A DNA stretch of 64,000 bases. Origin: Bacteroidota bacterium. GTDB lineage: Bacteria; Bacteroidota; Bacteroidia; 2-12-FULL-35-15. Shown here piece after piece: positions 1-64,000 of this stretch. The notes beneath the pieces were generated by a model. The model was given only the letters and a program-made list of their open reading frames with translations, was not told the origin of the DNA and did not search any database. A program made the translations under genes and the position numbers. Every line of letters starts with the position of its first letter. The stretch's first letter is position 1. The stretch covers positions 558,001 to 622,000 of the forward strand of contig JAQZBR010000004.1 in assembly GCA_029237775.1 (NCBI GenBank), given 5' to 3'.

Positions 1-212
1 TGGATGTGGCATTGTGTTATTTATTTAATTGTTATTACTCTGTTTTAATTGTTGATCTGGAGAAATGGAGAATTAGAGAATTTCTGATTCGTTCCTCCTA
101 ATATTTTTTACTTCGTATTAATTCATTTTATCTCTTTTCCCCTCTCCATCTCTCCACTTCACCCCTTCACTAATTCTTTCTTCCTTCTCCAACTCTCTAT
201 CTCACCGTATCT
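1..212. other. Non-coding region downstream of the DUF177 gene, purine/pyrimidine-biased
   Basis: I see no gene here. Read on the minus strand, roughly 225 to 130 is almost pure purine with short GGAGAG/GTGAAG-type words that recur at about 7-nt spacing (for example GTGAAGG, GGTGAAG, TGGAGAG, ATGGAGA). Positions 60-90 contain a short AGAAAT...ATTTCT inverted repeat. The 50S L32 gene rpmF, which usually follows DUF177 genes in this phylum, is not present in these 212 nt. Confidence 0.6.
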
Positions 213-761
213 CTAATTCAGCTTGATCCCCTTCAATCCATCCCATCTCGGATCATTTCCACCCTCTTCGTCATCATCTTCACCCGGATCATCAGTCAGG
301 TAGCTTTCCACCTTTTTCACCATTTCAGGATCACAGGTGCTTTTTCCTTTTTCATCCGGAGGATGAACCCTTTTGATCGGCAATGAAAGTGTGATGTACT
401 CATAAATATACTGCGCCAGATCCAGCTGGTGCTCGTTCGCAGCAATTGTAATTATATCATCGTCTTCCTCCTGATCATCATTCCCGCCTACCTTTACTAT
501 CAGCTTATAATCCCCTTCAATCGGAAGATCAAATTCTTCAGTGCAGATATCACATGGCACTTTAACTGTTCCACTGATATTAAACTCAAGCGACATCATT
601 GATGACTGCTTTAATAGTTCAAGATCGATATGAACATTCCCATGTTTTATTTCAGAGAATTCGAGGCCATCAAAGAACTTATCCTTAACCTCAAACTCAA
701 ATTTGTGCTTTCCAAATGCAAGCCCAACAAATTGAATAATATATTCTTTTCCGCCCGCCAT
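213..761 (-). CDS. DUF177 (YceD-like) family protein
   Basis: This 182-residue acidic protein belongs to the DUF177/YceD family, whose members are usually encoded just upstream of rpmF and have been linked in other organisms to 23S rRNA or L32 metabolism. The sequence shows a mid-protein CDIC motif and a later single Cys in STCDPEM. A run of Asp/Glu precedes the family-typical tail DPRWDGLKGIK. The ATG at 761 is preceded by a good Bacteroidota promoter at 787-816. It lies 170 nt downstream of pdxA on the same strand, separated from it by terminator-like hairpins. The family call is firm; the cellular role is inferred from relatives. Confidence 0.85.
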   Translation of the reverse strand: MAGGKEYIIQFVGLAFGKHKFEFEVKDKFFDGLEFSEIKHGNVHIDLELLKQSSMMSLEFNISGTVKVPCDICTEEFDLPIEGDYKLIVKVGGNDDQEEDDDIITIAANEHQLDLAQYIYEYITLSLPIKRVHPPDEKGKSTCDPEMVKKVESYLTDDPGEDDDEEGGNDPRWDGLKGIKLN

Positions 762-786
762 TTTACTTAAATTTTGAGAAAGACGG

Positions 787-816
787 CAAAGGTAGAACTT
801 TTTAGCTTATTTCAAA
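787..816 (-). promoter_or_regulatory. Bacteroidota-type promoter for the DUF177 gene
   Basis: On the minus strand TTTG (816-813) is followed after 18 nt by TACCTTTG (794-787). This matches the phylum consensus TTTG then TAnnTTTG. The predicted start of transcription is roughly 20 nt upstream of the ATG at 761. Confidence 0.75.
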
Positions 817-840
817 GCCTAAATCGAATTAATTTCTGAC

Positions 841-926
841 CTGTTTTTATGCAAAAAAAGCAAAAATCCGATAAAAACAGCTCTTTTTTATCGAATTCCT
901 GCTATAAATTAAGTTTTTTATCGGAT
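841..926 (-). terminator. Nested inverted repeats downstream of pdxA (terminator or attenuator)
   Basis: One segment (880-866) can pair with three others: 926-915 (12 bp perfect), 893-885 (9 bp) and 850-841 (10 bp perfect). The compact hairpin 893/869 is followed on the minus strand by a T-rich run (GATTTTTGCTTTTTTTGC), as expected for an intrinsic terminator of pdxA. The alternative pairings make an attenuator possible. Confidence 0.65.
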
Positions 927-931
927 GAATA

Positions 932-1987
932 TTATCGCTCTCTTCTTTGTATGCTGATTTTTAATGGATTAGAGGTGATCTCCTTATGCATGTTTCGCGT
1001 TTTGAAGATGTCAATGGCCATATAGACTGCCTTGCGGAAGGATTCCTCCGAGGCCAGATTCTTTCCGGCAATATCATATGCAGTTCCATGATCCGGTGAA
1101 GTCCTTACTACCGGGAGACCGGCAGTAAAATTAACCCCGTTATTGAACGCGATCGTCTTAAAAGGTATCAAACCTTGATCGTGATACATTGCTAATACCG
1201 CATCAAATTGCTTGTACGTTCCATTTCCAAAAAAGCCATCTGCCGGATATGGTCCGTACACCAGCATCCCCTCCTCTTTGGCTTTGTTGATTGCAGGAAT
1301 AATAATACTTTGCTCCTCATTCCCGATCACACCATTGTCGCCAGCATGCGGATTCAAGCCCAACACCGCGATCTTCGGTTTTCTAACCTGAAAATCCTGG
1401 ATCAGCGACTTATTCAATACCTGGATCTTTTTCAGGATCTTTTCCGGAGATAACGCGGATGCTACCTGGGTTACAGGAATATGTCCTGTTGCCACAGCTA
1501 CCCGTAAATCATCACTCACCAAAAACATTAAGCTGTTTCCGTCTCCGAATTTATCATCCAGATATTCGGTATGCCCGGGGAATTTGAAATCCTCTGACTG
1601 AATATTTTCCTTATTAATAGGAGCAGTTACTAAAACGTCAATTTTATTTTGAGCAAGTGCATAAGCAGCCGCTTCGAGAGATTTGAATGCTGAAGAACCT
1701 CCCACAGCTGTTTGCTTGCCTAACTCTACCAGGGGCTCATCGTCATATACGTTGATGATGTTTGCCCGCTTATGGTTAACCTCAGATATATCCTTGATCT
1801 GGTTAAAGCTAAAATCTTCAATATTTAAGGCCTTACGGTGAAATGAGGCTGTTTTATTTGAACCGAAAAGAACGGGTGTGCAAATTTCCATCATTTGCGG
1901 ATCAAGAAAAGTTTTAATGATCACTTCCAGTCCTATCCCATTAATATCCCCTTGAGAGATCCCTACTATGATTTTTTCGTCAGACAT
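932..1987 (-). CDS. pdxA: 4-hydroxythreonine-4-phosphate dehydrogenase
   Basis: PdxA oxidises 4-phosphohydroxy-L-threonine in the DXP-dependent pyridoxal phosphate pathway. The 351 residues match the family length. Visible motifs are GISQGDINGIG at the N-terminus, VTAPINK, FPGHTEY, NPHAGD, MYHDQG and SPDHGTAYDIAG. The three metal-binding histidines are H139, H214 and H269. The ATG at 1987 is supported by an upstream TACATTTG element (2048-2041). No other B6 gene is in the window. The pair pdxA-DUF177 is a common arrangement in Bacteroidota. Confidence 0.96.
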   Translation of the reverse strand: MSDEKIIVGISQGDINGIGLEVIIKTFLDPQMMEICTPVLFGSNKTASFHRKALNIEDFSFNQIKDISEVNHKRANIINVYDDEPLVELGKQTAVGGSSAFKSLEAAAYALAQNKIDVLVTAPINKENIQSEDFKFPGHTEYLDDKFGDGNSLMFLVSDDLRVAVATGHIPVTQVASALSPEKILKKIQVLNKSLIQDFQVRKPKIAVLGLNPHAGDNGVIGNEEQSIIIPAINKAKEEGMLVYGPYPADGFFGNGTYKQFDAVLAMYHDQGLIPFKTIAFNNGVNFTAGLPVVRTSPDHGTAYDIAGKNLASEESFRKAVYMAIDIFKTRNMHKEITSNPLKISIQRRER

Positions 1988-1995
1988 AACGCTTT

Positions 1996-2023
1996 GTTAA
2001 ATGTTAAAGGTTAAAAGTTAATA
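1996..2023. repeat. Four in-phase heptamers GTTAAWN
   Basis: GTTAAAT, GTTAAAG, GTTAAAA and GTTAATA follow one another without gaps in the 5' leader region of pdxA. They lie between its probable -7 element (2041-2048) and its start codon, so they would be transcribed. Confidence 0.7.
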
Positions 2024-2040
2024 GGCTCTTAACGATTTTG

Positions 2041-2048
2041 CAAATGTA
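2041..2048 (-). promoter_or_regulatory. Probable -7 element of the pdxA promoter
   Basis: The minus strand reads TACATTTG, an exact TAnnTTTG match 54 nt upstream of the pdxA ATG. No clear TTTG lies at the expected distance upstream, so the promoter call is only moderate. Confidence 0.45.
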
Positions 2049-2057
2049 CCTTTTTTA

Positions 2058-3188
2058 TCATTCATTGATCCAGCCGATAATATTGGCAAGAGACGAGATC
2101 TCAAGGCTCGTCCATTTTCTTGTGATGTTATTCCATACAGCAACACCCAGGGGGTATCGCTCTTCCCCAACAACCATCTCCGTTTGAAAAGCACCATGTC
2201 CGGCCGATGTTTGAGCATTATCAAACCTGCACCATTTCTTCCCTATCTCAGAATTTTCAAATTTTATAACACGACCGTATTTTGAATTCTCAATGCTTTC
2301 AACAAAAAAACCACTACCGAGATCTTCATAAATGACCGGCTCAGCTTTTTTCTTTTGAAGATCAATTAAAAACCGGCCTTTGCCACATGTGTAGATCACG
2401 TTCCCTGCGGGATCAAATTCAAAAGAGGTGTTTGCTGCTGTCGCGGGAATCTCATCTATACCAGCGATTTCAGTTACAGTTTTATCTTTTCCAATTTTCA
2501 TGATGGCCGCTTTATGCTGATCTTTGGAAAAGTGCGCGTATAAAAAATTGCTGTTATCAAGCCAGAAAATCGGAAACACTCTCTTTACATTATCACCGAT
2601 AAGAGGCTGAGCTTCCCCGTACCCTGCATCCTTAATCAAAACTTCTTTTTTCCCGCTCACTGCATAAGCATTGATCACAAAAGGGCTGACAGACACATCC
2701 ACCTCAACTTCAAGCCGCGGTTGCGGATTATAATTAGCATTTTCCACTTTGGAATATTTCCCACTTTTCAGGTTAAAGACGGAATAGTATTTTCCCTTAA
2801 AAATATCATTCGTGTGAAAGATCACGCTGTCGCCACTAAAAGCAATGAATTGGTCCTTTTCTTCCAGTAAGAGCTTTCTATTTTTCAGGTCGATGATATT
2901 TCCGACCCCTGTTACCAGATATTGATTGCGGTAGACCCTGTTCTTACCGATATCAAACCTTACATAATTTCCTTTGATGCCGGGTTTTTCAGTTGGAACC
3001 GACAAAACCTCCTCCTTACCTGACATCACTCCGTCAACAAATGAATATTTAACCACATGCTGAAGGTGATTGGACGAAGCGTTATCGTCATACTCAGCTA
3101 CTATAAGGGAATTTTTTTTCTGCGAATAGCAGAATGAATTTAACGCTAAATTCAAAAAAAGCATGAATGTGAGCCTAAACAACTTCAT
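2058..3188 (-). CDS. Secreted protein of unknown function, probable beta-propeller
   Basis: I do not recognise the family. The 376-residue product begins with a signal peptide (MKLFRLTFMLFLNLALNSF, cleavage near CYSQ). The rest alternates short beta-like segments with turns such as FDPAGNVIYTCGKGRF and FWLDNSNFLYAH, which resemble TolB/WD40-type blades. It would act in the periplasm or at the cell surface; no T9SS tail or lipobox is evident. The start lies 45 nt downstream of the aminopeptidase gene, so the two may be co-transcribed. The fold is inferred from pattern only. Confidence 0.6.
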   Translation of the reverse strand: MKLFRLTFMLFLNLALNSFCYSQKKNSLIVAEYDDNASSNHLQHVVKYSFVDGVMSGKEEVLSVPTEKPGIKGNYVRFDIGKNRVYRNQYLVTGVGNIIDLKNRKLLLEEKDQFIAFSGDSVIFHTNDIFKGKYYSVFNLKSGKYSKVENANYNPQPRLEVEVDVSVSPFVINAYAVSGKKEVLIKDAGYGEAQPLIGDNVKRVFPIFWLDNSNFLYAHFSKDQHKAAIMKIGKDKTVTEIAGIDEIPATAANTSFEFDPAGNVIYTCGKGRFLIDLQKKKAEPVIYEDLGSGFFVESIENSKYGRVIKFENSEIGKKWCRFDNAQTSAGHGAFQTEMVVGEERYPLGVAVWNNITRKWTSLEISSLANIIGWINE

Positions 3189-3233
3189 TTTATCAATTTA
3201 CAACTTTCGTGCTTTGCCTCTTTTGGACACATA

Positions 3234-4670
3234 TTAAAAATTATTTCGGAAATAATCGTAAAGCATCCTGATTCCCACACCGGTTCCGCCTTTCGGACGA
3301 TAAGCATCCTTTGCAGTTAAAAATGCCGGCCCTGCAATATCGAAATGCATCCATGGATAATTCACATATCTTCCAAGAAATTTTCCTGCAGTGATGGCAC
3401 CCGCATACGGACCTCCAATATTTTTCATATCAGCAATATCCGATTTTATCAGCTCATCATAATCATCCCAGAATGGCATTTCCGCAAGCCGCTCAAAAGT
3501 GTTATCACCGCTTGCCTTTAACTTATTTTTTGTGCGCTCGTCAGCCGTTCCCATCGTGACTATTCCAGACATTCCAACTGCTGCAATCGCGGCTCCGGTT
3601 AATGTTGCGAAGTCCATCACCAGCATCGGATCATATTTTTGTGCGTATGCAAGCGCATCTGCAAGGATCATTCTACCCTCGGCATCTGCGTTCAGCATTT
3701 CCACTGTAAGTCCGTTATACATCGTAATCACATCCCCTGGCACGTAGGCGTTTCCGCCCGGCCTGTTGTCTGTCGCAGGAACTAGCGCTATCACATGAAC
3801 GGGCAGCTTTGCTTTTGCAATAGCGTATATAGCACCTGCAACAGTTGCCGCACCGGCCATATCACATTTCATCATATCCATAGAATTGGGTGTAGGCTTA
3901 AGGCTCAGACCTCCCGTATCGTAAACAACACCTTTACCAACCAGCACTACCGGCTTTTTGTTAGTTGGCTTGGATGGCTTGTATTCCATAATTGTAAATG
4001 TGGGAGGATCGATACTTCCAAGATTTACGGCAAGCAGACCACCCATTTTCAATGAATTGATCTTCGACTTATTAAAGACCTCCACGTTGAACCCGGCCTC
4101 TTTACCCATTTTCTGGAATTCTTTTGAAAGCTGGATGGCAGTAAGAAAATTCGGAGGTTCATTGACCAGTGTTCTTGAGATATTCACTGCATCACAAAGG
4201 ATCTGCAGTTCCTCAACATGCTTAGGGTTGATCCCTTTCCCGTAGACGCTTATCGATTTCAAAGAGAATTTCTCTTTTTCTTTATCTTTCTTATATTTCA
4301 GGAACTGGTAATTACTTAGGGCCAAACCTTCAGTAAATGCAATAGTTTCGGGCGCATTTCCAGCAACATCAATAACAGTAATTGCTTCTGCTTTCAGCTG
4401 AACCAACATATTGTGAATCCCGCTGGCAGCTTTTCTCAGGCCTTCAAGTGTTTTATATTTTTCAGGTTTTGCATCGATCAACTGGACAAAAACATAGCGG
4501 TTCAGTTGATTAAAACATACGTATTTTTTCTCCCTTTCATTGATCTCCCGCTTTAAAAACTCTGTCTCCTGTTTACTTAAGCCATAATTATCAAGATTTG
4601 ATGTTTTCTCACACAACAAAACCACGCTTTGGCTGTTATTTATTGAGGATATTTTGGAGATGGTAGTCAT
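3234..4670 (-). CDS. pepA: M17 leucyl aminopeptidase
   Basis: This cytosolic di-metal aminopeptidase removes N-terminal residues from peptides. The C-terminal half carries the M17 core: VGKGVVYDTGG (K246, D251), MDMMKCDMAGAA, and NADAEGRM (D329, E331), the last being the family signature NTDAEGRL with conservative changes. The N-terminal 160 residues form the usual less conserved macro-like domain. The 478-residue length is normal and the ATG at 4670 is the only good start. It is divergent from mqnC across 190 nt. Substrate preference cannot be read from the sequence. Confidence 0.95.
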   Translation of the reverse strand: MTTISKISSINNSQSVVLLCEKTSNLDNYGLSKQETEFLKREINEREKKYVCFNQLNRYVFVQLIDAKPEKYKTLEGLRKAASGIHNMLVQLKAEAITVIDVAGNAPETIAFTEGLALSNYQFLKYKKDKEKEKFSLKSISVYGKGINPKHVEELQILCDAVNISRTLVNEPPNFLTAIQLSKEFQKMGKEAGFNVEVFNKSKINSLKMGGLLAVNLGSIDPPTFTIMEYKPSKPTNKKPVVLVGKGVVYDTGGLSLKPTPNSMDMMKCDMAGAATVAGAIYAIAKAKLPVHVIALVPATDNRPGGNAYVPGDVITMYNGLTVEMLNADAEGRMILADALAYAQKYDPMLVMDFATLTGAAIAAVGMSGIVTMGTADERTKNKLKASGDNTFERLAEMPFWDDYDELIKSDIADMKNIGGPYAGAITAGKFLGRYVNYPWMHFDIAGPAFLTAKDAYRPKGGTGVGIRMLYDYFRNNF

Positions 4671-4860
4671 ATAATTTTTACTTTTGAGTCCCGTAAATGT
4701 ATGAAATAGCCATTACCCTCAGAAACAAATTGGAAAAATAATGGGTTTACTCCCGTAGTGAATTTGGACAGGCTATATGGCTTAAACGATCAAATTATTT
4801 ACATATTGAAAAATAATGTGTTGATGTATCATTTACGAATTACTAATTCCCCCTTGAAAA
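4671..4860. other. Divergent intergenic region pepA/mqnC
   Basis: This region should hold two divergent promoters. On the minus strand TACATTTA lies near 4696, close to the TAnnTTTG consensus. On the plus strand TGAATTTG lies near 4760. Neither has a convincing upstream TTTG, so I do not call either as a promoter. Confidence 0.4.
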
Positions 4861-5985
4861 ATGAATGTGAATGAATTATTGAAACGTGCCTTGAAGTTTG
4901 AATTTCTTTCAATTGAGGAAGGCGTTTTTCTGTTTAAAAATGCCCCGACTGCCGATCTTATTTTCACCGCAAATGAGCTGCGTAAGATCCAAAAGCCGGA
5001 TGGGAAAGTAACATGGCAGATAGACAGAAATGTTAATACAACAAATGTTTGTATCGCTAATTGCAAATTTTGTAATTTTTACCGCATCCCAGGCCATAAA
5101 GAAGCTTATATCACCGATATAGAAACATACAAGGTTAAGATAGAAGAAACTCTTAAATACGGTGGGGACCAGCTGCTTTTACAGGGAGGTCATCACCCCG
5201 ATCTGGGATTAAAATTTTATGTGGACACATTCAGGGAACTGAAAAAATTATATCCGAATGTCAAACTTCATGCACTCGGGCCACCTGAGGTCGCGCACAT
5301 TACCAAGCTTGAAAAATCAACACATACAGAAGTATTAAAAGCATTAAAAGAAGCAGGCCTCGACAGCTTACCGGGAGCCGGAGCTGAGATTCTGAATGAT
5401 CGTGTTCGCAGACTTATTTCCAAAGGAAAATGCACAGGCCGTGAATGGCTTGATGTGATGCGTGCTGCACATCAGCTGAACATCACCACTTCCGCTACCA
5501 TGATGTTCGGGCATATCGAAACAATTGAAGAGCGTTTTGAGCATCTCGTATGGATCAGGGAAGTGCAAAGTGAAAAACCGGAAGATTCAAAAGGCTTTCT
5601 TGCGTTCATTCCGTGGCCTTTTCAGGATGACGGTACATTACTAAAGCGTCATAAAGGAATCACAAATAATGTTACCGGTGATGAATACATTCGGATGATC
5701 GCGATGAGCCGGATCATGTTACCAAATGTGATCAATATCCAGGCAAGCTGGTTAACCGTAGGTAAGGATGTAGCCAAGCTTTGTCTTCATGCTGGAGCCA
5801 ATGATTTTGGAAGCATCATGATCGAAGAGAATGTTGTTTCAGCTGCAGGTGCGCCCCACCGTTTTACCGCGCAGGGCATCCAGGATGCTATCAGGGAAGC
5901 GGGATTTGAGCCTCAGCTTCGCACTCAACAGTACGAATACCGGGAAATGCCTCCATCGCTGGTGGAACAAGTCATAAATTATTAG
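4861..5985 (+). CDS. mqnC: Cyclic dehypoxanthine futalosine synthase, radical SAM
   Basis: MqnC closes the ring of dehypoxanthine futalosine in the futalosine pathway to menaquinone. The radical SAM cluster motif is CIANCKFC (CxxxCxxC), preceded by DRNVNTTN, and followed by LLQGGHHPDLG, LGPPEVAH and PGAGAEILNDRVRR. These are typical of MqnC rather than of its relative MqnE, in which the segment before the cluster differs. The length of 374 residues is normal. No other mqn gene is in the window, so the pathway is scattered. An excellent terminator follows the stop codon. Confidence 0.93.
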   Translation: MNVNELLKRALKFEFLSIEEGVFLFKNAPTADLIFTANELRKIQKPDGKVTWQIDRNVNTTNVCIANCKFCNFYRIPGHKEAYITDIETYKVKIEETLKYGGDQLLLQGGHHPDLGLKFYVDTFRELKKLYPNVKLHALGPPEVAHITKLEKSTHTEVLKALKEAGLDSLPGAGAEILNDRVRRLISKGKCTGREWLDVMRAAHQLNITTSATMMFGHIETIEERFEHLVWIREVQSEKPEDSKGFLAFIPWPFQDDGTLLKRHKGITNNVTGDEYIRMIAMSRIMLPNVINIQASWLTVGKDVAKLCLHAGANDFGSIMIEENVVSAAGAPHRFTAQGIQDAIREAGFEPQLRTQQYEYREMPPSLVEQVINY

Positions 5986-6012
5986 TATTTAAAAGCAACC
6001 TTATAGCTTTGC

Positions 6013-6050
6013 GATCGTCAGACATGTATATTTCTGACGATCTTTTTTTT
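6013..6050 (+). terminator. Rho-independent terminator after mqnC
   Basis: A perfect 10-bp stem (GATCGTCAGA, 6013-6022, with TCTGACGATC, 6033-6042) and a 10-nt loop are followed by eight T residues. Confidence 0.92.
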
Positions 6051-6078
6051 GCCTGAATCTTTCTTTAACCTACTTTTA
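6048..6078 (+). promoter_or_regulatory. Probable promoter of the first HN-AG family gene
   Basis: TTTG (6048-6051) is separated by 19 nt from TACTTTTA (6071-6078), a one-base mismatch to TAnnTTTG, 16 nt before the ATG. The -33 box overlaps the T-tract of the preceding terminator. Confidence 0.55.
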
Positions 6079-6094
6079 TTCAAACTTCCGGAAA

Positions 6095-7144
6095 ATGAGA
6101 AAACTTTTACTTTCAGTCCTCGCCATGTTTGCATTCATGCTTGCCTCCGCAACCCATAATATGGCAGGCAGAATAAGTTGCAGTAATCTGTCAGGATATA
6201 CCTATGAAATTACGATTGAAACGTATACAAATACAGTAAATACCAATGCGGACCGTTGTGATTTAATGCTGTATTTTGGGAATGGCGATTCTGCAAGAGT
6301 TCCCAGGGTTAATGGGCCATCTAGTATATGCCCATCCACTCATGATGGATTAATGATGACTTCATCGTGCTTCAACGGACTGAAGTATAATGTTTATAGA
6401 ACCACAGTGACTTACTCTTCCCCTGGAATGTATCATTTATCCGTAATTGACTATAATCGCTCAGCCGGAATTTTAAATATTGCGAATTCCGTTAATACCC
6501 CCTTTACACTTTCAGCCGATCTTGTGGTATCCCCTTTCCTGGGGCCTAACCATACTCCTGTACCTTCGAACCTGCCGGTGGTATGTTCAGCCATAAATAT
6601 ACCTTACAATTACAATCCATCTTTTACCGACAGCGATGGAGACAGCCTTTATTATGAAGACTTCTTGCGCGGGACAGCAGGCTATTCAAATCCTGCAGCA
6701 AGCAATAGTTTTTTTGTTGATAGCTTAACCGGGAATGTAGTTTGGGACCAGCCAAATAATATTGGCAATTATGTTTATGACATTAAAATTTCCGAATGGA
6801 GAAAAGTTGGCAGCAGCTATTATCTTATCGGAACCTCTGTTATGGAAGTATGGAGTACCATCAGGGCCTGGATTGGAGTAAGTGAAAATAATGAGAAAAA
6901 TTTTTCTTTAAATGTATTTCCAAATCCCTCATCCGGACATATCACATTTGATCTCACTGAAATTCCGGAAGGCGATCTGATAGTAAATAATAATATGGGA
7001 CAATTAATAAAGACTGTTCATTGCGAGCACAATTCTGTCTCCTTGTCGAATCTTCCCACGGGCATATATTTTTATCGTTTTATTAGTCCGGGGAAAGTGC
7101 ATGCCAGTGGCAAATTTGTGATTTCGGAAGGATCCCTGAAATAA
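6095..7144 (+). CDS. T9SS type A exported surface protein (ATHNxAG family)
   Basis: This 349-residue protein has a signal peptide and a predicted mature N-terminus beginning THNMAG. It contains several Cys residues and a repeated beta-rich pattern such as YFGNGDSARVPR and SDGDSLYYED. The C-terminal 75 residues are a T9SS type A sorting domain: NVFPNPSSGHITFDL, then LIVNNNMGQLI and LPTGIYFYRF. Such signals direct export across the outer membrane followed by cleavage or anchoring. The first 260 residues are closely related to the next gene. The role of the N-terminal domain is not known to me. Confidence 0.85.
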   Translation: MRKLLLSVLAMFAFMLASATHNMAGRISCSNLSGYTYEITIETYTNTVNTNADRCDLMLYFGNGDSARVPRVNGPSSICPSTHDGLMMTSSCFNGLKYNVYRTTVTYSSPGMYHLSVIDYNRSAGILNIANSVNTPFTLSADLVVSPFLGPNHTPVPSNLPVVCSAINIPYNYNPSFTDSDGDSLYYEDFLRGTAGYSNPAASNSFFVDSLTGNVVWDQPNNIGNYVYDIKISEWRKVGSSYYLIGTSVMEVWSTIRAWIGVSENNEKNFSLNVFPNPSSGHITFDLTEIPEGDLIVNNNMGQLIKTVHCEHNSVSLSNLPTGIYFYRFISPGKVHASGKFVISEGSLK

Positions 7145-7185
7145 ATTTCGTAATTTAGAGTTCTATTTTTTTGAAGGGCCTGTCC

Positions 7186-9879
7186 ATGAAGAAGTTATTA
7201 CTTTCCTTTCTCGTTTTATTTATTGGTCTTTCCAATTCTTATGCGACCCATAACCGGGCCGGAGAGATCACCTATCGCTGGATTTCGGGATATACCTATG
7301 AGATCACTGTGACCACATACACAAATACCAATAATACAAATGCCGACCGGTGCGAACTTGTTGTGTATATGGGTAATGGTGATAGCTTAATTCTGCCGCG
7401 AATCAACGGCCCATCTAGTCTCTGCCCTTCAACTCATGATGGGGATATGTATGTAAATGTGCCGTATACGAAACTTAATATTTACAAAGGTAATTTTACG
7501 TATTCAGGCCCTGGAGTTTACACCCTTACGATGGAAGATCAAAACAGGAACTCAGGTGTACAGAATATCCCGAACTCAGTGAATACTTCGTTTTCCTTAC
7601 GCACAGAATTAAATATCAATCCTTTTTTAAGTCCTAACAGCTCACCAGTACTCACCGTTCCACCACTGGATCAGGCATGTGTAGGAGTTTGTTTTGAACA
7701 TAATCCCACCGCATACGATCCCGATGGCGATAGTTTATATTATCGCTTATCTACCTGCTACGCAGGAGGTGCCCCAATTGTTGGTTGGTCATTTCCTCCC
7801 AACATGAATGTCGGCAGTATTGATCACAATACCGGTGATCTGGTTTGGTGCAGCCCCACCGGTCAGTATGTTTATAACATTGCTATAGTCATTGAAGAAT
7901 GGAAGCTGGTCAATGGTACTTCACAGCGCTATTTTGTGGGCTCTGTTCTCCGCGATATGCAAATTGATGTAGGCTCCTGCTTAAATTCTCCTCCGGGCAT
8001 TTCAAACATAGCGGATACCTGTATAGTGGCCAACTCGTCACTTTCATTTAATGTGTCCGCGTTTGATCCGGGAGAGAATGTTACACTCACTGCAAGCGGA
8101 GGGCCTTTGACATTGAATAATCCTGCTGCTACCTTCCCTCAGGTTTCAGGATTGAGCACCGTTACGGGAACCTTTAACTGGACACCTTCATGCGCTCAGA
8201 TCAGATTGCTGCCATACCTTGTTACTTTCAAAGCAGAGGATGGTAATGGACATCCGCTCGTGAACTTCGAATCAGTAAACATACGGGTTATCGCCCCTGC
8301 TCCACAATCACTCACTGCTTCACCAAGTGGTTCAAGTATTATTCTTAACTGGCTTGCACCGCTATGTTCTGCAACCAACGGAACCAATCCTTTAAAAGGT
8401 TATTACATCTACCGCAAAGAATCATGTGATCCATGGTTTCACAGCGCCTGTGAAACCGGAGTGCCGAGTTATACGGGTTATACTCTTGTTGGAAACGTGA
8501 ATCCTTCTATCCTGACTTTTACGGACAACAACAACGGCCTTGGGCTTTTACATGGCATTAACTATTCCTACATGGTTGTTGCATATTACAATGACGGATC
8601 TGAAAGTTTTGCATCTTCCAACGTTTGCGTGCAGCTTGTTCGGGATGTGCCAATCATCACCAATGTAAGCGTTCTCACAACAGGCGCAGGAAATGGCAGC
8701 ATCTGGACTCATTGGGTTAAACCTCTTGGAGTACCTCCAAATTTAGATACACTTGCGAATCCGGGCCCATATCAATATCGGTTGATGAAAGCAAGAGGAC
8801 AATCCGGCACTTTATCATTTAACCAGGTCGCAGTATATACATATACTAATTTCTGGCAGCTGACTGATACAGGATTTGTAACAACGGGCCTGAATACTCA
8901 GGATTCATCTTATACGTTCCGTGTTGATTTTTACAGCAACGGAGTTTTCAAAGGATCAACTCACACGGCATCATCAGTATTCCTTACTTCTACTCCTAGT
9001 GACAACCAGGTAACCCTTAACTGGCAGATGAACACCCCATGGGTGAATTACAAATATTACATCTACAAAGAAGTTCCAACGGGTTCATCTAATTTTGTAC
9101 TTATCGGAAATACGACCTTACAAACATTCACTGAAGTAGGATTAACGAACGGAGTTAACTATTGTTATAAAGTACAGAGTGAAGGCGAGTATTCCGATCC
9201 GCAATTACCACGTCCGCTTTTCAACACTTCACAGATAAAATGTGAATCTCCGGTGGATCTGGTAGCTCCTTGTCAACCTGAATTCACCGTAACACCTGAT
9301 TGTGGCATCGTGCAGAATGTTCTGAACTGGACCAACCCGAACACCTACTGCAGTGACGATGCGCTTTTTTATAATATTTATTTTGCAAGAACTATTTTAG
9401 AACCATTGCAGCTCATTCACACGATCAATGATTTGAATACCACTTCATACACTCATGTGGATAATTACGAAGGTGTCCCTTCAATTGCCGGCTGTTATGC
9501 TGTTACAGCGGTTGATTCTTTCTCAAATGAAAGTATTATCATCAAGAAGCTGTGCGTTGATAATTGTCCTTTTTACGAGTTGCCGAATGTATTCACACCG
9601 AATGGAGATAATACCAACGACTTCTTTACAGCGCTTCCTTACCGTTTTGTAAAAGATGTTGACATTAAGATCTACGATCGCTGGGGATTACTCATGTTTG
9701 AAACTACTGATCCTGATGTGGAATGGGACGGTAAAAATGCATCCACAAAAAAGGTTTGTCCGGACGGAACTTATTTCTATGTCGGCCTGGTAAATGAAAT
9801 TCACGTAGATGCAATAAGGCCGCGGCCTTTAAAAGGTTTCATACAGCTCATTAACACCAAAACAGCGCCCAGCCAGTAA
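7186..9879 (+). CDS. Large T9SS type B exported protein, ATHNRAG and fibronectin III-like domains
   Basis: The product is 897 residues from the ATG at 7186. An in-frame TTG at 7171 would add five residues before the obvious signal peptide and is less likely. After the signal peptide comes THNRAGEITYR, then a region paralogous to the preceding gene (to about residue 260). Fibronectin III-like segments fill the middle (for example SSIILNWLAP, NYSYMVVAYY, NQVTLNWQMN). The C-terminal 85 residues are the gliding-motility-type (CHU_C, type B) signal: LPNVFTPNGDNTNDFF, IKIYDRWGLLMFET and DGTYFYVG. The stop codon is 3 nt before ribE. Surface location is well supported; function is unknown. Confidence 0.87.
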   Translation: MKKLLLSFLVLFIGLSNSYATHNRAGEITYRWISGYTYEITVTTYTNTNNTNADRCELVVYMGNGDSLILPRINGPSSLCPSTHDGDMYVNVPYTKLNIYKGNFTYSGPGVYTLTMEDQNRNSGVQNIPNSVNTSFSLRTELNINPFLSPNSSPVLTVPPLDQACVGVCFEHNPTAYDPDGDSLYYRLSTCYAGGAPIVGWSFPPNMNVGSIDHNTGDLVWCSPTGQYVYNIAIVIEEWKLVNGTSQRYFVGSVLRDMQIDVGSCLNSPPGISNIADTCIVANSSLSFNVSAFDPGENVTLTASGGPLTLNNPAATFPQVSGLSTVTGTFNWTPSCAQIRLLPYLVTFKAEDGNGHPLVNFESVNIRVIAPAPQSLTASPSGSSIILNWLAPLCSATNGTNPLKGYYIYRKESCDPWFHSACETGVPSYTGYTLVGNVNPSILTFTDNNNGLGLLHGINYSYMVVAYYNDGSESFASSNVCVQLVRDVPIITNVSVLTTGAGNGSIWTHWVKPLGVPPNLDTLANPGPYQYRLMKARGQSGTLSFNQVAVYTYTNFWQLTDTGFVTTGLNTQDSSYTFRVDFYSNGVFKGSTHTASSVFLTSTPSDNQVTLNWQMNTPWVNYKYYIYKEVPTGSSNFVLIGNTTLQTFTEVGLTNGVNYCYKVQSEGEYSDPQLPRPLFNTSQIKCESPVDLVAPCQPEFTVTPDCGIVQNVLNWTNPNTYCSDDALFYNIYFARTILEPLQLIHTINDLNTTSYTHVDNYEGVPSIAGCYAVTAVDSFSNESIIIKKLCVDNCPFYELPNVFTPNGDNTNDFFTALPYRFVKDVDIKIYDRWGLLMFETTDPDVEWDGKNASTKKVCPDGTYFYVGLVNEIHVDAIRPRPLKGFIQLINTKTAPSQ

Positions 9880-9882
9880 TTT

Positions 9883-10470
9883 ATGTTTTCAGGGATCATT
9901 GAATCATTAGGTGAAGTCACACTTCTAAAAAAAGACCAGAGTAACCTGCATATTTCTTTACATTCAGCATTTACCCAGGAATTGAAGATTGATCAAAGCA
10001 TTGCACACAATGGTGTTTGCCTTACCGTAGTAGAGATCAGCAATGATGTTTATACCGTAACCGCGATTGACGAAACCCTAAAAAAAACAAACATCTCTTT
10101 ACTGAAGGAAGGCGACAAAGTAAATCTGGAGCGTTGCATGAAGCTTGGTGACCGGCTTGACGGCCACATTGTACAAGGACATGTTGATCAGACTGCTACG
10201 TGTACTTCAGTGTTAGAAAGTGATGGAAGCTGGACCTACACCTTCGAATATGATGCTTGGCAAAATAACATCACGGTTGAGAAGGGATCTGTCTGCGTGA
10301 ATGGTGTGAGCCTCACGGTTGTGAACTCCAAGGATAATTCATTCTCCGTGTGCATCATACCATATACGCATGAGCACACGAATTTTAAGTTTATAAAAAA
10401 GGGAACGATCGTAAATCTTGAATTCGATATACTGGGAAAGTATATTTCGAAATTGATGAAGAAGGGTTAA
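9883..10470 (+). CDS. ribE: Riboflavin synthase, alpha subunit
   Basis: The enzyme dismutates two molecules of 6,7-dimethyl-8-ribityllumazine to give riboflavin. Two lumazine-binding repeats are visible. The first begins MFSGIIESLGEV with NGVCLTV, and the second has DGHIVQGHVDQ and VEKGSVCVNGVSLTVV. The length of 195 residues is normal. The start is 3 nt after the stop of the large surface protein, so it may be read through from that gene, which would be an unusual operon partner. No FMN riboswitch or other rib gene is nearby. Confidence 0.95.
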   Translation: MFSGIIESLGEVTLLKKDQSNLHISLHSAFTQELKIDQSIAHNGVCLTVVEISNDVYTVTAIDETLKKTNISLLKEGDKVNLERCMKLGDRLDGHIVQGHVDQTATCTSVLESDGSWTYTFEYDAWQNNITVEKGSVCVNGVSLTVVNSKDNSFSVCIIPYTHEHTNFKFIKKGTIVNLEFDILGKYISKLMKKG

Positions 10471-10475
10471 GCGAT

Positions 10476-10533
10476 GTCATCCTGAACTTGTTTCAGGATC
10501 TGCGCGCGGATCCTGAAACAAGTTCAGGATGAC
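10476..10533. repeat. REP-like perfect palindrome between ribE and metF
   Basis: Two perfect 25-nt inverted arms (10476-10500 and 10509-10533) flank an 8-nt loop TGCGCGCG. Each arm also contains the smaller palindrome CCTGAA...TTCAGG. It sits between convergent genes and could fold into a very stable hairpin in either transcript. There is no T-tract, so it is more like a REP element than a classical terminator. Confidence 0.85.
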
Positions 10534-10580
10534 CTCAACCCACCACCCGAAAGCAAAACCCTTCCAAAGAAATATTTTTG

Positions 10581-10604
10581 CCTATGTGCCTTTGTGGTTA
10601 AGAC
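10581..10604. repeat. Short GTGCCTTTGTGGTTAA intergenic motif
   Basis: The sequence CCTATGTGCCTTTGTGGTTA has the word pattern (G/T)TG(C/T)CTTTGTGG seen, in my recollection, in many Bacteroidota intergenic regions. It lies directly next to the metF stop codon. A related triple repeat occurs at 36471-36500. Confidence 0.35.
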
Positions 10605-11557
10605 TAAAAAACCTTGCTCGCCACTCTCCTCGTAACTTCTGAAGTTCCCATTGTATAATAATGCAGACATGGAACACCCGCTTTGATAAGCTCTTTCGAT
10701 TGATTGATACACCATTCGATACCAACTTCCTTCACCTCAGCATCTGTTTTACATTTTTCTATTTCTTCCAATAAGTCCTGCGGCACATCTATCTTAAATA
10801 TCTTAGGTAATAAAGTCGCCTGTTTTTTTGTTGTGATGATCTTGAGGCCCGGTATCACCGGTACGTTAATATTCATCTCTTTGCATTTCTTCAGGTACTC
10901 GAAATAGCTTGCATTATCAAAGAACATTTGCGTAACAATATATTCAGAACCTGCCTCGATCTTATTTTTCAAATGTTTCAGATCAGAGGTCATGTTAGGC
11001 GCTTCGAAATGCTTTTCCGGATAACCGGCAACACCGATACAAAAGTTAGTCGGTGCCACATCTGCCAGATCATTCTCCATATACTTACCTGCATTCATTT
11101 GTGTGATCTGCTTAACAAGGTCAATCGCATATGCATGACCGTTAGGCTCCGGAACAAATTCAGGTTCGCTCTTTATTGAATCGCCACGCAATGCAAGCAC
11201 ATTATCGATTCCGAGAAATTGCAGATCGATCAGGGCATTTTCTGTCTCTTCCTTACTGAAACCTCCACAGATGATATGAGGCACTGCATCTATATGATAT
11301 TTGTTCATGATCGCGGCACAGATCCCCACAGTCCCGGGACGTTTACGAATGCTAACTTTTTCAAGATATCCACCTTCACGCTTTTTGTACAGGTACTCTT
11401 CACGGTGGTAGGTTACATCGACAAATGAGGGATTAAATTCCATCAGAGGATCAATTCCATCAAAGATCGACTGGATGCTTTTTCCTTTCAGAGGCGGTAA
11501 AATTTCAATAGAGAACAGGGTTGATTTCGCCTGTTTGATGTGATCGGTAACTTTCAT
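10604..11557 (-). CDS. metF: 5,10-methylenetetrahydrofolate reductase
   Basis: MetF reduces methylene-THF to methyl-THF, which supplies the methyl group of methionine. The N-terminus FSIEILPPLKGKSI, then VDVTYHREE, LALRGD and IVTQMFFDN are typical of the FAD-binding barrel. I choose the ATG at 11557 (MKVTDHIKQAK, 317 residues). The upstream extension to 11662 crosses the promoter and leader hairpin and lacks family similarity. The gene stands alone, divergent from lepA. No SAM riboswitch is apparent in its leader. Confidence 0.94.
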   Translation of the reverse strand: MKVTDHIKQAKSTLFSIEILPPLKGKSIQSIFDGIDPLMEFNPSFVDVTYHREEYLYKKREGGYLEKVSIRKRPGTVGICAAIMNKYHIDAVPHIICGGFSKEETENALIDLQFLGIDNVLALRGDSIKSEPEFVPEPNGHAYAIDLVKQITQMNAGKYMENDLADVAPTNFCIGVAGYPEKHFEAPNMTSDLKHLKNKIEAGSEYIVTQMFFDNASYFEYLKKCKEMNINVPVIPGLKIITTKKQATLLPKIFKIDVPQDLLEEIEKCKTDAEVKEVGIEWCINQSKELIKAGVPCLHYYTMGTSEVTRRVASKVF

Positions 11558-11569
11558 AGTTGCTCTGTG

Positions 11570-11589
11570 TTTATACTTACAGGTATAAA
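11570..11589 (-). promoter_or_regulatory. Leader hairpin of metF
   Basis: A 7-bp inverted repeat (TTTATAC and GTATAAA, loop of 6 nt) lies immediately downstream of the predicted metF promoter and 12 nt before its ATG. It would form at the very 5' end of the transcript. Confidence 0.4.
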
Positions 11590-11596
11590 TCGGGCG

Positions 11597-11628
11597 CAAA
11601 GTAACGTCATGGCGGATTAAAAAACAAA
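11597..11628 (-). promoter_or_regulatory. Probable metF promoter
   Basis: On the minus strand TTTG (11628-11625) and TTACTTTG (11604-11597) are separated by 20 nt. The second element differs from TAnnTTTG at one base. It lies 40 nt upstream of the chosen ATG. Confidence 0.55.
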
Positions 11629-11739
11629 TTAAAGTACCTTGCCATTTCAGTCTTAAAATCACTATTCCTTTAGTTTAGACCTTGCTTCCGAGAGATATTA
11701 GCGGGAAAAACCGTAAATTCGCACTCCCTTTTTGGGGAT

Positions 11740-11791
11740 GGTTAAATGATGATAATGTTAAACGTATTGACTTTGCAAATAACATTTAACC
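11740..11791. promoter_or_regulatory. Inverted repeat upstream of lepA
   Basis: GGTTAAATG (11740-11748) and CATTTAACC (11783-11791) are a perfect 9-bp inverted pair 34 nt apart. Between them lies TGACTTTG (11768-11775), a one-mismatch -7 element, so the repeat brackets the probable lepA promoter. Confidence 0.4.
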
Positions 11792-11809
11792 TTTAAGGGA
11801 TAACGATAC

Positions 11810-13600
11810 ATGGAAAACATTAGAAATTTTTGCATCATTGCACATATCGATCACGGGAAGAGTACCCTTGCCGATCGTTTACTGGAATATACAAACACTA
11901 TCAGCAAGCGTGACATGCAGGCTCAGGTTCTTGATGATATGGACCTAGAGAAAGAGCGCGGGATCACCATCAAGAGCCACGCCATCCAGATGGATTATGA
12001 ACTGAACGGTAAAAAATATGTTTTCAATCTGATTGATACTCCCGGCCACGTTGATTTTTCATACGAAGTATCACGTTCAATTGCAGCGTGCGAAGGAGCT
12101 TTGCTTATCGTAGATGCTGCTCAGGGAATCCAGGCGCAGACAATTTCCAACTTATATCTCGCACTTGACAATGATCTTGAGATCATCCCGATCCTTAATA
12201 AAATCGATCTTCCAAGCGCTGAACCTGAAATGGTGAAAGATCAGATCGTAGATCTTCTTGGATGCAAACGTGAAGAGATCATGGCTGCTTCCGGCAAAAC
12301 GGGTGCAGGTGTTCATGATATCTTAGCTGCGATCGCTGAACGCATTCCTGCTCCGAAAGGAGATCCTCAGGCGCCTTTACAGGCATTGATCTTCGATTCA
12401 GTTTACAACTCTTTCAGAGGGATCATCGCCTACTTCAAGATCGTTAACGGAACACTTAAAAAAGGTGAACGCGTTAAATTCGTTAATACAGGAGCTGAAT
12501 ATAATGCTGATGAGATCGGAGTTTTGCGTTTAAAACAGGAACCGAGAAATTCAGTAAGCACAGGAGATGTTGGTTATATCATATCGGGTATCAAAGATGC
12601 ACGCGAGGTAAAGGTTGGTGACACCATCACAAAAGTGAGTCAGCCTTGCGATAGCGGAATTCAGGGTTTTGAAGATGTGAAGCCGATGGTTTTTGCCGGG
12701 ATCTATCCGGTAGAAACTGAAGATTTTGAAGAGCTTCGTTATTCAATGGAAAAGCTTCAGCTGAACGATGCGTCATTGACATGGGAACCGGAATCTTCAG
12801 CGGCCCTTGGTTTTGGTTTCCGTTGCGGGTTCCTTGGAATGCTCCATATGGAGATCATCCAGGAACGTTTAGAACGTGAGTTCAACATGACTGTGATCAC
12901 AACTGTACCGAACGTGTCGTATTTTGCATTCACTACCAAAGGTGATAAACTCATAGTGAACAATCCGTCCGATCTTCCGGATCCAAGCACGCTTGACCGT
13001 GTTGAGGAGCCGTATATCAAAGCTCAGGTAATTACTAAATCCGAGTTTGTAGGCTCTATCATGGGACTTTGTATTGGTAAGCGCGGAATCATCGTAAATC
13101 AGAATTATCTGACAACAGATCGCGTTGAATTAATATTTGAAATGCCTTTAGGTGAGATCGTATTCGATTTTTATGACCGCTTAAAAACGATTTCCAAAGG
13201 GTATGCATCGTTCGATTATTCTCCGTTGGATTATCGTGCATCTGCCCTTGTTAAAATGGATATCCTTTTAAATGCTGAACCTGTGGATGCTTTGTCCTCA
13301 CTGATTCACAGAGATAACGCTTACGATTTCGGGAAGAAGATGTGTGAGAAGCTAAAAGAGCTTATCCCGCGCCAGCAGTTTGAGATTCCTATCCAGGCTG
13401 CGATCGGAGCGAAGATCATTGCACGTGAAACAATTAAAGCCATGCGTAAAGATGTAACCGCTAAATGTTACGGTGGTGATATCTCGCGTAAGCGTAAGCT
13501 TCTTGAAAAACAAAAAGAAGGGAAGAAGCGGATGCGTTCAGTAGGAAATGTTGAAATCCCGCAAAGTGCATTTATGGCTGTATTGAAGCTGAACGATTAA
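11810..13600 (+). CDS. lepA: Elongation factor 4 (LepA)
   Basis: This ribosome-dependent GTPase can back-translocate stalled or misarranged ribosomes. All G motifs are visible: AHIDHGKST near residue 10, DTPGHVDF, and NKIDLP. The EF-G-like domains follow, and the C-terminal LepA-specific domain carries [18 protein letters not shown]. The length of 596 residues is normal. The first residues [18 protein letters not shown] fix the start. The stop is 6 nt from the stop of the convergent peroxidase gene, with no terminator between them. Confidence 0.98.
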
Positions 13601-13606
13601 AATGCT

Positions 13607-14680
13607 CTAGTTATTCCTGAAGGGATTGCTGTATTCTTTTTTACTTATAAAAACAGAATCGGTCAATGTCATTAAGAAAGCTGTAATCTGTTTTTTTTCC
13701 TGATCCGAAAGTTTTACTCCTTTTTGATGCGCCATCGACATTTTTGTGTCAATATTAGCGCACACATGAACGCCCGTGCTGTAAAACTCCAGCACCTCTT
13801 CAAGTGTTTTAAATCGGCCATCATGCATATAAGGACCGGTAAGGGCGATATTCCTTAATGACGGAATCATAAACTTTCCATTATCTTTTTCATTCCCTGT
13901 TACTGAACCTCTTCCCTTGTCAGTGTAACCACCCACATCGTAAACCGGATCCAGCCCGTTATTGCTAAAAGCCAATGTAGTTAACAGGCCATTTCCATCA
14001 GTGGGATGGCAATGAAGACAATCTCCTCTCGTCTGATTATTCATCAATCGGAATCCTTCCAGCTCATCATTTGTAAATTTACTTTTAAGATGCTGAACCC
14101 TGTCGAATTTAGATTCGTGGGAGATCAATGTTTTTAGGAATTGAGCAATTACATTTTTAACGTTCGTACTGTCAATAATTTTTTTGTTATAAAGTGCATT
14201 GAACCTGCCTGAATAAAATTCACTTGCATTTAACTTTTTCAGCAATACGTCCCACTCCATATTCATTTCATTCTTTGCCGTGAGAGGATGCGAGATCTGA
14301 TCTTCCAACGTGGCCACCCTTCCATCAAGAAAGAAAAAACGGTTCCATACAAGATTGAATAATGGCATTGCGTTACGATTTGTCTTGCCGTTATGCACTC
14401 CGATACTGAAATCTTTTGGCGCATCGCTAAAAGCAGATTTCTGATCGTGGCAACCTGAACAGGAAAGGGAACTATCGGAGCTTAAAATGGGATCATAAAA
14501 TAAAAACCTTCCTAAAGCTGCTCCTTCAACAGTCACCGGATTGTTAGCAAACGCAGGTGTTCTCGGAAAATAAGCAAGTTCAGGAAATGGATAAGGTGTC
14601 AGCGGATCCTTCCAGCAGAGAAAAACAGCTGCCATAAAAATGGCAGCTGTTAAGGAAGTTATGATCCGTTTATAAATCAT
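13607..14680 (-). CDS. Di-haem cytochrome c peroxidase (CcpA/MauG superfamily)
   Basis: The 357-residue protein has an N-terminal signal anchor and two c-type haem motifs, CSGCH (C74, C77, H78) and CLHCH (C221, C224, H225). RNIALTGPYMHDGRF (M285, a likely axial Met) and DPILSSDSSLSCSGCH are classic for bacterial di-haem peroxidases. It would act in the periplasm, reducing hydrogen peroxide or oxidising a protein or small molecule. The ATG is only 2 nt after the stop of a T9SS surface protein gene, so it is the last gene of a four-gene operon of exported proteins. Whether it is a detoxifying peroxidase or a MauG-like modifying enzyme is undecided. Confidence 0.9.
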   Translation of the reverse strand: MIYKRIITSLTAAIFMAAVFLCWKDPLTPYPFPELAYFPRTPAFANNPVTVEGAALGRFLFYDPILSSDSSLSCSGCHDQKSAFSDAPKDFSIGVHNGKTNRNAMPLFNLVWNRFFFLDGRVATLEDQISHPLTAKNEMNMEWDVLLKKLNASEFYSGRFNALYNKKIIDSTNVKNVIAQFLKTLISHESKFDRVQHLKSKFTNDELEGFRLMNNQTRGDCLHCHPTDGNGLLTTLAFSNNGLDPVYDVGGYTDKGRGSVTGNEKDNGKFMIPSLRNIALTGPYMHDGRFKTLEEVLEFYSTGVHVCANIDTKMSMAHQKGVKLSDQEKKQITAFLMTLTDSVFISKKEYSNPFRNN

Positions 14681-14682
14681 TC

Positions 14683-15609
14683 TTATTTTTGAATAGTTAT
14701 GGGAATCGTCTTGGAACGCAGGTTCGTTTTTATCTTCAGATAATAGATACCGTCAGGATACTTGCTTGTTTCTATCCAGTATTTTGTCGGCACATTCTTC
14801 CATTGGCCTACGATTCGCCCCTGTGTATTCACAAGCTCCATGTGCTCAATGATATGAAATTCATCCACCGCCTTCAACTGTATATTGATAATGTTTTTTG
14901 CCGGATTTGGATACACATTAAAGTAATCTGTTGTAGTGACCTCCTTTATGGGATGCGCCATGGTAACATGCGTGTTCATGTTATCTATCATCCATCCATC
15001 TTTACCTGTAGCAATCGAGTCTGATTTAAATGTATATCTAACCTTAACGCTGTCTACCGTGCCGGAAAGCCATGACATATTATAACATAGCCAAATGTCT
15101 TTCCAGGTGGAGTCGGTTCCGCTGAATGCGTACTCACCCGTTGACAATGTATCAACATTCGCTTCGTCATACCCGAAAAAATTATAGACATAAGGATTAT
15201 TAAATACGTTCTGCCATGTGGCGCCATAGTCAATTGAAAACTCAACAATACCACCTGAATGATGCTTTTCCATATCCAGCTTCTGCATCCATTGAACTGC
15301 CATAACACCATAATATTGATATGGAGCCATGTTAAAATAGAAACTTGAAGTGTTAGATGCAGGGTAATTACTCGTAGTATCTGTAACTATTGCATTAGGA
15401 CGTGTTGCCGCACTATCAAAAATATTTTTATCGGGCGAACCAATCTGCCATATATTGTTGGCAGTTGTATCTTTGAATATAAATATCGAATTATAATAGG
15501 TGGTATCTGCACCGTCAAAATATTGTGAATTGTTCCACTGTGAATAAAGTGATGTAGACACAACAAGCATTACCATAAAAAGCGAAATTTTTTGTAGCTG
15601 TTTTTTCAT
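14683..15609 (-). CDS. T9SS type A exported protein
   Basis: The 308-residue product starts with a signal peptide ending near SLYSQ. The middle has a jelly-roll-like segment (GGIVEFSIDYGATW) followed by VDSVKVRYTFKSD and KDGWMIDNMN, similar to surface domains that bind carbohydrate or protein. The C-terminus is a T9SS type A signal: YFNVYPNPAKNIINIQL, MELVNTQGRIV, YPDGIYYLKI. It lies 49 nt after the preceding paralogous gene and 2 nt before the peroxidase gene. The specific function is not recognised. Confidence 0.82.
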   Translation of the reverse strand: MKKQLQKISLFMVMLVVSTSLYSQWNNSQYFDGADTTYYNSIFIFKDTTANNIWQIGSPDKNIFDSAATRPNAIVTDTTSNYPASNTSSFYFNMAPYQYYGVMAVQWMQKLDMEKHHSGGIVEFSIDYGATWQNVFNNPYVYNFFGYDEANVDTLSTGEYAFSGTDSTWKDIWLCYNMSWLSGTVDSVKVRYTFKSDSIATGKDGWMIDNMNTHVTMAHPIKEVTTTDYFNVYPNPAKNIINIQLKAVDEFHIIEHMELVNTQGRIVGQWKNVPTKYWIETSKYPDGIYYLKIKTNLRSKTIPITIQK

Positions 15610-15658
15610 AGGCAGTAGTTTAGTTGATTTTTATGACAAGCGGGAGAATGAAAGACTT

Positions 15659-16579
15659 TTATTGTTTCACTATTTTTTTAGTTACGCTATTACCCTTTTC
15701 ATCACTAAGACGAATCAAATAATTTCCATTTGAAAATTCATTCAAATCAATAGACGCAGGCTTTGTTTCCTTTAAAATAATTTCTCCATTGGAATTCAGG
15801 ACTTCAATAAAATAGGATCCTGTACACGACAGAGAAAGTGTTACAGTTCCTGAAGTCGGATTTGGAAGCACACCAAAGCTGATGCTATTGTTTTCCAATT
15901 CTCCGATACCAACTGAAATACGACACTCCGGTGCCGGTGGCCATACAAAATAACTATACATATTGATCTCATTTACGCCAAAGCAAGCTAAAGTGTTCGA
16001 AGCCGCGCCTTCGGAAAAAAAGTAATTCAGAGGGCCGGCTTCTGACCCAATTCCCTCAATCCAGGGAGCCGAATCGAATCCACCTGTCAACGGTTCTATA
16101 ATTAGACGCTTGTGATAAACCGTGTTAACAAGAATCGAATCAATACCGGCCACAGTATATATTACTGTATCTCCCCATGGATAATCAACAAAAGCCGTAT
16201 CACCAATCATTAAGCTGAAATCATACATAAGTCTTTCCACCCCAAAAAATGCATCATAGTAATACACACGTTTCACAGCTATATCTTCACGTAAAGCACC
16301 GATAAAACTGTTATCATTTTTAAACGAAGGTGGAGTCGGTGGCGGGTAAACCATCGCGTTAACACTCGTTCTATAAAGTTTCTTGTATGGATATGAACCA
16401 AGTACGGTATCTCCGTAAAGATAAGTGCGCAGAAAATGCGTGCTCCCCTGCGAATCGAAGTCTTCCTGCACCCAGAGAGCGCTATCGTTACCCGCTGGAA
16501 ATGGATGGTACACTGCTGATTGAGCGTTCGATTTATTAATGAAGGCTAGTAGCAAGAGAGAGAGTAAAAGTTTTTTCAT
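15659..16579 (-). CDS. T9SS type A exported protein, paralogue of the next upstream gene
   Basis: This 306-residue secreted protein has a signal peptide and a T9SS tail with FGVLPNPTSGTVTLSL and FSNGNYLIRL. It shares segments such as REDIAVKRVYYYD, YDFSLMIGDT and EGIGSEAGPLN with the adjacent upstream gene (RE-DLAQKKVFIVD, YDFTLEAGDT, EGIGSSRGMLN). They are therefore tandem duplicates that have diverged widely. The ATG overlaps the upstream TGA by 4 nt (ATGA), so translation is coupled. The core domain is common in T9SS cargo but its role is unknown to me. Confidence 0.82.
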   Translation of the reverse strand: MKKLLLSLLLLAFINKSNAQSAVYHPFPAGNDSALWVQEDFDSQGSTHFLRTYLYGDTVLGSYPYKKLYRTSVNAMVYPPPTPPSFKNDNSFIGALREDIAVKRVYYYDAFFGVERLMYDFSLMIGDTAFVDYPWGDTVIYTVAGIDSILVNTVYHKRLIIEPLTGGFDSAPWIEGIGSEAGPLNYFFSEGAASNTLACFGVNEINMYSYFVWPPAPECRISVGIGELENNSISFGVLPNPTSGTVTLSLSCTGSYFIEVLNSNGEIILKETKPASIDLNEFSNGNYLIRLSDEKGNSVTKKIVKQ

Positions 16580-17493
16580 AGCTGATTGTTTGTTTTAATA
16601 ATTTTTTGAGTTGCACTGGTTTTATTCTGAAGTGTTATGAAATAAACTCCATCAGGATACCCGGAAAGGTCTATGAGTGCCGGATCGGAGATTAACTTTA
16701 CATTCAAGATCTCTTCACCAAGAATGTTGCAGACTTTTATTGACGCATTCAATTCCGCTTTGATCTTAAATATCCCGGAAGAAGGGTTGGGGAAAACCTG
16801 AAATATTTCAGAAGGACTTGTGATTTGATCTATAGAGGTCAGCAAACCACAACTACCCGTGTTTGATGGATATAATGAGGAGCCATTTTCAGAGAAGCAA
16901 TCGAGATTAGAATAATATTCAAAGTCATTATACGCATTCAACATTCCCCGTGAGCTCCCTATACCTTCAATGATCTCGTATGCATTTGGAATAGCAGCAT
17001 TAATATGCCAGCGCTTTCTATATGTGGTATTGATCATCACGGAATCAACCAACCCGACAGTCATAGGTCCATAACTCAAATAACCTTTGATAGTATCGCC
17101 AGCTTCTAAAGTAAAATCATATAGTAAGCTTTCCTGAGATTCATATTTATCAACGATGAACACTTTCTTCTGTGCAAGATCCTCACGGATCCCTGCCCTG
17201 TAATCAGAGTAGTTTGAATACATGATGGAATGATCACATTCCCAGTGAGGACTCCAGTCATTGACAAAGGTCATACTGAAATCGTGTCCTGTTTGTATTA
17301 CTTTAGAATAAACCAGCCCGTTTATCAGAGTGTCCTCCCCTATCGTATAACTGTATTCCCCGCATGAACCCATGCCCCATTCCTGATATGAGACATTCCA
17401 CACTGCTTGTGAATCGGGGAACTCATGATAACTGTTAGTCTGAGCAAAAACCGACATATTCAGAAGCATAATAAAGAGCAGTATCTTTTTCAT
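16576..17493 (-). CDS. T9SS type A exported protein, first gene of a four-gene operon
   Basis: The 305-residue product carries a signal peptide (cleavage after VFAQ) and a T9SS tail with FQVFPNPSSGIFKIK and YPDGVYFITLQ. It is paralogous to the downstream gene, with YDFTLEAGDT and EGIGSSRG as shared landmarks. It has several Cys residues (for example in GSCGEYSY and DCFSENG) that could form disulfides. It heads the operon running down to the peroxidase at 13607. The 296-nt region upstream should hold the promoter. Confidence 0.82.
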   Translation of the reverse strand: MKKILLFIMLLNMSVFAQTNSYHEFPDSQAVWNVSYQEWGMGSCGEYSYTIGEDTLINGLVYSKVIQTGHDFSMTFVNDWSPHWECDHSIMYSNYSDYRAGIREDLAQKKVFIVDKYESQESLLYDFTLEAGDTIKGYLSYGPMTVGLVDSVMINTTYRKRWHINAAIPNAYEIIEGIGSSRGMLNAYNDFEYYSNLDCFSENGSSLYPSNTGSCGLLTSIDQITSPSEIFQVFPNPSSGIFKIKAELNASIKVCNILGEEILNVKLISDPALIDLSGYPDGVYFITLQNKTSATQKIIKTNNQL

Positions 17494-17789
17494 TTCTGAT
17501 AATTATTTAGTGAATAGCAATTTAATCCCGCTTCAAAGCAGAGAATAGACTGACGCGGCTGAAAATCCAGCCGTCCGGATCAAACAAGAAAGAAAATGGT
17601 TTAGTAAGTTTTTATCATTCAGTTTATATTGGTTTATATAAACATACAACTTTCATTCACAAAATCAAATAATTATGCGATTAAATGAATCGGCAGCTTT
17701 AATCCTCTATTTTAAAAAAATAAAAAATTCCCTGTAACTTTACCGTTATTGGATCGTCTTAAACCCAAAAACGCACAAAAAACGCTACT
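17494..17789. other. Divergent intergenic region before the sigma factor
   Basis: This region contains a stable hairpin CGGCTG...CAGCCG (17556-17561 and 17568-17573) inside the leader of the T9SS operon. An AT-rich stretch holds repeated TTTATAT words near 17630. TAACTTTA lies at about 17736, a one-mismatch -7 element about 50 nt before the sigma factor ATG. No gene is visible. Confidence 0.45.
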
Positions 17790-18275
17790 ATGACCGCTGA
17801 GGAATTCAACAATTGTGTTGACCTGTATGCAGATAATCTTTACCGCTTTATCCTTAAAAATATTAAGGACGAAGAAAAAGCACGTGACGTGGTTCAGGAC
17901 ACTTATGAGAAGCTGTGGCTGAAAGTTTCGGAAGTTGAAAGCACCAATGCGAAGTCGTATATGTTCACCACTGCCTATCGGACAATGATCGACCGCATCA
18001 GAAGGGACAAAAAGCAGGGTGAGATGACAGAGGCAAATTTGTATAGCCTCAGTTCAAACAGACAATACAGCGACTTGAAAGAGATTTTGAACGAAGCCTT
18101 GAATAAGTTACCGGAGATTCAACGGTCGGTAATTCTTTTGCGGGATTATGAAGGGTATAATTATGCTGAGATAGGGGAAATAACAGGGTTGAATGAGTCA
18201 CAGGTGAAAGTGTATATTTTCAGAGCAAGAGGATTCCTGAAAAATTATATCGGAGCGATGGAAAATGTGATCTAA
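17790..18275 (+). CDS. ECF-type RNA polymerase sigma factor
   Basis: This 161-residue protein has a sigma-70 region 2 at residues 10-75 (DLYADNLYRFI, VVQDTYEKLWLK, AYRTMIDRIRRDKK). Region 4 lies at residues 105-155 (LPEIQRSVILLRDYEGYNYAEI, then LNESQVKVYIFRARGFLK). It directs core polymerase to an alternative promoter class. The next gene, 35 nt downstream, encodes a membrane protein with anti-sigma-like domains, which is the usual pairing for ECF factors. Its regulon cannot be inferred from the window. Confidence 0.93.
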   Translation: MTAEEFNNCVDLYADNLYRFILKNIKDEEKARDVVQDTYEKLWLKVSEVESTNAKSYMFTTAYRTMIDRIRRDKKQGEMTEANLYSLSSNRQYSDLKEILNEALNKLPEIQRSVILLRDYEGYNYAEIGEITGLNESQVKVYIFRARGFLKNYIGAMENVI

Positions 18276-18310
18276 ATGCAAAGAGTTAAAGAGTAATAAG
18301 TTAAACAAGA
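18276..18310. repeat. Short 7-nt-phased GTTAAA repeat between sigma and anti-sigma genes
   Basis: The 35-nt gap reads GAGTTAAAGAGTAATAAGTT..., with GTTAAAG, AGTAATA and AGTTAAA in 7-nt phase. It resembles the heptamers at 1996-2023. Confidence 0.4.
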
Positions 18311-19618
18311 ATGACAATCAACAAACATAATTACGAAGCATTTTTCCTTGATTATCATGAAGGAAATCTTTCACCTCAACAGGTGGCAGATCTGCTTTTG
18401 TTCGTTGAGCAGCACCCTGAGCTAAAAGCGGAATTCGAAAGCTTTGAAAACTTTCATCTGGAAGATTACAGCTCTTACACTTTCGAAAACAAAGACAGTC
18501 TGAAAAAAGAAATAACATTACAGAACTATGAAGAATATTTCATTCGTTCGGTAGAAGGCAGCTTGAATCCCGCGGAAATTAATTTATTTGAGTCATTCTT
18601 AAATCAACATCCCCAATATTTATCTGAATTAAATCTTTATCAAAAAACTAAATTATCTCCGGAAGAAAATATTTTCTTTGAAAATAAGCAAGCTTTAAAA
18701 CGCAGCGCGCCTGCAGTTCTACACCAAGAGACGGCCGGTACAGATCACTTACTTATCTCTGCTGTTGAAGGACTTTTATCAACCGGAGAAAATGAATTAT
18801 TACATCAGCAGCTAAAAGCGGACAGCTCTCTTCAAACTGAGTTCGAGCTTTTTAAAAAGACAAGAGTGAAGGCAGATCCTGCTATTGTATTTGAGAACAA
18901 AAATGAGCTCAAAAGAAAGAACAAAAAGGTTGTGCCCTTATTTTATTATTGGTCGGCTGCTGCAGCAGTACTTTTATTATTCGGATTGTATTTTACTTTC
19001 AATAATGGTAAAACAGAAAAACAAGATATTGCTAAAAACAACATCCTAGTTCCTAAAGAAAAAGTCTCTGGTGAGCCTGCACCTTTTGTTGTTCAAAACG
19101 AAAAAGATAATAGCTCTCTTGCATCTGCTATTCAGACACCTAACAGTCGTATAATTCAAAAGACACAGAAAGATGTTTCAGTCGATACTCTGAATATTAA
19201 TAAGGTTGAAAATACTACTCCTGAAATAAATATTGCTTTAAACTCTGAGGAGAAAGAAGTGATACGGGAAGATGCCGCTCCGATTGAAAAAGACGCGGTT
19301 GCTTCGTTAAACAACAATGTTAAAGAAGTTGAAAAATCAAAAGCTGTTTCCAAAGAATTTTTATCGCTTAGAGAAATCGCTGCTGCGAAAATCAAGGAAA
19401 AAACATTAGACGCTGAAGTGCTTGCAATGGAGAAAAAAACAGGACGTGAAAAAAAATTCAGCGGCTGGGATGTGCTGCAGGTTGTCGCAAAAGGTGTAAG
19501 TAAGATCACAGGTAAAAAAGTTGAAGCAAAGCCAACTTACAATGATCAGGGTGAAGTTACCGCGTATGCTTTAGGAGCAGGAAGCTTTCAGTTTTCGAGA
19601 GGGAAACGATCTAATTAA
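18311..19618 (+). CDS. Putative anti-sigma protein with triplicated N-terminal domain
   Basis: The 435-residue product has three related segments of about 60 residues (7-66, 72-131, 145-202). Each runs from a motif like NYE-(A/E)(F/Y)F--(Y/V)-EG-L through an acidic helix to FENK--LK(K/R). A single membrane helix follows (about 209-229), and then a long low-complexity, lysine/glutamate-rich exported region ending with GAGSFQFSRGKR. Position and topology fit an anti-sigma factor that holds the upstream sigma at the membrane. The segments have no Cys, so they are not zinc-binding. The function is inferred from context. Confidence 0.72.
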   Translation: MTINKHNYEAFFLDYHEGNLSPQQVADLLLFVEQHPELKAEFESFENFHLEDYSSYTFENKDSLKKEITLQNYEEYFIRSVEGSLNPAEINLFESFLNQHPQYLSELNLYQKTKLSPEENIFFENKQALKRSAPAVLHQETAGTDHLLISAVEGLLSTGENELLHQQLKADSSLQTEFELFKKTRVKADPAIVFENKNELKRKNKKVVPLFYYWSAAAAVLLLFGLYFTFNNGKTEKQDIAKNNILVPKEKVSGEPAPFVVQNEKDNSSLASAIQTPNSRIIQKTQKDVSVDTLNINKVENTTPEINIALNSEEKEVIREDAAPIEKDAVASLNNNVKEVEKSKAVSKEFLSLREIAAAKIKEKTLDAEVLAMEKKTGREKKFSGWDVLQVVAKGVSKITGKKVEAKPTYNDQGEVTAYALGAGSFQFSRGKRSN

Positions 19619-19870
19619 ATAAGAATAATTTCGACTGGCCAGCACAATTCTTCTGGAAGACGGGAAACAAATTTTCGACAAAATAAAATCATCAGCCATC
19701 AAGAGCCAAAAGAACGTCAAATCATATTTTTATCATAATAGCCGATCTGCATCCTTACATAAAAATCCGCGTATCTATATTCTGAAACAATATTTCCTAT
19801 TACACTACCCCTAACCCCTCCTCAAAGGCGGAGACAGATCACCAGCAAGTCAAAATCGTTTTCTGTCGCA
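19619..19870. other. Non-coding gap between anti-sigma and nadB genes
   Basis: I find no gene, terminator or clear promoter in these 252 nt. Around 19802-19836 there is a C-rich stretch (ACCCCTAACCCC) followed by CAAAGGCGGAG. It resembles the palindromic C-tract/G-tract repeat at 46699-46726. Confidence 0.4.
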
Positions 19871-21433
19871 CTAAGACCTAGGATAATTCACCGTATAATG
19901 TAAACCCTTACTCTCCTTCCGCTGCCTTGCGTGTTTGATGATTATATACGCAACATTGATCATGTTCCTAAGCTCACAAAGCTTTGGTGAAATGGTTGTC
20001 TTCAAATACAAAGCTTCATTCTCTTTATATAAAATTTCAAGTCTGTCGAAAGCTCTCTGTAAACGAATATCCGATCTTACAATTCCCACATAATTGGTCA
20101 TGATCGCCTGAACTTCCCTTAAGCTCTGGATCATCAAAACCATTTCTTCGGGATAATGCGTCCCCTCTGCATTCCAATCGGGAATCTCTTCACAGAAACC
20201 TGCGTTCTTATTTTCTTCGATAGCATCCATCGCTGCGTTATGAGCATAAACCACCGCTTCAAGAAGTGAATTGGAAGCTAAACGATTTGCTCCATGCAAT
20301 CCGGTGGAAGAACATTCCCCAATTGCGTATAACTTTTTAATGTTGCTCCGGCCGTTCATGTCCACTTTTATTCCTCCGCACATATAATGAGCTGCGGGAA
20401 CAACGGGAATGTAATCTGTTTTCATGTTGATCCCCAGACTTAAACATTTCTGATAAATGTTTGGAAAATGCTTTATCAACTCAGATTTATCCAAATGCCT
20501 GCAGTCGAGATACACATAATCATCACCGCGGATCTTCATTTCGTTATCAATCGCGCGTGCTACGATGTCACGTGGTGCCAGTGATTTTCTTTCATCATAC
20601 TTTTGCATAAATTCCTTGCCATCCACTGTTTTAAGAATGCCACCAAATCCGCGTACAGCTTCAGAAATAAGAAAAGAGGGACTTTCACCCGGATTATACA
20701 AAGACGTAGGATGAAACTGATAAAACTCCATTCCTTCCACCCTTCCTTTCGCACGATAAACCATGGCTACACCATCACCTGTTGCTATTACAGGATTGGT
20801 AGTGGTACTATAAACGTGACCCGCTCCGCCTGTGGCCATAAGTATTGTCTTCGCAAGAACTGTTTCTATCTTATTACTCCTGAGGTTCAGAACATACGCG
20901 CCATAACATTCTATCCCTTCCGTACGACTGTTGACTTCTATTCCGAGATGATGCTGAGTAAGAATATCAATCGCAAAATGGTGATCTAAGATCTCAATGT
21001 TGTGGTGTTTATGGACCGCAGAGAGTAAAGCCCTTTCAATTTCAAAACCTGTATTGTCTTTATGATGAAGGATCCGGTGCTCGGAATGTCCACCTTCTTT
21101 TGCCAGATCATATTCACCCTTTTCATTCTTATCGAACGTGGCTCCCCACTCGATCAGTTCTTTTATCCTGTCAGCAGATTCAGAGATGACCATTCTGACA
21201 ACCTCTTCATCACAAAGGCCATCACCCGCTATTAACGTATCCTGTACGTGTTTTTCATGGCTATCGGGGCTGTACATAACAGCAGCGATGCCGCCCTGAG
21301 CATATTTGGTATTACTTTCATCCTCATTTGATTTGGTGATCATGCACACTTTGCCATGCTCCGCAACCTTTAATGCGTAGCTTAGTCCGGCAATCCCGGA
21401 TCCTATGATAAGAAAATCAACGTGGCGTTTCAC
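19871..21433 (-). CDS. nadB: L-aspartate oxidase
   Basis: NadB oxidises L-aspartate to iminoaspartate using FAD, the first step of de novo NAD synthesis. Visible motifs are the dinucleotide-binding GSGIAGLSYALK, TKYAQGGIAAVM, EGGHSEHRILHHKDNTG, YQFHPTSLY and YAIGECSSTGLHGANRLASNS. No ATG is available. I prefer the GTG at 21433, which gives MKRHVDFLIIGSG as expected for the family (520 residues). The TTG at 21454 would lie inside a TAACTTTG promoter element. nadA and nadC are not in the window. Confidence 0.94.
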   Translation of the reverse strand: MKRHVDFLIIGSGIAGLSYALKVAEHGKVCMITKSNEDESNTKYAQGGIAAVMYSPDSHEKHVQDTLIAGDGLCDEEVVRMVISESADRIKELIEWGATFDKNEKGEYDLAKEGGHSEHRILHHKDNTGFEIERALLSAVHKHHNIEILDHHFAIDILTQHHLGIEVNSRTEGIECYGAYVLNLRSNKIETVLAKTILMATGGAGHVYSTTTNPVIATGDGVAMVYRAKGRVEGMEFYQFHPTSLYNPGESPSFLISEAVRGFGGILKTVDGKEFMQKYDERKSLAPRDIVARAIDNEMKIRGDDYVYLDCRHLDKSELIKHFPNIYQKCLSLGINMKTDYIPVVPAAHYMCGGIKVDMNGRSNIKKLYAIGECSSTGLHGANRLASNSLLEAVVYAHNAAMDAIEENKNAGFCEEIPDWNAEGTHYPEEMVLMIQSLREVQAIMTNYVGIVRSDIRLQRAFDRLEILYKENEALYLKTTISPKLCELRNMINVAYIIIKHARQRKESKGLHYTVNYPRS

Positions 21434-21451
21434 TCTTTCAAATAATTTGCG

Positions 21452-21459
21452 CAAAGTTA
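21452..21459 (-). promoter_or_regulatory. Probable -7 element of the nadB promoter
   Basis: The minus strand reads TAACTTTG, an exact TAnnTTTG match 19 nt upstream of the GTG at 21433. No clear -33 TTTG is present. The element overlaps the alternative TTG start and argues against it. Confidence 0.45.
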
Positions 21460-21556
21460 TTTAATTTTCAATGCTTTTAACCTTGGCTTGCGCAGAACAA
21501 ATCCGCCCTATTTTTGTTTCAATATTGAATAAGGTTTTTCGACTTATTCTTAATTG

Positions 21557-21564
21557 TATCTTTG
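21557..21564 (+). promoter_or_regulatory. -7 promoter element of the Nfu-like gene
   Basis: TATCTTTG matches TAnnTTTG and ends 17 nt before the ATG at 21581. A T-rich run (TTTTTC) lies about 18 nt upstream in the -33 position. The leader would be very short. Confidence 0.6.
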
Positions 21565-21580
21565 TAAAAAAATTTCCAAA

Positions 21581-22204
21581 ATGGACACACTCGTTAAACG
21601 ACCGGTTATCATATACGCTGAAAGCACGCCTAATCCATCCTCGATGAAATTTGTTGCGAATCAACTGATCGTTACTGATGGTGCAACAGCTCAATACCTG
21701 TCAAAGGCAGAAACAAAAGGTTCGCCCCTGGCAGCGAAATTATTTGAATTTCCTTTTGTAAAGGGTGTTTTCATGGCATCGAACTTTGTTACGATCTCAA
21801 AAACTGATGCTGTTCAATGGGAAGATGTGACTTTAGAACTTCGCGACTTTATTCGTATCTTTCTTACTGAAGGAAATGTTGCGATCACTGAGATGCCAAA
21901 AGCGGAGGTACCTGTCGATAGCACGTTCAAAGAAAAAAAGGAAGTATTTACTGAGCATACCGCGCCAACAACCGATATTGAGGTAAAGATTGTTGAAACT
22001 CTTGAGCAGTATATCCGTCCGGCTGTGGAAGGCGATGGTGGCAGCATTACTTTTAAAAGCTTCATTGACGGAATTGTTACTGTTCAATTGCGTGGTGCCT
22101 GCAGCGGATGTCCTTCATCAACTCTTACATTAAAAGCGGGAATCGAGGGGTTGTTGAAAAGAATGATCCCTGAGGTGAAGGAAGTTGTCTCAGAGGCAAT
22201 GTAA
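21581..22204 (+). CDS. NifU-like (Nfu) iron-sulfur scaffold protein
   Basis: The 207-residue protein has an Nfu N-terminal domain (TPNPSSMKFVAN near the start, FPFVKGVFMASNFVTISK). Its C-terminal NifU domain has the cluster-binding CSGC at C174 and C177, within RGACSGCPSST. Such proteins carry and deliver [4Fe-4S] clusters to apo-enzymes in the cytoplasm. An upstream TTG at 21554 would begin before the promoter's -7 box, so the ATG at 21581 is preferred. It is divergent from nadB. Note that MqnC, IspG and RlmN-type enzymes need such clusters; no direct partnership is shown. Confidence 0.92.
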   Translation: MDTLVKRPVIIYAESTPNPSSMKFVANQLIVTDGATAQYLSKAETKGSPLAAKLFEFPFVKGVFMASNFVTISKTDAVQWEDVTLELRDFIRIFLTEGNVAITEMPKAEVPVDSTFKEKKEVFTEHTAPTTDIEVKIVETLEQYIRPAVEGDGGSITFKSFIDGIVTVQLRGACSGCPSSTLTLKAGIEGLLKRMIPEVKEVVSEAM

Positions 22205-22283
22205 ATCTTATCACCGGGGGAATTTACTGCCCTTTTTATCTTACCAGCCATTCCGACCAATCCGCCTGAATCTTCGACAAGCA

Positions 22284-22339
22284 GAGGCTTGCGTACTTTA
22301 AAAATTGTGTTATCTTTGTAGGCTTTTTACACAAGCCTC
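22284..22339 (+). promoter_or_regulatory. Promoter of the giant PKD adhesin, bracketed by an inverted repeat
   Basis: TTGC (22289-22292) and TATCTTTG (22311-22318) are 18 nt apart, in promoter configuration, 42 nt before the ATG. A perfect 8-bp inverted repeat, GAGGCTTG (22284-22291) and CAAGCCTC (22332-22339), overlaps the -33 box and the leader. AGGCTT recurs at 22320-22325 and can pair with the same downstream arm as a compact 6-bp hairpin. Confidence 0.6.
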
Positions 22340-22359
22340 ACACATTTTTATTACACAGG

Positions 22360-25300
22360 ATGAAACTACTCTACTTCAGGATACTTGTATTTATTTCGGT
22401 ATTGATATGTCAACAGAACAATGCATTCGGCCAGTTTTTTTGTGACACGAATGTGCCTGTATTTCCAATTAATTTTACCGGTTCCCCTTCCACTACCTAT
22501 ACTATCTCAAACGTAACAAGGGACGGGTTATGCTGTACACATACAAATCCGAACAGATGTATTGAGTTCGTGATAACCATGGATGCTAACCAACAGGGTA
22601 TCTCCCTAAATTCAAGCGGTGGGCCTGCATTAGGTGCTGGCGGTATTCAGCTGGAATGTGACACTACCACTTATAGTTTCCTTGATACAATTTGCCTGTC
22701 CGGTGTTGGTCCGCATCATGTTACTCTATGTAAGCCGGGCGGAAACGCATATGATTATTACATTACGGGTATACCTAAGCCAAGTGCCGGTCCCCCGATC
22801 GCGGTAAGTGACGGCTGTACAGGTTTTGTTTACGCACAGGATTATATTGAATCAACACTCAGCTGGACTTCCATATCACCGGGAGCAGTTGGAGCATACA
22901 ACCTATACCTTAGCTGTACGAGTGGTTGCGACACAACGGTTGTTACCTCTCAGCCCGGCTACCCCGATTCGGTGCTTTATCAGGTGACAGGAACTCCACG
23001 CGGTGGCTGCAGTAATTTATCTGTTTCAAATTCAGTGTGGGTATATTTCGTAAATGATAAAGTCGCGACCATAACACCTAACAACCCCGTGGTCTGCGCT
23101 GGTGCGACAAGTGCGGTGCTAACTGCGAATGGTACCGGAGGACGACAACCTTATAATTATCTCTGGAGCACTGGAGCCACAACACAAAGTATTTCCGTTG
23201 GTGTTGGAACCTATTGGGTCAGGATCGGAGATGTCACCACATGTCCTCCCGTCTACGACACGGTCATAGTCAACTCGAGCCCCAACCCGGTAGCAAATTT
23301 TACATCTTCCAACGCCTGTGCGAATTCAGGAATGATCTTTACTGATGCCAGCACAATCAGTGCAGGAAGTATAACTGCCTGGAGCTGGAATTTCGGAGAT
23401 GCAACTACAAGTACATTGCAAAACCCCGTGCATACGTATGCAGCAGCAGGAACATATACGGTAACTTATACTGCAATTTCTGCTGCAGGCTGTTCAAATA
23501 CAATAACAAGAACTGTAACTGTGAGTCCTACTCCGGTAGCCTCTTTTACAGCTAACAACATGTGTTATATAGGTTCTGTAACATTCAACAACACAAGCAC
23601 GATCAGCAGCGGATCGATTACCAGCTGGAACTGGAATTTCGGAGATGCGACATCAAGCACACTGCAAAATCCAACACATGTATACGCTGCTGCCGGTATA
23701 TACAACGTAGTGCTTACCTCAACTTCCGCGCTTGGATGTTCGGGGACAACAACGGTTCCTATGAACATGCAGCCTGCACCTTCCGCTAATTTCACATTCG
23801 GCTCGGCCTGCGCACAATCTGCACTCACTTTCACGAATACATCAACGGTTGTAGCTAACAGCTCTCCGACATACAACTGGAATTTCGGAGATGCTACATC
23901 AAGCACCCTTCAGGATCCTTCACACGTATATGCAACGGGAGGAACATATAATGTGACCCTAACCGTTACTACTGCAGCGGGCTGTTCCAGCGGGATTATA
24001 AAAACAGTCACTGTGAATCCAAAACCGGTAGCTTCTTTTACCGTTAACAACATGTGTTATTCAGGTTCTGCAACCTTTACCAATACGAGTACCATCACCT
24101 CAGGAACAATAAGCAGTTATAGCTGGGATTTCGGAGATGCCACTACAAGCACCCTTACAAACCCTACGCACGCTTACGCAACAGCCGGAACTTATAACGT
24201 GACCTTAACAGCAACTTCTGCACTTGGCTGCTCCACTACAACAACGGTTGCAGTTAACATGCAGCCAGCTCCCATAGCTGACTTCACTGCGACTACCGCT
24301 TGCGCAACAGCTCCAATTACTTTCACCAACAATTCAACGGTTGTCAGCGGAAGTACACCATCCTGGAGTTGGAATTTTGGTGATGCAACTAGCAGCACCT
24401 TACAAAACCCTTCACATACATACGCAACGGGAGGAACATATAATGTTACCCTAACTGTAACCACTGCAGCAGGATGTACCAACAGCATAACCAAAACTGT
24501 TACAGTCAATCCGAAACCGGTTGCTTCTTTTACTGTTAATAACATGTGTTACTCAGGTTCGGCAGCCTTCACCAATACAAGTACCATTGCCTCAGGAACG
24601 ATAAGCAGTTACAGCTGGGATTTCGGAGATGCTACTACAAGCACTCTTCAGAATCCGACACACACATTTGCAACTGCGGGAACCTATAATGTAACTCTTA
24701 CGGTAACTTCTGCATTAGGCTGTTCAACAACTACGATTGTCCCGGTAAATATGCAACCTGCACCTGTTGCTGATTTTACATTCACACCGGCATGCTCCGG
24801 CACACCAATAACATTTACAAATACATCTTCCGTTGTTAACGGAAGCACTCCATCCTGGAGCTGGGATTTTGGTGACGCAACAAGCAGCACCACGCAGAAT
24901 CCTTCTCATTCATATGCTGCCGGAGGAACCTATAATGTTACACTGACCGTGACTACTGCGGCAGGATGTACCAACAGCATTATTAAATCTCTTACGATCA
25001 ATCCAAGTCCCGTGGCTGCGTTCACGGCCAATTCAATGTGCTATGTGGATTCTGTGACTTTCAGCAATACAAGTTCAGTCAGCACCGGAACAATTACAAG
25101 CTACACATGGGATTTCGGTGATGCAACAACGAGTACCTTACAAAACCCAGATCATTATTATTCAACTGCAGGAACTTATAACGTTACTTTAATTGCGACT
25201 TCTAATTTCGGGTGTAAAGACACAACAGTTGTAACGATGAATATGCAGCCTGCTCCGCTTGCTGATTTTACATTTACTTCAGCTTGCGCGAATGTTTCCA

Positions 25301-28300
25301 TTGGCTTTAATAATACTTCAACCGTAGTCGCGGGAAGCAGTCCTTCATGGAGTTGGAATTTTGGAGATGCAACAAGCAGCACTGCACAAAGCCCTTCTCA
25401 TTCCTACTCAACAGACGGAACTTACAATATTACCTTAACTGTTACCACTGCCGCAGGCTGTTCAAATACAACAACACAACCATTAACGATCAATCAAACT
25501 CCAATAGCAGCCTTTACAGCAAACGCATTGTGTTACGTTGATTCAGTTACATTTACAAATACAAGTTCTATTAGTGCAGGATCAATTACAGGTTACTCCT
25601 GGAATTTCGGAGATGCAACAACAAGTGCACTAACGAGTCCGAATCATTATTATGCTACCGCAGGAACTTACAACGTTACATTAATTGCAACATCCAGCTT
25701 CGGGTGTAAAGACACAACAGTTGTTACATTCGACATGCAGCCATCACCTGTTGCCGAGTTCAATACTACTACTGTCTGTGCGAACGCTGTTGCAACCTTC
25801 ACTAACACTTCAACTGTGGTTGCGGGATCTTCGCCTTCGTGGAACTGGGATTTCGGTGACAGTAACACCAGCGCATTGCAAAATCCGTCCAACGTATATG
25901 CGATCGGAAACACATACAATGTAAACCTTACGGTAACGACTGCCGCAGGCTGTACAAGCACAATCACAAAACCTGTCACTATAGATCCTACTCCGGTGGC
26001 AGCGTTCTCTGCTAACTCGATGTGTTATGCGGATTCGGTTACATTCACTAATTCAAGCAGTATAAACTCGGGTACAATTTCAGGATATGCATGGAATTTC
26101 GGTGATGCGACAACAAGCACGCTTCAAAGCCCTGATCATTATTATGCGTCTGCAGGCGTTTATACGATCACTTTAATAGCAAGCACTTCCCTTGGTTGCA
26201 GTGATACTATCACAAGTTCTATTGATATGCAGCCAAAACCGAATGCTGATTTTACTTCAACCGGAAATTGCGCAAATTCTACAATTGTATTCACCAACAC
26301 TACAGTCGCGGTAAGCGGAACAAATCCATCATGGAACTGGAACTTTGGCGACAGCAATACAAGCACACAGCAAAACCCTGTTAATACCTACAGCGCTGGC
26401 GGCACATATAATGTAACGATGGTAGCAACTTCACTGGCAGGTTGTAATGATACAATCACAAAAGTGCTAACCCTTGATCCGACTCCTGTAGCGAGCTTCA
26501 CAGCTAATTCAATGTGTTATGTTGATTCTGTAAGATTTACCAATACAAGCTCTATCAGTTCAGGAACAATCACTTCTTCCTCCTGGAATTTCGGTGATGG
26601 AAACTCAAGTACATTAACAAACCCGGCTCATTTTTATGCTACGTCAGGAATTTTTAATGTCACGCTCATCGTTAGCTCATCAACGGGATGTAGTGATACG
26701 ATTATTACTGCAGTGAATGTTCAGCTGGCACCTGTTGTAGATTTTACTTTCCCTGCAGCTTGTGAAAACCTTTCATTCAGCTTTACTAACACATCAACAC
26801 TGAGCTCGGGGACATTCACCTCCTGGAACTGGGATTTCGGTGATGGTAACTCAAGCACAGTTCAAAATCCAAGCTACACATATACTACACCGGGAACATT
26901 TAATGTTACACTTATCGGGACTGCAGCTTCCGGTTGTGCTGATACGATCGTAAAAATGATCATTGTAAATCCAGGGCCTGTTGCTTCGTTCACTTCAACC
27001 AATCCTTGTTCGATCGATTCTATTCAATTCACAAATACGAGCACTATAGGGATTGGAAGCATCACATCACAAAACTGGGCTTTCGGTGATGGGAACACGT
27101 CCACAATTTCTAGTCCAAGTCATCTTTACGGTTCTGTTGGATCTTACACTGTAACACTTGTTGTAACTTCGGACCTTGGTTGTGCAGATACAAGCTCTGC
27201 AAATATCAACGCGTCTTTATTAAGTCCCGGCTTTACGGATAACGGACCTGCTTGTCAGGGTGTAGGCATCAACTTTAATGATACCTCAATGATCGATGTG
27301 AACACTACAATTACCGGCTGGAACTGGAGCTTTGGTGACGGAACTTTCTCAACTGTTCAAAACCCTACACATCCTTACAACGCTGGTGGTTCATATACTG
27401 TTCAGTTAATTGTTACGACCGCATCAGGTTGTCTCGACAGCGCAACTCACATCGTAAACATTCAGGGATTCCCTTCTGCTGATGCAGGAAATGATACCAG
27501 CAAGTGTGCAAACAATCCTTCTATCGGAATTGGCGGAGTTGTTTTAAATGCCGGTGGCGGACAGTGGTTCGGTAACGGCTCATTCAATCCGAATCCATTT
27601 GTGTTAAATCCTATTTACACACCCAGTGCGGCAGCAATTGCAAACGGTTTTGATACTTTATTACTTGTAACTACCAGCAATGCACTTTGTCCGGCAGATA
27701 CTGATCAGGTGATCATTAACTTCTACCCTGGCCCGACAGTAAATGCAGGCAGCGATCTGACAGTTTGTAAGGATACCGTAAATGTGCCTGTTTGTGCAAA
27801 TATTACGATGGCGACAGGCGGAATGTGGCAGACGATGGGATCAGGTACTTTTGTTGATGATTCGGCAGCATGTACTCAGTATATTCCCAGCACAGCAGAC
27901 ACAGCAGCAGGTTCAGTAGTTTTAGTGGTGACATCAACAGGCAACATGGATTGTTTCGCAATAAGCGATACTGTCACCATTTTCTTTACACCAACGCCTG
28001 TGGTAATGATTACGTCAAACGACAGCACATGTGCCGGCAATCCATATTTCCTCGGAGTGATCACAACAACCGGATCCGGATATTGGGCAACAAGCGGAAG
28101 TGGTTCATTCACGCCAAATGATACAACACTTAATGGAATATATTATCCGAGCGCAGCAGATGATGCAGCAGGAAATGTGATCATATATTTCAATTCTGCA
28201 AACAATGGCGGATGCCGCGTTCAAAGTGACACGCTTGATCTTACACTTATTCCTTCGCCAATAAATGCATTCACAAGCGTTGTTGCTTGTCCTACTTTAC

Positions 28301-29265
28301 CAACAGTATTTACAGATGCTTCCACATCAACGGTTGCGATAAATAACTGGAGCTGGACATTTGGTGACGGAGGAACAAGCAGCTCACAAAACCCTTCCCA
28401 CGTTTATGGTGCAGGCGGAGCATACAATGTTTCGTTGATCACCACTTCGGTGAATGGTTGCGTTGACACACTTACGCAGCTTGTAAATATTTACTACAAG
28501 CCAAATGCAGGCTTTGACGCAAATGGAATTTGTCTGAATGATGGAACTCAGTTCACAGACACTTCAAGTGTGACAAACTCAACTATCACAAACTGGGCAT
28601 GGAACTTTGGTGATGGAATGACATCAGCCGTGCAAAACCCTTTACATGTATATCCTTCGGGAAACACTTACAATTCTGTATTGATCGTTCAGTCCGGTGA
28701 CGGTTGCCGCGATACAGTGATGCAAACAATCGGAGTATTGCCTAATCCAACCGCAAATTTCACTGCGGATGATTTCTCTGTGGATGTTGATCAGACAGCT
28801 CAGTTCCATGATCAGTCGAGCAGCCTCGTAACTCAATGGCTGTGGGATTTCGGAGATTCACAAGCTGATTCAACATCTACTTCACAGAACCCAAGCCATG
28901 TATATCACACAGGAGGTTTCTATGATGTTTGTTTATACGTTACTGATGTGAACGGGTGTACGGATACCATCTGCAAACCTATCGTAGTATCCTTACCACC
29001 GGTTGTTCCTTCAGGATTCAGTCCTAACGGTGACGGAGAGAATGACATCTTCAGTGTGTATGGTGGCCCTTTCAAAGAGCTTGAATTCAGGATCTATAAT
29101 AACTGGGGTGAGCTGATCTTTACATCGAACAAACAGGAAGATGGTTGGGATGGCCGCAGAAAAGGCGTTGACCAACCGATCGGTGTGTATGTCTATATCA
29201 TTTACGCGGTCACTGAAAATGATGAAGAATACCGGTTATCAGGAGATGTGACATTATTACGATAA
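22360..29265 (+). CDS. Giant PKD-repeat adhesin with T9SS type B signal
   Basis: This 2301-residue secreted protein starts with a signal peptide (cleavage near AFGQ). After a 300-residue N-terminal region it contains about 20 PKD-type domains, each with a W-W/N-FGD core such as SWNWNFGDATSS and TAGTYNVTL. A non-PKD block of three Ig-like segments interrupts the array at roughly residues 1715-1965. The C-terminus is a gliding-motility (type B) signal: PSGFSPNGDGENDIF, LEFRIYNNWGELIF, GVYVYIIYAV. The gene precedes porP/sprF and an OmpA-TPR gene, the usual partners of type B cargo. It is likely a surface-exposed adhesive or gliding filament protein. Confidence 0.92.
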   Translation: MKLLYFRILVFISVLICQQNNAFGQFFCDTNVPVFPINFTGSPSTTYTISNVTRDGLCCTHTNPNRCIEFVITMDANQQGISLNSSGGPALGAGGIQLECDTTTYSFLDTICLSGVGPHHVTLCKPGGNAYDYYITGIPKPSAGPPIAVSDGCTGFVYAQDYIESTLSWTSISPGAVGAYNLYLSCTSGCDTTVVTSQPGYPDSVLYQVTGTPRGGCSNLSVSNSVWVYFVNDKVATITPNNPVVCAGATSAVLTANGTGGRQPYNYLWSTGATTQSISVGVGTYWVRIGDVTTCPPVYDTVIVNSSPNPVANFTSSNACANSGMIFTDASTISAGSITAWSWNFGDATTSTLQNPVHTYAAAGTYTVTYTAISAAGCSNTITRTVTVSPTPVASFTANNMCYIGSVTFNNTSTISSGSITSWNWNFGDATSSTLQNPTHVYAAAGIYNVVLTSTSALGCSGTTTVPMNMQPAPSANFTFGSACAQSALTFTNTSTVVANSSPTYNWNFGDATSSTLQDPSHVYATGGTYNVTLTVTTAAGCSSGIIKTVTVNPKPVASFTVNNMCYSGSATFTNTSTITSGTISSYSWDFGDATTSTLTNPTHAYATAGTYNVTLTATSALGCSTTTTVAVNMQPAPIADFTATTACATAPITFTNNSTVVSGSTPSWSWNFGDATSSTLQNPSHTYATGGTYNVTLTVTTAAGCTNSITKTVTVNPKPVASFTVNNMCYSGSAAFTNTSTIASGTISSYSWDFGDATTSTLQNPTHTFATAGTYNVTLTVTSALGCSTTTIVPVNMQPAPVADFTFTPACSGTPITFTNTSSVVNGSTPSWSWDFGDATSSTTQNPSHSYAAGGTYNVTLTVTTAAGCTNSIIKSLTINPSPVAAFTANSMCYVDSVTFSNTSSVSTGTITSYTWDFGDATTSTLQNPDHYYSTAGTYNVTLIATSNFGCKDTTVVTMNMQPAPLADFTFTSACANVSIGFNNTSTVVAGSSPSWSWNFGDATSSTAQSPSHSYSTDGTYNITLTVTTAAGCSNTTTQPLTINQTPIAAFTANALCYVDSVTFTNTSSISAGSITGYSWNFGDATTSALTSPNHYYATAGTYNVTLIATSSFGCKDTTVVTFDMQPSPVAEFNTTTVCANAVATFTNTSTVVAGSSPSWNWDFGDSNTSALQNPSNVYAIGNTYNVNLTVTTAAGCTSTITKPVTIDPTPVAAFSANSMCYADSVTFTNSSSINSGTISGYAWNFGDATTSTLQSPDHYYASAGVYTITLIASTSLGCSDTITSSIDMQPKPNADFTSTGNCANSTIVFTNTTVAVSGTNPSWNWNFGDSNTSTQQNPVNTYSAGGTYNVTMVATSLAGCNDTITKVLTLDPTPVASFTANSMCYVDSVRFTNTSSISSGTITSSSWNFGDGNSSTLTNPAHFYATSGIFNVTLIVSSSTGCSDTIITAVNVQLAPVVDFTFPAACENLSFSFTNTSTLSSGTFTSWNWDFGDGNSSTVQNPSYTYTTPGTFNVTLIGTAASGCADTIVKMIIVNPGPVASFTSTNPCSIDSIQFTNTSTIGIGSITSQNWAFGDGNTSTISSPSHLYGSVGSYTVTLVVTSDLGCADTSSANINASLLSPGFTDNGPACQGVGINFNDTSMIDVNTTITGWNWSFGDGTFSTVQNPTHPYNAGGSYTVQLIVTTASGCLDSATHIVNIQGFPSADAGNDTSKCANNPSIGIGGVVLNAGGGQWFGNGSFNPNPFVLNPIYTPSAAAIANGFDTLLLVTTSNALCPADTDQVIINFYPGPTVNAGSDLTVCKDTVNVPVCANITMATGGMWQTMGSGTFVDDSAACTQYIPSTADTAAGSVVLVVTSTGNMDCFAISDTVTIFFTPTPVVMITSNDSTCAGNPYFLGVITTTGSGYWATSGSGSFTPNDTTLNGIYYPSAADDAAGNVIIYFNSANNGGCRVQSDTLDLTLIPSPINAFTSVVACPTLPTVFTDASTSTVAINNWSWTFGDGGTSSSQNPSHVYGAGGAYNVSLITTSVNGCVDTLTQLVNIYYKPNAGFDANGICLNDGTQFTDTSSVTNSTITNWAWNFGDGMTSAVQNPLHVYPSGNTYNSVLIVQSGDGCRDTVMQTIGVLPNPTANFTADDFSVDVDQTAQFHDQSSSLVTQWLWDFGDSQADSTSTSQNPSHVYHTGGFYDVCLYVTDVNGCTDTICKPIVVSLPPVVPSGFSPNGDGENDIFSVYGGPFKELEFRIYNNWGELIFTSNKQEDGWDGRRKGVDQPIGVYVYIIYAVTENDEEYRLSGDVTLLR
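23290..27480 (+). repeat. Coding tandem repeat of PKD units with a two-unit higher order
   Basis: PKD units of about 82 residues alternate between two types. One has a CY...DSVTFTNTS start and an MQPAP linker, the other an ACA...TFTNTSTVV start and an NPxPVAAF linker. The repeat period is therefore about 164 residues. Between the copies starting near 24010 and 24502 the spacing is exactly 492 nt, and the protein identity there is very high. Confidence 0.8.
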
Positions 29266-29286
29266 GGCTTTTAAAGAATTAAGAAC

Positions 29287-30303
29287 ATGAAACAATTAAA
29301 ATATATACTCAGACTTTCACCGGTGATGCTCCTGCTTGCAGTAACGTTGCTGGTTGCTCCTTCTGCGAAAGCACAGGATTTTCACTTATCCCAATACGAT
29401 GCTCCGCCATTATTTTTGAATCCTGCAATGACAGGAATGTTTGATGGAAAGTATCGCGTGCATGCTCACTACAGAACACAGTGGGCAGCTGTGGCAACTA
29501 AGCCTTTCACGACAACGGGGATCTCTTTCGATATGCCTGTTAAAAAATTTGGTGCAGGTTTGCAGGTGATGAACTACCGTGCAGGTGCAGGTAATTTTAA
29601 TGTGCTTAGCGTTTTGGCATCGATGGGTTATGATGTGGTCCTTGATAAAAATAAAGATCATCATATTGCTTTAGGAATTCAGGCAGGGTTGGTACACAAA
29701 ACAGTTGATCTAAACAAGCTTACCTTTGGGAATCAATATACGACCGCAGAAAAAGGGACATTTGATACAAATCTTCCAAGCGGAGAAACGTTCTCAAATA
29801 CAAGCATTCTCAACTTCGATGCAAATGCAGGTTTCCTTTATTATTATGCGAAGGAAAATATCAGGGCAAATCCATTTATTGGTTTTTCTGCATTCCACTT
29901 AGCACAACCAAAGGAATCCTTCTACTCAGGTTCAAATAATCTTCCAATTCGTTATTACGTTCACGGTGGTGTAAAGATCAATGTTAGTGAGAAGATCCAG
30001 CTTCTTCCAAAAGGAATTTATATGCGTGAGTTGAACGCAAGCGAATACACTGCAACTTTATTGCTGCACTACTATCTGAAAGATGATACGTATTTGATCT
30101 TCGGGCCGACCTACCGTAGCAAGGATGCAGGCATTATAGAAGCAGGAATTAAAAAAGGACAATATACCTGCCGTATCAGCTACGATGTAAATACATCATC
30201 ACTGAAGGAGGTATCAAATCACCGCGGTGGTTTTGAAATGTCATTCACATACACAGCACGCAGAAACAAACCAAACCCATTAGCTAATTGTCCGAGATTG
30301 TAA
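29287..30303 (+). CDS. PorP/SprF family outer-membrane protein
   Basis: The 338-residue protein has a signal peptide (cleavage after AKAQ) and the family start DFHLSQYDAPPLFLNPAMTG. Alternating beta-strand segments follow, as in a small beta-barrel. Members of this family pair with T9SS type B cargo and help attach it to the outer surface, as SprF does for SprB. It lies 21 nt after the giant adhesin and 2 nt before the OmpA-like gene. The call is firm at family level; the dedicated pairing with the adhesin is inferred from order. Confidence 0.93.
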   Translation: MKQLKYILRLSPVMLLLAVTLLVAPSAKAQDFHLSQYDAPPLFLNPAMTGMFDGKYRVHAHYRTQWAAVATKPFTTTGISFDMPVKKFGAGLQVMNYRAGAGNFNVLSVLASMGYDVVLDKNKDHHIALGIQAGLVHKTVDLNKLTFGNQYTTAEKGTFDTNLPSGETFSNTSILNFDANAGFLYYYAKENIRANPFIGFSAFHLAQPKESFYSGSNNLPIRYYVHGGVKINVSEKIQLLPKGIYMRELNASEYTATLLLHYYLKDDTYLIFGPTYRSKDAGIIEAGIKKGQYTCRISYDVNTSSLKEVSNHRGGFEMSFTYTARRNKPNPLANCPRL

Positions 30304-30305
30304 TC

Positions 30306-32369
30306 ATGATAAAGCGTAGTTTAGTTCTAATATTATTATTCACCTTCACAATTGCCGGTTATTCTCAGAGTAAAAGGGAATGGATGTCGTATGGTGACAT
30401 TGCATTTAAAAACGAAGATTATAAATCAGCGATCAATTTTTATCTAAAGGTGCTTGATCAGTCCACAAACGTGGATCTTGTGTATCCTTACACACCACGT
30501 CCTTACATTCCTGCAAAGAAGATCAGTAAGGACAGTGCTGCGGCAATGGAGAAAGACACGTTAAGGAAAATTTCTGCGGCAAGCCCGATGGAACAATACG
30601 TTACACATCAGCTGGCTGACGCATACCGATTGAATCATGATTATACAAATGCAGAGATATGGTTCAAAAAATCAGTTGAGAACAAACCCCTTGATTATCC
30701 TTACGAACGTTTTTGGTACGGTGATGCATTAATGAAGAACAAAAAATATCCTGCAGCACAAATGGAGTTTGATAAGGTGATGACTGAAGCTGAGAAAAAT
30801 GATTCCACTTATTTCCTGCTTGCGAAGCTAAAGATCGCGGGGTGTTATTTAGCAACGGATACAGCGAACAGCAGAAAAGACCTGATCGTGAAACAAATGG
30901 ATTCTGTTTTCAATGCAGGGACATCAAGTTTTGCTGTTAACTATTATGGAGATGCGAGCACCGTGCAGTTTACTTCAGGCAGACCTTCGAACGCTGTGCT
31001 TGATCCGAAAAAAGATGCTGCAAAAGCGAAATACACTGCAGACATTTATACTCTGAAAAAATCAAATGACAACTGGACCAAATTACAAAAAGTAGAAGGC
31101 CCGGCAAATACTCAGATGAACGAAGGAGCCGGATTTTTGACGCTTGATAAATCATTCTATTATTTTACCAGATGGTCAACCACGAATAAGAATGAATGCG
31201 GAGTCTATCTTTCAAAACTTTATAATGATAAATGGGCACCGGCAGAAAAGCTAAATGACAATGTGAATCTGGAAGGTTATAAATCAATGCAGCCGGCATT
31301 ATCTCCTGACGGAAGCATCTTGTATTTCTCCTCTAACCGACCAGGTGGCTACGGCAAGATGGATATCTGGTACGTAAATATCAGTGAAGAGGGCAAGCCG
31401 ATCGGCAAGCCAGTGAATATGGGCAAGCTTTTCAATACATCAGAAGATGAAGTAACGCCTTTCTTTCATTATTATACTTCAACACTTTATTACAGCTCGA
31501 GTGGACTTGCAGGTTACGGGGGACTTGACATATTTAAATCAACCTATAACAGTGACTCATTATGGAGCGCACCAAAGAATATGGGAGCTCCCGTGAACTC
31601 TTCAAAAGATGATGCATACTTTATTCTGGACCGCAGTCAGCGTCAGGGATTTGTCTCTTCCGACAGAGCAGAATGTACCGACTGTGAAGGAACATGCTAT
31701 AAAGTGTTCTCGGTTGAAAAAGAACCGAATGTCTATGACCTGATGGGAACAGTTTACAACGCAGAGAACAACCAGGTGATCTCGAATTCACTTATAACAT
31801 TTAAAGATATTCGCGGTGATAAAGAAACTTTTTATCTGATCACCGATTCAATGGGTAACTATTCAACTCCGCTAGAAGAAGGTTGGGAGCTTTACATCAA
31901 AGCACAGAAAAATAAATTCTTCGGAGATGCAGGAAATGTTTCCACTATGGGCCTCACAGAATCACAGCACTTCGTAAAAGATTTCTTCCTCTCTCCAATT
32001 CCGCAAGGAGATATCGTAATTCCCGGAATTGAGTACGATTACGACAAAGCTACTTTACGACCTGCATCAATGAAAATATTGGATGATGTGGTTGACTTCC
32101 TTAACCTGAATAATAACTTAAGTGTTGAGATCAGCTCACATACAGATTCACGCGGTGCAGATGCATATAACTTAAGGCTTTCACAGGAACGTGCTAAGTC
32201 GGTAGTTGATTATTTGATCCAAAAAGGAATTAAATCTGACCGACTGATCGCTCAGGGTTACGGAGAAACTAAATTGTTGATTCCAAATGCGCAGACAGAG
32301 GAAGAACATCAGAAAAACAGACGAACAGCATTCAGGCCTATTAAAGAGGGTGTGATACAGGCGAAGTAG
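30306..32369 (+). CDS. OmpA family protein with TPR and PD40 propeller domains (PorE-like)
   Basis: From the ATG at 30306 the product has 687 residues. The order is signal peptide, TPR-like helices (about 20-140), a WD40-like PD40 region (ALSPDGSILYFSSNRPGG near residue 340), a carboxypeptidase-regulatory-like fold (about 485-570) and a C-terminal OmpA domain (EYDYDKATLRP, SSHTDSRGADAYNLRLS). This is the architecture of the T9SS component PorE, which links the outer-membrane machinery to peptidoglycan. Unlike PorE of Porphyromonas there is no lipobox Cys. An upstream TTG at 30288 overlaps the PorP end and is unlikely. Confidence 0.9.
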   Translation: MIKRSLVLILLFTFTIAGYSQSKREWMSYGDIAFKNEDYKSAINFYLKVLDQSTNVDLVYPYTPRPYIPAKKISKDSAAAMEKDTLRKISAASPMEQYVTHQLADAYRLNHDYTNAEIWFKKSVENKPLDYPYERFWYGDALMKNKKYPAAQMEFDKVMTEAEKNDSTYFLLAKLKIAGCYLATDTANSRKDLIVKQMDSVFNAGTSSFAVNYYGDASTVQFTSGRPSNAVLDPKKDAAKAKYTADIYTLKKSNDNWTKLQKVEGPANTQMNEGAGFLTLDKSFYYFTRWSTTNKNECGVYLSKLYNDKWAPAEKLNDNVNLEGYKSMQPALSPDGSILYFSSNRPGGYGKMDIWYVNISEEGKPIGKPVNMGKLFNTSEDEVTPFFHYYTSTLYYSSSGLAGYGGLDIFKSTYNSDSLWSAPKNMGAPVNSSKDDAYFILDRSQRQGFVSSDRAECTDCEGTCYKVFSVEKEPNVYDLMGTVYNAENNQVISNSLITFKDIRGDKETFYLITDSMGNYSTPLEEGWELYIKAQKNKFFGDAGNVSTMGLTESQHFVKDFFLSPIPQGDIVIPGIEYDYDKATLRPASMKILDDVVDFLNLNNNLSVEISSHTDSRGADAYNLRLSQERAKSVVDYLIQKGIKSDRLIAQGYGETKLLIPNAQTEEEHQKNRRTAFRPIKEGVIQAK

Positions 32370-32449
32370 CTTGGAGGTTTAGGAGTTGGTAAGCAAGGAG
32401 CATGACCACCTCGCAAAATGATTTAAAACAAAATTACATACAGAGTTAG

Positions 32450-32479
32450 AAAGGCGATTCTTTTGAATCGCCTTTTTTT
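32450..32479 (+). terminator. Rho-independent terminator after the adhesin cassette
   Basis: An 11-bp stem (AAAGGCGATTC, 32450-32460, with GAATCGCCTTT, 32465-32475) and a TTTT loop end in a run of T residues. Confidence 0.93.
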
Positions 32480-32494
32480 GTTCCTTAAAATAAA

Positions 32495-32526
32495 TTTGGT
32501 TTATATCATAAACTAATTTACATTTG
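32495..32526 (+). promoter_or_regulatory. Promoter of the TonB-type receptor operon with internal palindrome
   Basis: TTTG (32495-32498) and TACATTTG (32519-32526) are 20 nt apart, an exact match to the phylum consensus. The spacer contains the palindrome GTTTAT-ATC-ATAAAC (32499-32513), a plausible operator for the winged-helix protein encoded at 36082. Confidence 0.75.
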
Positions 32527-32552
32527 TTGCATAATTAATGAAATGAATCTTT

Positions 32553-34715
32553 ATGAATAGAATTTTACAACTGTTAATTGTTTGTCTAATAGGTACAACA
32601 AGCCTTTCAGCGCAAACTAAAATTTCCGGGAGAATAACCGACCAGAAAAAACAACCGATCCCGGGAGTAAATATTCTGGTAAAAGACAGTTATGATGGAG
32701 CCAGCACAGATGCAAACGGGAACTACTCTTTTACTGCAAGTGATACAGGAGAAGTTACTTTAGTTGCGACCATGATCGGATTTGACGCTGTCGAAAAGAA
32801 GATTCGACTAAACGGAACTGATGTGACATACAATCCAGTTTTAAAGGAAGCGTTAAACGAATTGAAGGTCGTTACGATCTCCGCGGGAACGATTGAAGCA
32901 AGCGATGAAAAGAAAGCGACAGTTTTAAAACCCCTTGATATTGTAACAACTGCCAGCGCACAGGGTGATATTGTGGGAGCGATCAAAACACTTCCTGGAG
33001 CACAACAGGTCGGTGAATCAGAAGGCCTGTTTGTCCGTGGAGGTACAGGCTCAGAAACCAAAACAGTAATTGACGGGATGGTAGTCAATAATCCGTTCTA
33101 TACCGGAGCGCCAGACATTGCTACGAGAGGAAGATTTTCGCCCTTCCTTTTTAAAGGAACAATTTTCAGTACAGGAGGCTATTCCGCACAGTACGGGCAA
33201 GGAATTTCTTCTGTACTAGCATTAGAAACCTCGGACCTTGCTGACAGAACTTCTTCCACGGTTGCGATATCCTCAGTCGGAGTGGGAGCAGGACATAATC
33301 ATCTATGGAAGGACAAAGGAATGAGTGCAGGCTTCGATGTCAACTACACCAACCTCCTTCCCTATTTTCAGCTGGTGAAGCAGACACCTGAATATACGCG
33401 TGCTCCGCAGTTCGCAGGAGGATCGTTGAACTTCAGAAAGAAAACTTCGCAAAGCGGGATCATCAAATTCTATGGGTATTATAACATTGGTGATATGGGT
33501 TTAAAAACACTCAGCATCGATAGCATCAATGGTTTTAAGAATTTGTTCGACCTGAATAATAACAATGTGTATACGAACCTAACGTATAAAGAAAGGCTCG
33601 GAGAAAAATACATCCTGAACATCGGTGCTTCATACAGCACGAACATCGATAAAATTAAAACATGGACAGATACTATCCAGTCGCAAAGTGATCTCACGCA
33701 AGGACGCGTTGTGCTTAGCCGTGGTATCGGAAGATTATCAATCATAAGAGTCGGAGCGGAATACCAATACTCATATGATGGTTTTAGCATAAAGGGCGGA
33801 AATGCTTTTTATCATTACGAACGAAAGCTCAATGTGTATGATAACTACACTGCAGGTTTTACAGAAGCGGATATTTATCTGACGACAAAGCTTGTCTGGA
33901 GAGCCGGTGTAAGAGCCGAAAACTCAACACTGATAAAGAAGATGGTTGTTTCACCGCGTACATCCATCGCATATAAGCTTGGTGAATTCAGCCAGGTGTC
34001 GCTGGCGTACGGGCAATTCTATCAAAAGCCCGACCGCGATTATCTTTTCTACCCGCAGGTTCCGGGTTACAATAAAGCAACACACTACATACTTAACATG
34101 CAGCGTGTAGATGATTTCCATACGCTTCGCGCTGAGATCTATTATAAAAAATATGATAATCTGACAAGCACGCTGGTTGACACATCCAACAGCGGCAAAG
34201 GTTATGCACAGGGGCTTGATCTTTTCTGGAGAGATAAAAAAACATTCAAAGGAGTTGACTACTGGATTTCTTACACATATTTAGATACGAAGCGGCAGTG
34301 GCTGAATTACCCGAAAGAAGTTACACCGCCATTCGCTGCAAGTCATACTGCAACGCTTGTGTTTAAGAAATTCTTTAACAAGCTGAATTTAAGCACCGGA
34401 GCGACTTATAGCTATGCAACGGGAAGACCGTATTACAATCCTAATAATCCGAATTTTTTATCTGACCGCACCATCGACTTTCATACCGTTGGCGTGAATG
34501 CTGCGTATTTACGCCAGATCGGAAGATGCTTTGCGGTACTTGCGGTATCCGTAGGAAATGTAATAGGTAATGAGCAGGTTTACAGCTACCGCTATTCTTA
34601 TGATGGTATGCGGAGAAGTGCGGTTGGCCCGCCTGCAAAACGTTTTTTCTTTATTGGCTTGTTCTTGTCGTTTGGACAGGATAGATCGAAGGAAGTGATT
34701 GATAATAATAACTAG
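32553..34715 (+). CDS. TonB-dependent receptor-like outer-membrane protein
   Basis: The 720-residue product has a signal peptide and an N-terminal carboxypeptidase-D regulatory-like domain (ISGRITDQKKQPIPGVNILV). A plug domain follows (VGAIKTLPGAQQVGESEGLF, then VRGGTGSETKTVIDG). The rest is beta-barrel, finishing with the strand FFFIGLFLSFG and a 12-residue tail. It is short for a TonB receptor, and no adjacent SusD-like partner exists, so it is not a classical glycan-uptake pair. It heads an operon-like run of five genes. The substrate is unknown. Confidence 0.86.
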   Translation: MNRILQLLIVCLIGTTSLSAQTKISGRITDQKKQPIPGVNILVKDSYDGASTDANGNYSFTASDTGEVTLVATMIGFDAVEKKIRLNGTDVTYNPVLKEALNELKVVTISAGTIEASDEKKATVLKPLDIVTTASAQGDIVGAIKTLPGAQQVGESEGLFVRGGTGSETKTVIDGMVVNNPFYTGAPDIATRGRFSPFLFKGTIFSTGGYSAQYGQGISSVLALETSDLADRTSSTVAISSVGVGAGHNHLWKDKGMSAGFDVNYTNLLPYFQLVKQTPEYTRAPQFAGGSLNFRKKTSQSGIIKFYGYYNIGDMGLKTLSIDSINGFKNLFDLNNNNVYTNLTYKERLGEKYILNIGASYSTNIDKIKTWTDTIQSQSDLTQGRVVLSRGIGRLSIIRVGAEYQYSYDGFSIKGGNAFYHYERKLNVYDNYTAGFTEADIYLTTKLVWRAGVRAENSTLIKKMVVSPRTSIAYKLGEFSQVSLAYGQFYQKPDRDYLFYPQVPGYNKATHYILNMQRVDDFHTLRAEIYYKKYDNLTSTLVDTSNSGKGYAQGLDLFWRDKKTFKGVDYWISYTYLDTKRQWLNYPKEVTPPFAASHTATLVFKKFFNKLNLSTGATYSYATGRPYYNPNNPNFLSDRTIDFHTVGVNAAYLRQIGRCFAVLAVSVGNVIGNEQVYSYRYSYDGMRRSAVGPPAKRFFFIGLFLSFGQDRSKEVIDNNN

Positions 34716-34795
34716 TAGTACAGATAACGAATCAAAAAGAATTTACGAATCTGCGTGTGCTAAAACAAACGAATAACAACTATAAAAAACCCAAA

Positions 34796-35437
34796 ATGAA
34801 AAAAACAATCCTACTATCATTAATCGCTGTCGCATCGCTTAGCGTTACGGCACAAAACAAAAAGTACATTGCAACAATGGAAAAGAATGTTGCTGAGCTT
34901 GACACTACACGTGATGCAGCTAAGCTTCAGAACCTTGCCAATAACTTTGAACGCATTGCAGGAGCTGAAAAAACAGAATGGCTTCCGGCATACTACGCGG
35001 CATATTGTTATGTAAACATGACCTACTCTACAAAAGGCGATGCTATCGATACATATTGCGATAAGGCAGATGCATATTTGAAAAAGGCAGATTCCATCTC
35101 ACCAAACAATTCAGAGATCTACGCATTAAGGTCGCAGATCGCAGGAGCGAGGATCAGTGTTAACCCTATGTCGCGCGGACAAAAATACGGAACCGAATCT
35201 GCAGAGTTGAGAGAAAAGTCAAAGGAGCTGGACAAAACGAATCCTCGTCCGTATTACCTTGAAGGAACCGCACTTTTTTATACACCAGCCATGTTTGGAG
35301 GAGGGAAGGATAAAGCAAAGCCTGCATTTGAAAAAGCATTGAAGATGTACGAAACCTTCAAACCTGCAAGCAGCATTGCTCCAAACTGGGGGAAACGCTC
35401 GACAGAATATTTTTTGAAAGAGTGCGATAAAAAATAG
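34796..35437 (+). CDS. Secreted TPR-like protein
   Basis: The 213-residue product from the ATG at 34796 has a clear signal peptide (KKTILLSLIAVASLSVTAQ). Several helical pairs follow, resembling TPR units (for example YCDKADAYLKKADSISPNN and PYYLEGTALFYTPAMFGGG-KDKAKPAFEKAL). It would act in the periplasm. An upstream in-frame start at 34757 would put 13 polar residues before the signal sequence. It is 80 nt after the receptor gene and 62 nt before a membrane protein gene. No specific function can be named. Confidence 0.7.
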   Translation: MKKTILLSLIAVASLSVTAQNKKYIATMEKNVAELDTTRDAAKLQNLANNFERIAGAEKTEWLPAYYAAYCYVNMTYSTKGDAIDTYCDKADAYLKKADSISPNNSEIYALRSQIAGARISVNPMSRGQKYGTESAELREKSKELDKTNPRPYYLEGTALFYTPAMFGGGKDKAKPAFEKALKMYETFKPASSIAPNWGKRSTEYFLKECDKK

Positions 35438-35499
35438 TTAATAGTTTCAGGTTCAGAGATTTTTTAAAGTTCGAAGTGTTCTAAACATTGTATAAAGAA

Positions 35500-36078
35500 A
35501 TGGAAACAGAAGAAAAAGCGTTGACGCAGGAAGAAAGTCTTAAGATCATTCATGAGATGATCAGTGCTGCGAAAAATGACATGAAGGCTGATTCATTCAT
35601 CTTTTTATTATGGGGATGGCTGGTATTCATTGCGAGCATCTCGCAATTTATCCTTGCTCAGATTCATTCGGTGTATCAGTCATTACCATGGATGCTGATG
35701 CCTGTTGGCGGAATCGTGACAGTGGTTTATTCGATCCGACAGGGAAAGAAAGATAAAACTAAAACTGCGGTAACTGAATCTTTGAAATTTACATGGATAG
35801 CATTCACTGTGGCTTTGTGTATCATCATGTTCTTTAACTCCATGCAGTTTCTTCAGGTTTTACCCTGCATCATGGTTTTATACGGCATGGGACTTTTCCT
35901 TTCCGGTGGAGCGTTGCAATTCAAACCTTTAATGTATGGAGGAATATTTTGCTGGATCTGTTCAATTGCAGGCTTCGAGGTTCAGAATATCTGGCAGTTG
36001 CTGATCTTGGCTGCTGCTGTGTTAGGCGGTTATATTATTCCCGGATATCTATTAAAATCAAGCAACAGAAATAAATAG
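35500..36078 (+). CDS. Multi-spanning inner-membrane protein, uncharacterised
   Basis: The 192-residue protein has a charged N-terminal segment (ETEEKALTQEESLKIIHEMI) and about five predicted membrane helices, from FIFLLWGWLVFIASISQFIL to LLILAAAVLGGYIIPGYLL. I choose the ATG at 35500; a TTG 12 nt upstream is weaker. The stop is 3 nt before the start of the winged-helix gene, so the two are very likely translated from one transcript. Its pairing with that regulator suggests a membrane sensor or effector controlled by it. The family is unknown to me. Confidence 0.68.
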   Translation: METEEKALTQEESLKIIHEMISAAKNDMKADSFIFLLWGWLVFIASISQFILAQIHSVYQSLPWMLMPVGGIVTVVYSIRQGKKDKTKTAVTESLKFTWIAFTVALCIIMFFNSMQFLQVLPCIMVLYGMGLFLSGGALQFKPLMYGGIFCWICSIAGFEVQNIWQLLILAAAVLGGYIIPGYLLKSSNRNK

Positions 36079-36081
36079 GAA

Positions 36082-36369
36082 ATGTTCAAAGACCTCGATC
36101 CTATATTACATTCACAATTACGCTTGTCTATCATGAGCCTGCTCATCAGTGTGAAAGAGGCTGACTTTTCATTTCTGAAAGAAAAAACCAAAGCAACTGC
36201 CGGAAATTTAAGTGTGCAGATCAGTAAGCTTGCCGAAGCCGATTACATTACCGTTAAAAAAGAATTTAAGGACAATTATCCTCAGACAAGCTGCATCATT
36301 ACTAAAAAGGGAATCAAGGCTTTTGAAGAATACGTGAAAGCTATACAGGAGTATATTAAATTACAGTGA
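36082..36369 (+). CDS. Small winged-helix transcriptional regulator
   Basis: This 95-residue protein is a single winged helix-turn-helix domain of the ArsR/MarR-like kind found in Bacteroidota. Its N-terminus is HSQLRLSIMSLLISVKEADFSFLKEKT, read as two segments. The recognition part is GNLSVQISKLAEADYITVKKE, split here at GNLSVQISKL and AEADYITVKK, and the wing is SCIITKKGIKAFEEYV. It has no separate ligand domain. Start and spacing (3 nt) couple it to the membrane protein. It could act on the palindrome at 32499-32513, which is an inference from position only. Confidence 0.83.
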   Translation: MFKDLDPILHSQLRLSIMSLLISVKEADFSFLKEKTKATAGNLSVQISKLAEADYITVKKEFKDNYPQTSCIITKKGIKAFEEYVKAIQEYIKLQ

Positions 36370-36420
36370 TAGAGAGTAGGCAATTGAGAAGTAGACTGTT
36401 GGCAATTAAGGCAATAAGCA
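36370..36420. repeat. GCAATT-rich intergenic repeat
   Basis: The words GGCAATTGAG, GGCAATTAAG, GCAATAA and GCAATTA recur here with mostly 7-nt spacing. The stretch separates the winged-helix and 2TM genes. It resembles the other heptamer-phased gaps of the window. Confidence 0.45.
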
Positions 36421-36470
36421 ATTAATCTTAATTCAAAAAAATAACAATAATAAAATAATTTAAAACCATA

Positions 36471-36500
36471 CCTCAGCGGAACTCTGCGGCCTCTGCGGTT
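36471..36500. repeat. Triple CTCnGCGG repeat upstream of the 2TM gene
   Basis: CTCAGCGGAA, CTCTGCGGC and CTCTGCGGTT follow directly, ending 12 nt before the ATG at 36513. They sit where a ribosome binding site or leader would lie. Confidence 0.55.
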
Positions 36501-36512
36501 AAAAAAAAGAAC

Positions 36513-36803
36513 ATGGAAAACAAAGACGAACATTTATGGCGCATTGCGAAAAAGCGCGCTCAGTTTAAAAAGCATCTCGCTTCTTACATTATTATCAACG
36601 GTTTTCTATGGGCTGTCTGGTTCTTCACCGATGGCATTACAGAAATGGATGATGAATTCAATGGCGTTCCTTGGCCGATCTGGACAACTCTTGGCTGGGG
36701 TATCGGGCTTGCATTCAGTTATTATAACGCGTATATGGATAATCGTGAAAATGATACCATGCGTGAATACCAAAAATTAAAGGACAGGGAAGCAGGGAAA
36801 TAA
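36513..36803 (+). CDS. 2TM domain-containing protein
   Basis: The 96-residue protein has two membrane helices (about 20-38 and 55-75) with a short acidic, tryptophan-rich loop between them (DGITEMDDEFNGVPWPIW). Charged, basic flanks (RIAKKRAQFKKH at the start, NRENDTMREYQKLKDRE at the end) complete it. It fits the Bacteroidota 2TM family, often found next to small transcription regulators and in histidine-kinase genes. It is the last gene of the run starting at 32553. Confidence 0.8.
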   Translation: MENKDEHLWRIAKKRAQFKKHLASYIIINGFLWAVWFFTDGITEMDDEFNGVPWPIWTTLGWGIGLAFSYYNAYMDNRENDTMREYQKLKDREAGK

Positions 36804-36835
36804 CTTTCCATTGGAGCCCGGGTTTCTTAAATTAA

Positions 36836-36862
36836 ATGGCCTGAGAGGTTTTCTCAGGCCAT
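36836..36862. terminator. Bidirectional hairpin between the 2TM gene and ispG
   Basis: A perfect 11-bp stem (ATGGCCTGAGA and TCTCAGGCCAT) with a 5-nt loop lies between convergent genes. The flanks are AT-rich but have only weak T-runs, so termination efficiency is uncertain. Confidence 0.7.
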
Positions 36863-36883
36863 CAAGATATATTTGAATAAGCA

Positions 36884-38812
36884 TCAACTTTCTTTTTCCA
36901 CCCAATCACCATGTTTCTTGATCAGCTCGACCAAAGCATCGACTGCTTTTTCAGAGCTGATATTTCTTTCCACCACGTTACGACCTTTGTACAACGTGAT
37001 CTTTCCTACACCTGTTCCTACATAACCGTAATCAGCATCAGCCATCTCACCCGGTCCATTCACGATACAACCCATAATTCCTATCTTGATTCCTTTCAGG
37101 TGATCAGTGCGCTTCCTGATCTTTGCAGTGGTTTCCTGAAGATCAAAAAGTGTACGGCCGCATGATGGACAAGAAATATATTCCGTTTTTGAAATGCGTG
37201 TCCGTGTAGCCTGTAAAATTCCAAACACTGTTGAGTTAATGATCTTTAATGGAATATTATCTGCCTGAACCCAAACTCCATCACCAAATCCATCGAGCAA
37301 TAAAGCACCTATGTCAGTCGAGCAATGAAGCTGAAACTCATTTTCATCGTTTGTATTATATGCTCTTTTAACAACCACAGGTAAATCACAACCGATATTC
37401 ATGAGCTCAATAAACAAGCGTCTTTGCTCAGCCATACCATGATCATTTGATGTTTGCATCACCAAGACAACAGGTGCCCCGGATTTTTTCAGTTCTGCTA
37501 AGCTTGCAAGATCATCAACAGATATACTTACAAAATTTAATATTGGTGAATGTCTATCTGTGCTGAAGAATGTTTTTAAATCTAAAAACGGATAACAGCG
37601 GCTTTGATCAGCCTGTTTTTGCCAAAACTCATAATTATAGATTACACCTACGGTTCCCGGCAAGGCAAAGTCGATCGGGTTGTCCCCGGCAAAAATGTAA
37701 TCACAAGCCTGATCGGAAAGATTCCATTTATCGAGAGGAACAGAATAATTATATCCCGCAGCAAAAAGTGAAGCCGGTGTGATCGTTTGCTTTCTACTCA
37801 GGTCCACGATAACCCTTGGTACGTTTCCGGACCCAATATTTACTTTTTCCGATGCTATGCGTCTTTGATAATCATAAGGAGAATAAGGCATGCTCTGAAT
37901 GTCAGGAATTTCCTTGTGTCCGCTCCGATTGCTATATCTTGCAATAAGTGCTTTTGCAACGGGAATTTCAAATTCAGGATCTTCGGTCAATGAAACGCGC
38001 ACTGTATCTCCAATTCCATCTTCAAGTAAAGTTCCAATCCCCGCTGCCGATTTGATCCTTCCATCTTCACCCTCGCCTGCTTCAGTCACACCGAGATGCA
38101 AAGGATAATTCATATTCAGTTCCTGCATTTTTTTGATCAGCAAACGATACGCCTGAACCATTACCTGAGGATTGCTTGCCTTCATAGAAAGCACGATGTT
38201 ATAATAATTATTATCCTCGCAGATCCTTAAAAATTCCAGTGCACTTTCAACCATTCCCAATGGAGTATCACCGTAGCGACTTAGTATCCTGTCACTAAGA
38301 GAACCATGGTTGGTACCGATTCGCATTGCAGTCCCATACTCCTTACATATTTTAACGAGTGGAGTAAAACGTTCACGGATCCTATCCAGCTCTGCTACGT
38401 AAGTATTATCAGTGTATTCAATCGTTTCGAATTTCTTTTTATCAGCGTAGTTTCCGGGATTAACGCGCACCTTTTCAACGATCCTTGCAGCCAGCTCTGC
38501 TGCGTTTGGTGTAAAGTGAATATCAGCAATCAATGGAGCGTTATAGCCGCGCTTTCTTAATTCGGTCTTTATATTTTGGAGATTTTGTGCTTCTTTCAGG
38601 CTGGGTGCAGTGATTCGGACATATTCACAACCGGCATCGATCATCCGTATACTCTGTTCCACTGTCGCAAGTGTATCCATGGTATCAGTTGTAGTCATGG
38701 ATTGAACCCGGATGGGATTATCACCGCCAAGCGGGACATCACCTATGTTTACAACACGTGTTTTATATCTTGAATAAGCTGTTAAGCTATTGCAATAAGG
38801 CTGAATATTCAT
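36884..38812 (-). CDS. ispG: 4-hydroxy-3-methylbut-2-enyl diphosphate synthase, large form
   Basis: IspG carries out the penultimate step of the MEP isoprenoid pathway using a [4Fe-4S] cluster. The N-terminal barrel shows VNIGDVPLGGDNPIRVQSMT, and VRITAPS, IADIHFTP and RVNPGN. The C-terminal cluster domain has CPSCGRTLFDLQ and MGCIVNGPGEMADADYGY. At 642 residues it is far longer than the roughly 370-residue E. coli enzyme, owing to a central inserted domain, as in plants and other Bacteroidota. I choose the ATG at 38812; the TTG at 38833 lies inside a promoter element. Confidence 0.95.
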   Translation of the reverse strand: MNIQPYCNSLTAYSRYKTRVVNIGDVPLGGDNPIRVQSMTTTDTMDTLATVEQSIRMIDAGCEYVRITAPSLKEAQNLQNIKTELRKRGYNAPLIADIHFTPNAAELAARIVEKVRVNPGNYADKKKFETIEYTDNTYVAELDRIRERFTPLVKICKEYGTAMRIGTNHGSLSDRILSRYGDTPLGMVESALEFLRICEDNNYYNIVLSMKASNPQVMVQAYRLLIKKMQELNMNYPLHLGVTEAGEGEDGRIKSAAGIGTLLEDGIGDTVRVSLTEDPEFEIPVAKALIARYSNRSGHKEIPDIQSMPYSPYDYQRRIASEKVNIGSGNVPRVIVDLSRKQTITPASLFAAGYNYSVPLDKWNLSDQACDYIFAGDNPIDFALPGTVGVIYNYEFWQKQADQSRCYPFLDLKTFFSTDRHSPILNFVSISVDDLASLAELKKSGAPVVLVMQTSNDHGMAEQRRLFIELMNIGCDLPVVVKRAYNTNDENEFQLHCSTDIGALLLDGFGDGVWVQADNIPLKIINSTVFGILQATRTRISKTEYISCPSCGRTLFDLQETTAKIRKRTDHLKGIKIGIMGCIVNGPGEMADADYGYVGTGVGKITLYKGRNVVERNISSEKAVDALVELIKKHGDWVEKES

Positions 38813-38830
38813 TAAAAATAAATTGAAGTG

Positions 38831-38838
38831 CAAAGTTA
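38831..38838 (-). promoter_or_regulatory. -7 promoter element of ispG
   Basis: The minus strand reads TAACTTTG 19 nt upstream of the ATG. The -33 region is T-rich but lacks an exact TTTG. The element lies within the long hairpin region 38847-38906. Confidence 0.5.
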
Positions 38839-38846
38839 CGAAAAAG

Positions 38847-38906
38847 GGCCGGAAAGCTTTATATAATTAAGGAAAATGGTATCACAAGGAACGTTAAATT
38901 CCGGCC
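38847..38906 (-). terminator. Possible terminator whose stem includes the last codons of the solenoid gene
   Basis: GGCCGGAA at the end of the coding sequence (38906-38899) can pair with TTCCGGCC (38854-38847), which is followed by CTTTTTC on the minus strand. The 44-nt loop is long, so this is tentative. Confidence 0.35.
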
Positions 38907-40345
38907 TTCCCCTTAAGCCATTTGCCATAATTTATTATTTCCGAATCGTCTTTAGAACTGTCTTTGATAATTTCCTGAACATGTTTCAAGAGGGACTTAT
39001 TCTTTTTAATCTTATCCGTAATTATCATCTTTTCAAGTACACTGATCATCAAAAACTGCAGCCGGAATTCTTCCTTTGGGTAAAGTAATTTATGATCCTT
39101 CCTAAGGCGGGCAGCCTTTATTTCCAAGTAATCAAAATCATTCAGCTCGTATCTGATCATTAATTCAAAGACACCTAATTTTAAGCGCAAAGCTTCGTCA
39201 AGGTTAGTATAAGCGCCCTCCAGCAACGGCTTCACCAGGTTTTTCAACGACTCCCTGAATGCCCCTTTTCCAAAATTAAGAACAGCCAGGTTGAGATACA
39301 CGAACACATTATACATTTCAAGCTTTTTAATTACAGCATTGTTCTTTGCCTGATGCAGGATCTCGATCGCCTTATCAATATCCTTAACTGAATAATTGAT
39401 GACAAGGGAATTATAATAATAAAACTGATATTTATCTTTTAAGACTCCGTTATACTCTTCCATTGCCAGGCGCAAACGTTCAGCATACTCAAGTGAAAGA
39501 TCATTCTTACCATTCTTAAATGTTGAATTGATCAGATAGGTAAGCATCTGAAGCTTGGTGTCATGGTTGTTCTGGGTGAACAATCGCTCCTTAGAAAATT
39601 CTGTGAATGTTTTCTTTAAATATTTTTCAAGAGCTGTAAAATTCTGCTGTTGCAGAAGGATTCGGCTCAGGGAGTCGTAGATCTTGAATCTTAGTACCGG
39701 ACTGTTCTTCACTTCCTTACTGCCTGAAAAATCATTGACAGTTTTTTGAAGCACCTCAAGGATCTCTGTATTTTGTTGAGCAAAATTCTGTGAGGCTCGG
39801 ATACGATATATCAGAGCTGCAAGGACATCGTCAATTTCCTGAACCTTTGTTAGCTTGGAACGATTTTCCTTTCGTTTGCGAATATACTCTTCCGGATTAA
39901 TGCTTAATGTTTCATGGGAAAGTTGGATGTAATCACCGTAAATAATATCAAGCCAGTCAATATATTCCTGTTCACTTGCCTGTTTCTCGGCTTTTTTAAG
40001 ATAAAAGAACGCAAGCTTATACTGCCCTTTCTGCCTGAACAATCTGGAGAGCGACATGTGATTCGAAATCAAATTAAGGGCAGACGATTCAAAGTTATTT
40101 ACTGATAAACTTTTACCGATATCATTGAGAAGCCTGTTTTTTAAACGGTAGAACGCATTCTTATCGTCATCTGAATACAAACGTCTGCATATTTTATTCT
40201 CGTCATATTCTGCGGTATGTTTTCTTATGTAATTAAAAAGGAGCTCATCTTTTCTATTGTCCTTTGAAGTACGGTTCATAAATATTTTTAAATGCCGTAC
40301 TTCCTCTTTATTTAAAACTGCTATTATTTCCGGTAAAATTTGCAT
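38894..40345 (-). CDS. Uncharacterised alpha-helical (TPR-like solenoid) cytoplasmic protein
   Basis: I do not recognise a family. The 483-residue protein has no signal peptide and is almost entirely helical. It has TPR-like pairs such as GQYKLAFFYLKKAEKQASEQ and NDLSLEYAERLRLAMEEYNG. The N-terminal RHLKIFMNRTSKDNRKDELLF is strongly basic. It could be a scaffold or a regulator with a degenerate TPR sensor. A TAAATTTG element (40385-40378) lies 33 nt upstream of the ATG. Its 3' end forms a hairpin with the leader of ispG. Confidence 0.65.
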   Translation of the reverse strand: MQILPEIIAVLNKEEVRHLKIFMNRTSKDNRKDELLFNYIRKHTAEYDENKICRRLYSDDDKNAFYRLKNRLLNDIGKSLSVNNFESSALNLISNHMSLSRLFRQKGQYKLAFFYLKKAEKQASEQEYIDWLDIIYGDYIQLSHETLSINPEEYIRKRKENRSKLTKVQEIDDVLAALIYRIRASQNFAQQNTEILEVLQKTVNDFSGSKEVKNSPVLRFKIYDSLSRILLQQQNFTALEKYLKKTFTEFSKERLFTQNNHDTKLQMLTYLINSTFKNGKNDLSLEYAERLRLAMEEYNGVLKDKYQFYYYNSLVINYSVKDIDKAIEILHQAKNNAVIKKLEMYNVFVYLNLAVLNFGKGAFRESLKNLVKPLLEGAYTNLDEALRLKLGVFELMIRYELNDFDYLEIKAARLRKDHKLLYPKEEFRLQFLMISVLEKMIITDKIKKNKSLLKHVQEIIKDSSKDDSEIINYGKWLKGKAGI

Positions 40346-40377
40346 ACATTATAAAACCTTGAACACGTAAGATTATA

Positions 40378-40385
40378 CAAATTTA
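40378..40385 (-). promoter_or_regulatory. -7 promoter element of the solenoid gene
   Basis: The minus strand reads TAAATTTG, an exact TAnnTTTG match 32 nt before the ATG at 40345. No -33 box is evident. Confidence 0.4.
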
Positions 40386-40410
40386 ATTAAACTTCCAGTC
40401 AATTATGATA

Positions 40411-40418
40411 TATATTTG
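40411..40418 (+). promoter_or_regulatory. -7 promoter element of the small T9SS gene
   Basis: TATATTTG, an exact consensus match, ends 18 nt before the ATG at 40437. A -33 TTTG is not visible. Confidence 0.4.
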
Positions 40419-40436
40419 AGAAAAGAAATCATTACC

Positions 40437-41111
40437 ATGAAAAAGATCATATTTTTTGTGTTCCTGCTATTTGGCCTGAACACTATAGCCCAAACCAACC
40501 TCGGAATCTCCTCTTTGGGAGCTGATATACCGGATGACACTGTTATGCCCGGCTTCAGTGACACATACGATGTATGGGTAAAGAATTACGGAAACACAGC
40601 ATTTAACGGTTACGCTGATATTATGCTTGCAGCCCGGGATTCCTCAAGCCCCAGCGGCCTGGATTCGACACAATTCGTTGCAAGCGACTCAGTATATATC
40701 AACCCGGGCGACAGCGCACTCATTACACTATCCAATAACTATACGGTTAGTCCGGGGACTTTCCGCTATGGGATCAACGTAATTGTTGTCTGGCCTGTAG
40801 CCGCAATGGCTACCACAGTAGACTCAATTGAATACACAGTTTATATTATGAACCCGAATTCTGTACAAGAAATCGACATTTCCGATCTGTTTAATATATA
40901 CCCTAATCCCACTTCCGGCCTGCTCAATATAGTGCAATTGAATTCTTCTCGGATTGAATCCGTTCGCATCTATGATATTCATGGCAGGCTCATCCTATCG
41001 GAAGGACACTCAACCATGATCTGTATCGAAACGTTGGCTGAAGGCATGTATCATGTTGAAGTAATCATGAGCGACAAAAAACATTATTACAGGAAAATTA
41101 TTAAAAAATAA
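40437..41111 (+). CDS. T9SS type A exported protein with a CARDB-like domain
   Basis: The 224-residue product starts with a signal peptide (cleavage after TIAQ). A single immunoglobulin-like domain follows (DTYDVWVKNYGNTAFNGYAD, then SVYINPGDSALITL), of the kind found in cell-adhesion CARDB-like modules. The tail is a T9SS type A signal: LFNIYPNPTSGLLNIV, VRIYDIHGRLI, LAEGMYHVEV. The upstream start at 40416 would lengthen the signal peptide without reason. It is followed by another T9SS gene 106 nt downstream. Confidence 0.8.
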   Translation: MKKIIFFVFLLFGLNTIAQTNLGISSLGADIPDDTVMPGFSDTYDVWVKNYGNTAFNGYADIMLAARDSSSPSGLDSTQFVASDSVYINPGDSALITLSNNYTVSPGTFRYGINVIVVWPVAAMATTVDSIEYTVYIMNPNSVQEIDISDLFNIYPNPTSGLLNIVQLNSSRIESVRIYDIHGRLILSEGHSTMICIETLAEGMYHVEVIMSDKKHYYRKIIKK

Positions 41112-41217
41112 TCACCTTGGACGGGTAAGAAATAAAAGAATTGATTTTTATTTTCTTCCTGTCTACATCATTTTTGTCATGTTAAAGAAATCATCCCTTA
41201 ATTAAAAAATAAAAATC

Positions 41218-43065
41218 ATGAAAAAACTACTTACACTATTAGCGATCTTCTTTTCCTTCACAGGGATCAAAGCGCAATGTTCCATTACCTTTATGTATAG
41301 CGCCAGTCCCGCCAGCGATGGAACTGTTTATTTCTGGGATTCAACAAATGTTGCCGTGCCTTCGTATGCCTGGAATTTTAATGGCTCGATGTATTATGGC
41401 AACAACCCGGTGTTTCAGTTTCCAACTTCAGGAAGCTACCCGGTATGCGTCACGGTTACCGATAGTGCAACCAATTGCACCGCTTCTTTTTGTGATACCA
41501 TCAATGTCACCGTTAACGGAACGACCGGTTGTTTTGCAAATTTCTCGATTTACAATGACTCGCTAGGGTTAACATATTTTTCTGATATGTCTGCCGGAAG
41601 CTCACTTGATTACTTCTGGGATTTCGGAGACGGAACGAGCAATAATAATTCAGGGTCCACCTCACATACTTATCCCGGGCCGGGAATTTACTCCGTTTGT
41701 TTGACTGTATCGAATTCAGCTGCTCCATGCACTTCAACGTATTGCGATACTGTTTTTATAACAAGCTGTACCGCCTCCTTCTCGCATACCTTCGATTCAA
41801 CAGGGACAGTTGCAATTTTTTCACCGATAGTTAATGGCTCAGCGAATACATATTATTGGGAGTTTGGTGACGGCACAACATCCACCGCTTCAAATCCATC
41901 ACATACTTACAGTGCAAATGGGTTTTATACAGCGCGCCTCACGGTTTCCTCAACTGTAGATCCTAACTGCTCGGCTGTAAGTACTGCATATGTTTTTGTG
42001 ACAGGACATTGTGATGCTTCATTTTACAGTTTCATTGATTCTACTCAGGCTCCGAATACTTATCAGTTCAACCCACAATACCCTTCACAGAATTCTTCTA
42101 CTACGTATTACTGGGAGTTTGGTGACGGCAATTCATCTTCCAGCACCTACAGCACAGTGTATCATACATACGCTAATCCGGGGACATACAATGTTTCCAT
42201 GTATGTTATAAGCTCCTGGTGCTCCGACACATCGTTCAGCAGTGTGTTCATATCAAGCTGTTCTGCAGGTTTTACTTATTCCCCTGACGCTATTGGAAAC
42301 GGATGCAGCTTCAGCTCACAAGCTGGAACCGCTGATACATATTTCTGGGACTTTGGCGATGGTACTACGTCCAATCAGGCAAACCCATATCACGTCTTCG
42401 GCAGCAACGGAGGTTATTATGTGCATTTGACCACTTCTTCTTCAATCGACTCAACATGCTACAGCTCACATGCTGAATACATTTACCTTTCAGGGCTTTG
42501 TGATGCATCCTTTAGTATATATCAGGACTCTGCCAACGTGAATAATTTCCTTGTGTACTGTAATTCAACAGGAAATCCAAGCAACACATATTTCTGGGAT
42601 TTTGGGGATGGAACAACAAGCACACAGCAATATCCTGTTCATACCTATGCAGTATCAAGCGCTTATTATTTGTGCCTGACAGTAACCAGCCCGAATGGCT
42701 GCACGGATACGCACTGCGACACGTTGAATCCAGGGCATGGCTCCGGACCGCTCACTGTGACCGTACTACCGCTAAGCACAACGGGGATAACGGAAGAAGC
42801 AAAAATAGAAACATCACTTGAAAATTATCCGAACCCCTTCAGTGCAAGCACAACGATCAGCTATTCTGTTTCTCAGGACGCTACCGTTGAAATATATGTG
42901 ATGGATCTTTTAGGAAACAGGGTAGGCTCTATTGAAAACAGCAGAATTTCCTCAGGCCAATATACAAGAAGCTGGAATGCTGATCATCTTTCATCAGGGA
43001 TGTACCTTTTACAAATGAAAGTCAACAATGATCTTGTTACAAAAAAGATAGTGATAACAAAGTAG
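41218..43065 (+). CDS. PKD-repeat surface protein with T9SS type A signal
   Basis: This 615-residue secreted protein has a signal peptide (cleavage after IKAQ) and about six PKD-type units of roughly 85 residues with cores such as YFWDFGDGTSNN and YYWEFGDGTTST. Each unit contains Cys near both ends, so internal disulfides are likely. The C-terminal segment ENYPNPFSASTTISYSV, VMDLLGNRVGSI and LSSGMYLLQM is a T9SS type A signal. Unlike the giant adhesin at 22360 it has no adjacent PorP gene, as expected for type A cargo. It is probably a surface adhesin or glycan-binding protein. Confidence 0.88.
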   Translation: MKKLLTLLAIFFSFTGIKAQCSITFMYSASPASDGTVYFWDSTNVAVPSYAWNFNGSMYYGNNPVFQFPTSGSYPVCVTVTDSATNCTASFCDTINVTVNGTTGCFANFSIYNDSLGLTYFSDMSAGSSLDYFWDFGDGTSNNNSGSTSHTYPGPGIYSVCLTVSNSAAPCTSTYCDTVFITSCTASFSHTFDSTGTVAIFSPIVNGSANTYYWEFGDGTTSTASNPSHTYSANGFYTARLTVSSTVDPNCSAVSTAYVFVTGHCDASFYSFIDSTQAPNTYQFNPQYPSQNSSTTYYWEFGDGNSSSSTYSTVYHTYANPGTYNVSMYVISSWCSDTSFSSVFISSCSAGFTYSPDAIGNGCSFSSQAGTADTYFWDFGDGTTSNQANPYHVFGSNGGYYVHLTTSSSIDSTCYSSHAEYIYLSGLCDASFSIYQDSANVNNFLVYCNSTGNPSNTYFWDFGDGTTSTQQYPVHTYAVSSAYYLCLTVTSPNGCTDTHCDTLNPGHGSGPLTVTVLPLSTTGITEEAKIETSLENYPNPFSASTTISYSVSQDATVEIYVMDLLGNRVGSIENSRISSGQYTRSWNADHLSSGMYLLQMKVNNDLVTKKIVITK

Positions 43066-43087
43066 AAGCATACATTTAACATAATAG

Positions 43088-43114
43088 AAAGCCCGGTGAT
43101 TTTCACCGGGCTTT
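43088..43114. terminator. Bidirectional terminator overlapping the EamA stop
   Basis: A 12-bp perfect stem (AAAGCCCGGTGA, 43088-43099, with its complement 43103-43114) is followed by TTCC on plus. The minus-strand arm encodes the last three codons and the TGA stop of the EamA transporter. Confidence 0.88.
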
Positions 43115-44005
43115 TTCCATTTGTTTTTTTAAGTATCCCTTGAGCAAACCATTACCAAAAATAGTTGCCAGAATTATAAGAGTTCCCAAATAAAAACCGG
43201 GTGTCATTGCCTCATCCTGTTTCCATAATAATACGGCTATTATTATTCCGTAAACAGTTTCAAGGTTCACCGTCAGTGTTACTGTATACGGACTGATCTT
43301 TTTCATAAGATTGACGCTGGCAATAAACGGGAACGCAGTACCAAGAACTGATAAGACAGCAAGCCATCCCAAGCCTTCAGCGCTCAATTCAAAGAACTGT
43401 GCCCGGAATTCGCCAGCGAGCAACAGGTAAATGGTTAAGGCGATCACTCCGCCTGACAGTTCATACATTGCGATGACCGAAGAGGGGATCCGCCTAACGA
43501 GCAAACCATTGAAAACTGTGAATAATGAAGAAGTGAAAGCCGCCAGCATTCCGAAAATGATCCCCAGCGTATATTGAGTCTCCACTTTAAAGATCATCGC
43601 TATCGCACCAATGATCACCATTCCAAAAGCAATCTCATAACGAATGAACCTCCGCTTATAAAAAACTGGTTCTATGATGGACGTGAATAAAGTGCCTGTC
43701 GCAAAAGCCACAAGTGTTACCGATACATTCGAAACATTTATCGCGTTGTAAAAGCAAAACCAATGAAACGCGATGATCGCACCAACACCGCAAAGTTTCA
43801 ATACATCATTAAAGGGCAAACGAATACTTTGCTTTACGATAAGAAGATAAATAGCAACGGTTGCAACTGTGATCACCATCCGGAACCAAACAAGCTGATA
43901 AGCGATAATACCCTGCAGGTTAATAAGCTTGCCAAGAATCGGGGAAAAGCCCCAGATAAGAACAATGAAATGAAGTAATAGGAGCGGACGGCTTTTTGAG
44001 AACAT
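43103..44005 (-). CDS. EamA/DMT family transporter
   Basis: The 300-residue protein has ten predicted membrane helices in two homologous halves (first half beginning PLLLLHFIVLIWGFSPILG, second at about residue 150). It belongs to the drug/metabolite transporter superfamily, moving an undetermined small molecule across the inner membrane. The conserved start MFSKSRPLLLLHFIV supports the ATG at 44005. That ATG follows directly a terminator-like hairpin and seven T residues, so translation or transcription of this gene may be controlled by that leader. Confidence 0.9.
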   Translation of the reverse strand: MFSKSRPLLLLHFIVLIWGFSPILGKLINLQGIIAYQLVWFRMVITVATVAIYLLIVKQSIRLPFNDVLKLCGVGAIIAFHWFCFYNAINVSNVSVTLVAFATGTLFTSIIEPVFYKRRFIRYEIAFGMVIIGAIAMIFKVETQYTLGIIFGMLAAFTSSLFTVFNGLLVRRIPSSVIAMYELSGGVIALTIYLLLAGEFRAQFFELSAEGLGWLAVLSVLGTAFPFIASVNLMKKISPYTVTLTVNLETVYGIIIAVLLWKQDEAMTPGFYLGTLIILATIFGNGLLKGYLKKQMEKAR

Positions 44006-44047
44006 AAAAAAACGCCTTACGAAGGAACGTAAGGCGCTGCAAATATA
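44006..44047 (-). promoter_or_regulatory. Promoter and terminator-like leader hairpin of the EamA gene
   Basis: TATATTTG (44047-44040, exact TAnnTTTG) predicts a start of transcription near 44035. A 9-bp stem (44036-44028 with 44021-44013) and a run of seven T residues follow, ending exactly at the ATG. A 14-nt palindrome ACTAAA-TG-TTTAGT (44047-44060) overlaps the -7 element. It could also end transcription of the upstream MORN gene. Confidence 0.65.
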
Positions 44048-44064
44048 CTAAATGTTTAGTGCTG

Positions 44065-44817
44065 TTATTTCTTCAACTCTCCCTTCTTATAATTTTCGGT
44101 CTTGATCACCTTTCCTTCATCGTTCATTTCTTTCCATGCACCTTCTTTTTTCCCTTGAACGTACTTACCGACCATCTTTAACTTTCCATTCTCAAAAAAT
44201 TCATGATACTCGCCTTCTTCCATGTTATTGATGGCTTTTACTTCTGAATTTATGTTACCGTTGCTGTAAAATGTTTTCATTGGACCGTTCAGATTCCCAT
44301 CGCTGTAAGTGTATTCTACACTAAGAGTGCCGTCAGTCGTGTACCATCTTGTAACACCATTCCGTAGATTATTCTTGTAATATCCTTCCTCCTGCTTTTT
44401 TCCATCCGAATAATATAATCTCTTCAGACCGTTCAACTTTCCCATTTTATATTCAATTTCAGAACGAAGCTTAGCGCCAGAAAAATAAGCCACAGACATT
44501 CCATTTAAAGTGTCATTCTTATAGTAATCCTTCTGATAATAAAAACCTGATTTGTCAATGGAGATGCTATATCCGTTCTTTCGATTGCCTTTGTACTCCT
44601 CCATATTACTGATTATACCATTAGGGTGATAGGCAATCCATAATCCTTCTTTTTTATCGTTCTCATAATTACCGTACCAATTGGATTGTCCGATACGCTC
44701 CGTCCATAAACCATTTTTTTTTCCTGAAGGATCGGTTTTATTTGTGTCAGCGACAACAGCTGCTCCGGATGTGCCATACAAGGCAAGCATAAGCAGAATA
44801 AATATATTCTTTTTCAT
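44065..44817 (-). CDS. MORN-variant repeat protein, secreted
   Basis: The 250-residue product has a signal peptide (cleavage near SGAAVVAD). About nine degenerate MORN-type repeats follow, each containing G-W-x-x-Y(Y/F)-x-N/DG, such as GLWIAYHPNGI, KRLYYSDGKK, TRWYTTDGTL and KTFYSNGNI. Such repeats are common in Bacteroidota exported proteins and in antitoxin-like YwqK proteins; what they bind is undetermined. It is far shorter in repeats than membrane-linked MORN kinases. A related but smaller lipoprotein is encoded at 62513. Confidence 0.85.
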   Translation of the reverse strand: MKKNIFILLMLALYGTSGAAVVADTNKTDPSGKKNGLWTERIGQSNWYGNYENDKKEGLWIAYHPNGIISNMEEYKGNRKNGYSISIDKSGFYYQKDYYKNDTLNGMSVAYFSGAKLRSEIEYKMGKLNGLKRLYYSDGKKQEEGYYKNNLRNGVTRWYTTDGTLSVEYTYSDGNLNGPMKTFYSNGNINSEVKAINNMEEGEYHEFFENGKLKMVGKYVQGKKEGAWKEMNDEGKVIKTENYKKGELKK

Positions 44818-44892
44818 ATTGTGTTTTTTTAACGCAGCAAAAATTTTAATTTCTGCGTATTCTACAAATACTTCAACGTTAAATTTTGTTAA

Positions 44893-45939
44893 CTAAAGCC
44901 ACTTCTTTCTCCGGAAGTAAACCATTAAACTTATCATAATAGTAAGCATTACAGCCCATACAGCGGGGTAGCCCCATTTGCTGTGAAGTTCAGGCATGTA
45001 ATCGAAATTCATTCCGTAAACACCGGCAATAAATGTAACGGGAACAAAAATGGTAGTTATAATCGTGAGAACTTTCATTACCTCATTCATCCTGTTGCTT
45101 ACACTGGATAAATAAATATCCATCATTCCGGAAAGCAGATCTCTGTATGTTTCTACAGTATCGATCACACGTATTGTATGGTCATGGACGTCACGTAGGT
45201 AGACATCCGTTGTCGGACGAATTAGCTCGGTCTCGCTCCGTTCCATATTGTTGATCATTTCCCGCATAGGCCACACAGCCTTCCGCACGAAGATCATCTC
45301 ACGTTTCATTGCATGAAGCTGCTGAAGGGTTTCCTTTGCCGGTTCAGTGATAAGCTCCTCTTCCAACAGCTCTATACGATCACCGATCTTTTCAAGAATT
45401 CCGAAATAACAATCCACGACCGCATCAACAAGCGCGTAACTGAGATAATCGGCTCCCATCTTTCTTATTCTCCCTTTGCCCTGACGGATACGTGTTCTGA
45501 TCAGATCAAATGCATCACCTCCGTAGACCTCCTGAAAGGAAATAACAAGGCCGTCCAAAAGAATAACGGTCAATTGCTCCGATCTGACTTCTGAATCATA
45601 ATAGATCATCTTCATGATCGACACAACGTAATTATCATAATCCTCAAACTTAGGACGCTGATGGGTATTCACAATGTCTTCAAGTGTAAGGGGATGTATG
45701 TTGAATTGTTTACCGATCTTCTCAATAAGTTGAATATCATGGATCCCATCGACATTGATCCATTTCACCATACCTGGATTTACATTGGCAAGACATTCGT
45801 CAAAATCATAAAAATCTTTTTCAATACAGGTGTTTTCATTATACTCCAGCAATGAGATCTTTACTTTCGCAGTGCGATCTTCACCGTAATAGACAAGTGT
45901 TCCCGGAGGCGCACCCATTTTATTTTGCAAGTCATTCAT
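44893..45939 (-). CDS. corA: CorA-type magnesium/cobalt transporter
   Basis: CorA forms a pentameric channel for Mg2+ uptake in the inner membrane. The 348 residues comprise a large cytoplasmic N-terminal domain, a long stalk helix, and two C-terminal membrane helices. The selectivity motif is YGMNF, with G309, M310 and N311. The segment VTFIAGVYGMNFDYMPEL is characteristic. It is 18 nt downstream of rsmI on the same strand, so an operon is likely. The ATG at 45939 and an in-frame alternative at 45927 both fit. Confidence 0.95.
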   Translation of the reverse strand: MNDLQNKMGAPPGTLVYYGEDRTAKVKISLLEYNENTCIEKDFYDFDECLANVNPGMVKWINVDGIHDIQLIEKIGKQFNIHPLTLEDIVNTHQRPKFEDYDNYVVSIMKMIYYDSEVRSEQLTVILLDGLVISFQEVYGGDAFDLIRTRIRQGKGRIRKMGADYLSYALVDAVVDCYFGILEKIGDRIELLEEELITEPAKETLQQLHAMKREMIFVRKAVWPMREMINNMERSETELIRPTTDVYLRDVHDHTIRVIDTVETYRDLLSGMMDIYLSSVSNRMNEVMKVLTIITTIFVPVTFIAGVYGMNFDYMPELHSKWGYPAVWAVMLTIMISLMVYFRRKKWL

Positions 45940-45957
45940 TGATTCAGAATTTTATTT

Positions 45958-46665
45958 TTAATCTTCATCATTATCAGTTTCTATCTGAACTTTCTTGTTC
46001 CTGTTACCTTCAACAACAAGAACAATTTCACCTTTAACGGTTTTGGTTTTAAAATAATCACTCAATTCCTTCAGAGTTCCACGTTTATTCTCCTCATACA
46101 GTTTTGTTAATTCCCTGGAAACAGATGCGCGCCTGTCGCTCCCGAAATGCTCTGCCAGCTGATCAAGCGCCTTAACCAACCTGTGTGGCGACTCATAAAA
46201 GATCATTGTCCTCTGTTCGTTTATCAATGATTTGATCTTCGTCTGGCGGCCTTTCTTTTGAGGCAGAAATCCTTCAAAACAAAATGTATCGTTTGGTAAA
46301 CCGGAATTTACAAGAGCAGGAACAAAAGCAGTCGGTCCAGGCAGACATTCAACTTCTATTCCCTGAGCAATACACTCCCTTACCAATAAAAAGCCCGGAT
46401 CGGAAATAGCCGGTGTTCCCGCATCTGTAATAAGAGCTATCTTTTCACCGTTTGCAATTCTCTCTGCGATCATAGTAACAGTCTTATGTTCGTTATGCTG
46501 GTGATGCGCTGACAGTCGTTTTTCAATTCCCAAGTGACGAAGTAGGTTTCCACTTGTTCTTGTATCTTCTGCAAGGATAAGATCCACCTCCTTTAAGATC
46601 CGGATAGCACGAAGCGTAATATCTTCAAGATTTCCGATTGGGGTTGGCACTATGTATAGTTTCAT
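45958..46665 (-). CDS. rsmI: 16S rRNA 2'-O-ribose C1402 methyltransferase
   Basis: RsmI methylates C1402 of 16S rRNA using SAM. The sequence shows YIVPTPIGNLEDITLRA at the N-terminus and AEDTRTSGNLL. Further on are ITDAGTPAISDPGFLLV, LPGPTAFVPALV and ASVSRELTKLYEE, all classic for the family. I choose the ATG at 46665 (235 residues); the longer frame to 46755 starts inside an intergenic palindrome. CorA follows after 18 nt. Confidence 0.95.
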   Translation of the reverse strand: MKLYIVPTPIGNLEDITLRAIRILKEVDLILAEDTRTSGNLLRHLGIEKRLSAHHQHNEHKTVTMIAERIANGEKIALITDAGTPAISDPGFLLVRECIAQGIEVECLPGPTAFVPALVNSGLPNDTFCFEGFLPQKKGRQTKIKSLINEQRTMIFYESPHRLVKALDQLAEHFGSDRRASVSRELTKLYEENKRGTLKELSDYFKTKTVKGEIVLVVEGNRNKKVQIETDNDED

Positions 46666-46698
46666 ATGTCTCGAATTTAATTTCTTCCGGAATCTACT

Positions 46699-46726
46699 CC
46701 CCCTTATTAAGGGGGTCGGGGGGATT
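46699..46726. repeat. C-tract/G-tract palindrome (repeat family candidate)
   Basis: CCCCCTT-ATT-AAGGGGG (46699-46715) is followed by TCGGGGGGAT. It lies between rsmI and the peptidase gene. I recall similar C5-6TT...AAG5-6 sequences in many Bacteroidota intergenic regions; a genome search would be needed to confirm a family. Confidence 0.6.
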
Positions 46727-46836
46727 GCTGGTTTCAGAAAATGATTCCTACTCAATCATCCATATTTCCAGTGCCCTCATTACATTATTCATATCCTTCT
46801 TTATCGCCAAATCCTTGGGTTGAGTACAAAAAGCCC

Positions 46837-48195
46837 TTACTTCTGAACCTGCAAGCTATCTGCAAACTTCGTTATCAACAAAAACAGATCTTCAAATTCA
46901 TTCAAAGGTAATGTTTCCGGCCGGTCATAAATATCATGATAGGCCTTTATTCCGCCCATTGTATAAATAAAGAAAGCTTTCACACCATTTTCCGAAAAAT
47001 AGAAGTGATCGCTGTTAGCAGCCTTTCCTCGGCTCTTTATTGCCTTTATCAGTTCATGACTTTGATTGATATTACTAAGCTCCTCAAATTCCTTCTTAAA
47101 CACTGAACCATTTACCACCGTAATTCCTTCTTCACCGGTACCCATTATATCCATATTGAGAAGAAACTTAATGTTTTTTAACGGAAACAGCGGATGCTCC
47201 GTGTAATACTTTGAGCCGAGCAGCCCGACCTCTTCACCGGCAAATGCTACAAATGCTATAGAATATTCAGGTTGATGCTCAGGGTTTGAATAATATTTTG
47301 CCAGATTCAGGAGCATCGCACAACCACTTGCATTATCATTGGCTCCCGGGAAATACGTTTGTGCGCCCATATGCCCGAGATGATCATAATGCGCAGAAAA
47401 AACTATAAATGAATCGGGGTACACTGAACCTTTTACATAAGCCACAACATTCCGTCCTAAATGTTCTTTTATCTTACTGTCTATCACGATTGCGCCTGCA
47501 CCATTGCCCCGGTCTTTTCTATGATAATTAAAACTATCAGCGAGAATCTGAATTCGCGTGAAACTACCCACCGTTTGCGATTGATCCCAGGTTAACTTTT
47601 TAACCAGCTCAATTATTCCTGATACTTTTAACTCATTTTTTCTGATTCTGGAAAAATATTCAAGTTGCTTTTTGTCCGTTACTTTCCGGTCATCAATAAG
47701 AATAAAATGACCGGACTTAACCCCTTTGCGAAATTTGTCAAATGCTTTCCCGGATGATGCGGAAACAGAATCAAAAACAAGAAGCTGGAATTCTTTGTGT
47801 CCGGACGGTGACGAAGGATCGATCAGAAAATTTTGAGCAGGTATTCCGCGGAAATTAAAATTACCCCGATAAGCTTCATTTCTTCCTAAATAAAAAAATA
47901 AATTTAACTCCCCGGGAAATGTGTTCACATTGAACGTGAATGGCTGGTAATGATTCTCATTGAAGGAGGAGAGGCTATGCTTCCTGAATTCATTCTTTAT
48001 AAATGCAGCAGCTAAACTGTCGCCACCGCTAACATATCCACGTCCATGCATCGAAGGGGAGGCTAAGGTGTCCACAATAGTTCTCGCGTAATGATAGACT
48101 TCTCCCTTCCTGATTTCCTGGGAAAATAAAATTACATGAAGGAGAAGAAAAAGAAATATGAGGGAGAGTTTCCTTAAGCGGTGCATCTTTTTCAT
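46837..48195 (-). CDS. M28 family zinc aminopeptidase, exported
   Basis: The 452-residue protein has a signal peptide (cleavage near LFSQE) and a C-terminal M28 catalytic domain. Likely zinc ligands and catalytic residues are H269 and D271 in SAHYDHLGH, D287 in GANDNASG, E321/E322 in AGEEVG, D349 in NMDIMG and H397 in NSDHFYF. It would remove N-terminal residues from peptides in the periplasm or outside. The N-terminal 240 residues include a poorly conserved inserted region, as in related exported peptidases. It follows an uncharacterised gene by 18 nt. Confidence 0.9.
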   Translation of the reverse strand: MKKMHRLRKLSLIFLFLLLHVILFSQEIRKGEVYHYARTIVDTLASPSMHGRGYVSGGDSLAAAFIKNEFRKHSLSSFNENHYQPFTFNVNTFPGELNLFFYLGRNEAYRGNFNFRGIPAQNFLIDPSSPSGHKEFQLLVFDSVSASSGKAFDKFRKGVKSGHFILIDDRKVTDKKQLEYFSRIRKNELKVSGIIELVKKLTWDQSQTVGSFTRIQILADSFNYHRKDRGNGAGAIVIDSKIKEHLGRNVVAYVKGSVYPDSFIVFSAHYDHLGHMGAQTYFPGANDNASGCAMLLNLAKYYSNPEHQPEYSIAFVAFAGEEVGLLGSKYYTEHPLFPLKNIKFLLNMDIMGTGEEGITVVNGSVFKKEFEELSNINQSHELIKAIKSRGKAANSDHFYFSENGVKAFFIYTMGGIKAYHDIYDRPETLPLNEFEDLFLLITKFADSLQVQK

Positions 48196-48213
48196 TTCTG
48201 TTTGAAGCTTGCG

Positions 48214-48837
48214 CTAAACATAACGCCTTTCAACTATATCATAAAGACTTTTTACACACTCATGCTCGTTATCCCAATTATAAAGCTGCTGGATATTCAT
48301 GAAGTACTCCATGGCAGAATCAAGAGTTTCCGCATTATTCAATTGTGATACAGCAATTTCATACTCCTGGATATTTCCTTTAAACAATTCATTTGCAAAA
48401 CGAAATTTGTCGTTAATTCCAATCGCAGCGCGAATATCTGTTATTGCAGGTTTTTTAATATTTATTACCGGTTCCTTTTCCTCAGGCTGCTGCTTAATTT
48501 CTTTTTTTTCTGATTTCTTCTCAACTTTCTTTTCTGGTACCACTACTTCCTCTCCAAAAAGATTCGAAGGCGGAAGAGAGTCTGCTTTTATTTCCGTTTT
48601 TGTTTCTGCCATAGGTACAGGCTCGGCTTTTTTTGCTTCCACTTTTGTCTGCATAGAATCCTTTTCAGAATTCAAAAAATTAAAAACGATCGACTTCTTA
48701 TAAAGCTTTTCGATTTTGCTTAGGATAAGCTCAAGTTCTAACTGAGGGATATGCTCCTTTTCACCAATATTATCAGAATGTTCCTTGATACTGTTTATCA
48801 GAATCGCTATCTCTTTTCTTATCTCTTTCTTATCCAT
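48214..48837 (-). CDS. Conserved Bacteroidota hypothetical protein
   Basis: The 207-residue cytoplasmic protein has a helical N-terminus and a low-complexity Lys/Glu linker (PEKKVEKKSEKKEIKQQ). Its conserved C-terminal segment is AITDIRAAIGINDKFRFANE, followed by LFKGNIQEYEIAV and LYNWDNEHECVKSL. I recall this C-terminal pattern in many genomes of the phylum, without a known role. It probably shares a transcript with the M28 gene 18 nt downstream. The start ATG at 48837 is the first in frame. Confidence 0.7.
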   Translation of the reverse strand: MDKKEIRKEIAILINSIKEHSDNIGEKEHIPQLELELILSKIEKLYKKSIVFNFLNSEKDSMQTKVEAKKAEPVPMAETKTEIKADSLPPSNLFGEEVVVPEKKVEKKSEKKEIKQQPEEKEPVINIKKPAITDIRAAIGINDKFRFANELFKGNIQEYEIAVSQLNNAETLDSAMEYFMNIQQLYNWDNEHECVKSLYDIVERRYV

Positions 48838-48995
48838 GGAAATATTATTTTTGGCTTGAAAATCACTCGCCTTTTTTGATTAGATTTGTGAAAGAACAAA
48901 TGTTCTTCAAATTGCATTTCATAAGCGGCTTTAGATCATTTTCAAAGACTTATACATAGCAATAAAAATACATTAATTTTCCGGTTTCTAAAAAA

Positions 48996-49592
48996 ATGTT
49001 TCTCGAAAACACGATCAATCCCCATAAACGTAAAGGCTGTATTGAAGTCATTTGCGGATCAATGTTTTCGGGCAAAACAGAGGAGCTGATCCGCAGGATG
49101 AAGCGGGCACAATTCGCCCGTCAAAAGGTGGAGATCTTTAAGCCTGCGATCGATACACGTTACGATGAAGTGAAGGTTGTTTCTCATATCGGAACCTCCA
49201 TTCACTCAACTCCTGTCCCATCTTCATCTAATATTTTGTTATTGGCTGCAGACTGTGATGTTGTTGGGATAGATGAAGCACAATTCTTTGACTTGGGTTT
49301 GATTGATGTATGCAATCAGCTTTCGACAAGCGGGATCCGTGTGATCGTTGCAGGGTTGGATATGGATTATCTAGGAAAACCTTTTGGCCCGATCCCGGGA
49401 TTGTTAGCTGTTGCTGAATACGTTACTAAGGTTCACGCAATATGCATGCGTTGTGGGAATCTTGCGAACCATTCACACAGGATCACTGATGAATCATCCC
49501 TTGTGCTGTTAGGAGAAGTCAATAACTACGAACCACTCTGCCGCGATTGTTTTACAGAAGCTCTTGCAGGAAACAAAAATACCACGCTATGA
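48996..49592 (+). CDS. tdk: Thymidine kinase
   Basis: Tdk phosphorylates thymidine to dTMP in salvage. The P-loop is GSMFSGKT (residues 21-28), followed by DEAQFFD for magnesium. A zinc-binding motif is formed by CMRCG and CRDC near the C-terminus. The length of 198 residues is normal for the type II family. Its stop codon overlaps the start of murF-alr (ATGA), so the two are co-translated. The ATG at 48996 follows an A-rich leader without a classical Shine-Dalgarno sequence. Confidence 0.96.
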
Positions 49593-52078
49593 AACTGACC
49601 TATTCCATAGCGAATATCAATGAGATCATCAATGGTACCATTTCAGGTAATAATGCAAGCAATATTATTATCAAGGATCTCCTGATAGATAGCCGCAAGA
49701 TCATCACTGCAGAAAGCTCTCTTTTCTTTGCCATTAAAGGCGAACGGAATGACGGACATATCTTCATTGCAGATCTGTATGAAAAAGGGGTCCGCTCCTT
49801 TGTGGTCTCAGAGCTCCCTGCAAATATTGCTTCTTATAAAGATGCCGCATTTCTCAAAGTAAAGAATACTCTTTTTGCCCTTCAGCTTTTATGCGCGCAT
49901 CATCGCGACAGCTTTGATATCCCTGTAATAGGAATTACAGGAAGTAACGGTAAAACTATTGTAAAAGAATGGCTGTTCCAGCTTTTACGTGAAGATAAAA
50001 ACGTGGTACGAAGTCCTAAAAGCTTTAACTCGCAAGTTGGTGTTCCGCTTTCTGTCTGGCAGATCAACGAGGAGCACGACCTTGCAATTTTCGAAGCAGG
50101 GATCTCCAAGCACGGAGAAATGGGATTGCTTCAGCAGATCATTCAACCGACAATCGGACTCATCACAAATATCGGACAGGCGCATGATGAAAATTTTCAG
50201 GATCAGAAACATAAGATCACTGAAAAGCTAAAATTATTTGACCATGCTGATTTGCTTGTCTATTGCAAAGATTACCTGATGATCCACAACGAGATCACAA
50301 ACAGCAATCATTTTCCCGATCTGGAAGTTTTTACCTGGTCAAGAAAATCGCGCGCTGACCTGCTTGTTGGAAGAATAACAAAAAGAGAATCGGAAACTGA
50401 GATTCAGGCTGTTTATAAAAACAATTTCATCCACATCAACATCCCATTTACAGATGAAGCCAGCATAGAGAATGCGATTCATTGCTGGGCCTTGATGCTT
50501 TATCTTGAATATGAAAACAACGTGATCGCTGAACGGATGAAATTCCTTAGTCCGGTTGCAATGCGCCTTGAGCTTAAAGAAGGTATCAATAACTGTTCGA
50601 TCATTAACGACAGCTACAATTCCGATCTTGGCTCCTTAAGTATTGCACTTGACTTCTTAAATCAGCAAAAACAACATCCGAAAAAGACACTTATCCTTTC
50701 TGATATTTTACAAAGTGGTAAGAATGAAGAAGCTCTTTATAAAGAGGTGGCTGAGCTTATCCATAGAAAAGGCATAACCCGCCTCATCGGTATTGGGGAA
50801 GCAATTACAAGACAATCCCATTTGTTTCAAACCGACAAGATATTTTATAATTCAACGACAGATTTTCTCCAAAACTACAACAGCGTTTTTTTCAGGGACG
50901 AGACAATTCTTTTGAAAGGTGCACGGGCATTTGGCTTTGAAGCGATCAGCAAAGTGATCCAGCAAAAAGCGCACGAGACCATTCTGGAAATAAATCTTAA
51001 TGCAATCGTGCATAACCTGAATTACTACCGTTCAAAAATAAAAGCCGATACCAAAGTGATGGCAATGGTAAAAGCATTTTCATACGGAAGCGGAAGCTTT
51101 GAAATAGCCAATATTCTTCAGTTTCACCGTGTTGACTATCTGGCGGTGGCTTATGCCGATGAAGGTATCGAGTTACGTAAAGCAGGAATAACGGTTCCGA
51201 TCATGGTTATGAATCCGGAAGAGCAGAGCTACGATTCAATGATCCAATATAATCTTGAACCAGAAATCTACAGTTTCAGAGTATTAAACCTTTTTGAGGA
51301 AACTTTAAAACGGAGTCAGAGAAATCTGAATAAGCAGATCGCAATACACATCAAGCTTGATACGGGAATGCACCGTTTAGGCTTCGAGCCGGATGATGTA
51401 AATGAACTCATAGTACGAATCAAAAACAATAAACAGCTTTTAGTGAAATCTGTTTTCTCTCATCTCGTGGCAACAGACGAAGCGGAGCATGATGCTTTTA
51501 CCTGGCAGCAGATAAAAAAATTCACTGAGATGAGTGATGAGATTCAGTCGCATCTGGATCAGCCTTTCTTAAAGCATATATTAAATTCAGCAGGGATCAC
51601 CCGTTTCCCGGACGCACAATTTGATATGGTCAGGCTTGGGATCGGGCTTTACGGAATTGGTGCAAGCTCCACTGAACAATCACAATTGCAGAACGTGAGT
51701 ACTTTAAAAACAAGCATCTCTCAGATCAAACATATTCCTGCAAACGAAACCATCGGTTACAGCAGAAAAGGATTAACGACTAGAGATACAGTTATAGCCA
51801 CTGTTCCGATCGGTTATGCTGATGGCTTGAGCCGTAAGCTTAGTAATGGTAAAGGCAAGATGATGGTGAAGGGCAAACCCGCACCGATCATCGGAAATGT
51901 TTGTATGGACATGTGCATGATCGACATCACTGATATCCGCGCGACAGAAAATGACGAAGTGATCGTGTTCGGTGAAGCATATCCTATCGCTGAAGTTGCG
52001 AAAGATGTTGGGACGATCCCGTATGAGGTGTTGACGAATGTTTCGAGAAGGGTGAAGAGGGTTTATTATCAGGAGTAA
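49589..52078 (+). CDS. Bifunctional MurF-alanine racemase fusion
   Basis: The N-terminal 450 residues are MurF-like (UDP-MurNAc-tripeptide:D-Ala-D-Ala ligase), with the ATP-binding GITGSNGKT, and [12 protein letters not shown]. The C-terminal 370 residues are alanine racemase, with the pyridoxal-phosphate lysine K495 in [10 protein letters not shown], and GYSRKG and GNVCMDM near the end. One polypeptide thus both makes D-alanine and adds D-Ala-D-Ala to the cell-wall precursor. This fusion is common in Bacteroidota. I chose the ATG at 49589, which overlaps the tdk stop by 4 nt; the longer frame to 49547 lies inside tdk. Confidence 0.95.
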
Positions 52079-52084
52079 CCCCTA

Positions 52085-52996
52085 TCACCACTGAGGTTTT
52101 GTAAATGATTTCACAAATCGATACAGATTAAAATCTGTATCTGTTAATTGTTTTTCAATCTCCGCTTTAATATTCAACTTTGAAACATCTTTCATTCTTC
52201 CATTCTGAATTAATCGATATGCTTTTTCTGTCAGCAGATAACTGCGTTTAGAGTTAAAGCCTACACTGCGATGTTTCTTTATATTTTCGATCAGCTCGGC
52301 AACACCTTCGTGTTTCGTTGCAACAGCCTTGATCACGGGAATACTCCAATCATTTAAAGGCTTAGAGTGAACCAATTGAACAATATTCTTTATAAAGGTG
52401 TTTGCGCCATCACGATCACTTTTGTTCACCACAAAAATATCCGCGATCTCCATCACTCCGGATTTTATCGCCTGAACATCATCCCCGGATTCCGGTACCA
52501 TTACAAGCACTGTTGTATCTGCAAGACCAACGATCTCCACTTCACTCTGTCCAACACCAACAGTTTCAACGATTATGTAATCAAATGCAAAAGCACGCAT
52601 TACGTCTACTATCTCAATTGCCTTCACTGACAATCCCCCAAGGGAACCACGGGTTGCAAGCGACCTTATAAAAACTTTTTCATTTGTAAAATGCTCTGCC
52701 ATGCGAAGCCTGTCGCCCAGCAACGATCCATAATTAAAAGGAGATGTCGGGTCAATTGCGATCACACCAACATTCTTTCCGTCACCGGTCAGACTTTTGA
52801 TCACCGCGTTAATGAGAGTGCTTTTCCCTGCACCCGGAGGACCGGTAACACCAATCACAGGAATATCATTGTATCGTAGAGATGTCAGAATCTCTTCATA
52901 TCCATCAAGCTCATTCTCAACAATGGTGATACAACGGGCTAAGGCTTTTTTATCGCCTTGTTCCAATTGCTGCAGGAGTGTTTTAATTGCTGACAT
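52085..52996 (-). CDS. meaB: Methylmalonyl-CoA mutase-associated GTPase
   Basis: MeaB is a G3E-family GTPase that protects and reloads adenosylcobalamin-dependent methylmalonyl-CoA mutase. The P-loop is GPPGAGKST (residues 52-60). Also visible are IAIDPTSPFNYGSLLGDR, RGSLGGLS and ETVGVGQSE, and the guanine-specificity motif NKSD. The 303-residue length is normal. The mutase genes are not in the window. The stop lies 6 nt from that of murF-alr (convergent), with no terminator. Confidence 0.95.
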   Translation of the reverse strand: MSAIKTLLQQLEQGDKKALARCITIVENELDGYEEILTSLRYNDIPVIGVTGPPGAGKSTLINAVIKSLTGDGKNVGVIAIDPTSPFNYGSLLGDRLRMAEHFTNEKVFIRSLATRGSLGGLSVKAIEIVDVMRAFAFDYIIVETVGVGQSEVEIVGLADTTVLVMVPESGDDVQAIKSGVMEIADIFVVNKSDRDGANTFIKNIVQLVHSKPLNDWSIPVIKAVATKHEGVAELIENIKKHRSVGFNSKRSYLLTEKAYRLIQNGRMKDVSKLNIKAEIEKQLTDTDFNLYRFVKSFTKPQW

Positions 52997-53002
52997 TCAA
53001 GA

Positions 53003-53010
53003 CAAATATA
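53003..53010 (-). promoter_or_regulatory. -7 promoter element of meaB
   Basis: The minus strand reads TATATTTG, an exact match to TAnnTTTG, ending 6 nt before the meaB ATG. The transcript would be nearly leaderless. No -33 TTTG is seen. Confidence 0.45.
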
Positions 53011-53061
53011 GCAAGATAATTTAGTACTTTTATAGCGCTCAACAATACCTGAACATTACTG

Positions 53062-53811
53062 ATGCCACAGCTTTCTGTCGTTATTATCACGTTTAATGAA
53101 GAAAAGAATATCGGGCGTTGCCTTGAATCGATTCAGGGTATCGCAGATGATATCGTGGTGGTGGATTCTTATTCATCTGACGAAACAGAAAATATTTGCA
53201 GAAAATTCAATGTAAATTTCATTCAGCGCGAATGGGCGGGATACTCTGATACAAAGAACTACGCAAATGCACAGGCGCGCTACGACTGGATCTTATCGCT
53301 CGATGCGGACGAAGCATTATCTGAAGAGCTCAAAACATCGATAGTAGAAGTTAAAAAGCAGGATGCGCAAAAGGTGTATAAGTTCAATCGCCTGACTAAC
53401 TATTGCGGAAAGTGGATTCGCCACTGTGGATGGTATCCTGATACGAAGATCAGGATCTTCGACAGAAGAACAACCCGCTGGGAAGGAATGATACATGAGA
53501 AATTAGTGGTGACCGAAGGAACACCTCAGCAGCTTGAAGGAGATTGCCTGCATTACAGCTACTACAAAATTGAAGAGCATTACAGGCAAAGCGATAAATT
53601 TTCAACCCTTTCTGCCGAAAGCCTTTATGCTAAAGGAAAGAATGCGTCAGTTCTGAAAATGATATTCAGTCCGGCAGTGAAATTCATTCAATGCTATTTT
53701 TTTAAGCTGGGATTTCTGGATGGCAATGCAGGTTTTACTGTGTGCAAGATCATGTCATCAAGCACATTCAGTAAATACAAAAAACTACGCGAACTGAATA
53801 AGAGAGCTTAA
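53062..53811 (+). CDS. Family 2 glycosyltransferase (WaaE/KdtX-like)
   Basis: The 249-residue enzyme has the GT-A nucleotide-sugar fold: LSVVIITFNEEKNIGRCLES at the N-terminus, VVVDSYSSDETE, and the DxD-type SLDADEALS. The second half (IRHCGWYPDTKIRIFDRR) matches lipopolysaccharide-core glucosyltransferases of the WaaE group. A C-terminal hydrophobic stretch may attach it to the membrane. The gene is convergent with the next glycosyltransferase, with stops 4 nt apart. Donor and acceptor sugars are not known. Confidence 0.92.
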   Translation: MPQLSVVIITFNEEKNIGRCLESIQGIADDIVVVDSYSSDETENICRKFNVNFIQREWAGYSDTKNYANAQARYDWILSLDADEALSEELKTSIVEVKKQDAQKVYKFNRLTNYCGKWIRHCGWYPDTKIRIFDRRTTRWEGMIHEKLVVTEGTPQQLEGDCLHYSYYKIEEHYRQSDKFSTLSAESLYAKGKNASVLKMIFSPAVKFIQCYFFKLGFLDGNAGFTVCKIMSSSTFSKYKKLRELNKRA

Positions 53812-53815
53812 CGAT

Positions 53816-54712
53816 TTACTTTCCTGCCAGCAACGCCTTTAGTTTTTTAAAGAAATTCTTTGCTTTCACTGAGGACGACAATTCAACTTCGGGAAGGGTC
53901 CCCTGAAATTTCATTCCTGTTTTAATATAATGCGTTGTAAGGGTACTGGTAGTAATTCCCCATTTACCTATGAAACGGTAATAGCCGGCATTCTTCTTAA
54001 TGCGGCTGACAGATTTAGATCCGAAATGATAAGCCCGGCTTTTACTTACGCCTTTGTAATAACGCACACCGATATTCCAGAGCTTCATTGAAAAATCAGG
54101 ATCGGAATACATACCCGGAGAAAATTCGATACTGTATCCACCAACGAGATCCCAAACATCACGGTGAACAACGTTTGGAGGCCATGTTGAGCCTTGCCAG
54201 TCGTGCATTGGAAGATCAGCGTATTCCGTAAGCAATTCCTCCTCCCTGAATGACTTTATATCTGTCCCATAATTTTTTGAGATCATACAGTTGTTCCCTG
54301 AATCAGGTTCGATACATGTAGAAGAAAGAAAGAAATAGTTATGACCGATACTTTTTATTTGATCAAGCAAAGCTCCATCCCATCCCGGGCAAACATACAT
54401 GTCGTCATTCATGTACATCACATAGTCAGTGGCAACGAGATTACGGCAATGATTAAGTGCATAACAAATCCCGATATTTTTTTTACTGTAGGAATAATCA
54501 ATATCAGCTTGTTGTTTCACCCAATCATGGCTGCCATCAACTCCTTCGTTAATATGGAGAATGATCTGATGTTTAAATGTGGAGTTCTTTCTTATACTGT
54601 CAACGCATAACTTCAGATATTCCAGATTATTCCAGGTCGGAATAAGAATGGAAAACTTCGCATCCGGAATATTTGTTTTTCGTGTTAATGTAAGAGCTGC
54701 ATCTGAGATCAT
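53816..54712 (-). CDS. Family 2 glycosyltransferase
   Basis: The 298-residue protein from the ATG at 54712 has FSILIPTWNNLEYLKLCVDS, then LNHCRNLVATDYVMYMNDDM (DxD-type NDDM) and a C-terminal acceptor region with QGSTWPPNVVHRDVW. It belongs to GT2 and would add a sugar to a surface polysaccharide or glycolipid. An in-frame TTG at 54721 is possible. The gene follows the O-antigen ligase-like gene by about 11 nt on the same strand, so both likely serve the same pathway. Confidence 0.88.
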   Translation of the reverse strand: MISDAALTLTRKTNIPDAKFSILIPTWNNLEYLKLCVDSIRKNSTFKHQIILHINEGVDGSHDWVKQQADIDYSYSKKNIGICYALNHCRNLVATDYVMYMNDDMYVCPGWDGALLDQIKSIGHNYFFLSSTCIEPDSGNNCMISKNYGTDIKSFREEELLTEYADLPMHDWQGSTWPPNVVHRDVWDLVGGYSIEFSPGMYSDPDFSMKLWNIGVRYYKGVSKSRAYHFGSKSVSRIKKNAGYYRFIGKWGITTSTLTTHYIKTGMKFQGTLPEVELSSSVKAKNFFKKLKALLAGK

Positions 54713-54723
54713 AGAAATCAAAT

Positions 54724-56307
54724 TTAAACAATGCCTTCTGATTTCGATTCGTTTTCTTTCATTACAAAAAGAAAGAAAGCATTTAAAAACGCGTAAAATG
54801 TAACTCCGACCTGTGTTTCAAGAGTGTCTTCCGATAAAAAAGAAATGGCTGCAATGGTAAAAAAGCTTACATAGAGCATACTTGAAAAAGCATTCAGTTT
54901 TAAAGGAGGATAGATCAAACTAAACAGGAACCAGATCAATCCGATGAAACCAAAGGCAACTGTAATGGATAAATACTGATTGTGAGACCGCAATCTCCAG
55001 GCCTTACCTAATGGCGAATCCCGTCTTTCATATTCTTCGTCAAATGCTTTTTGGATGTCACCCGTACCTACACCAATCACCGGATTTCTTGAAATGATCG
55101 ACACGGCCGCTTTCCAGAATTCAAACCGCTGAGAGATCGAATGTCCGTTTGCATCACCTGTATTCTGATAGGTTTGGATTTCCCAGATGATCTCAGAGAT
55201 CCGGCCTTTTACCTTCGACATATACTCAACATTCGCAATTCCTTTTTCGATGGCTCTGATCTCTTTGTCAGATAAATGACTCATCCCTTCGGCATCTTTC
55301 CGGAGATTTTTAGACGTGAGAAAACGCGCGAGTGTAAAACGGATTACGTCTCCCCGCATGCCCCGCCAGTTATAATCGAACTTGCTTCTCTTGTTCCATT
55401 CTTCCTTCAACTCCTGTTCACAGAAATAGATCCAGACGTAATGCCCATTCTCGGTAGGTCCGGTATTGATCCCCGTATGCTGATAAGGATTTCCTTTTGC
55501 AGTAAACTTTTCCAGCTTGGCAGGATCGATATGATCCACTGTCGCGTAACGTTTATAAGTGGAATGAATAAAATGGCCTGTCACAAAGAATAGTGTTCCC
55601 ATTATCAAAAACAAAGAATACTTCAAAACCCGGTTCTTCATACATGAGGCTTTCCACAACAAAAGAACACTGCCAGCCATACTTAATGCAATGATTCCGG
55701 TGATTGATTCGATCATGATCAAAAAAATCAGGAACCAGCACGCGATAAGAACGTGAAGCCAGCAGAACTTCTTCTCTTCGGGATGTCGGATAAGATAAAT
55801 ACAGGAAATGACAGCAACGGCAATGAGTAAAGCTAACCTGACATGAGAAATAAAAACGGAGGCATACCTTACATCCGCAACCACCTTATGAATCACACCG
55901 CCTAATATCAATGAACTAATAACAGTGCTGATGAGCAATGCAGCGATAAGCAGCTTAATAATTAAATGCTTCCATTTTAATGCGATTTCATCAGAGGTAG
56001 ATAAGATGAGGGGCAATACAAGCAAGGGGACTTTGATCCGGATATCTTTAAATGCGTAATCAAAATCGGAAGTATACAGTAATCCTATTATATGAAGAAA
56101 TAATAATGAGCTTGCTGCCAGTGCTGCCTTATTCTTAAAAAAGGAAAGGAATTTGTTTTTAAGGTCACCTTCAAGTATCCAGTTACAAACGAGAATGATC
56201 TGTGAAAGGCTCAACAAGAATTTCGACAAGGGCAAGCCGATCACCAGCAGGCTGAGTGCGAAAATATAAATGTAGTGGTGATACTTTTGCGGAAATAGTG
56301 ATCTCAT
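54724..56307 (-). CDS. O-antigen ligase/polymerase family membrane protein
   Basis: The 527-residue protein has about ten to twelve membrane helices and a long periplasmic loop between roughly residues 240 and 400. The Wzy/WaaL motif region reads PVIGVGTGDIQKAFDEEY, then LRSHNQYLSITVAFG. The family either joins O-antigen to the lipid A core or polymerises O-units; the sequence cannot tell which. It sits upstream of a GT2 gene and is separated from the ctp gene by a hairpin. A short palindrome CCTGA-CGT-TCAGG lies just upstream (56314-56326). Confidence 0.87.
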   Translation of the reverse strand: MRSLFPQKYHHYIYIFALSLLVIGLPLSKFLLSLSQIILVCNWILEGDLKNKFLSFFKNKAALAASSLLFLHIIGLLYTSDFDYAFKDIRIKVPLLVLPLILSTSDEIALKWKHLIIKLLIAALLISTVISSLILGGVIHKVVADVRYASVFISHVRLALLIAVAVISCIYLIRHPEEKKFCWLHVLIACWFLIFLIMIESITGIIALSMAGSVLLLWKASCMKNRVLKYSLFLIMGTLFFVTGHFIHSTYKRYATVDHIDPAKLEKFTAKGNPYQHTGINTGPTENGHYVWIYFCEQELKEEWNKRSKFDYNWRGMRGDVIRFTLARFLTSKNLRKDAEGMSHLSDKEIRAIEKGIANVEYMSKVKGRISEIIWEIQTYQNTGDANGHSISQRFEFWKAAVSIISRNPVIGVGTGDIQKAFDEEYERRDSPLGKAWRLRSHNQYLSITVAFGFIGLIWFLFSLIYPPLKLNAFSSMLYVSFFTIAAISFLSEDTLETQVGVTFYAFLNAFFLFVMKENESKSEGIV

Positions 56308-56393
56308 GTCTTTCCTGACGTTCAGGATTGTAAAAATCAGAATTTAATTGTGAACGGCATAAGTTTAAGCCTTCTATTTTAAGCTTTTCTCCA

Positions 56394-56419
56394 TAAAAAA
56401 AGGCATCCTGCGATGCCTT
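56394..56419 (-). terminator. Rho-independent terminator of the ctp operon
   Basis: On the minus strand, AAGGCATC-GCAG-GATGCCTT is followed by TTTTTTATGG, immediately after the ctp stop codon. Confidence 0.93.
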
Positions 56420-56424
56420 AATTT

Positions 56425-58161
56425 TTAGTTCTTTCCTTCCGTTTTTTTCCGGTTAAGCTCCTGTTCGCGTTTTTCATCGTAAAAAGGTTTTTCCGCCTTT
56501 ACAACTGTTGTGAGGATCTTCGAATATTTTGTGTTATCGCTAAGAATTGCAATAGCCTCTTTCAGCTCATCATCATCCTTGAGCGAAGCCTCAAGTCTGC
56601 CATTCTGAAAATAATAACGCGAAGCAATTTCCTCTTCAAGAAATTGCCTGATCTCGGGTTTGAATTTAACAAGATCCTCCTTTTTATTATGAGCCAGCTT
56701 TAAACGTAATGCTTCAAGATCTGCATTTATAGCATCGAGTGCTTTATCATCCTTTGCATCTTTTTTCAGCTCTTCCAGCGACCTTTCTGTTTTTGTAGTG
56801 TAATCATAATCTTTGCCGTTCAGAAAAGCAACGAACTCATCGTACTCAGCATCGGTTAATCTGAAATCGCGCGCAGCAATAATTGTAGGATGCGCATTCC
56901 TGTATTTGGTTGCAAAATCGAAGATCAGATTTTTTGTACCAAGGCTTAAAAGAATATTGCTATACTTCTTGGTTTCAACAACTACATCCGGAGTTACACC
57001 GCCACCATCGTAAACAATTCTTCCGTTCTTGGTTTTAAAAGCAGAGATCAATGAATCAGGAACTTTGTCGACACTACCATCTTCATTATGATGAGAATAA
57101 TCAAGCGCCTGAATACACCTGCCGCTTGGAATATAATATTTTGCAACGGTAACTTTCAACTGAGCATTATAGCTCAAAGGACGAGTCTGCTGAACCAATC
57201 CTTTTCCATAAGAACGCTGACCTATCACTACACCTCTGTCGAGATCCTGAAGCGCTCCGGAAACAATTTCTGATGCAGAAGCGGAACCTCTGTCGACAAG
57301 GATAGTCATTGGTATTGTCAGGTCAACGGGTGCATTCATTGCTTTATGCATTTTATCCCAGTCCTTCACTTTCCCTTTTGTACTAACGATCTCCGTTCCT
57401 TTATCTTCAAAAATATTCACGATATCGATCGCTTCTTTAAGCAATCCGCCCGGATTTCCACGCAAATCAAAAACAACAGATTTAAGTGCCGGATCTTTCT
57501 TTAAAGTTAAAAGCGCTTCCTTCACTTCCTGCGCTGCATTTTCTGTGAAGCCGGTCAGCTTGATATAGCCAATTCCCGGGCTAACCATTCCTGAATAAGA
57601 AACGCTTTTGATCTTGATTTCTTCCCTGTTAACAACCTTCTCTAATGGCTTCTTCTCACCTTCGCGCTCCACGACAAGCTTGATGGCTGTACTTGGCTGT
57701 CCCTTCAATATCTTACTGATGTCATCGGTCTTTTTACCTTTTGCATCAATGTCATTTATCTTCAGGATCTTATCCCCGGCCCTTAAATCAGCTTTCTGAG
57801 CAGGGAAGCCTTCATACGGTTCGGAGATAACCACATAATCACCCTGTTGGCGGATCAATGCACCTACTCCTCCATACTGACCGGTGGTCATGTAACGGTA
57901 ATCTTCAATCTCTGATTCAGGAATATAATTCGTGTAAGGATCAAGCGACTCGAGCATATCATCAATGCCGCGCTTCATTAAGTCTCCCGGGTTAGTCTCA
58001 TCCACATAATAAATATTCAACTCACGGAAAAGCGTGGCGAATATGTCGAGGTTCTTAGAAACCTCAAAATAATTGTCGACAAAGCTGTAAGATAAAATTG
58101 CGTAACCTCCGATAAGGGTGGCAATAATAACCAGTTTAAATTTTTTAAGATATGTTTTCAT
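56425..58161 (-). CDS. S41 family C-terminal processing peptidase
   Basis: This 578-residue exported or membrane-anchored serine protease has an N-terminal hydrophobic segment and a PDZ domain at about 90-170 (GVGALIRQQGDYVVIS). The tail-specific protease core follows: VFDLRGNPGGLL, VDRGSASASEIVSGA with the catalytic Ser, and SYGKGLVQ with the catalytic Lys. It degrades or matures periplasmic proteins. The last 150 residues are charged and helical. It closes the block DUF4271-hemD-rnpA-yidD-ctp, which I recall as a conserved order in Bacteroidota. Confidence 0.95.
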   Translation of the reverse strand: MKTYLKKFKLVIIATLIGGYAILSYSFVDNYFEVSKNLDIFATLFRELNIYYVDETNPGDLMKRGIDDMLESLDPYTNYIPESEIEDYRYMTTGQYGGVGALIRQQGDYVVISEPYEGFPAQKADLRAGDKILKINDIDAKGKKTDDISKILKGQPSTAIKLVVEREGEKKPLEKVVNREEIKIKSVSYSGMVSPGIGYIKLTGFTENAAQEVKEALLTLKKDPALKSVVFDLRGNPGGLLKEAIDIVNIFEDKGTEIVSTKGKVKDWDKMHKAMNAPVDLTIPMTILVDRGSASASEIVSGALQDLDRGVVIGQRSYGKGLVQQTRPLSYNAQLKVTVAKYYIPSGRCIQALDYSHHNEDGSVDKVPDSLISAFKTKNGRIVYDGGGVTPDVVVETKKYSNILLSLGTKNLIFDFATKYRNAHPTIIAARDFRLTDAEYDEFVAFLNGKDYDYTTKTERSLEELKKDAKDDKALDAINADLEALRLKLAHNKKEDLVKFKPEIRQFLEEEIASRYYFQNGRLEASLKDDDELKEAIAILSDNTKYSKILTTVVKAEKPFYDEKREQELNRKKTEGKN

Positions 58162-58186
58162 GTTAAAACGATTTTACTTTTTTAAA

Positions 58187-58426
58187 CTAAGGAACGGGAT
58201 CATGTCCGTGTCCGCCCCATGGATGACAGGATGCGATCCTTTTTGCAGTCAGGTAACCACCTTTAAATATGCCGTACTTTTTAAGCGCCTCTATCCCATA
58301 TTCCGAACATGACGGTGTGAAGCGGCAGGCAGGCCCCAGCAATGGTGAAATACTGTACTGATAAAACTTAATTAATCCAATGAACAAATAACGAACGGGC
58401 ATTGAAATTATCTTCAGATACTGCAT
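58187..58426 (-). CDS. yidD: Membrane protein insertion efficiency factor
   Basis: The 79-residue protein has an amphipathic start ([20 protein letters not shown]) and the family core [19 protein letters not shown], then [12 protein letters not shown]. YidD assists YidC-dependent membrane insertion. The ATG at 58426 overlaps the rnpA stop by one base (TGATG), so the two are coupled. The GTG one codon upstream is less likely. yidC itself is not here. Confidence 0.94.
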
Positions 58427-58800
58427 CACTTACGAATTTCCGGAATTAAACGTTGCAGCAGCTTTATTATTTTCTCTTCTGCTTCTGCATACGGAATTAT
58501 AGTTTTTCCGGTGTACATCAGCATCAGACAAACTGTTTTATCTTTATTGATATTATAAATCGCCTCTTTGTTTTTCCGGTAAGCTTCCCGCATCCGCCTT
58601 TTAATCTTATTCCGGTCGACTGCTTTTTTAAAATTTCGTTTTGGAACTGAAATCAGAACCTGCACCCCTGCAGCCTCCTGAAGCTCCTCACACAGCCAGA
58701 TCAACTTAAAAGACGGGCCAACAATTACCTTGCCCTTTTCAAACACTTTATCAATAAGCACTTTACTGCATAAGCGCTCTGATTTAGAAAATGTTTGCAT
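58426..58800 (-). CDS. rnpA: Ribonuclease P protein component
   Basis: RnpA is the protein subunit that assists the RNA of RNase P in cutting tRNA 5' leaders. The 124 residues include the RNP motif [19 protein letters not shown] in the middle and the N-terminal [14 protein letters not shown]. The stop overlaps yidD by one base. Usually rpmH (L34) lies next to rnpA; it is absent, and hemD is the neighbour instead. TACCTTTA (near 58806-58813) may be a nearby promoter. Confidence 0.95.
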
Positions 58801-58884
58801 TGTTATAAAGGTAATATTAATTAAAGGCTGTTAAAACCAAATTATGATGGATGAGAACAAATGTACACAAACGGTAAAAGAAGG

Positions 58885-59637
58885 CTATTTTGCAGCTTTA
58901 TTCGCGGCAATGATATACTGCTCGAGAGCCATTGTCATTGAAGGGGCTTTGGGGTTCGGAGCGTGGATATCAAGCCTTAAACCGGCTTCTTTAACAGCCT
59001 CTGCTGTAGTAGGGCCAAAGCAGGCAATCCGTGTCTTATTTTGTTTGAATTTAGGGAAGTTCTTAAAAAGGGAACGTATTCCTGCAGGACTGAAAAACAC
59101 GAGAATATCATAATTCACATTGGCAAGATCGCTCAGGTCACTGGCAACAGTACGGAACATAACTGCCTTGGTATATTTGATCTTTTGCTCGTCAAGCTTA
59201 TCGGCAATTTCTTCTTTAGCGATATCAGAACAAGGCAGCAGGAAATTTTCAGTCTTGTGCTTTTTGATAACCTCCATCAGGTCAACAAGAGTCTGTTTAC
59301 CGTGGAAGATCTTCCGCTTACGGTAAAGGACATATTTCTGAAGGTAATAGGCTGTTGATTCGGATACACAAAAATATTTCATTGTTTCTGGAACAGTCAC
59401 TCTCATCTCCTGGCACATTCTGAAATAATGATCTACAGCATTACGGCTGGTCATGATTACGGCTGTATGATCGGTAATATTCACTTTATCTTTTCGGAAA
59501 TCCTGAGCGGCTACACCTTCTACATGAATAAAAGGGCGAAAGTCTATCTTAACATTGCATTTTTTTGCAAGGTCAAAATATGGAGATTTGTCTCCTTCCG
59601 GTTTAGGCTGACTTACAAGTAAAGTTTTTACTTTCAA
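58885..59637 (-). CDS. hemD: Uroporphyrinogen-III synthase
   Basis: HemD closes and inverts ring D of the linear tetrapyrrole to give uroporphyrinogen III for haem and corrin. The family is poorly conserved, but the Bacteroidota form is recognisable by MKVKTLLVSQPKPEGDKSPY at the start and VIMTSRNAVDHYFRMC, FFSPAGIRSLF and ACFGPTTAEAVKEAG later. The start is a TTG at 59637, exactly where the family's MKVK lies, and there is no ATG. The length of 250 residues is normal. It lies 55 nt after the DUF4271 gene. Confidence 0.88.
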   Translation of the reverse strand: MKVKTLLVSQPKPEGDKSPYFDLAKKCNVKIDFRPFIHVEGVAAQDFRKDKVNITDHTAVIMTSRNAVDHYFRMCQEMRVTVPETMKYFCVSESTAYYLQKYVLYRKRKIFHGKQTLVDLMEVIKKHKTENFLLPCSDIAKEEIADKLDEQKIKYTKAVMFRTVASDLSDLANVNYDILVFFSPAGIRSLFKNFPKFKQNKTRIACFGPTTAEAVKEAGLRLDIHAPNPKAPSMTMALEQYIIAANKAAK

Positions 59638-59691
59638 TTTTGCGCGTTTTAGTTAAACAAACAAAACTTTATCCTTTTTAACGGCCGTTAG

Positions 59692-60465
59692 TTAATATAC
59701 ATAGAGCATAAATAACTTTACCAGAATAACAAAGGGTATTATTTCAAGGGTGCAAAGATATAAAAATAAATAGAATTTAGAAACTCTATTACTGTTAACA
59801 CCGATAACAATACCCCTTAATAAACGTAAAGCAAGGAAACTCACAATAAAAAAGAAGCCCGCGTAAATGAAGATCCGGGGGTTAGCCTGCTTTGCGAATT
59901 CAAGGCAGATGACGACCGGAAGCATGATTAGCCCGAGAATATTAATAAATACAAATAAGGCTGAGCTGTAATCCAGAGCTTCTTTACCTGTTTTGAAGAT
60001 AAATCCCGACAAACGGATAAAAATGAATTTCACCAGGTACATTATCAGTAAAGCTCCTGCAATGAATAGATACATGAAGGTATGGTCACCCCGGGAGGTT
60101 AAACCATAAAATTCGAGTACCTGGCCGGTAAATAAGGTAATGCTGAATAAAAAAAGCAATGAAAGAAAGAGCCCGGTTCTGTTAGAACCTGAGTATTCGT
60201 CTCTTGACAATTGATTGGTCCTGTTTGGAGAAAAGCTTTTAAAAAGCTGGTTCAACCGCTTAGCATTGGCTATATAAAGCCATACGAAAACGCAAAAAGA
60301 TATGAAAAGGACCAGCGCCACCAGATAATCATAATTGGTGAGATGAAGCACCGGTTTTTGATGAACAGGCTGGAGTTCGTGACCTTTAAAAATTGATGGG
60401 CCTAAGGATGTATCCTGTGAAAAACCTGAATTCTTTATACTATCGGAAACTTTAATTTGAGGCAC
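59692..60465 (-). CDS. DUF4271 family membrane protein
   Basis: The 257-residue protein has about seven to eight membrane helices after a polar N-terminal region of about 40 residues. It belongs to DUF4271, found almost only in Bacteroidota and, as here, directly upstream of hemD. Its function is unknown; linkage to hemD suggests a role in haem or membrane biogenesis, which is a guess. The start is a GTG at 60465. Upstream codons in this frame run into a stop, and the ATG just upstream is out of frame, so GTG is the best start. Confidence 0.85.
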   Translation of the reverse strand: MPQIKVSDSIKNSGFSQDTSLGPSIFKGHELQPVHQKPVLHLTNYDYLVALVLFISFCVFVWLYIANAKRLNQLFKSFSPNRTNQLSRDEYSGSNRTGLFLSLLFLFSITLFTGQVLEFYGLTSRGDHTFMYLFIAGALLIMYLVKFIFIRLSGFIFKTGKEALDYSSALFVFINILGLIMLPVVICLEFAKQANPRIFIYAGFFFIVSFLALRLLRGIVIGVNSNRVSKFYLFLYLCTLEIIPFVILVKLFMLYVY

Positions 60466-60512
60466 AGTCCTGCAATTATTTCTTTGCCATTACTATTTAA
60501 ATAAATCTGTCC

Positions 60513-61505
60513 TTATGATTTACCCTCAACCTGTTTTCGTGGCGCGTGTTTTTTGGTAAGGTTAAATACTCTCGAAATATTGAATCCGAACTTATAACCA
60601 CCCTTTAACCAGCTGTCGGTGGTATAAGGAATATAATTATTTTCAATAATCCCTGCAGCATTTGTAAAGTTAATATGAAACACGTGTCCGCCAGTTTCTA
60701 TCTCTACTCCTACTGCGAGCGGGTTATAAAACGGGCTTGCACTGTTATTTGTGCGATAATCGGAGAAGGTGTAGAAATAATCCGCGATCAGAGATACGCG
60801 TTTTGTCACTTTCAAGCGAAAACCTCCACCAATTGAAATAAGGTCATTTGTTTCTTCGCTTCCGTTGTCGGGATTAATATTTGCAAGTACATAATTTCTA
60901 TGCTGGAAGCTTGGGATAAGCTGAACCGATAACCTTGACCCGAATTTATGAGCAATTAATAACTGCGCTACATATGCCAAACGGTGAATATCATTCTGAT
61001 GAAAATCCGCATTTCGTACAGCACCGTTATAGAACTGATCTGCTGTTTGCGGATTGTAACTCATATCACCATAAAAAGCAACGGAAAGAGGAATATGATT
61101 ATCTGTTGTTTGTGTAAGGAATCTGTATTTTACCAATCCGTCAATTAATTCGTTGGCCTTACTTCTCGCCACACCAACAGTCAGATTATCAGTAATACCA
61201 AAATCGAACGAAATGCGGATGTCTGTGGAGTTATCCAATCCATAAAGAGTGTGGCCACCACCTCCGCTAGCAGTTCCTGCATTCCCAAAACGGTGGGTAA
61301 CACGAAAATCCATCGTCCCTTTTTTTACCGTCTCAATTGACTGTGCATTGATGACTTTTGACGTTTTAAAGGTTGCGATCACCTTTTCATGCGTTTTTTT
61401 TGCTCCGGTAGAATCCAGCAAGCTTAAAAGGTCATCCTGAGCAAAAGCTGATGCAGGAAAAATAAGGACGAACGCAAGGAAGAATTTTTTGTATCTGTTT
61501 TTCAT
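60513..61505 (-). CDS. DUF5777 family outer-membrane beta-barrel-like protein
   Basis: The 330-residue product has a signal peptide (cleavage after SAFAQ) and then FKTSKVINAQSIETVKKGTMDFRV, split as FKTSKVINAQSIE and TVKKGTMDF, followed by RFGNAGTASGGG. Alternating strands such as ISFDFGITDNLTVGVARSK follow, as in a transmembrane beta-barrel. It fits DUF5777. The start is 3 nt downstream of the yceI-like stop and the cytochrome gene is further upstream, so the three form one operon. No transport substrate is known. Confidence 0.87.
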   Translation of the reverse strand: MKNRYKKFFLAFVLIFPASAFAQDDLLSLLDSTGAKKTHEKVIATFKTSKVINAQSIETVKKGTMDFRVTHRFGNAGTASGGGGHTLYGLDNSTDIRISFDFGITDNLTVGVARSKANELIDGLVKYRFLTQTTDNHIPLSVAFYGDMSYNPQTADQFYNGAVRNADFHQNDIHRLAYVAQLLIAHKFGSRLSVQLIPSFQHRNYVLANINPDNGSEETNDLISIGGGFRLKVTKRVSLIADYFYTFSDYRTNNSASPFYNPLAVGVEIETGGHVFHINFTNAAGIIENNYIPYTTDSWLKGGYKFGFNISRVFNLTKKHAPRKQVEGKS

Positions 61506-61508
61506 ACT

Positions 61509-62054
61509 CTACTTTTTATATGGTTCTAAGATAGCATTCAACTTTACATCAACATCTTCAGCAATATTCTGCACATACAGGCTAGGAACCTTTATTCCAT
61601 GATCAGCAATATGGATCTTGAATTTACTGTTTAGTGTAATCTCCTGTCCTTTAATGGTTACTGTTCCATCAATGGTCCTGTCTTTCTCCACTCCGTGAAT
61701 CGTCAGCTTTCCCGTGGTTGTTACTTTGTATTCACCGTCTTTTGTCCAGTCCACTTTCTCATTTATTTTTCCTTTAAAAATAGCATTAGGAAATTTTTCA
61801 CTCTCCATATAATTCTCGTTGAAGTGCTCCTGCATCAATGGCTTCTCGAATTGAAAAGCGCTGATCACTATTTTCATCTGAACATCATTAGTGGCAGTGT
61901 TAACTATAGGCTTACACGCTTTGTTGACCGCTTCAATGTCCTCTAAAGGGGAAGAAGAGAAAAAACTCACCTCACAATTTTTAGCAATAAAGATCTGAGC
62001 GTTCAGAGTATAACCAAATGCAAGTGCAATAATAAGGAGTGCTGACTTTTTCAT
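61509..62054 (-). CDS. YceI family lipocalin-like protein
   Basis: The 181-residue protein has a signal peptide (cleavage after LNAQ) and the YceI pattern: EVSFFSSSPLEDIEAVN, MQEHFNENYMESEKFPNAIFKG read as two parts, and GKLTIHGVEKDRTIDGTVTI. YceI proteins bind isoprenoid-type lipids such as polyprenyl quinones in a beta-barrel pocket. Located between a cytochrome c and a beta-barrel protein gene, it may carry a quinone-like lipid in the periplasm; that is inferred. The tight 3-nt spacing to the DUF5777 gene supports an operon. Confidence 0.93.
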   Translation of the reverse strand: MKKSALLIIALAFGYTLNAQIFIAKNCEVSFFSSSPLEDIEAVNKACKPIVNTATNDVQMKIVISAFQFEKPLMQEHFNENYMESEKFPNAIFKGKINEKVDWTKDGEYKVTTTGKLTIHGVEKDRTIDGTVTIKGQEITLNSKFKIHIADHGIKVPSLYVQNIAEDVDVKLNAILEPYKK

Positions 62055-62089
62055 GATGTAGGAATTTATTACTCTGTTAAAATGTGGTC

Positions 62090-62449
62090 TTAATTATTCG
62101 GAGCGCCTTGTTTTATCCAGCAATCAAAAAGTTTTCTTTCTGCGTCACTCAATGTAGGTGATCCGGCCTCGGGCATATCCTTAACGACCACAACCCTGTT
62201 GTGAAGTGAGCCGTTGTCAGCCTTTTGTTTCAGTCCAGCATAGTCGGTAAATTCACCATTTCCCGAACCGCCCGGTGAGTGGCATCCAACACAAAAATTT
62301 GTAACAAGGGGAGCGATCTGACTTGCATAGGAAACCGCTGAATCGCAGTCGCCTGCGGTATTTTTTGCCGGTTCCGGAACTTCACCTTTCTTATAGGTAC
62401 AAGCTGCATAAAAAATCAAAGAAGGGATCAGTAAAAGAAGTCTTTTCAT
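62090..62449 (-). CDS. Cytochrome c-like lipoprotein
   Basis: The 119-residue protein has a lipoprotein signal (LIFYAAC, Cys at about residue 17) and one c-type haem motif CVGCH near the middle (in NFCVGCHSPGGSG). A later Met in DMPEAGSPTLSDAERKLFDC, or a nearby one, could be the second axial ligand. It resembles the small haem domain of planctomycete/Bacteroidota cytochromes. A TATATTTG element (62472-62465) lies 16 nt upstream of the ATG. It is followed by yceI-like and DUF5777 genes. It would take part in periplasmic electron transfer. Confidence 0.9.
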   Translation of the reverse strand: MKRLLLLIPSLIFYAACTYKKGEVPEPAKNTAGDCDSAVSYASQIAPLVTNFCVGCHSPGGSGNGEFTDYAGLKQKADNGSLHNRVVVVKDMPEAGSPTLSDAERKLFDCWIKQGAPNN

Positions 62450-62464
62450 TGATATTCGTTTTTA

Positions 62465-62472
62465 CAAATATA
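62465..62472 (-). promoter_or_regulatory. -7 promoter element of the cytochrome-YceI-DUF5777 operon
   Basis: The minus strand reads TATATTTG, an exact TAnnTTTG match 15 nt upstream of the ATG. A clear -33 TTTG is not seen. Confidence 0.45.
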
Positions 62473-62512
62473 AACTTAAATAGGACTGTTTGAACGTAAA
62501 GCGTAATAGCTG

Positions 62513-62953
62513 TTACTTATTGTAATCTGGTTGGCTAACAATTTCCCCCTGTTCATTCCAGAAGGTCCATTTACCGCTTTCAGCATCCTCATTATAAAAA
62601 CCTTCGTATCTCTTTTTTCCATTCTCAAACCAGGTTGTTGTTTTCCCGTTTTTCTTTCCATCTTTAAAAGTGGTTTCACTCCATGGCAAACCATTATCAT
62701 AGAAACTTTTCCAGACACCGTCACGTTTACCTTCCTTCATTATTCCGCGTATCTTAGTAACTCCATTCTTATAATGCTGAATGTATTCTCCATCGCTGAT
62801 CACTGAGTCCTTTTTAGCCGGAGCCTCAAACATCTTAGTAGTGTTGATGGTATCGTGCTGCACATTAGATTCAGTATTCGGAGTCTGACTGTTGTTTTGC
62901 TTACACGAGAAAAACAGAACAGATAAAAAAAAGAACAAAGGAAATTTTTTCAT
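62513..62953 (-). CDS. MORN-variant repeat lipoprotein
   Basis: The 146-residue protein from the ATG at 62953 has a lipoprotein signal (FFSC, Cys at about residue 17). Four to five MORN-type repeats follow (GEYIQHYKNGVTKIRGIMKE, GVWKSFYDNGLPWSE, TTWFENGKKRYE, GKWTFWNEQGE). It is a smaller relative of the protein at 44065 and probably sits on the outer membrane or periplasmic side. The upstream TTG is less likely. The gene lies 11 nt after the polyprenyl synthase stop. Function unknown. Confidence 0.85.
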   Translation of the reverse strand: MKKFPLFFFLSVLFFSCKQNNSQTPNTESNVQHDTINTTKMFEAPAKKDSVISDGEYIQHYKNGVTKIRGIMKEGKRDGVWKSFYDNGLPWSETTFKDGKKNGKTTTWFENGKKRYEGFYNEDAESGKWTFWNEQGEIVSQPDYNK

Positions 62954-62964
62954 ATGCAAATAAT

Positions 62965-63936
62965 CTAGTTTTTTCTTTCAGTTGTATATTTAACAAGCTC
63001 TGCAAGGGAAGTTTTAGAGGGTGAATCATTGAAACCGGAAAGCAAAGACAATGCCTTATCCTTGTACTCGAGCATTCTGCTTTCCGCATATTGAATCCCT
63101 CCGCTTTTAATAACGAAGTCAATCACTTCAGCAACCTTCTTAGGATCATTGTTATTGTTTTTAACGATATTGATTATTTTTCGTTTCTGTAAATAGCTCG
63201 ACTGATTTAAGGCATAGATCAATGGCAGCGTCATTTTCTTCTCTTTGATATCAATGCCTGTCGGCTTCCCGATATTACTTCCGTCACCATAATCAAATAG
63301 GTCATCCTTGATTTGAAATGCAATGCCCACGGCCTCACCAAACGACTTCATCTTTTCAATCATGGATACATCTGTTGTTACAGAAGCGGCACCACATGCA
63401 CAGCATGAAGCGATCAGCGAAGCAGTTTTTTTGCGAATGATCTCATAATATATTGCTTCATCGATATCCAGCTTGCGCGCCTTTTCTATCTGAAGTAATT
63501 CACCTTCACTCATCTCACGAACTGCAGTAGAAACTAAACCGAGCAAATGAAAATCCTTATTATCCACTGAAAGCAAAAGACCTTTAGAAAGCAGAAAGTC
63601 ACCAACAAGCACCGCGATCTTATTTTTCCATAAAGCGTTAACAGAGAAAAAACCTCTTCGCTCATTGCTGTCATCAACTACATCATCATGAACAAGTGTG
63701 GCCGTATGAAGCAGCTCGATTAATGAAGCTGCACGGTAAGTTGAATCATTCATCTCTCCGCATACCTTGGCAGAAAGAAAAACAAACATCGGTCGTAGCT
63801 GTTTTCCTTTTCGTTTTACAATATATCTTGTGATCTTGTCCAGCAGAGGCACACTGCTTTTCATGGAAGATTTGAATTTAACTTCAAACTCTTCCATTTC
63901 CTTTGCAATAGGTGCTTTAATCTGGTCGACTGTCAT
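62965..63936 (-). CDS. Polyprenyl diphosphate synthase
   Basis: This trans-prenyltransferase extends FPP or GPP with isopentenyl diphosphate to make a long-chain diphosphate, probably for the menaquinone side chain. Both aspartate-rich motifs are visible: LVHDDVVDDSNERRG (first) and FQIKDDLFDYGDG (second). GKQLRPMFVFLSAK marks the N-terminal substrate site. The length of 323 residues is normal. Together with MqnC and IspG this window holds three genes relevant to menaquinone. It starts 3 nt after a truncated upstream frame. Confidence 0.93.
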   Translation of the reverse strand: MTVDQIKAPIAKEMEEFEVKFKSSMKSSVPLLDKITRYIVKRKGKQLRPMFVFLSAKVCGEMNDSTYRAASLIELLHTATLVHDDVVDDSNERRGFFSVNALWKNKIAVLVGDFLLSKGLLLSVDNKDFHLLGLVSTAVREMSEGELLQIEKARKLDIDEAIYYEIIRKKTASLIASCCACGAASVTTDVSMIEKMKSFGEAVGIAFQIKDDLFDYGDGSNIGKPTGIDIKEKKMTLPLIYALNQSSYLQKRKIINIVKNNNNDPKKVAEVIDFVIKSGGIQYAESRMLEYKDKALSLLSGFNDSPSKTSLAELVKYTTERKN

Positions 63937-63939
63937 AAC

Positions 63940-64000
63940 TTATTTGAATTGTATTTTCCCAAGCTTATAACGATGCTCAGTTGAAGAAAAGATAATTGCT
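63940..64000 (-). CDS. Partial C-terminus of a gene cut by the window edge
   Basis: An open frame enters from the right edge and encodes about 19 residues (AIIFSSTEHRYKLGKIQFK) ending in TAA at 63942-63940, 3 nt before the polyprenyl synthase ATG. The tight spacing suggests a real upstream gene. I cannot name its family from so little sequence. Confidence 0.4.
   Translation of the reverse strand, partial: AIIFSSTEHRYKLGKIQFK

Follow-up and report, generated by a model that had tools for sequence, protein, structure and literature searches.

Tandem anti-sigma-like modules of two types in membrane proteins encoded beside ECF sigma factors in Bacteroidota

A 64,000-nucleotide stretch of a Bacteroidota genome (referred to here as the window) encodes an ECF sigma factor followed by a 435-amino-acid membrane protein with three tandem modules. 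This protein belongs to a genuine variant of the class I anti-sigma factor that is widespread in Bacteroidota, differs in module number among relatives, and is predicted to bind sigma. The comparison of relatives gives good evidence for two specialized module types, a first type and a later type, and for a regulon. With a probability of roughly 0.5, the pair forms a transmembrane sigma/anti-sigma switch in which a two-site clamp holds one sigma and which controls outer-membrane genes.

Results and discussion

Locus and tandem repeats

Both open reading frames (ORFs) were confirmed at the coordinates in Table 1, in agreement with an earlier interpretation made from the DNA letters (the sequence-only reading), and are separated by 35 bases between the sigma stop codon and the second gene. 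The proposed pairing of an ECF sigma factor with a tandem-repeat anti-sigma-like protein was supported. The 435-amino-acid protein is present as a single copy in its host genome (4.08 Mb, 12 contigs).

Table 1. Features of the sigma/anti-sigma-like locus (positions in the window)
Feature	Position	Strand	Basis
ECF-type promoter TGTAACTTT-N13-CGTC, predicted autoregulatory	17733..17758	+	Motif search, conservation upstream of sigma
ECF sigma factor, 161 aa	17790..18275	+	Pfam Sigma70_r2 and r4_2
Membrane anti-sigma-like protein, 435 aa	18311..19618	+	ORF, repeats, predicted fold, anti-sigma fold matches
R1, residues 7-66, first-type module, Asp14 in helix 1	18329..18508	+	Repeat profile, repeat tree, residue columns
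R2, residues 72-131, later-type module, KTKL and FENKxxLK, RsiW-like fold match	18524..18703	+	Repeat profile, fold alignment
R3, residues 144-202, later-type module, RslA-like fold match	18740..18916	+	Repeat profile, fold alignment
Predicted transmembrane helix, residues 211-231	18941..19003	+	Hydrophobicity, structure model
Variable low-complexity linker, residues 232-341	19004..19333	+	Genus alignment, dN/dS
Conserved C-terminal exported domain, residues 342-432	19334..19606	+	Genus alignment, dN/dS

Repeats R1, R2, and R3 all lie N-terminal to the single hydrophobic helix. Their local BLOSUM62 scores (R1-R2, 103; R1-R3, 57; R2-R3, 86) were not reached in any of 5,000 shuffles for each pair, which bears out the earlier description of three related segments, each some 60 residues long, on the cytoplasmic side. 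The exported tail had been described as long and of low complexity; this holds for the linker (mean identity within the genus, 0.198) but not for the conserved 91-residue domain that follows it (0.560). The three repeats of the window protein contain no Cys, and the Hx3Cx2C zinc motif is therefore absent from them.

Copy number in the family

A profile built from R1 to R3 detected the same repeat one to six times in sigma-adjacent ORFs of other genomes, and its iteration on the ORFs of the fetched loci produced 127 repeat-bearing ORFs. In 122 of these, the gene immediately upstream, in the same orientation, encoded a sigma, and the remaining five were at contig ends or had over-called starts. 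After eight duplicates were dropped, 119 distinct proteins were retained, a set chosen by likeness to the window protein; three segments were found in 58, two in 55, five in 3, six in 1, and one in 2. Matches to the family occurred in 186 genomes of a 395-genome sample of the class. Relatives in named records were nearly all metagenome-assembled Bacteroidota, with Maribellus maritimus (L170) as the sole cultured species and one record labeled Chlorobiota (L174).

When only first repeats were used for the profile, 88 of 149 class genomes matched, and 20 of the weak or short matches were fetched as extra regions. Eleven of these contained a one-repeat protein directly after a related sigma (sigma score, >120 bits), and the other nine contained a three-repeat protein (L254), no such sigma, or a distant sigma only. 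Single-repeat proteins thus do exist among outlying relatives, and the family as a rule has two or three repeats. The sequence-only reading, which had set three segments against a typical one, was half right in calling the number unusual: the three segments are real, but 117 of the 119 relatives carry more than one. It had also named one-segment homologues as evidence that would count against it, and the 11 further proteins beside related sigmas give that objection partial force.

Mapping copy number onto a tree of 117 sigmas required at least 14 changes, compared with a mean of 43 and a minimum of 34 for shuffled labels; copy number therefore follows descent but is labile. Downstream of the genes for the five- and six-copy proteins (L089, L090, L091, and L094) lies a small gene whose lipoprotein-like product has 169 to 187 amino acids. 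In L089, this product is a methionine sulfoxide reductase (SelR), a hint of an oxidative branch.

Two module types and the proposed clamp

First and later repeats are homologous (hhalign, E = 1.6e-21), and the repeat tree, from which some partial repeats (<45 aligned residues) were excluded, contained one clade made up exclusively of 111 first repeats (support, 0.91). An acid at column 8, in helix 1, was present in 110 of 113 first repeats (as Asp), 12 of 184 later repeats, and 9 of 13 single repeats. Thr or Ser at column 42, before the FxNKxxLK segment, was present in 3 of 108 first, 161 of 184 later, and 11 of 13 single repeats. These columns were picked after the contrast had been seen, and 11 of the 13 one-repeat proteins were fetched afterwards. 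Proteins L084 to L087, which break the first/later rule, were omitted from the first and later counts, and L055 and L069 were counted as singles. Both signatures occurred together in 8 of the 13 one-repeat relatives, which come from few families and so do not represent eight independent events; the other five lacked one signature. Information content followed the same division, with 2.81 bits per column in helix 1 of first repeats versus 1.93 in later repeats and, across the linker and motif, 1.47 bits in first repeats versus 1.90 in later ones.

In the accessible portion of a survey of class I anti-sigma factors, solved complexes are described in which helices 1 to 3 contact sigma4, with helix 1 as the coevolving contact, and helix 4 contacts sigma2 (PMC7406223). 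The column-8 acid would correspond to the sigma4 contact, and the FxNKxxLK segment would correspond to the sigma2 contact. We infer, as the simplest reading, that the two halves of the grip settled in different modules after duplication, that the tandem modules share the work of one ancestral domain, and that one sigma is probably gripped at two sites.

Under the proposed mechanism, the inhibitor would hold the sigma by a string of zinc-less, class I-like anti-sigma modules, with a module of the first kind in first place and one to five of the second kind behind it. The first module, which keeps the helix-1 acid (Asp14), would grip sigma region 4, and a later module, which keeps the T-x-L linker and FxNKxxLK, would grip region 2, producing a two-site clamp to which additional later modules may contribute avidity or reserve sites. 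The sigma would then be released by a signal acting at the conserved exported tail and, once free, would transcribe its own operon and DUF2807/outer-membrane barrel genes. The fuller form of this proposal, a split anti-sigma factor in which the ancestral domain was divided among module types, the first module and a later one together clamp one sigma, and lineages tune the switch by carrying from one to five later modules, is plausible but tentative. If the modules do share the work, the family would offer a natural switch with its strength set by domain number, together with a predicted promoter and predicted target genes.

A different reading gives sigma binding to the first module alone and makes the later modules spacers or binders of something else near the membrane. 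R1 is indeed the most conserved repeat (mean identity in 24 genus members, 0.763, versus 0.562 for R2 and 0.520 for R3) and has the lowest dN/dS of the three, and covariation between sigma and repeats leaned slightly toward the first repeat, in a set of 111 pairs that holds too few sequences for this analysis. Against this, the conserved linker and motif of the later modules are stronger than those of the first, and several one-module relatives (L245, L247, L249, and L256) carry a later-type domain by score. We regard binding by the first module alone as doubtful. A single-chain AlphaFold2 model of sigma plus R1 to R3 from relative L007, where the two genes lie in a common frame, showed no docking (pTM, 0.26; alignments whose repeat-only rows aligned to sigma were left out) and so says nothing on which module binds.

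It is possible, although not favored and in our judgment unlikely, that every module is an anti-sigma domain complete in itself and that up to three sigmas are held as a large reserve with graded release. The helix-1 acid so common in first modules has been lost from the later ones, and one operon encodes sigma and inhibitor one to one; both facts weigh against a multiple-sigma arrangement, even though the three-helix pattern and the FxNKxxLK segment are kept in all three modules and copy number is as labile as a dosage trait might be. The partition of residues appears to fit a shared grip on one sigma better than binding of several sigmas or a graded response.

Anti-sigma likeness and retention of the repeats

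The AlphaFold2 model of residues 1 to 235 (103 rows; mean pLDDT, 88.4; pTM, 0.43) predicted that each repeat consists of three helices, with a further short helix at FENKxxLK, so that the repeats are modeled as firm beads, loosely strung. Among the top-ranked Foldseek chains, the best aligned was RslA, on R3 (Z = 4.9), and the second was RsiW, on R2 (Z = 4.6; rmsd, 1.9 over 46 residues), both low on the scale of the tool; ChrR, on R3 (Z = 2.7), ranked after one unrelated row. Foldseek E values for these chains were >1, all aligner Z scores were below 5, and R1 was covered by no fold match among the aligned chains. The point of this model-based search is that anti-sigma factors head the list, despite low scores.

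The Pfam family matched by most members was zf-HC2, which we take to be the zinc-type anti-sigma domain (18 of 103 at E values up to 1; best, 1.1e-6). When repeats were searched separately, zf-HC2 matched 3 of 61 later repeats, and neither it nor another anti-sigma family matched any of 57 R1 repeats. A PDB sequence search with the whole 435-amino-acid protein returned no match, and the PDB matches of both repeat profiles (troponin C, phosphoribosyltransferase, and similar) were rejected as chance rows.

The 435-amino-acid protein has no Pfam domain above the cutoff and its anti-sigma role is predicted, so it could be some other membrane partner of the sigma operon. We consider this very improbable in view of the sigma adjacency, the anti-sigma fold matches, the zf-HC2 traces, and a protein of similar layout in Porphyromonas gingivalis, likened by layout only, that is annotated as a putative anti-sigma factor in the available part of the source (PMC10101095).

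Pooled dN/dS values from 12 close pairs in the genus were 0.070 for R1, 0.164 for R2, 0.129 for R3, 0.050 for the membrane helix, 0.358 for the linker, and 0.096 for the C-terminal domain. All three copies are under purifying selection and are kept. The suggestion of partly decayed copies is contradicted by these values, and although R2 and R3 are less conserved than R1 and one genus member (L028) has two copies with R3 cleanly absent, the low ratios relative to the linker and the presence of three repeats in open frames in the 24 full-length genus members with three copies make decay of R2 and R3 extremely improbable.

Class I anti-sigma domains (ASDIs, such as those of RsiW, RslA, and ChrR) are the best, though low-scoring, structural neighbors of the window protein and have in common with it a three-helix module with a short later helix (predicted here), an adjacent ECF sigma gene, and a transmembrane anchor. 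The differences are that most relatives of the window protein carry two to six tandem modules, that the window protein lacks Hx3Cx2C, and that first and later modules divide the conserved residues. The zinc motif is optional in ASDIs and is missing from about 44% of them, according to the accessible part of PMC7406223. Members of the Dma family, as the available parts of PMC13088901 and PMC13114119 describe them, also occur in Bacteroidota with an ECF partner and combine an N-terminal anti-sigma domain, one membrane helix, and a long disordered tether. Their end is an outer-membrane beta-barrel, whereas the window protein ends in the conserved 91-residue domain and no barrel family was found in it with Pfam. 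By eye, four one-module anti-sigma proteins of 555 to 570 amino acids (L055, L241, L242, and L243) have long tethers and barrel-like ends and look nearer to Dma than the window protein does. The PG_0214/PG_0215 pair of P. gingivalis has the same order, sigma and then putative anti-sigma, in the source as available; the family of PG_0214, NF058625, is the top NCBIfam match of the window sigma, at 120.1 bits and thus under the curated cutoff of 130.

No papers on tandem or multiple anti-sigma domains were found in one search of an open-license library, which is not proof of absence. The accessible part of the survey cited above reports that only 6% of ECF sigmas in Bacteroidetes have a class I anti-sigma domain encoded next to them, and it suggests broken synteny or other inhibitor classes (PMC7406223). 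A divergent multi-module family of the breadth found here may fill part of this gap.

Promoter motif and candidate target genes

A TGTAAC-N16-CGTC site ends 31 bases before the sigma start and has no second match in the window, where 0.04 matches are expected on average by chance. Of 123 loci, duplicates included, 106 carried this motif or a close variant upstream of the sigma gene, compared with a shuffle mean of 1.46, and its placement suggests autoregulation. The exact motif occurred at four sites in the host genome and at one in the reversed control; one of the four is at the sigma operon, and another is 30 bases before a DUF2807 and outer-membrane barrel gene. An alternative promoter pattern was dropped (two sites in the host genome versus six in the reversed control).

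Across 36 genus genomes, 91 exact sites were found. Eighteen of 39 DUF2807 genes were preceded on the same strand by an exact site no more than 300 bases away (expected, ~0.0001 per gene). A looser form of the motif was present at 22 of 29 loci of DUF2807 genes (expected, 0.18); the misses include two unresolved loci and three whose strand was probably misassigned. The same motif could be read by other ECF sigmas. Beyond the genus, the gene directly after the anti-sigma gene was scanned in other families, and the nine proteins comprised four with DUF2807, of which three also have a barrel domain, another three with only a barrel domain, one SelR protein, and one with no match. In L215, L217, L221, and L224, the promoter motif occurs twice in tandem before the DUF2807 genes, with a spacing of about 65 bases.

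In two genus members, L029 and L030, the sigma is truncated or missing and the partner is reduced to its C-terminal part, without repeats, flanked by conserved neighbors that are presumably lepA-like and nadB-like; these loci appear to show the switch caught in decay. One of these genomes (G025, L029 or L030) keeps the site before its DUF2807 gene, and loss of the sigma and loss of the sites are therefore not strictly coupled.

The CGTC box of the window promoter recalls the CGT-box class of ECF promoters reported in Flavobacterium psychrophilum with type IX secretion system genes and one sigma/anti-sigma pair, in the part of that study available (PMC9723704). Elsewhere in the window, three adjacent exported proteins are encoded on the minus strand at 14683 to 17493, and the one at 16576 to 17493 resembles, by eye, a gene upstream of sigma in relative L026. 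The tails of these three proteins look, we assume, like type IX sorting domains. Positions 22360 to 29265 encode an exported protein of 2,301 amino acids that contains many PKD-like repeats and whose C-terminal domain we take to be like that of type IX secretion cargo.
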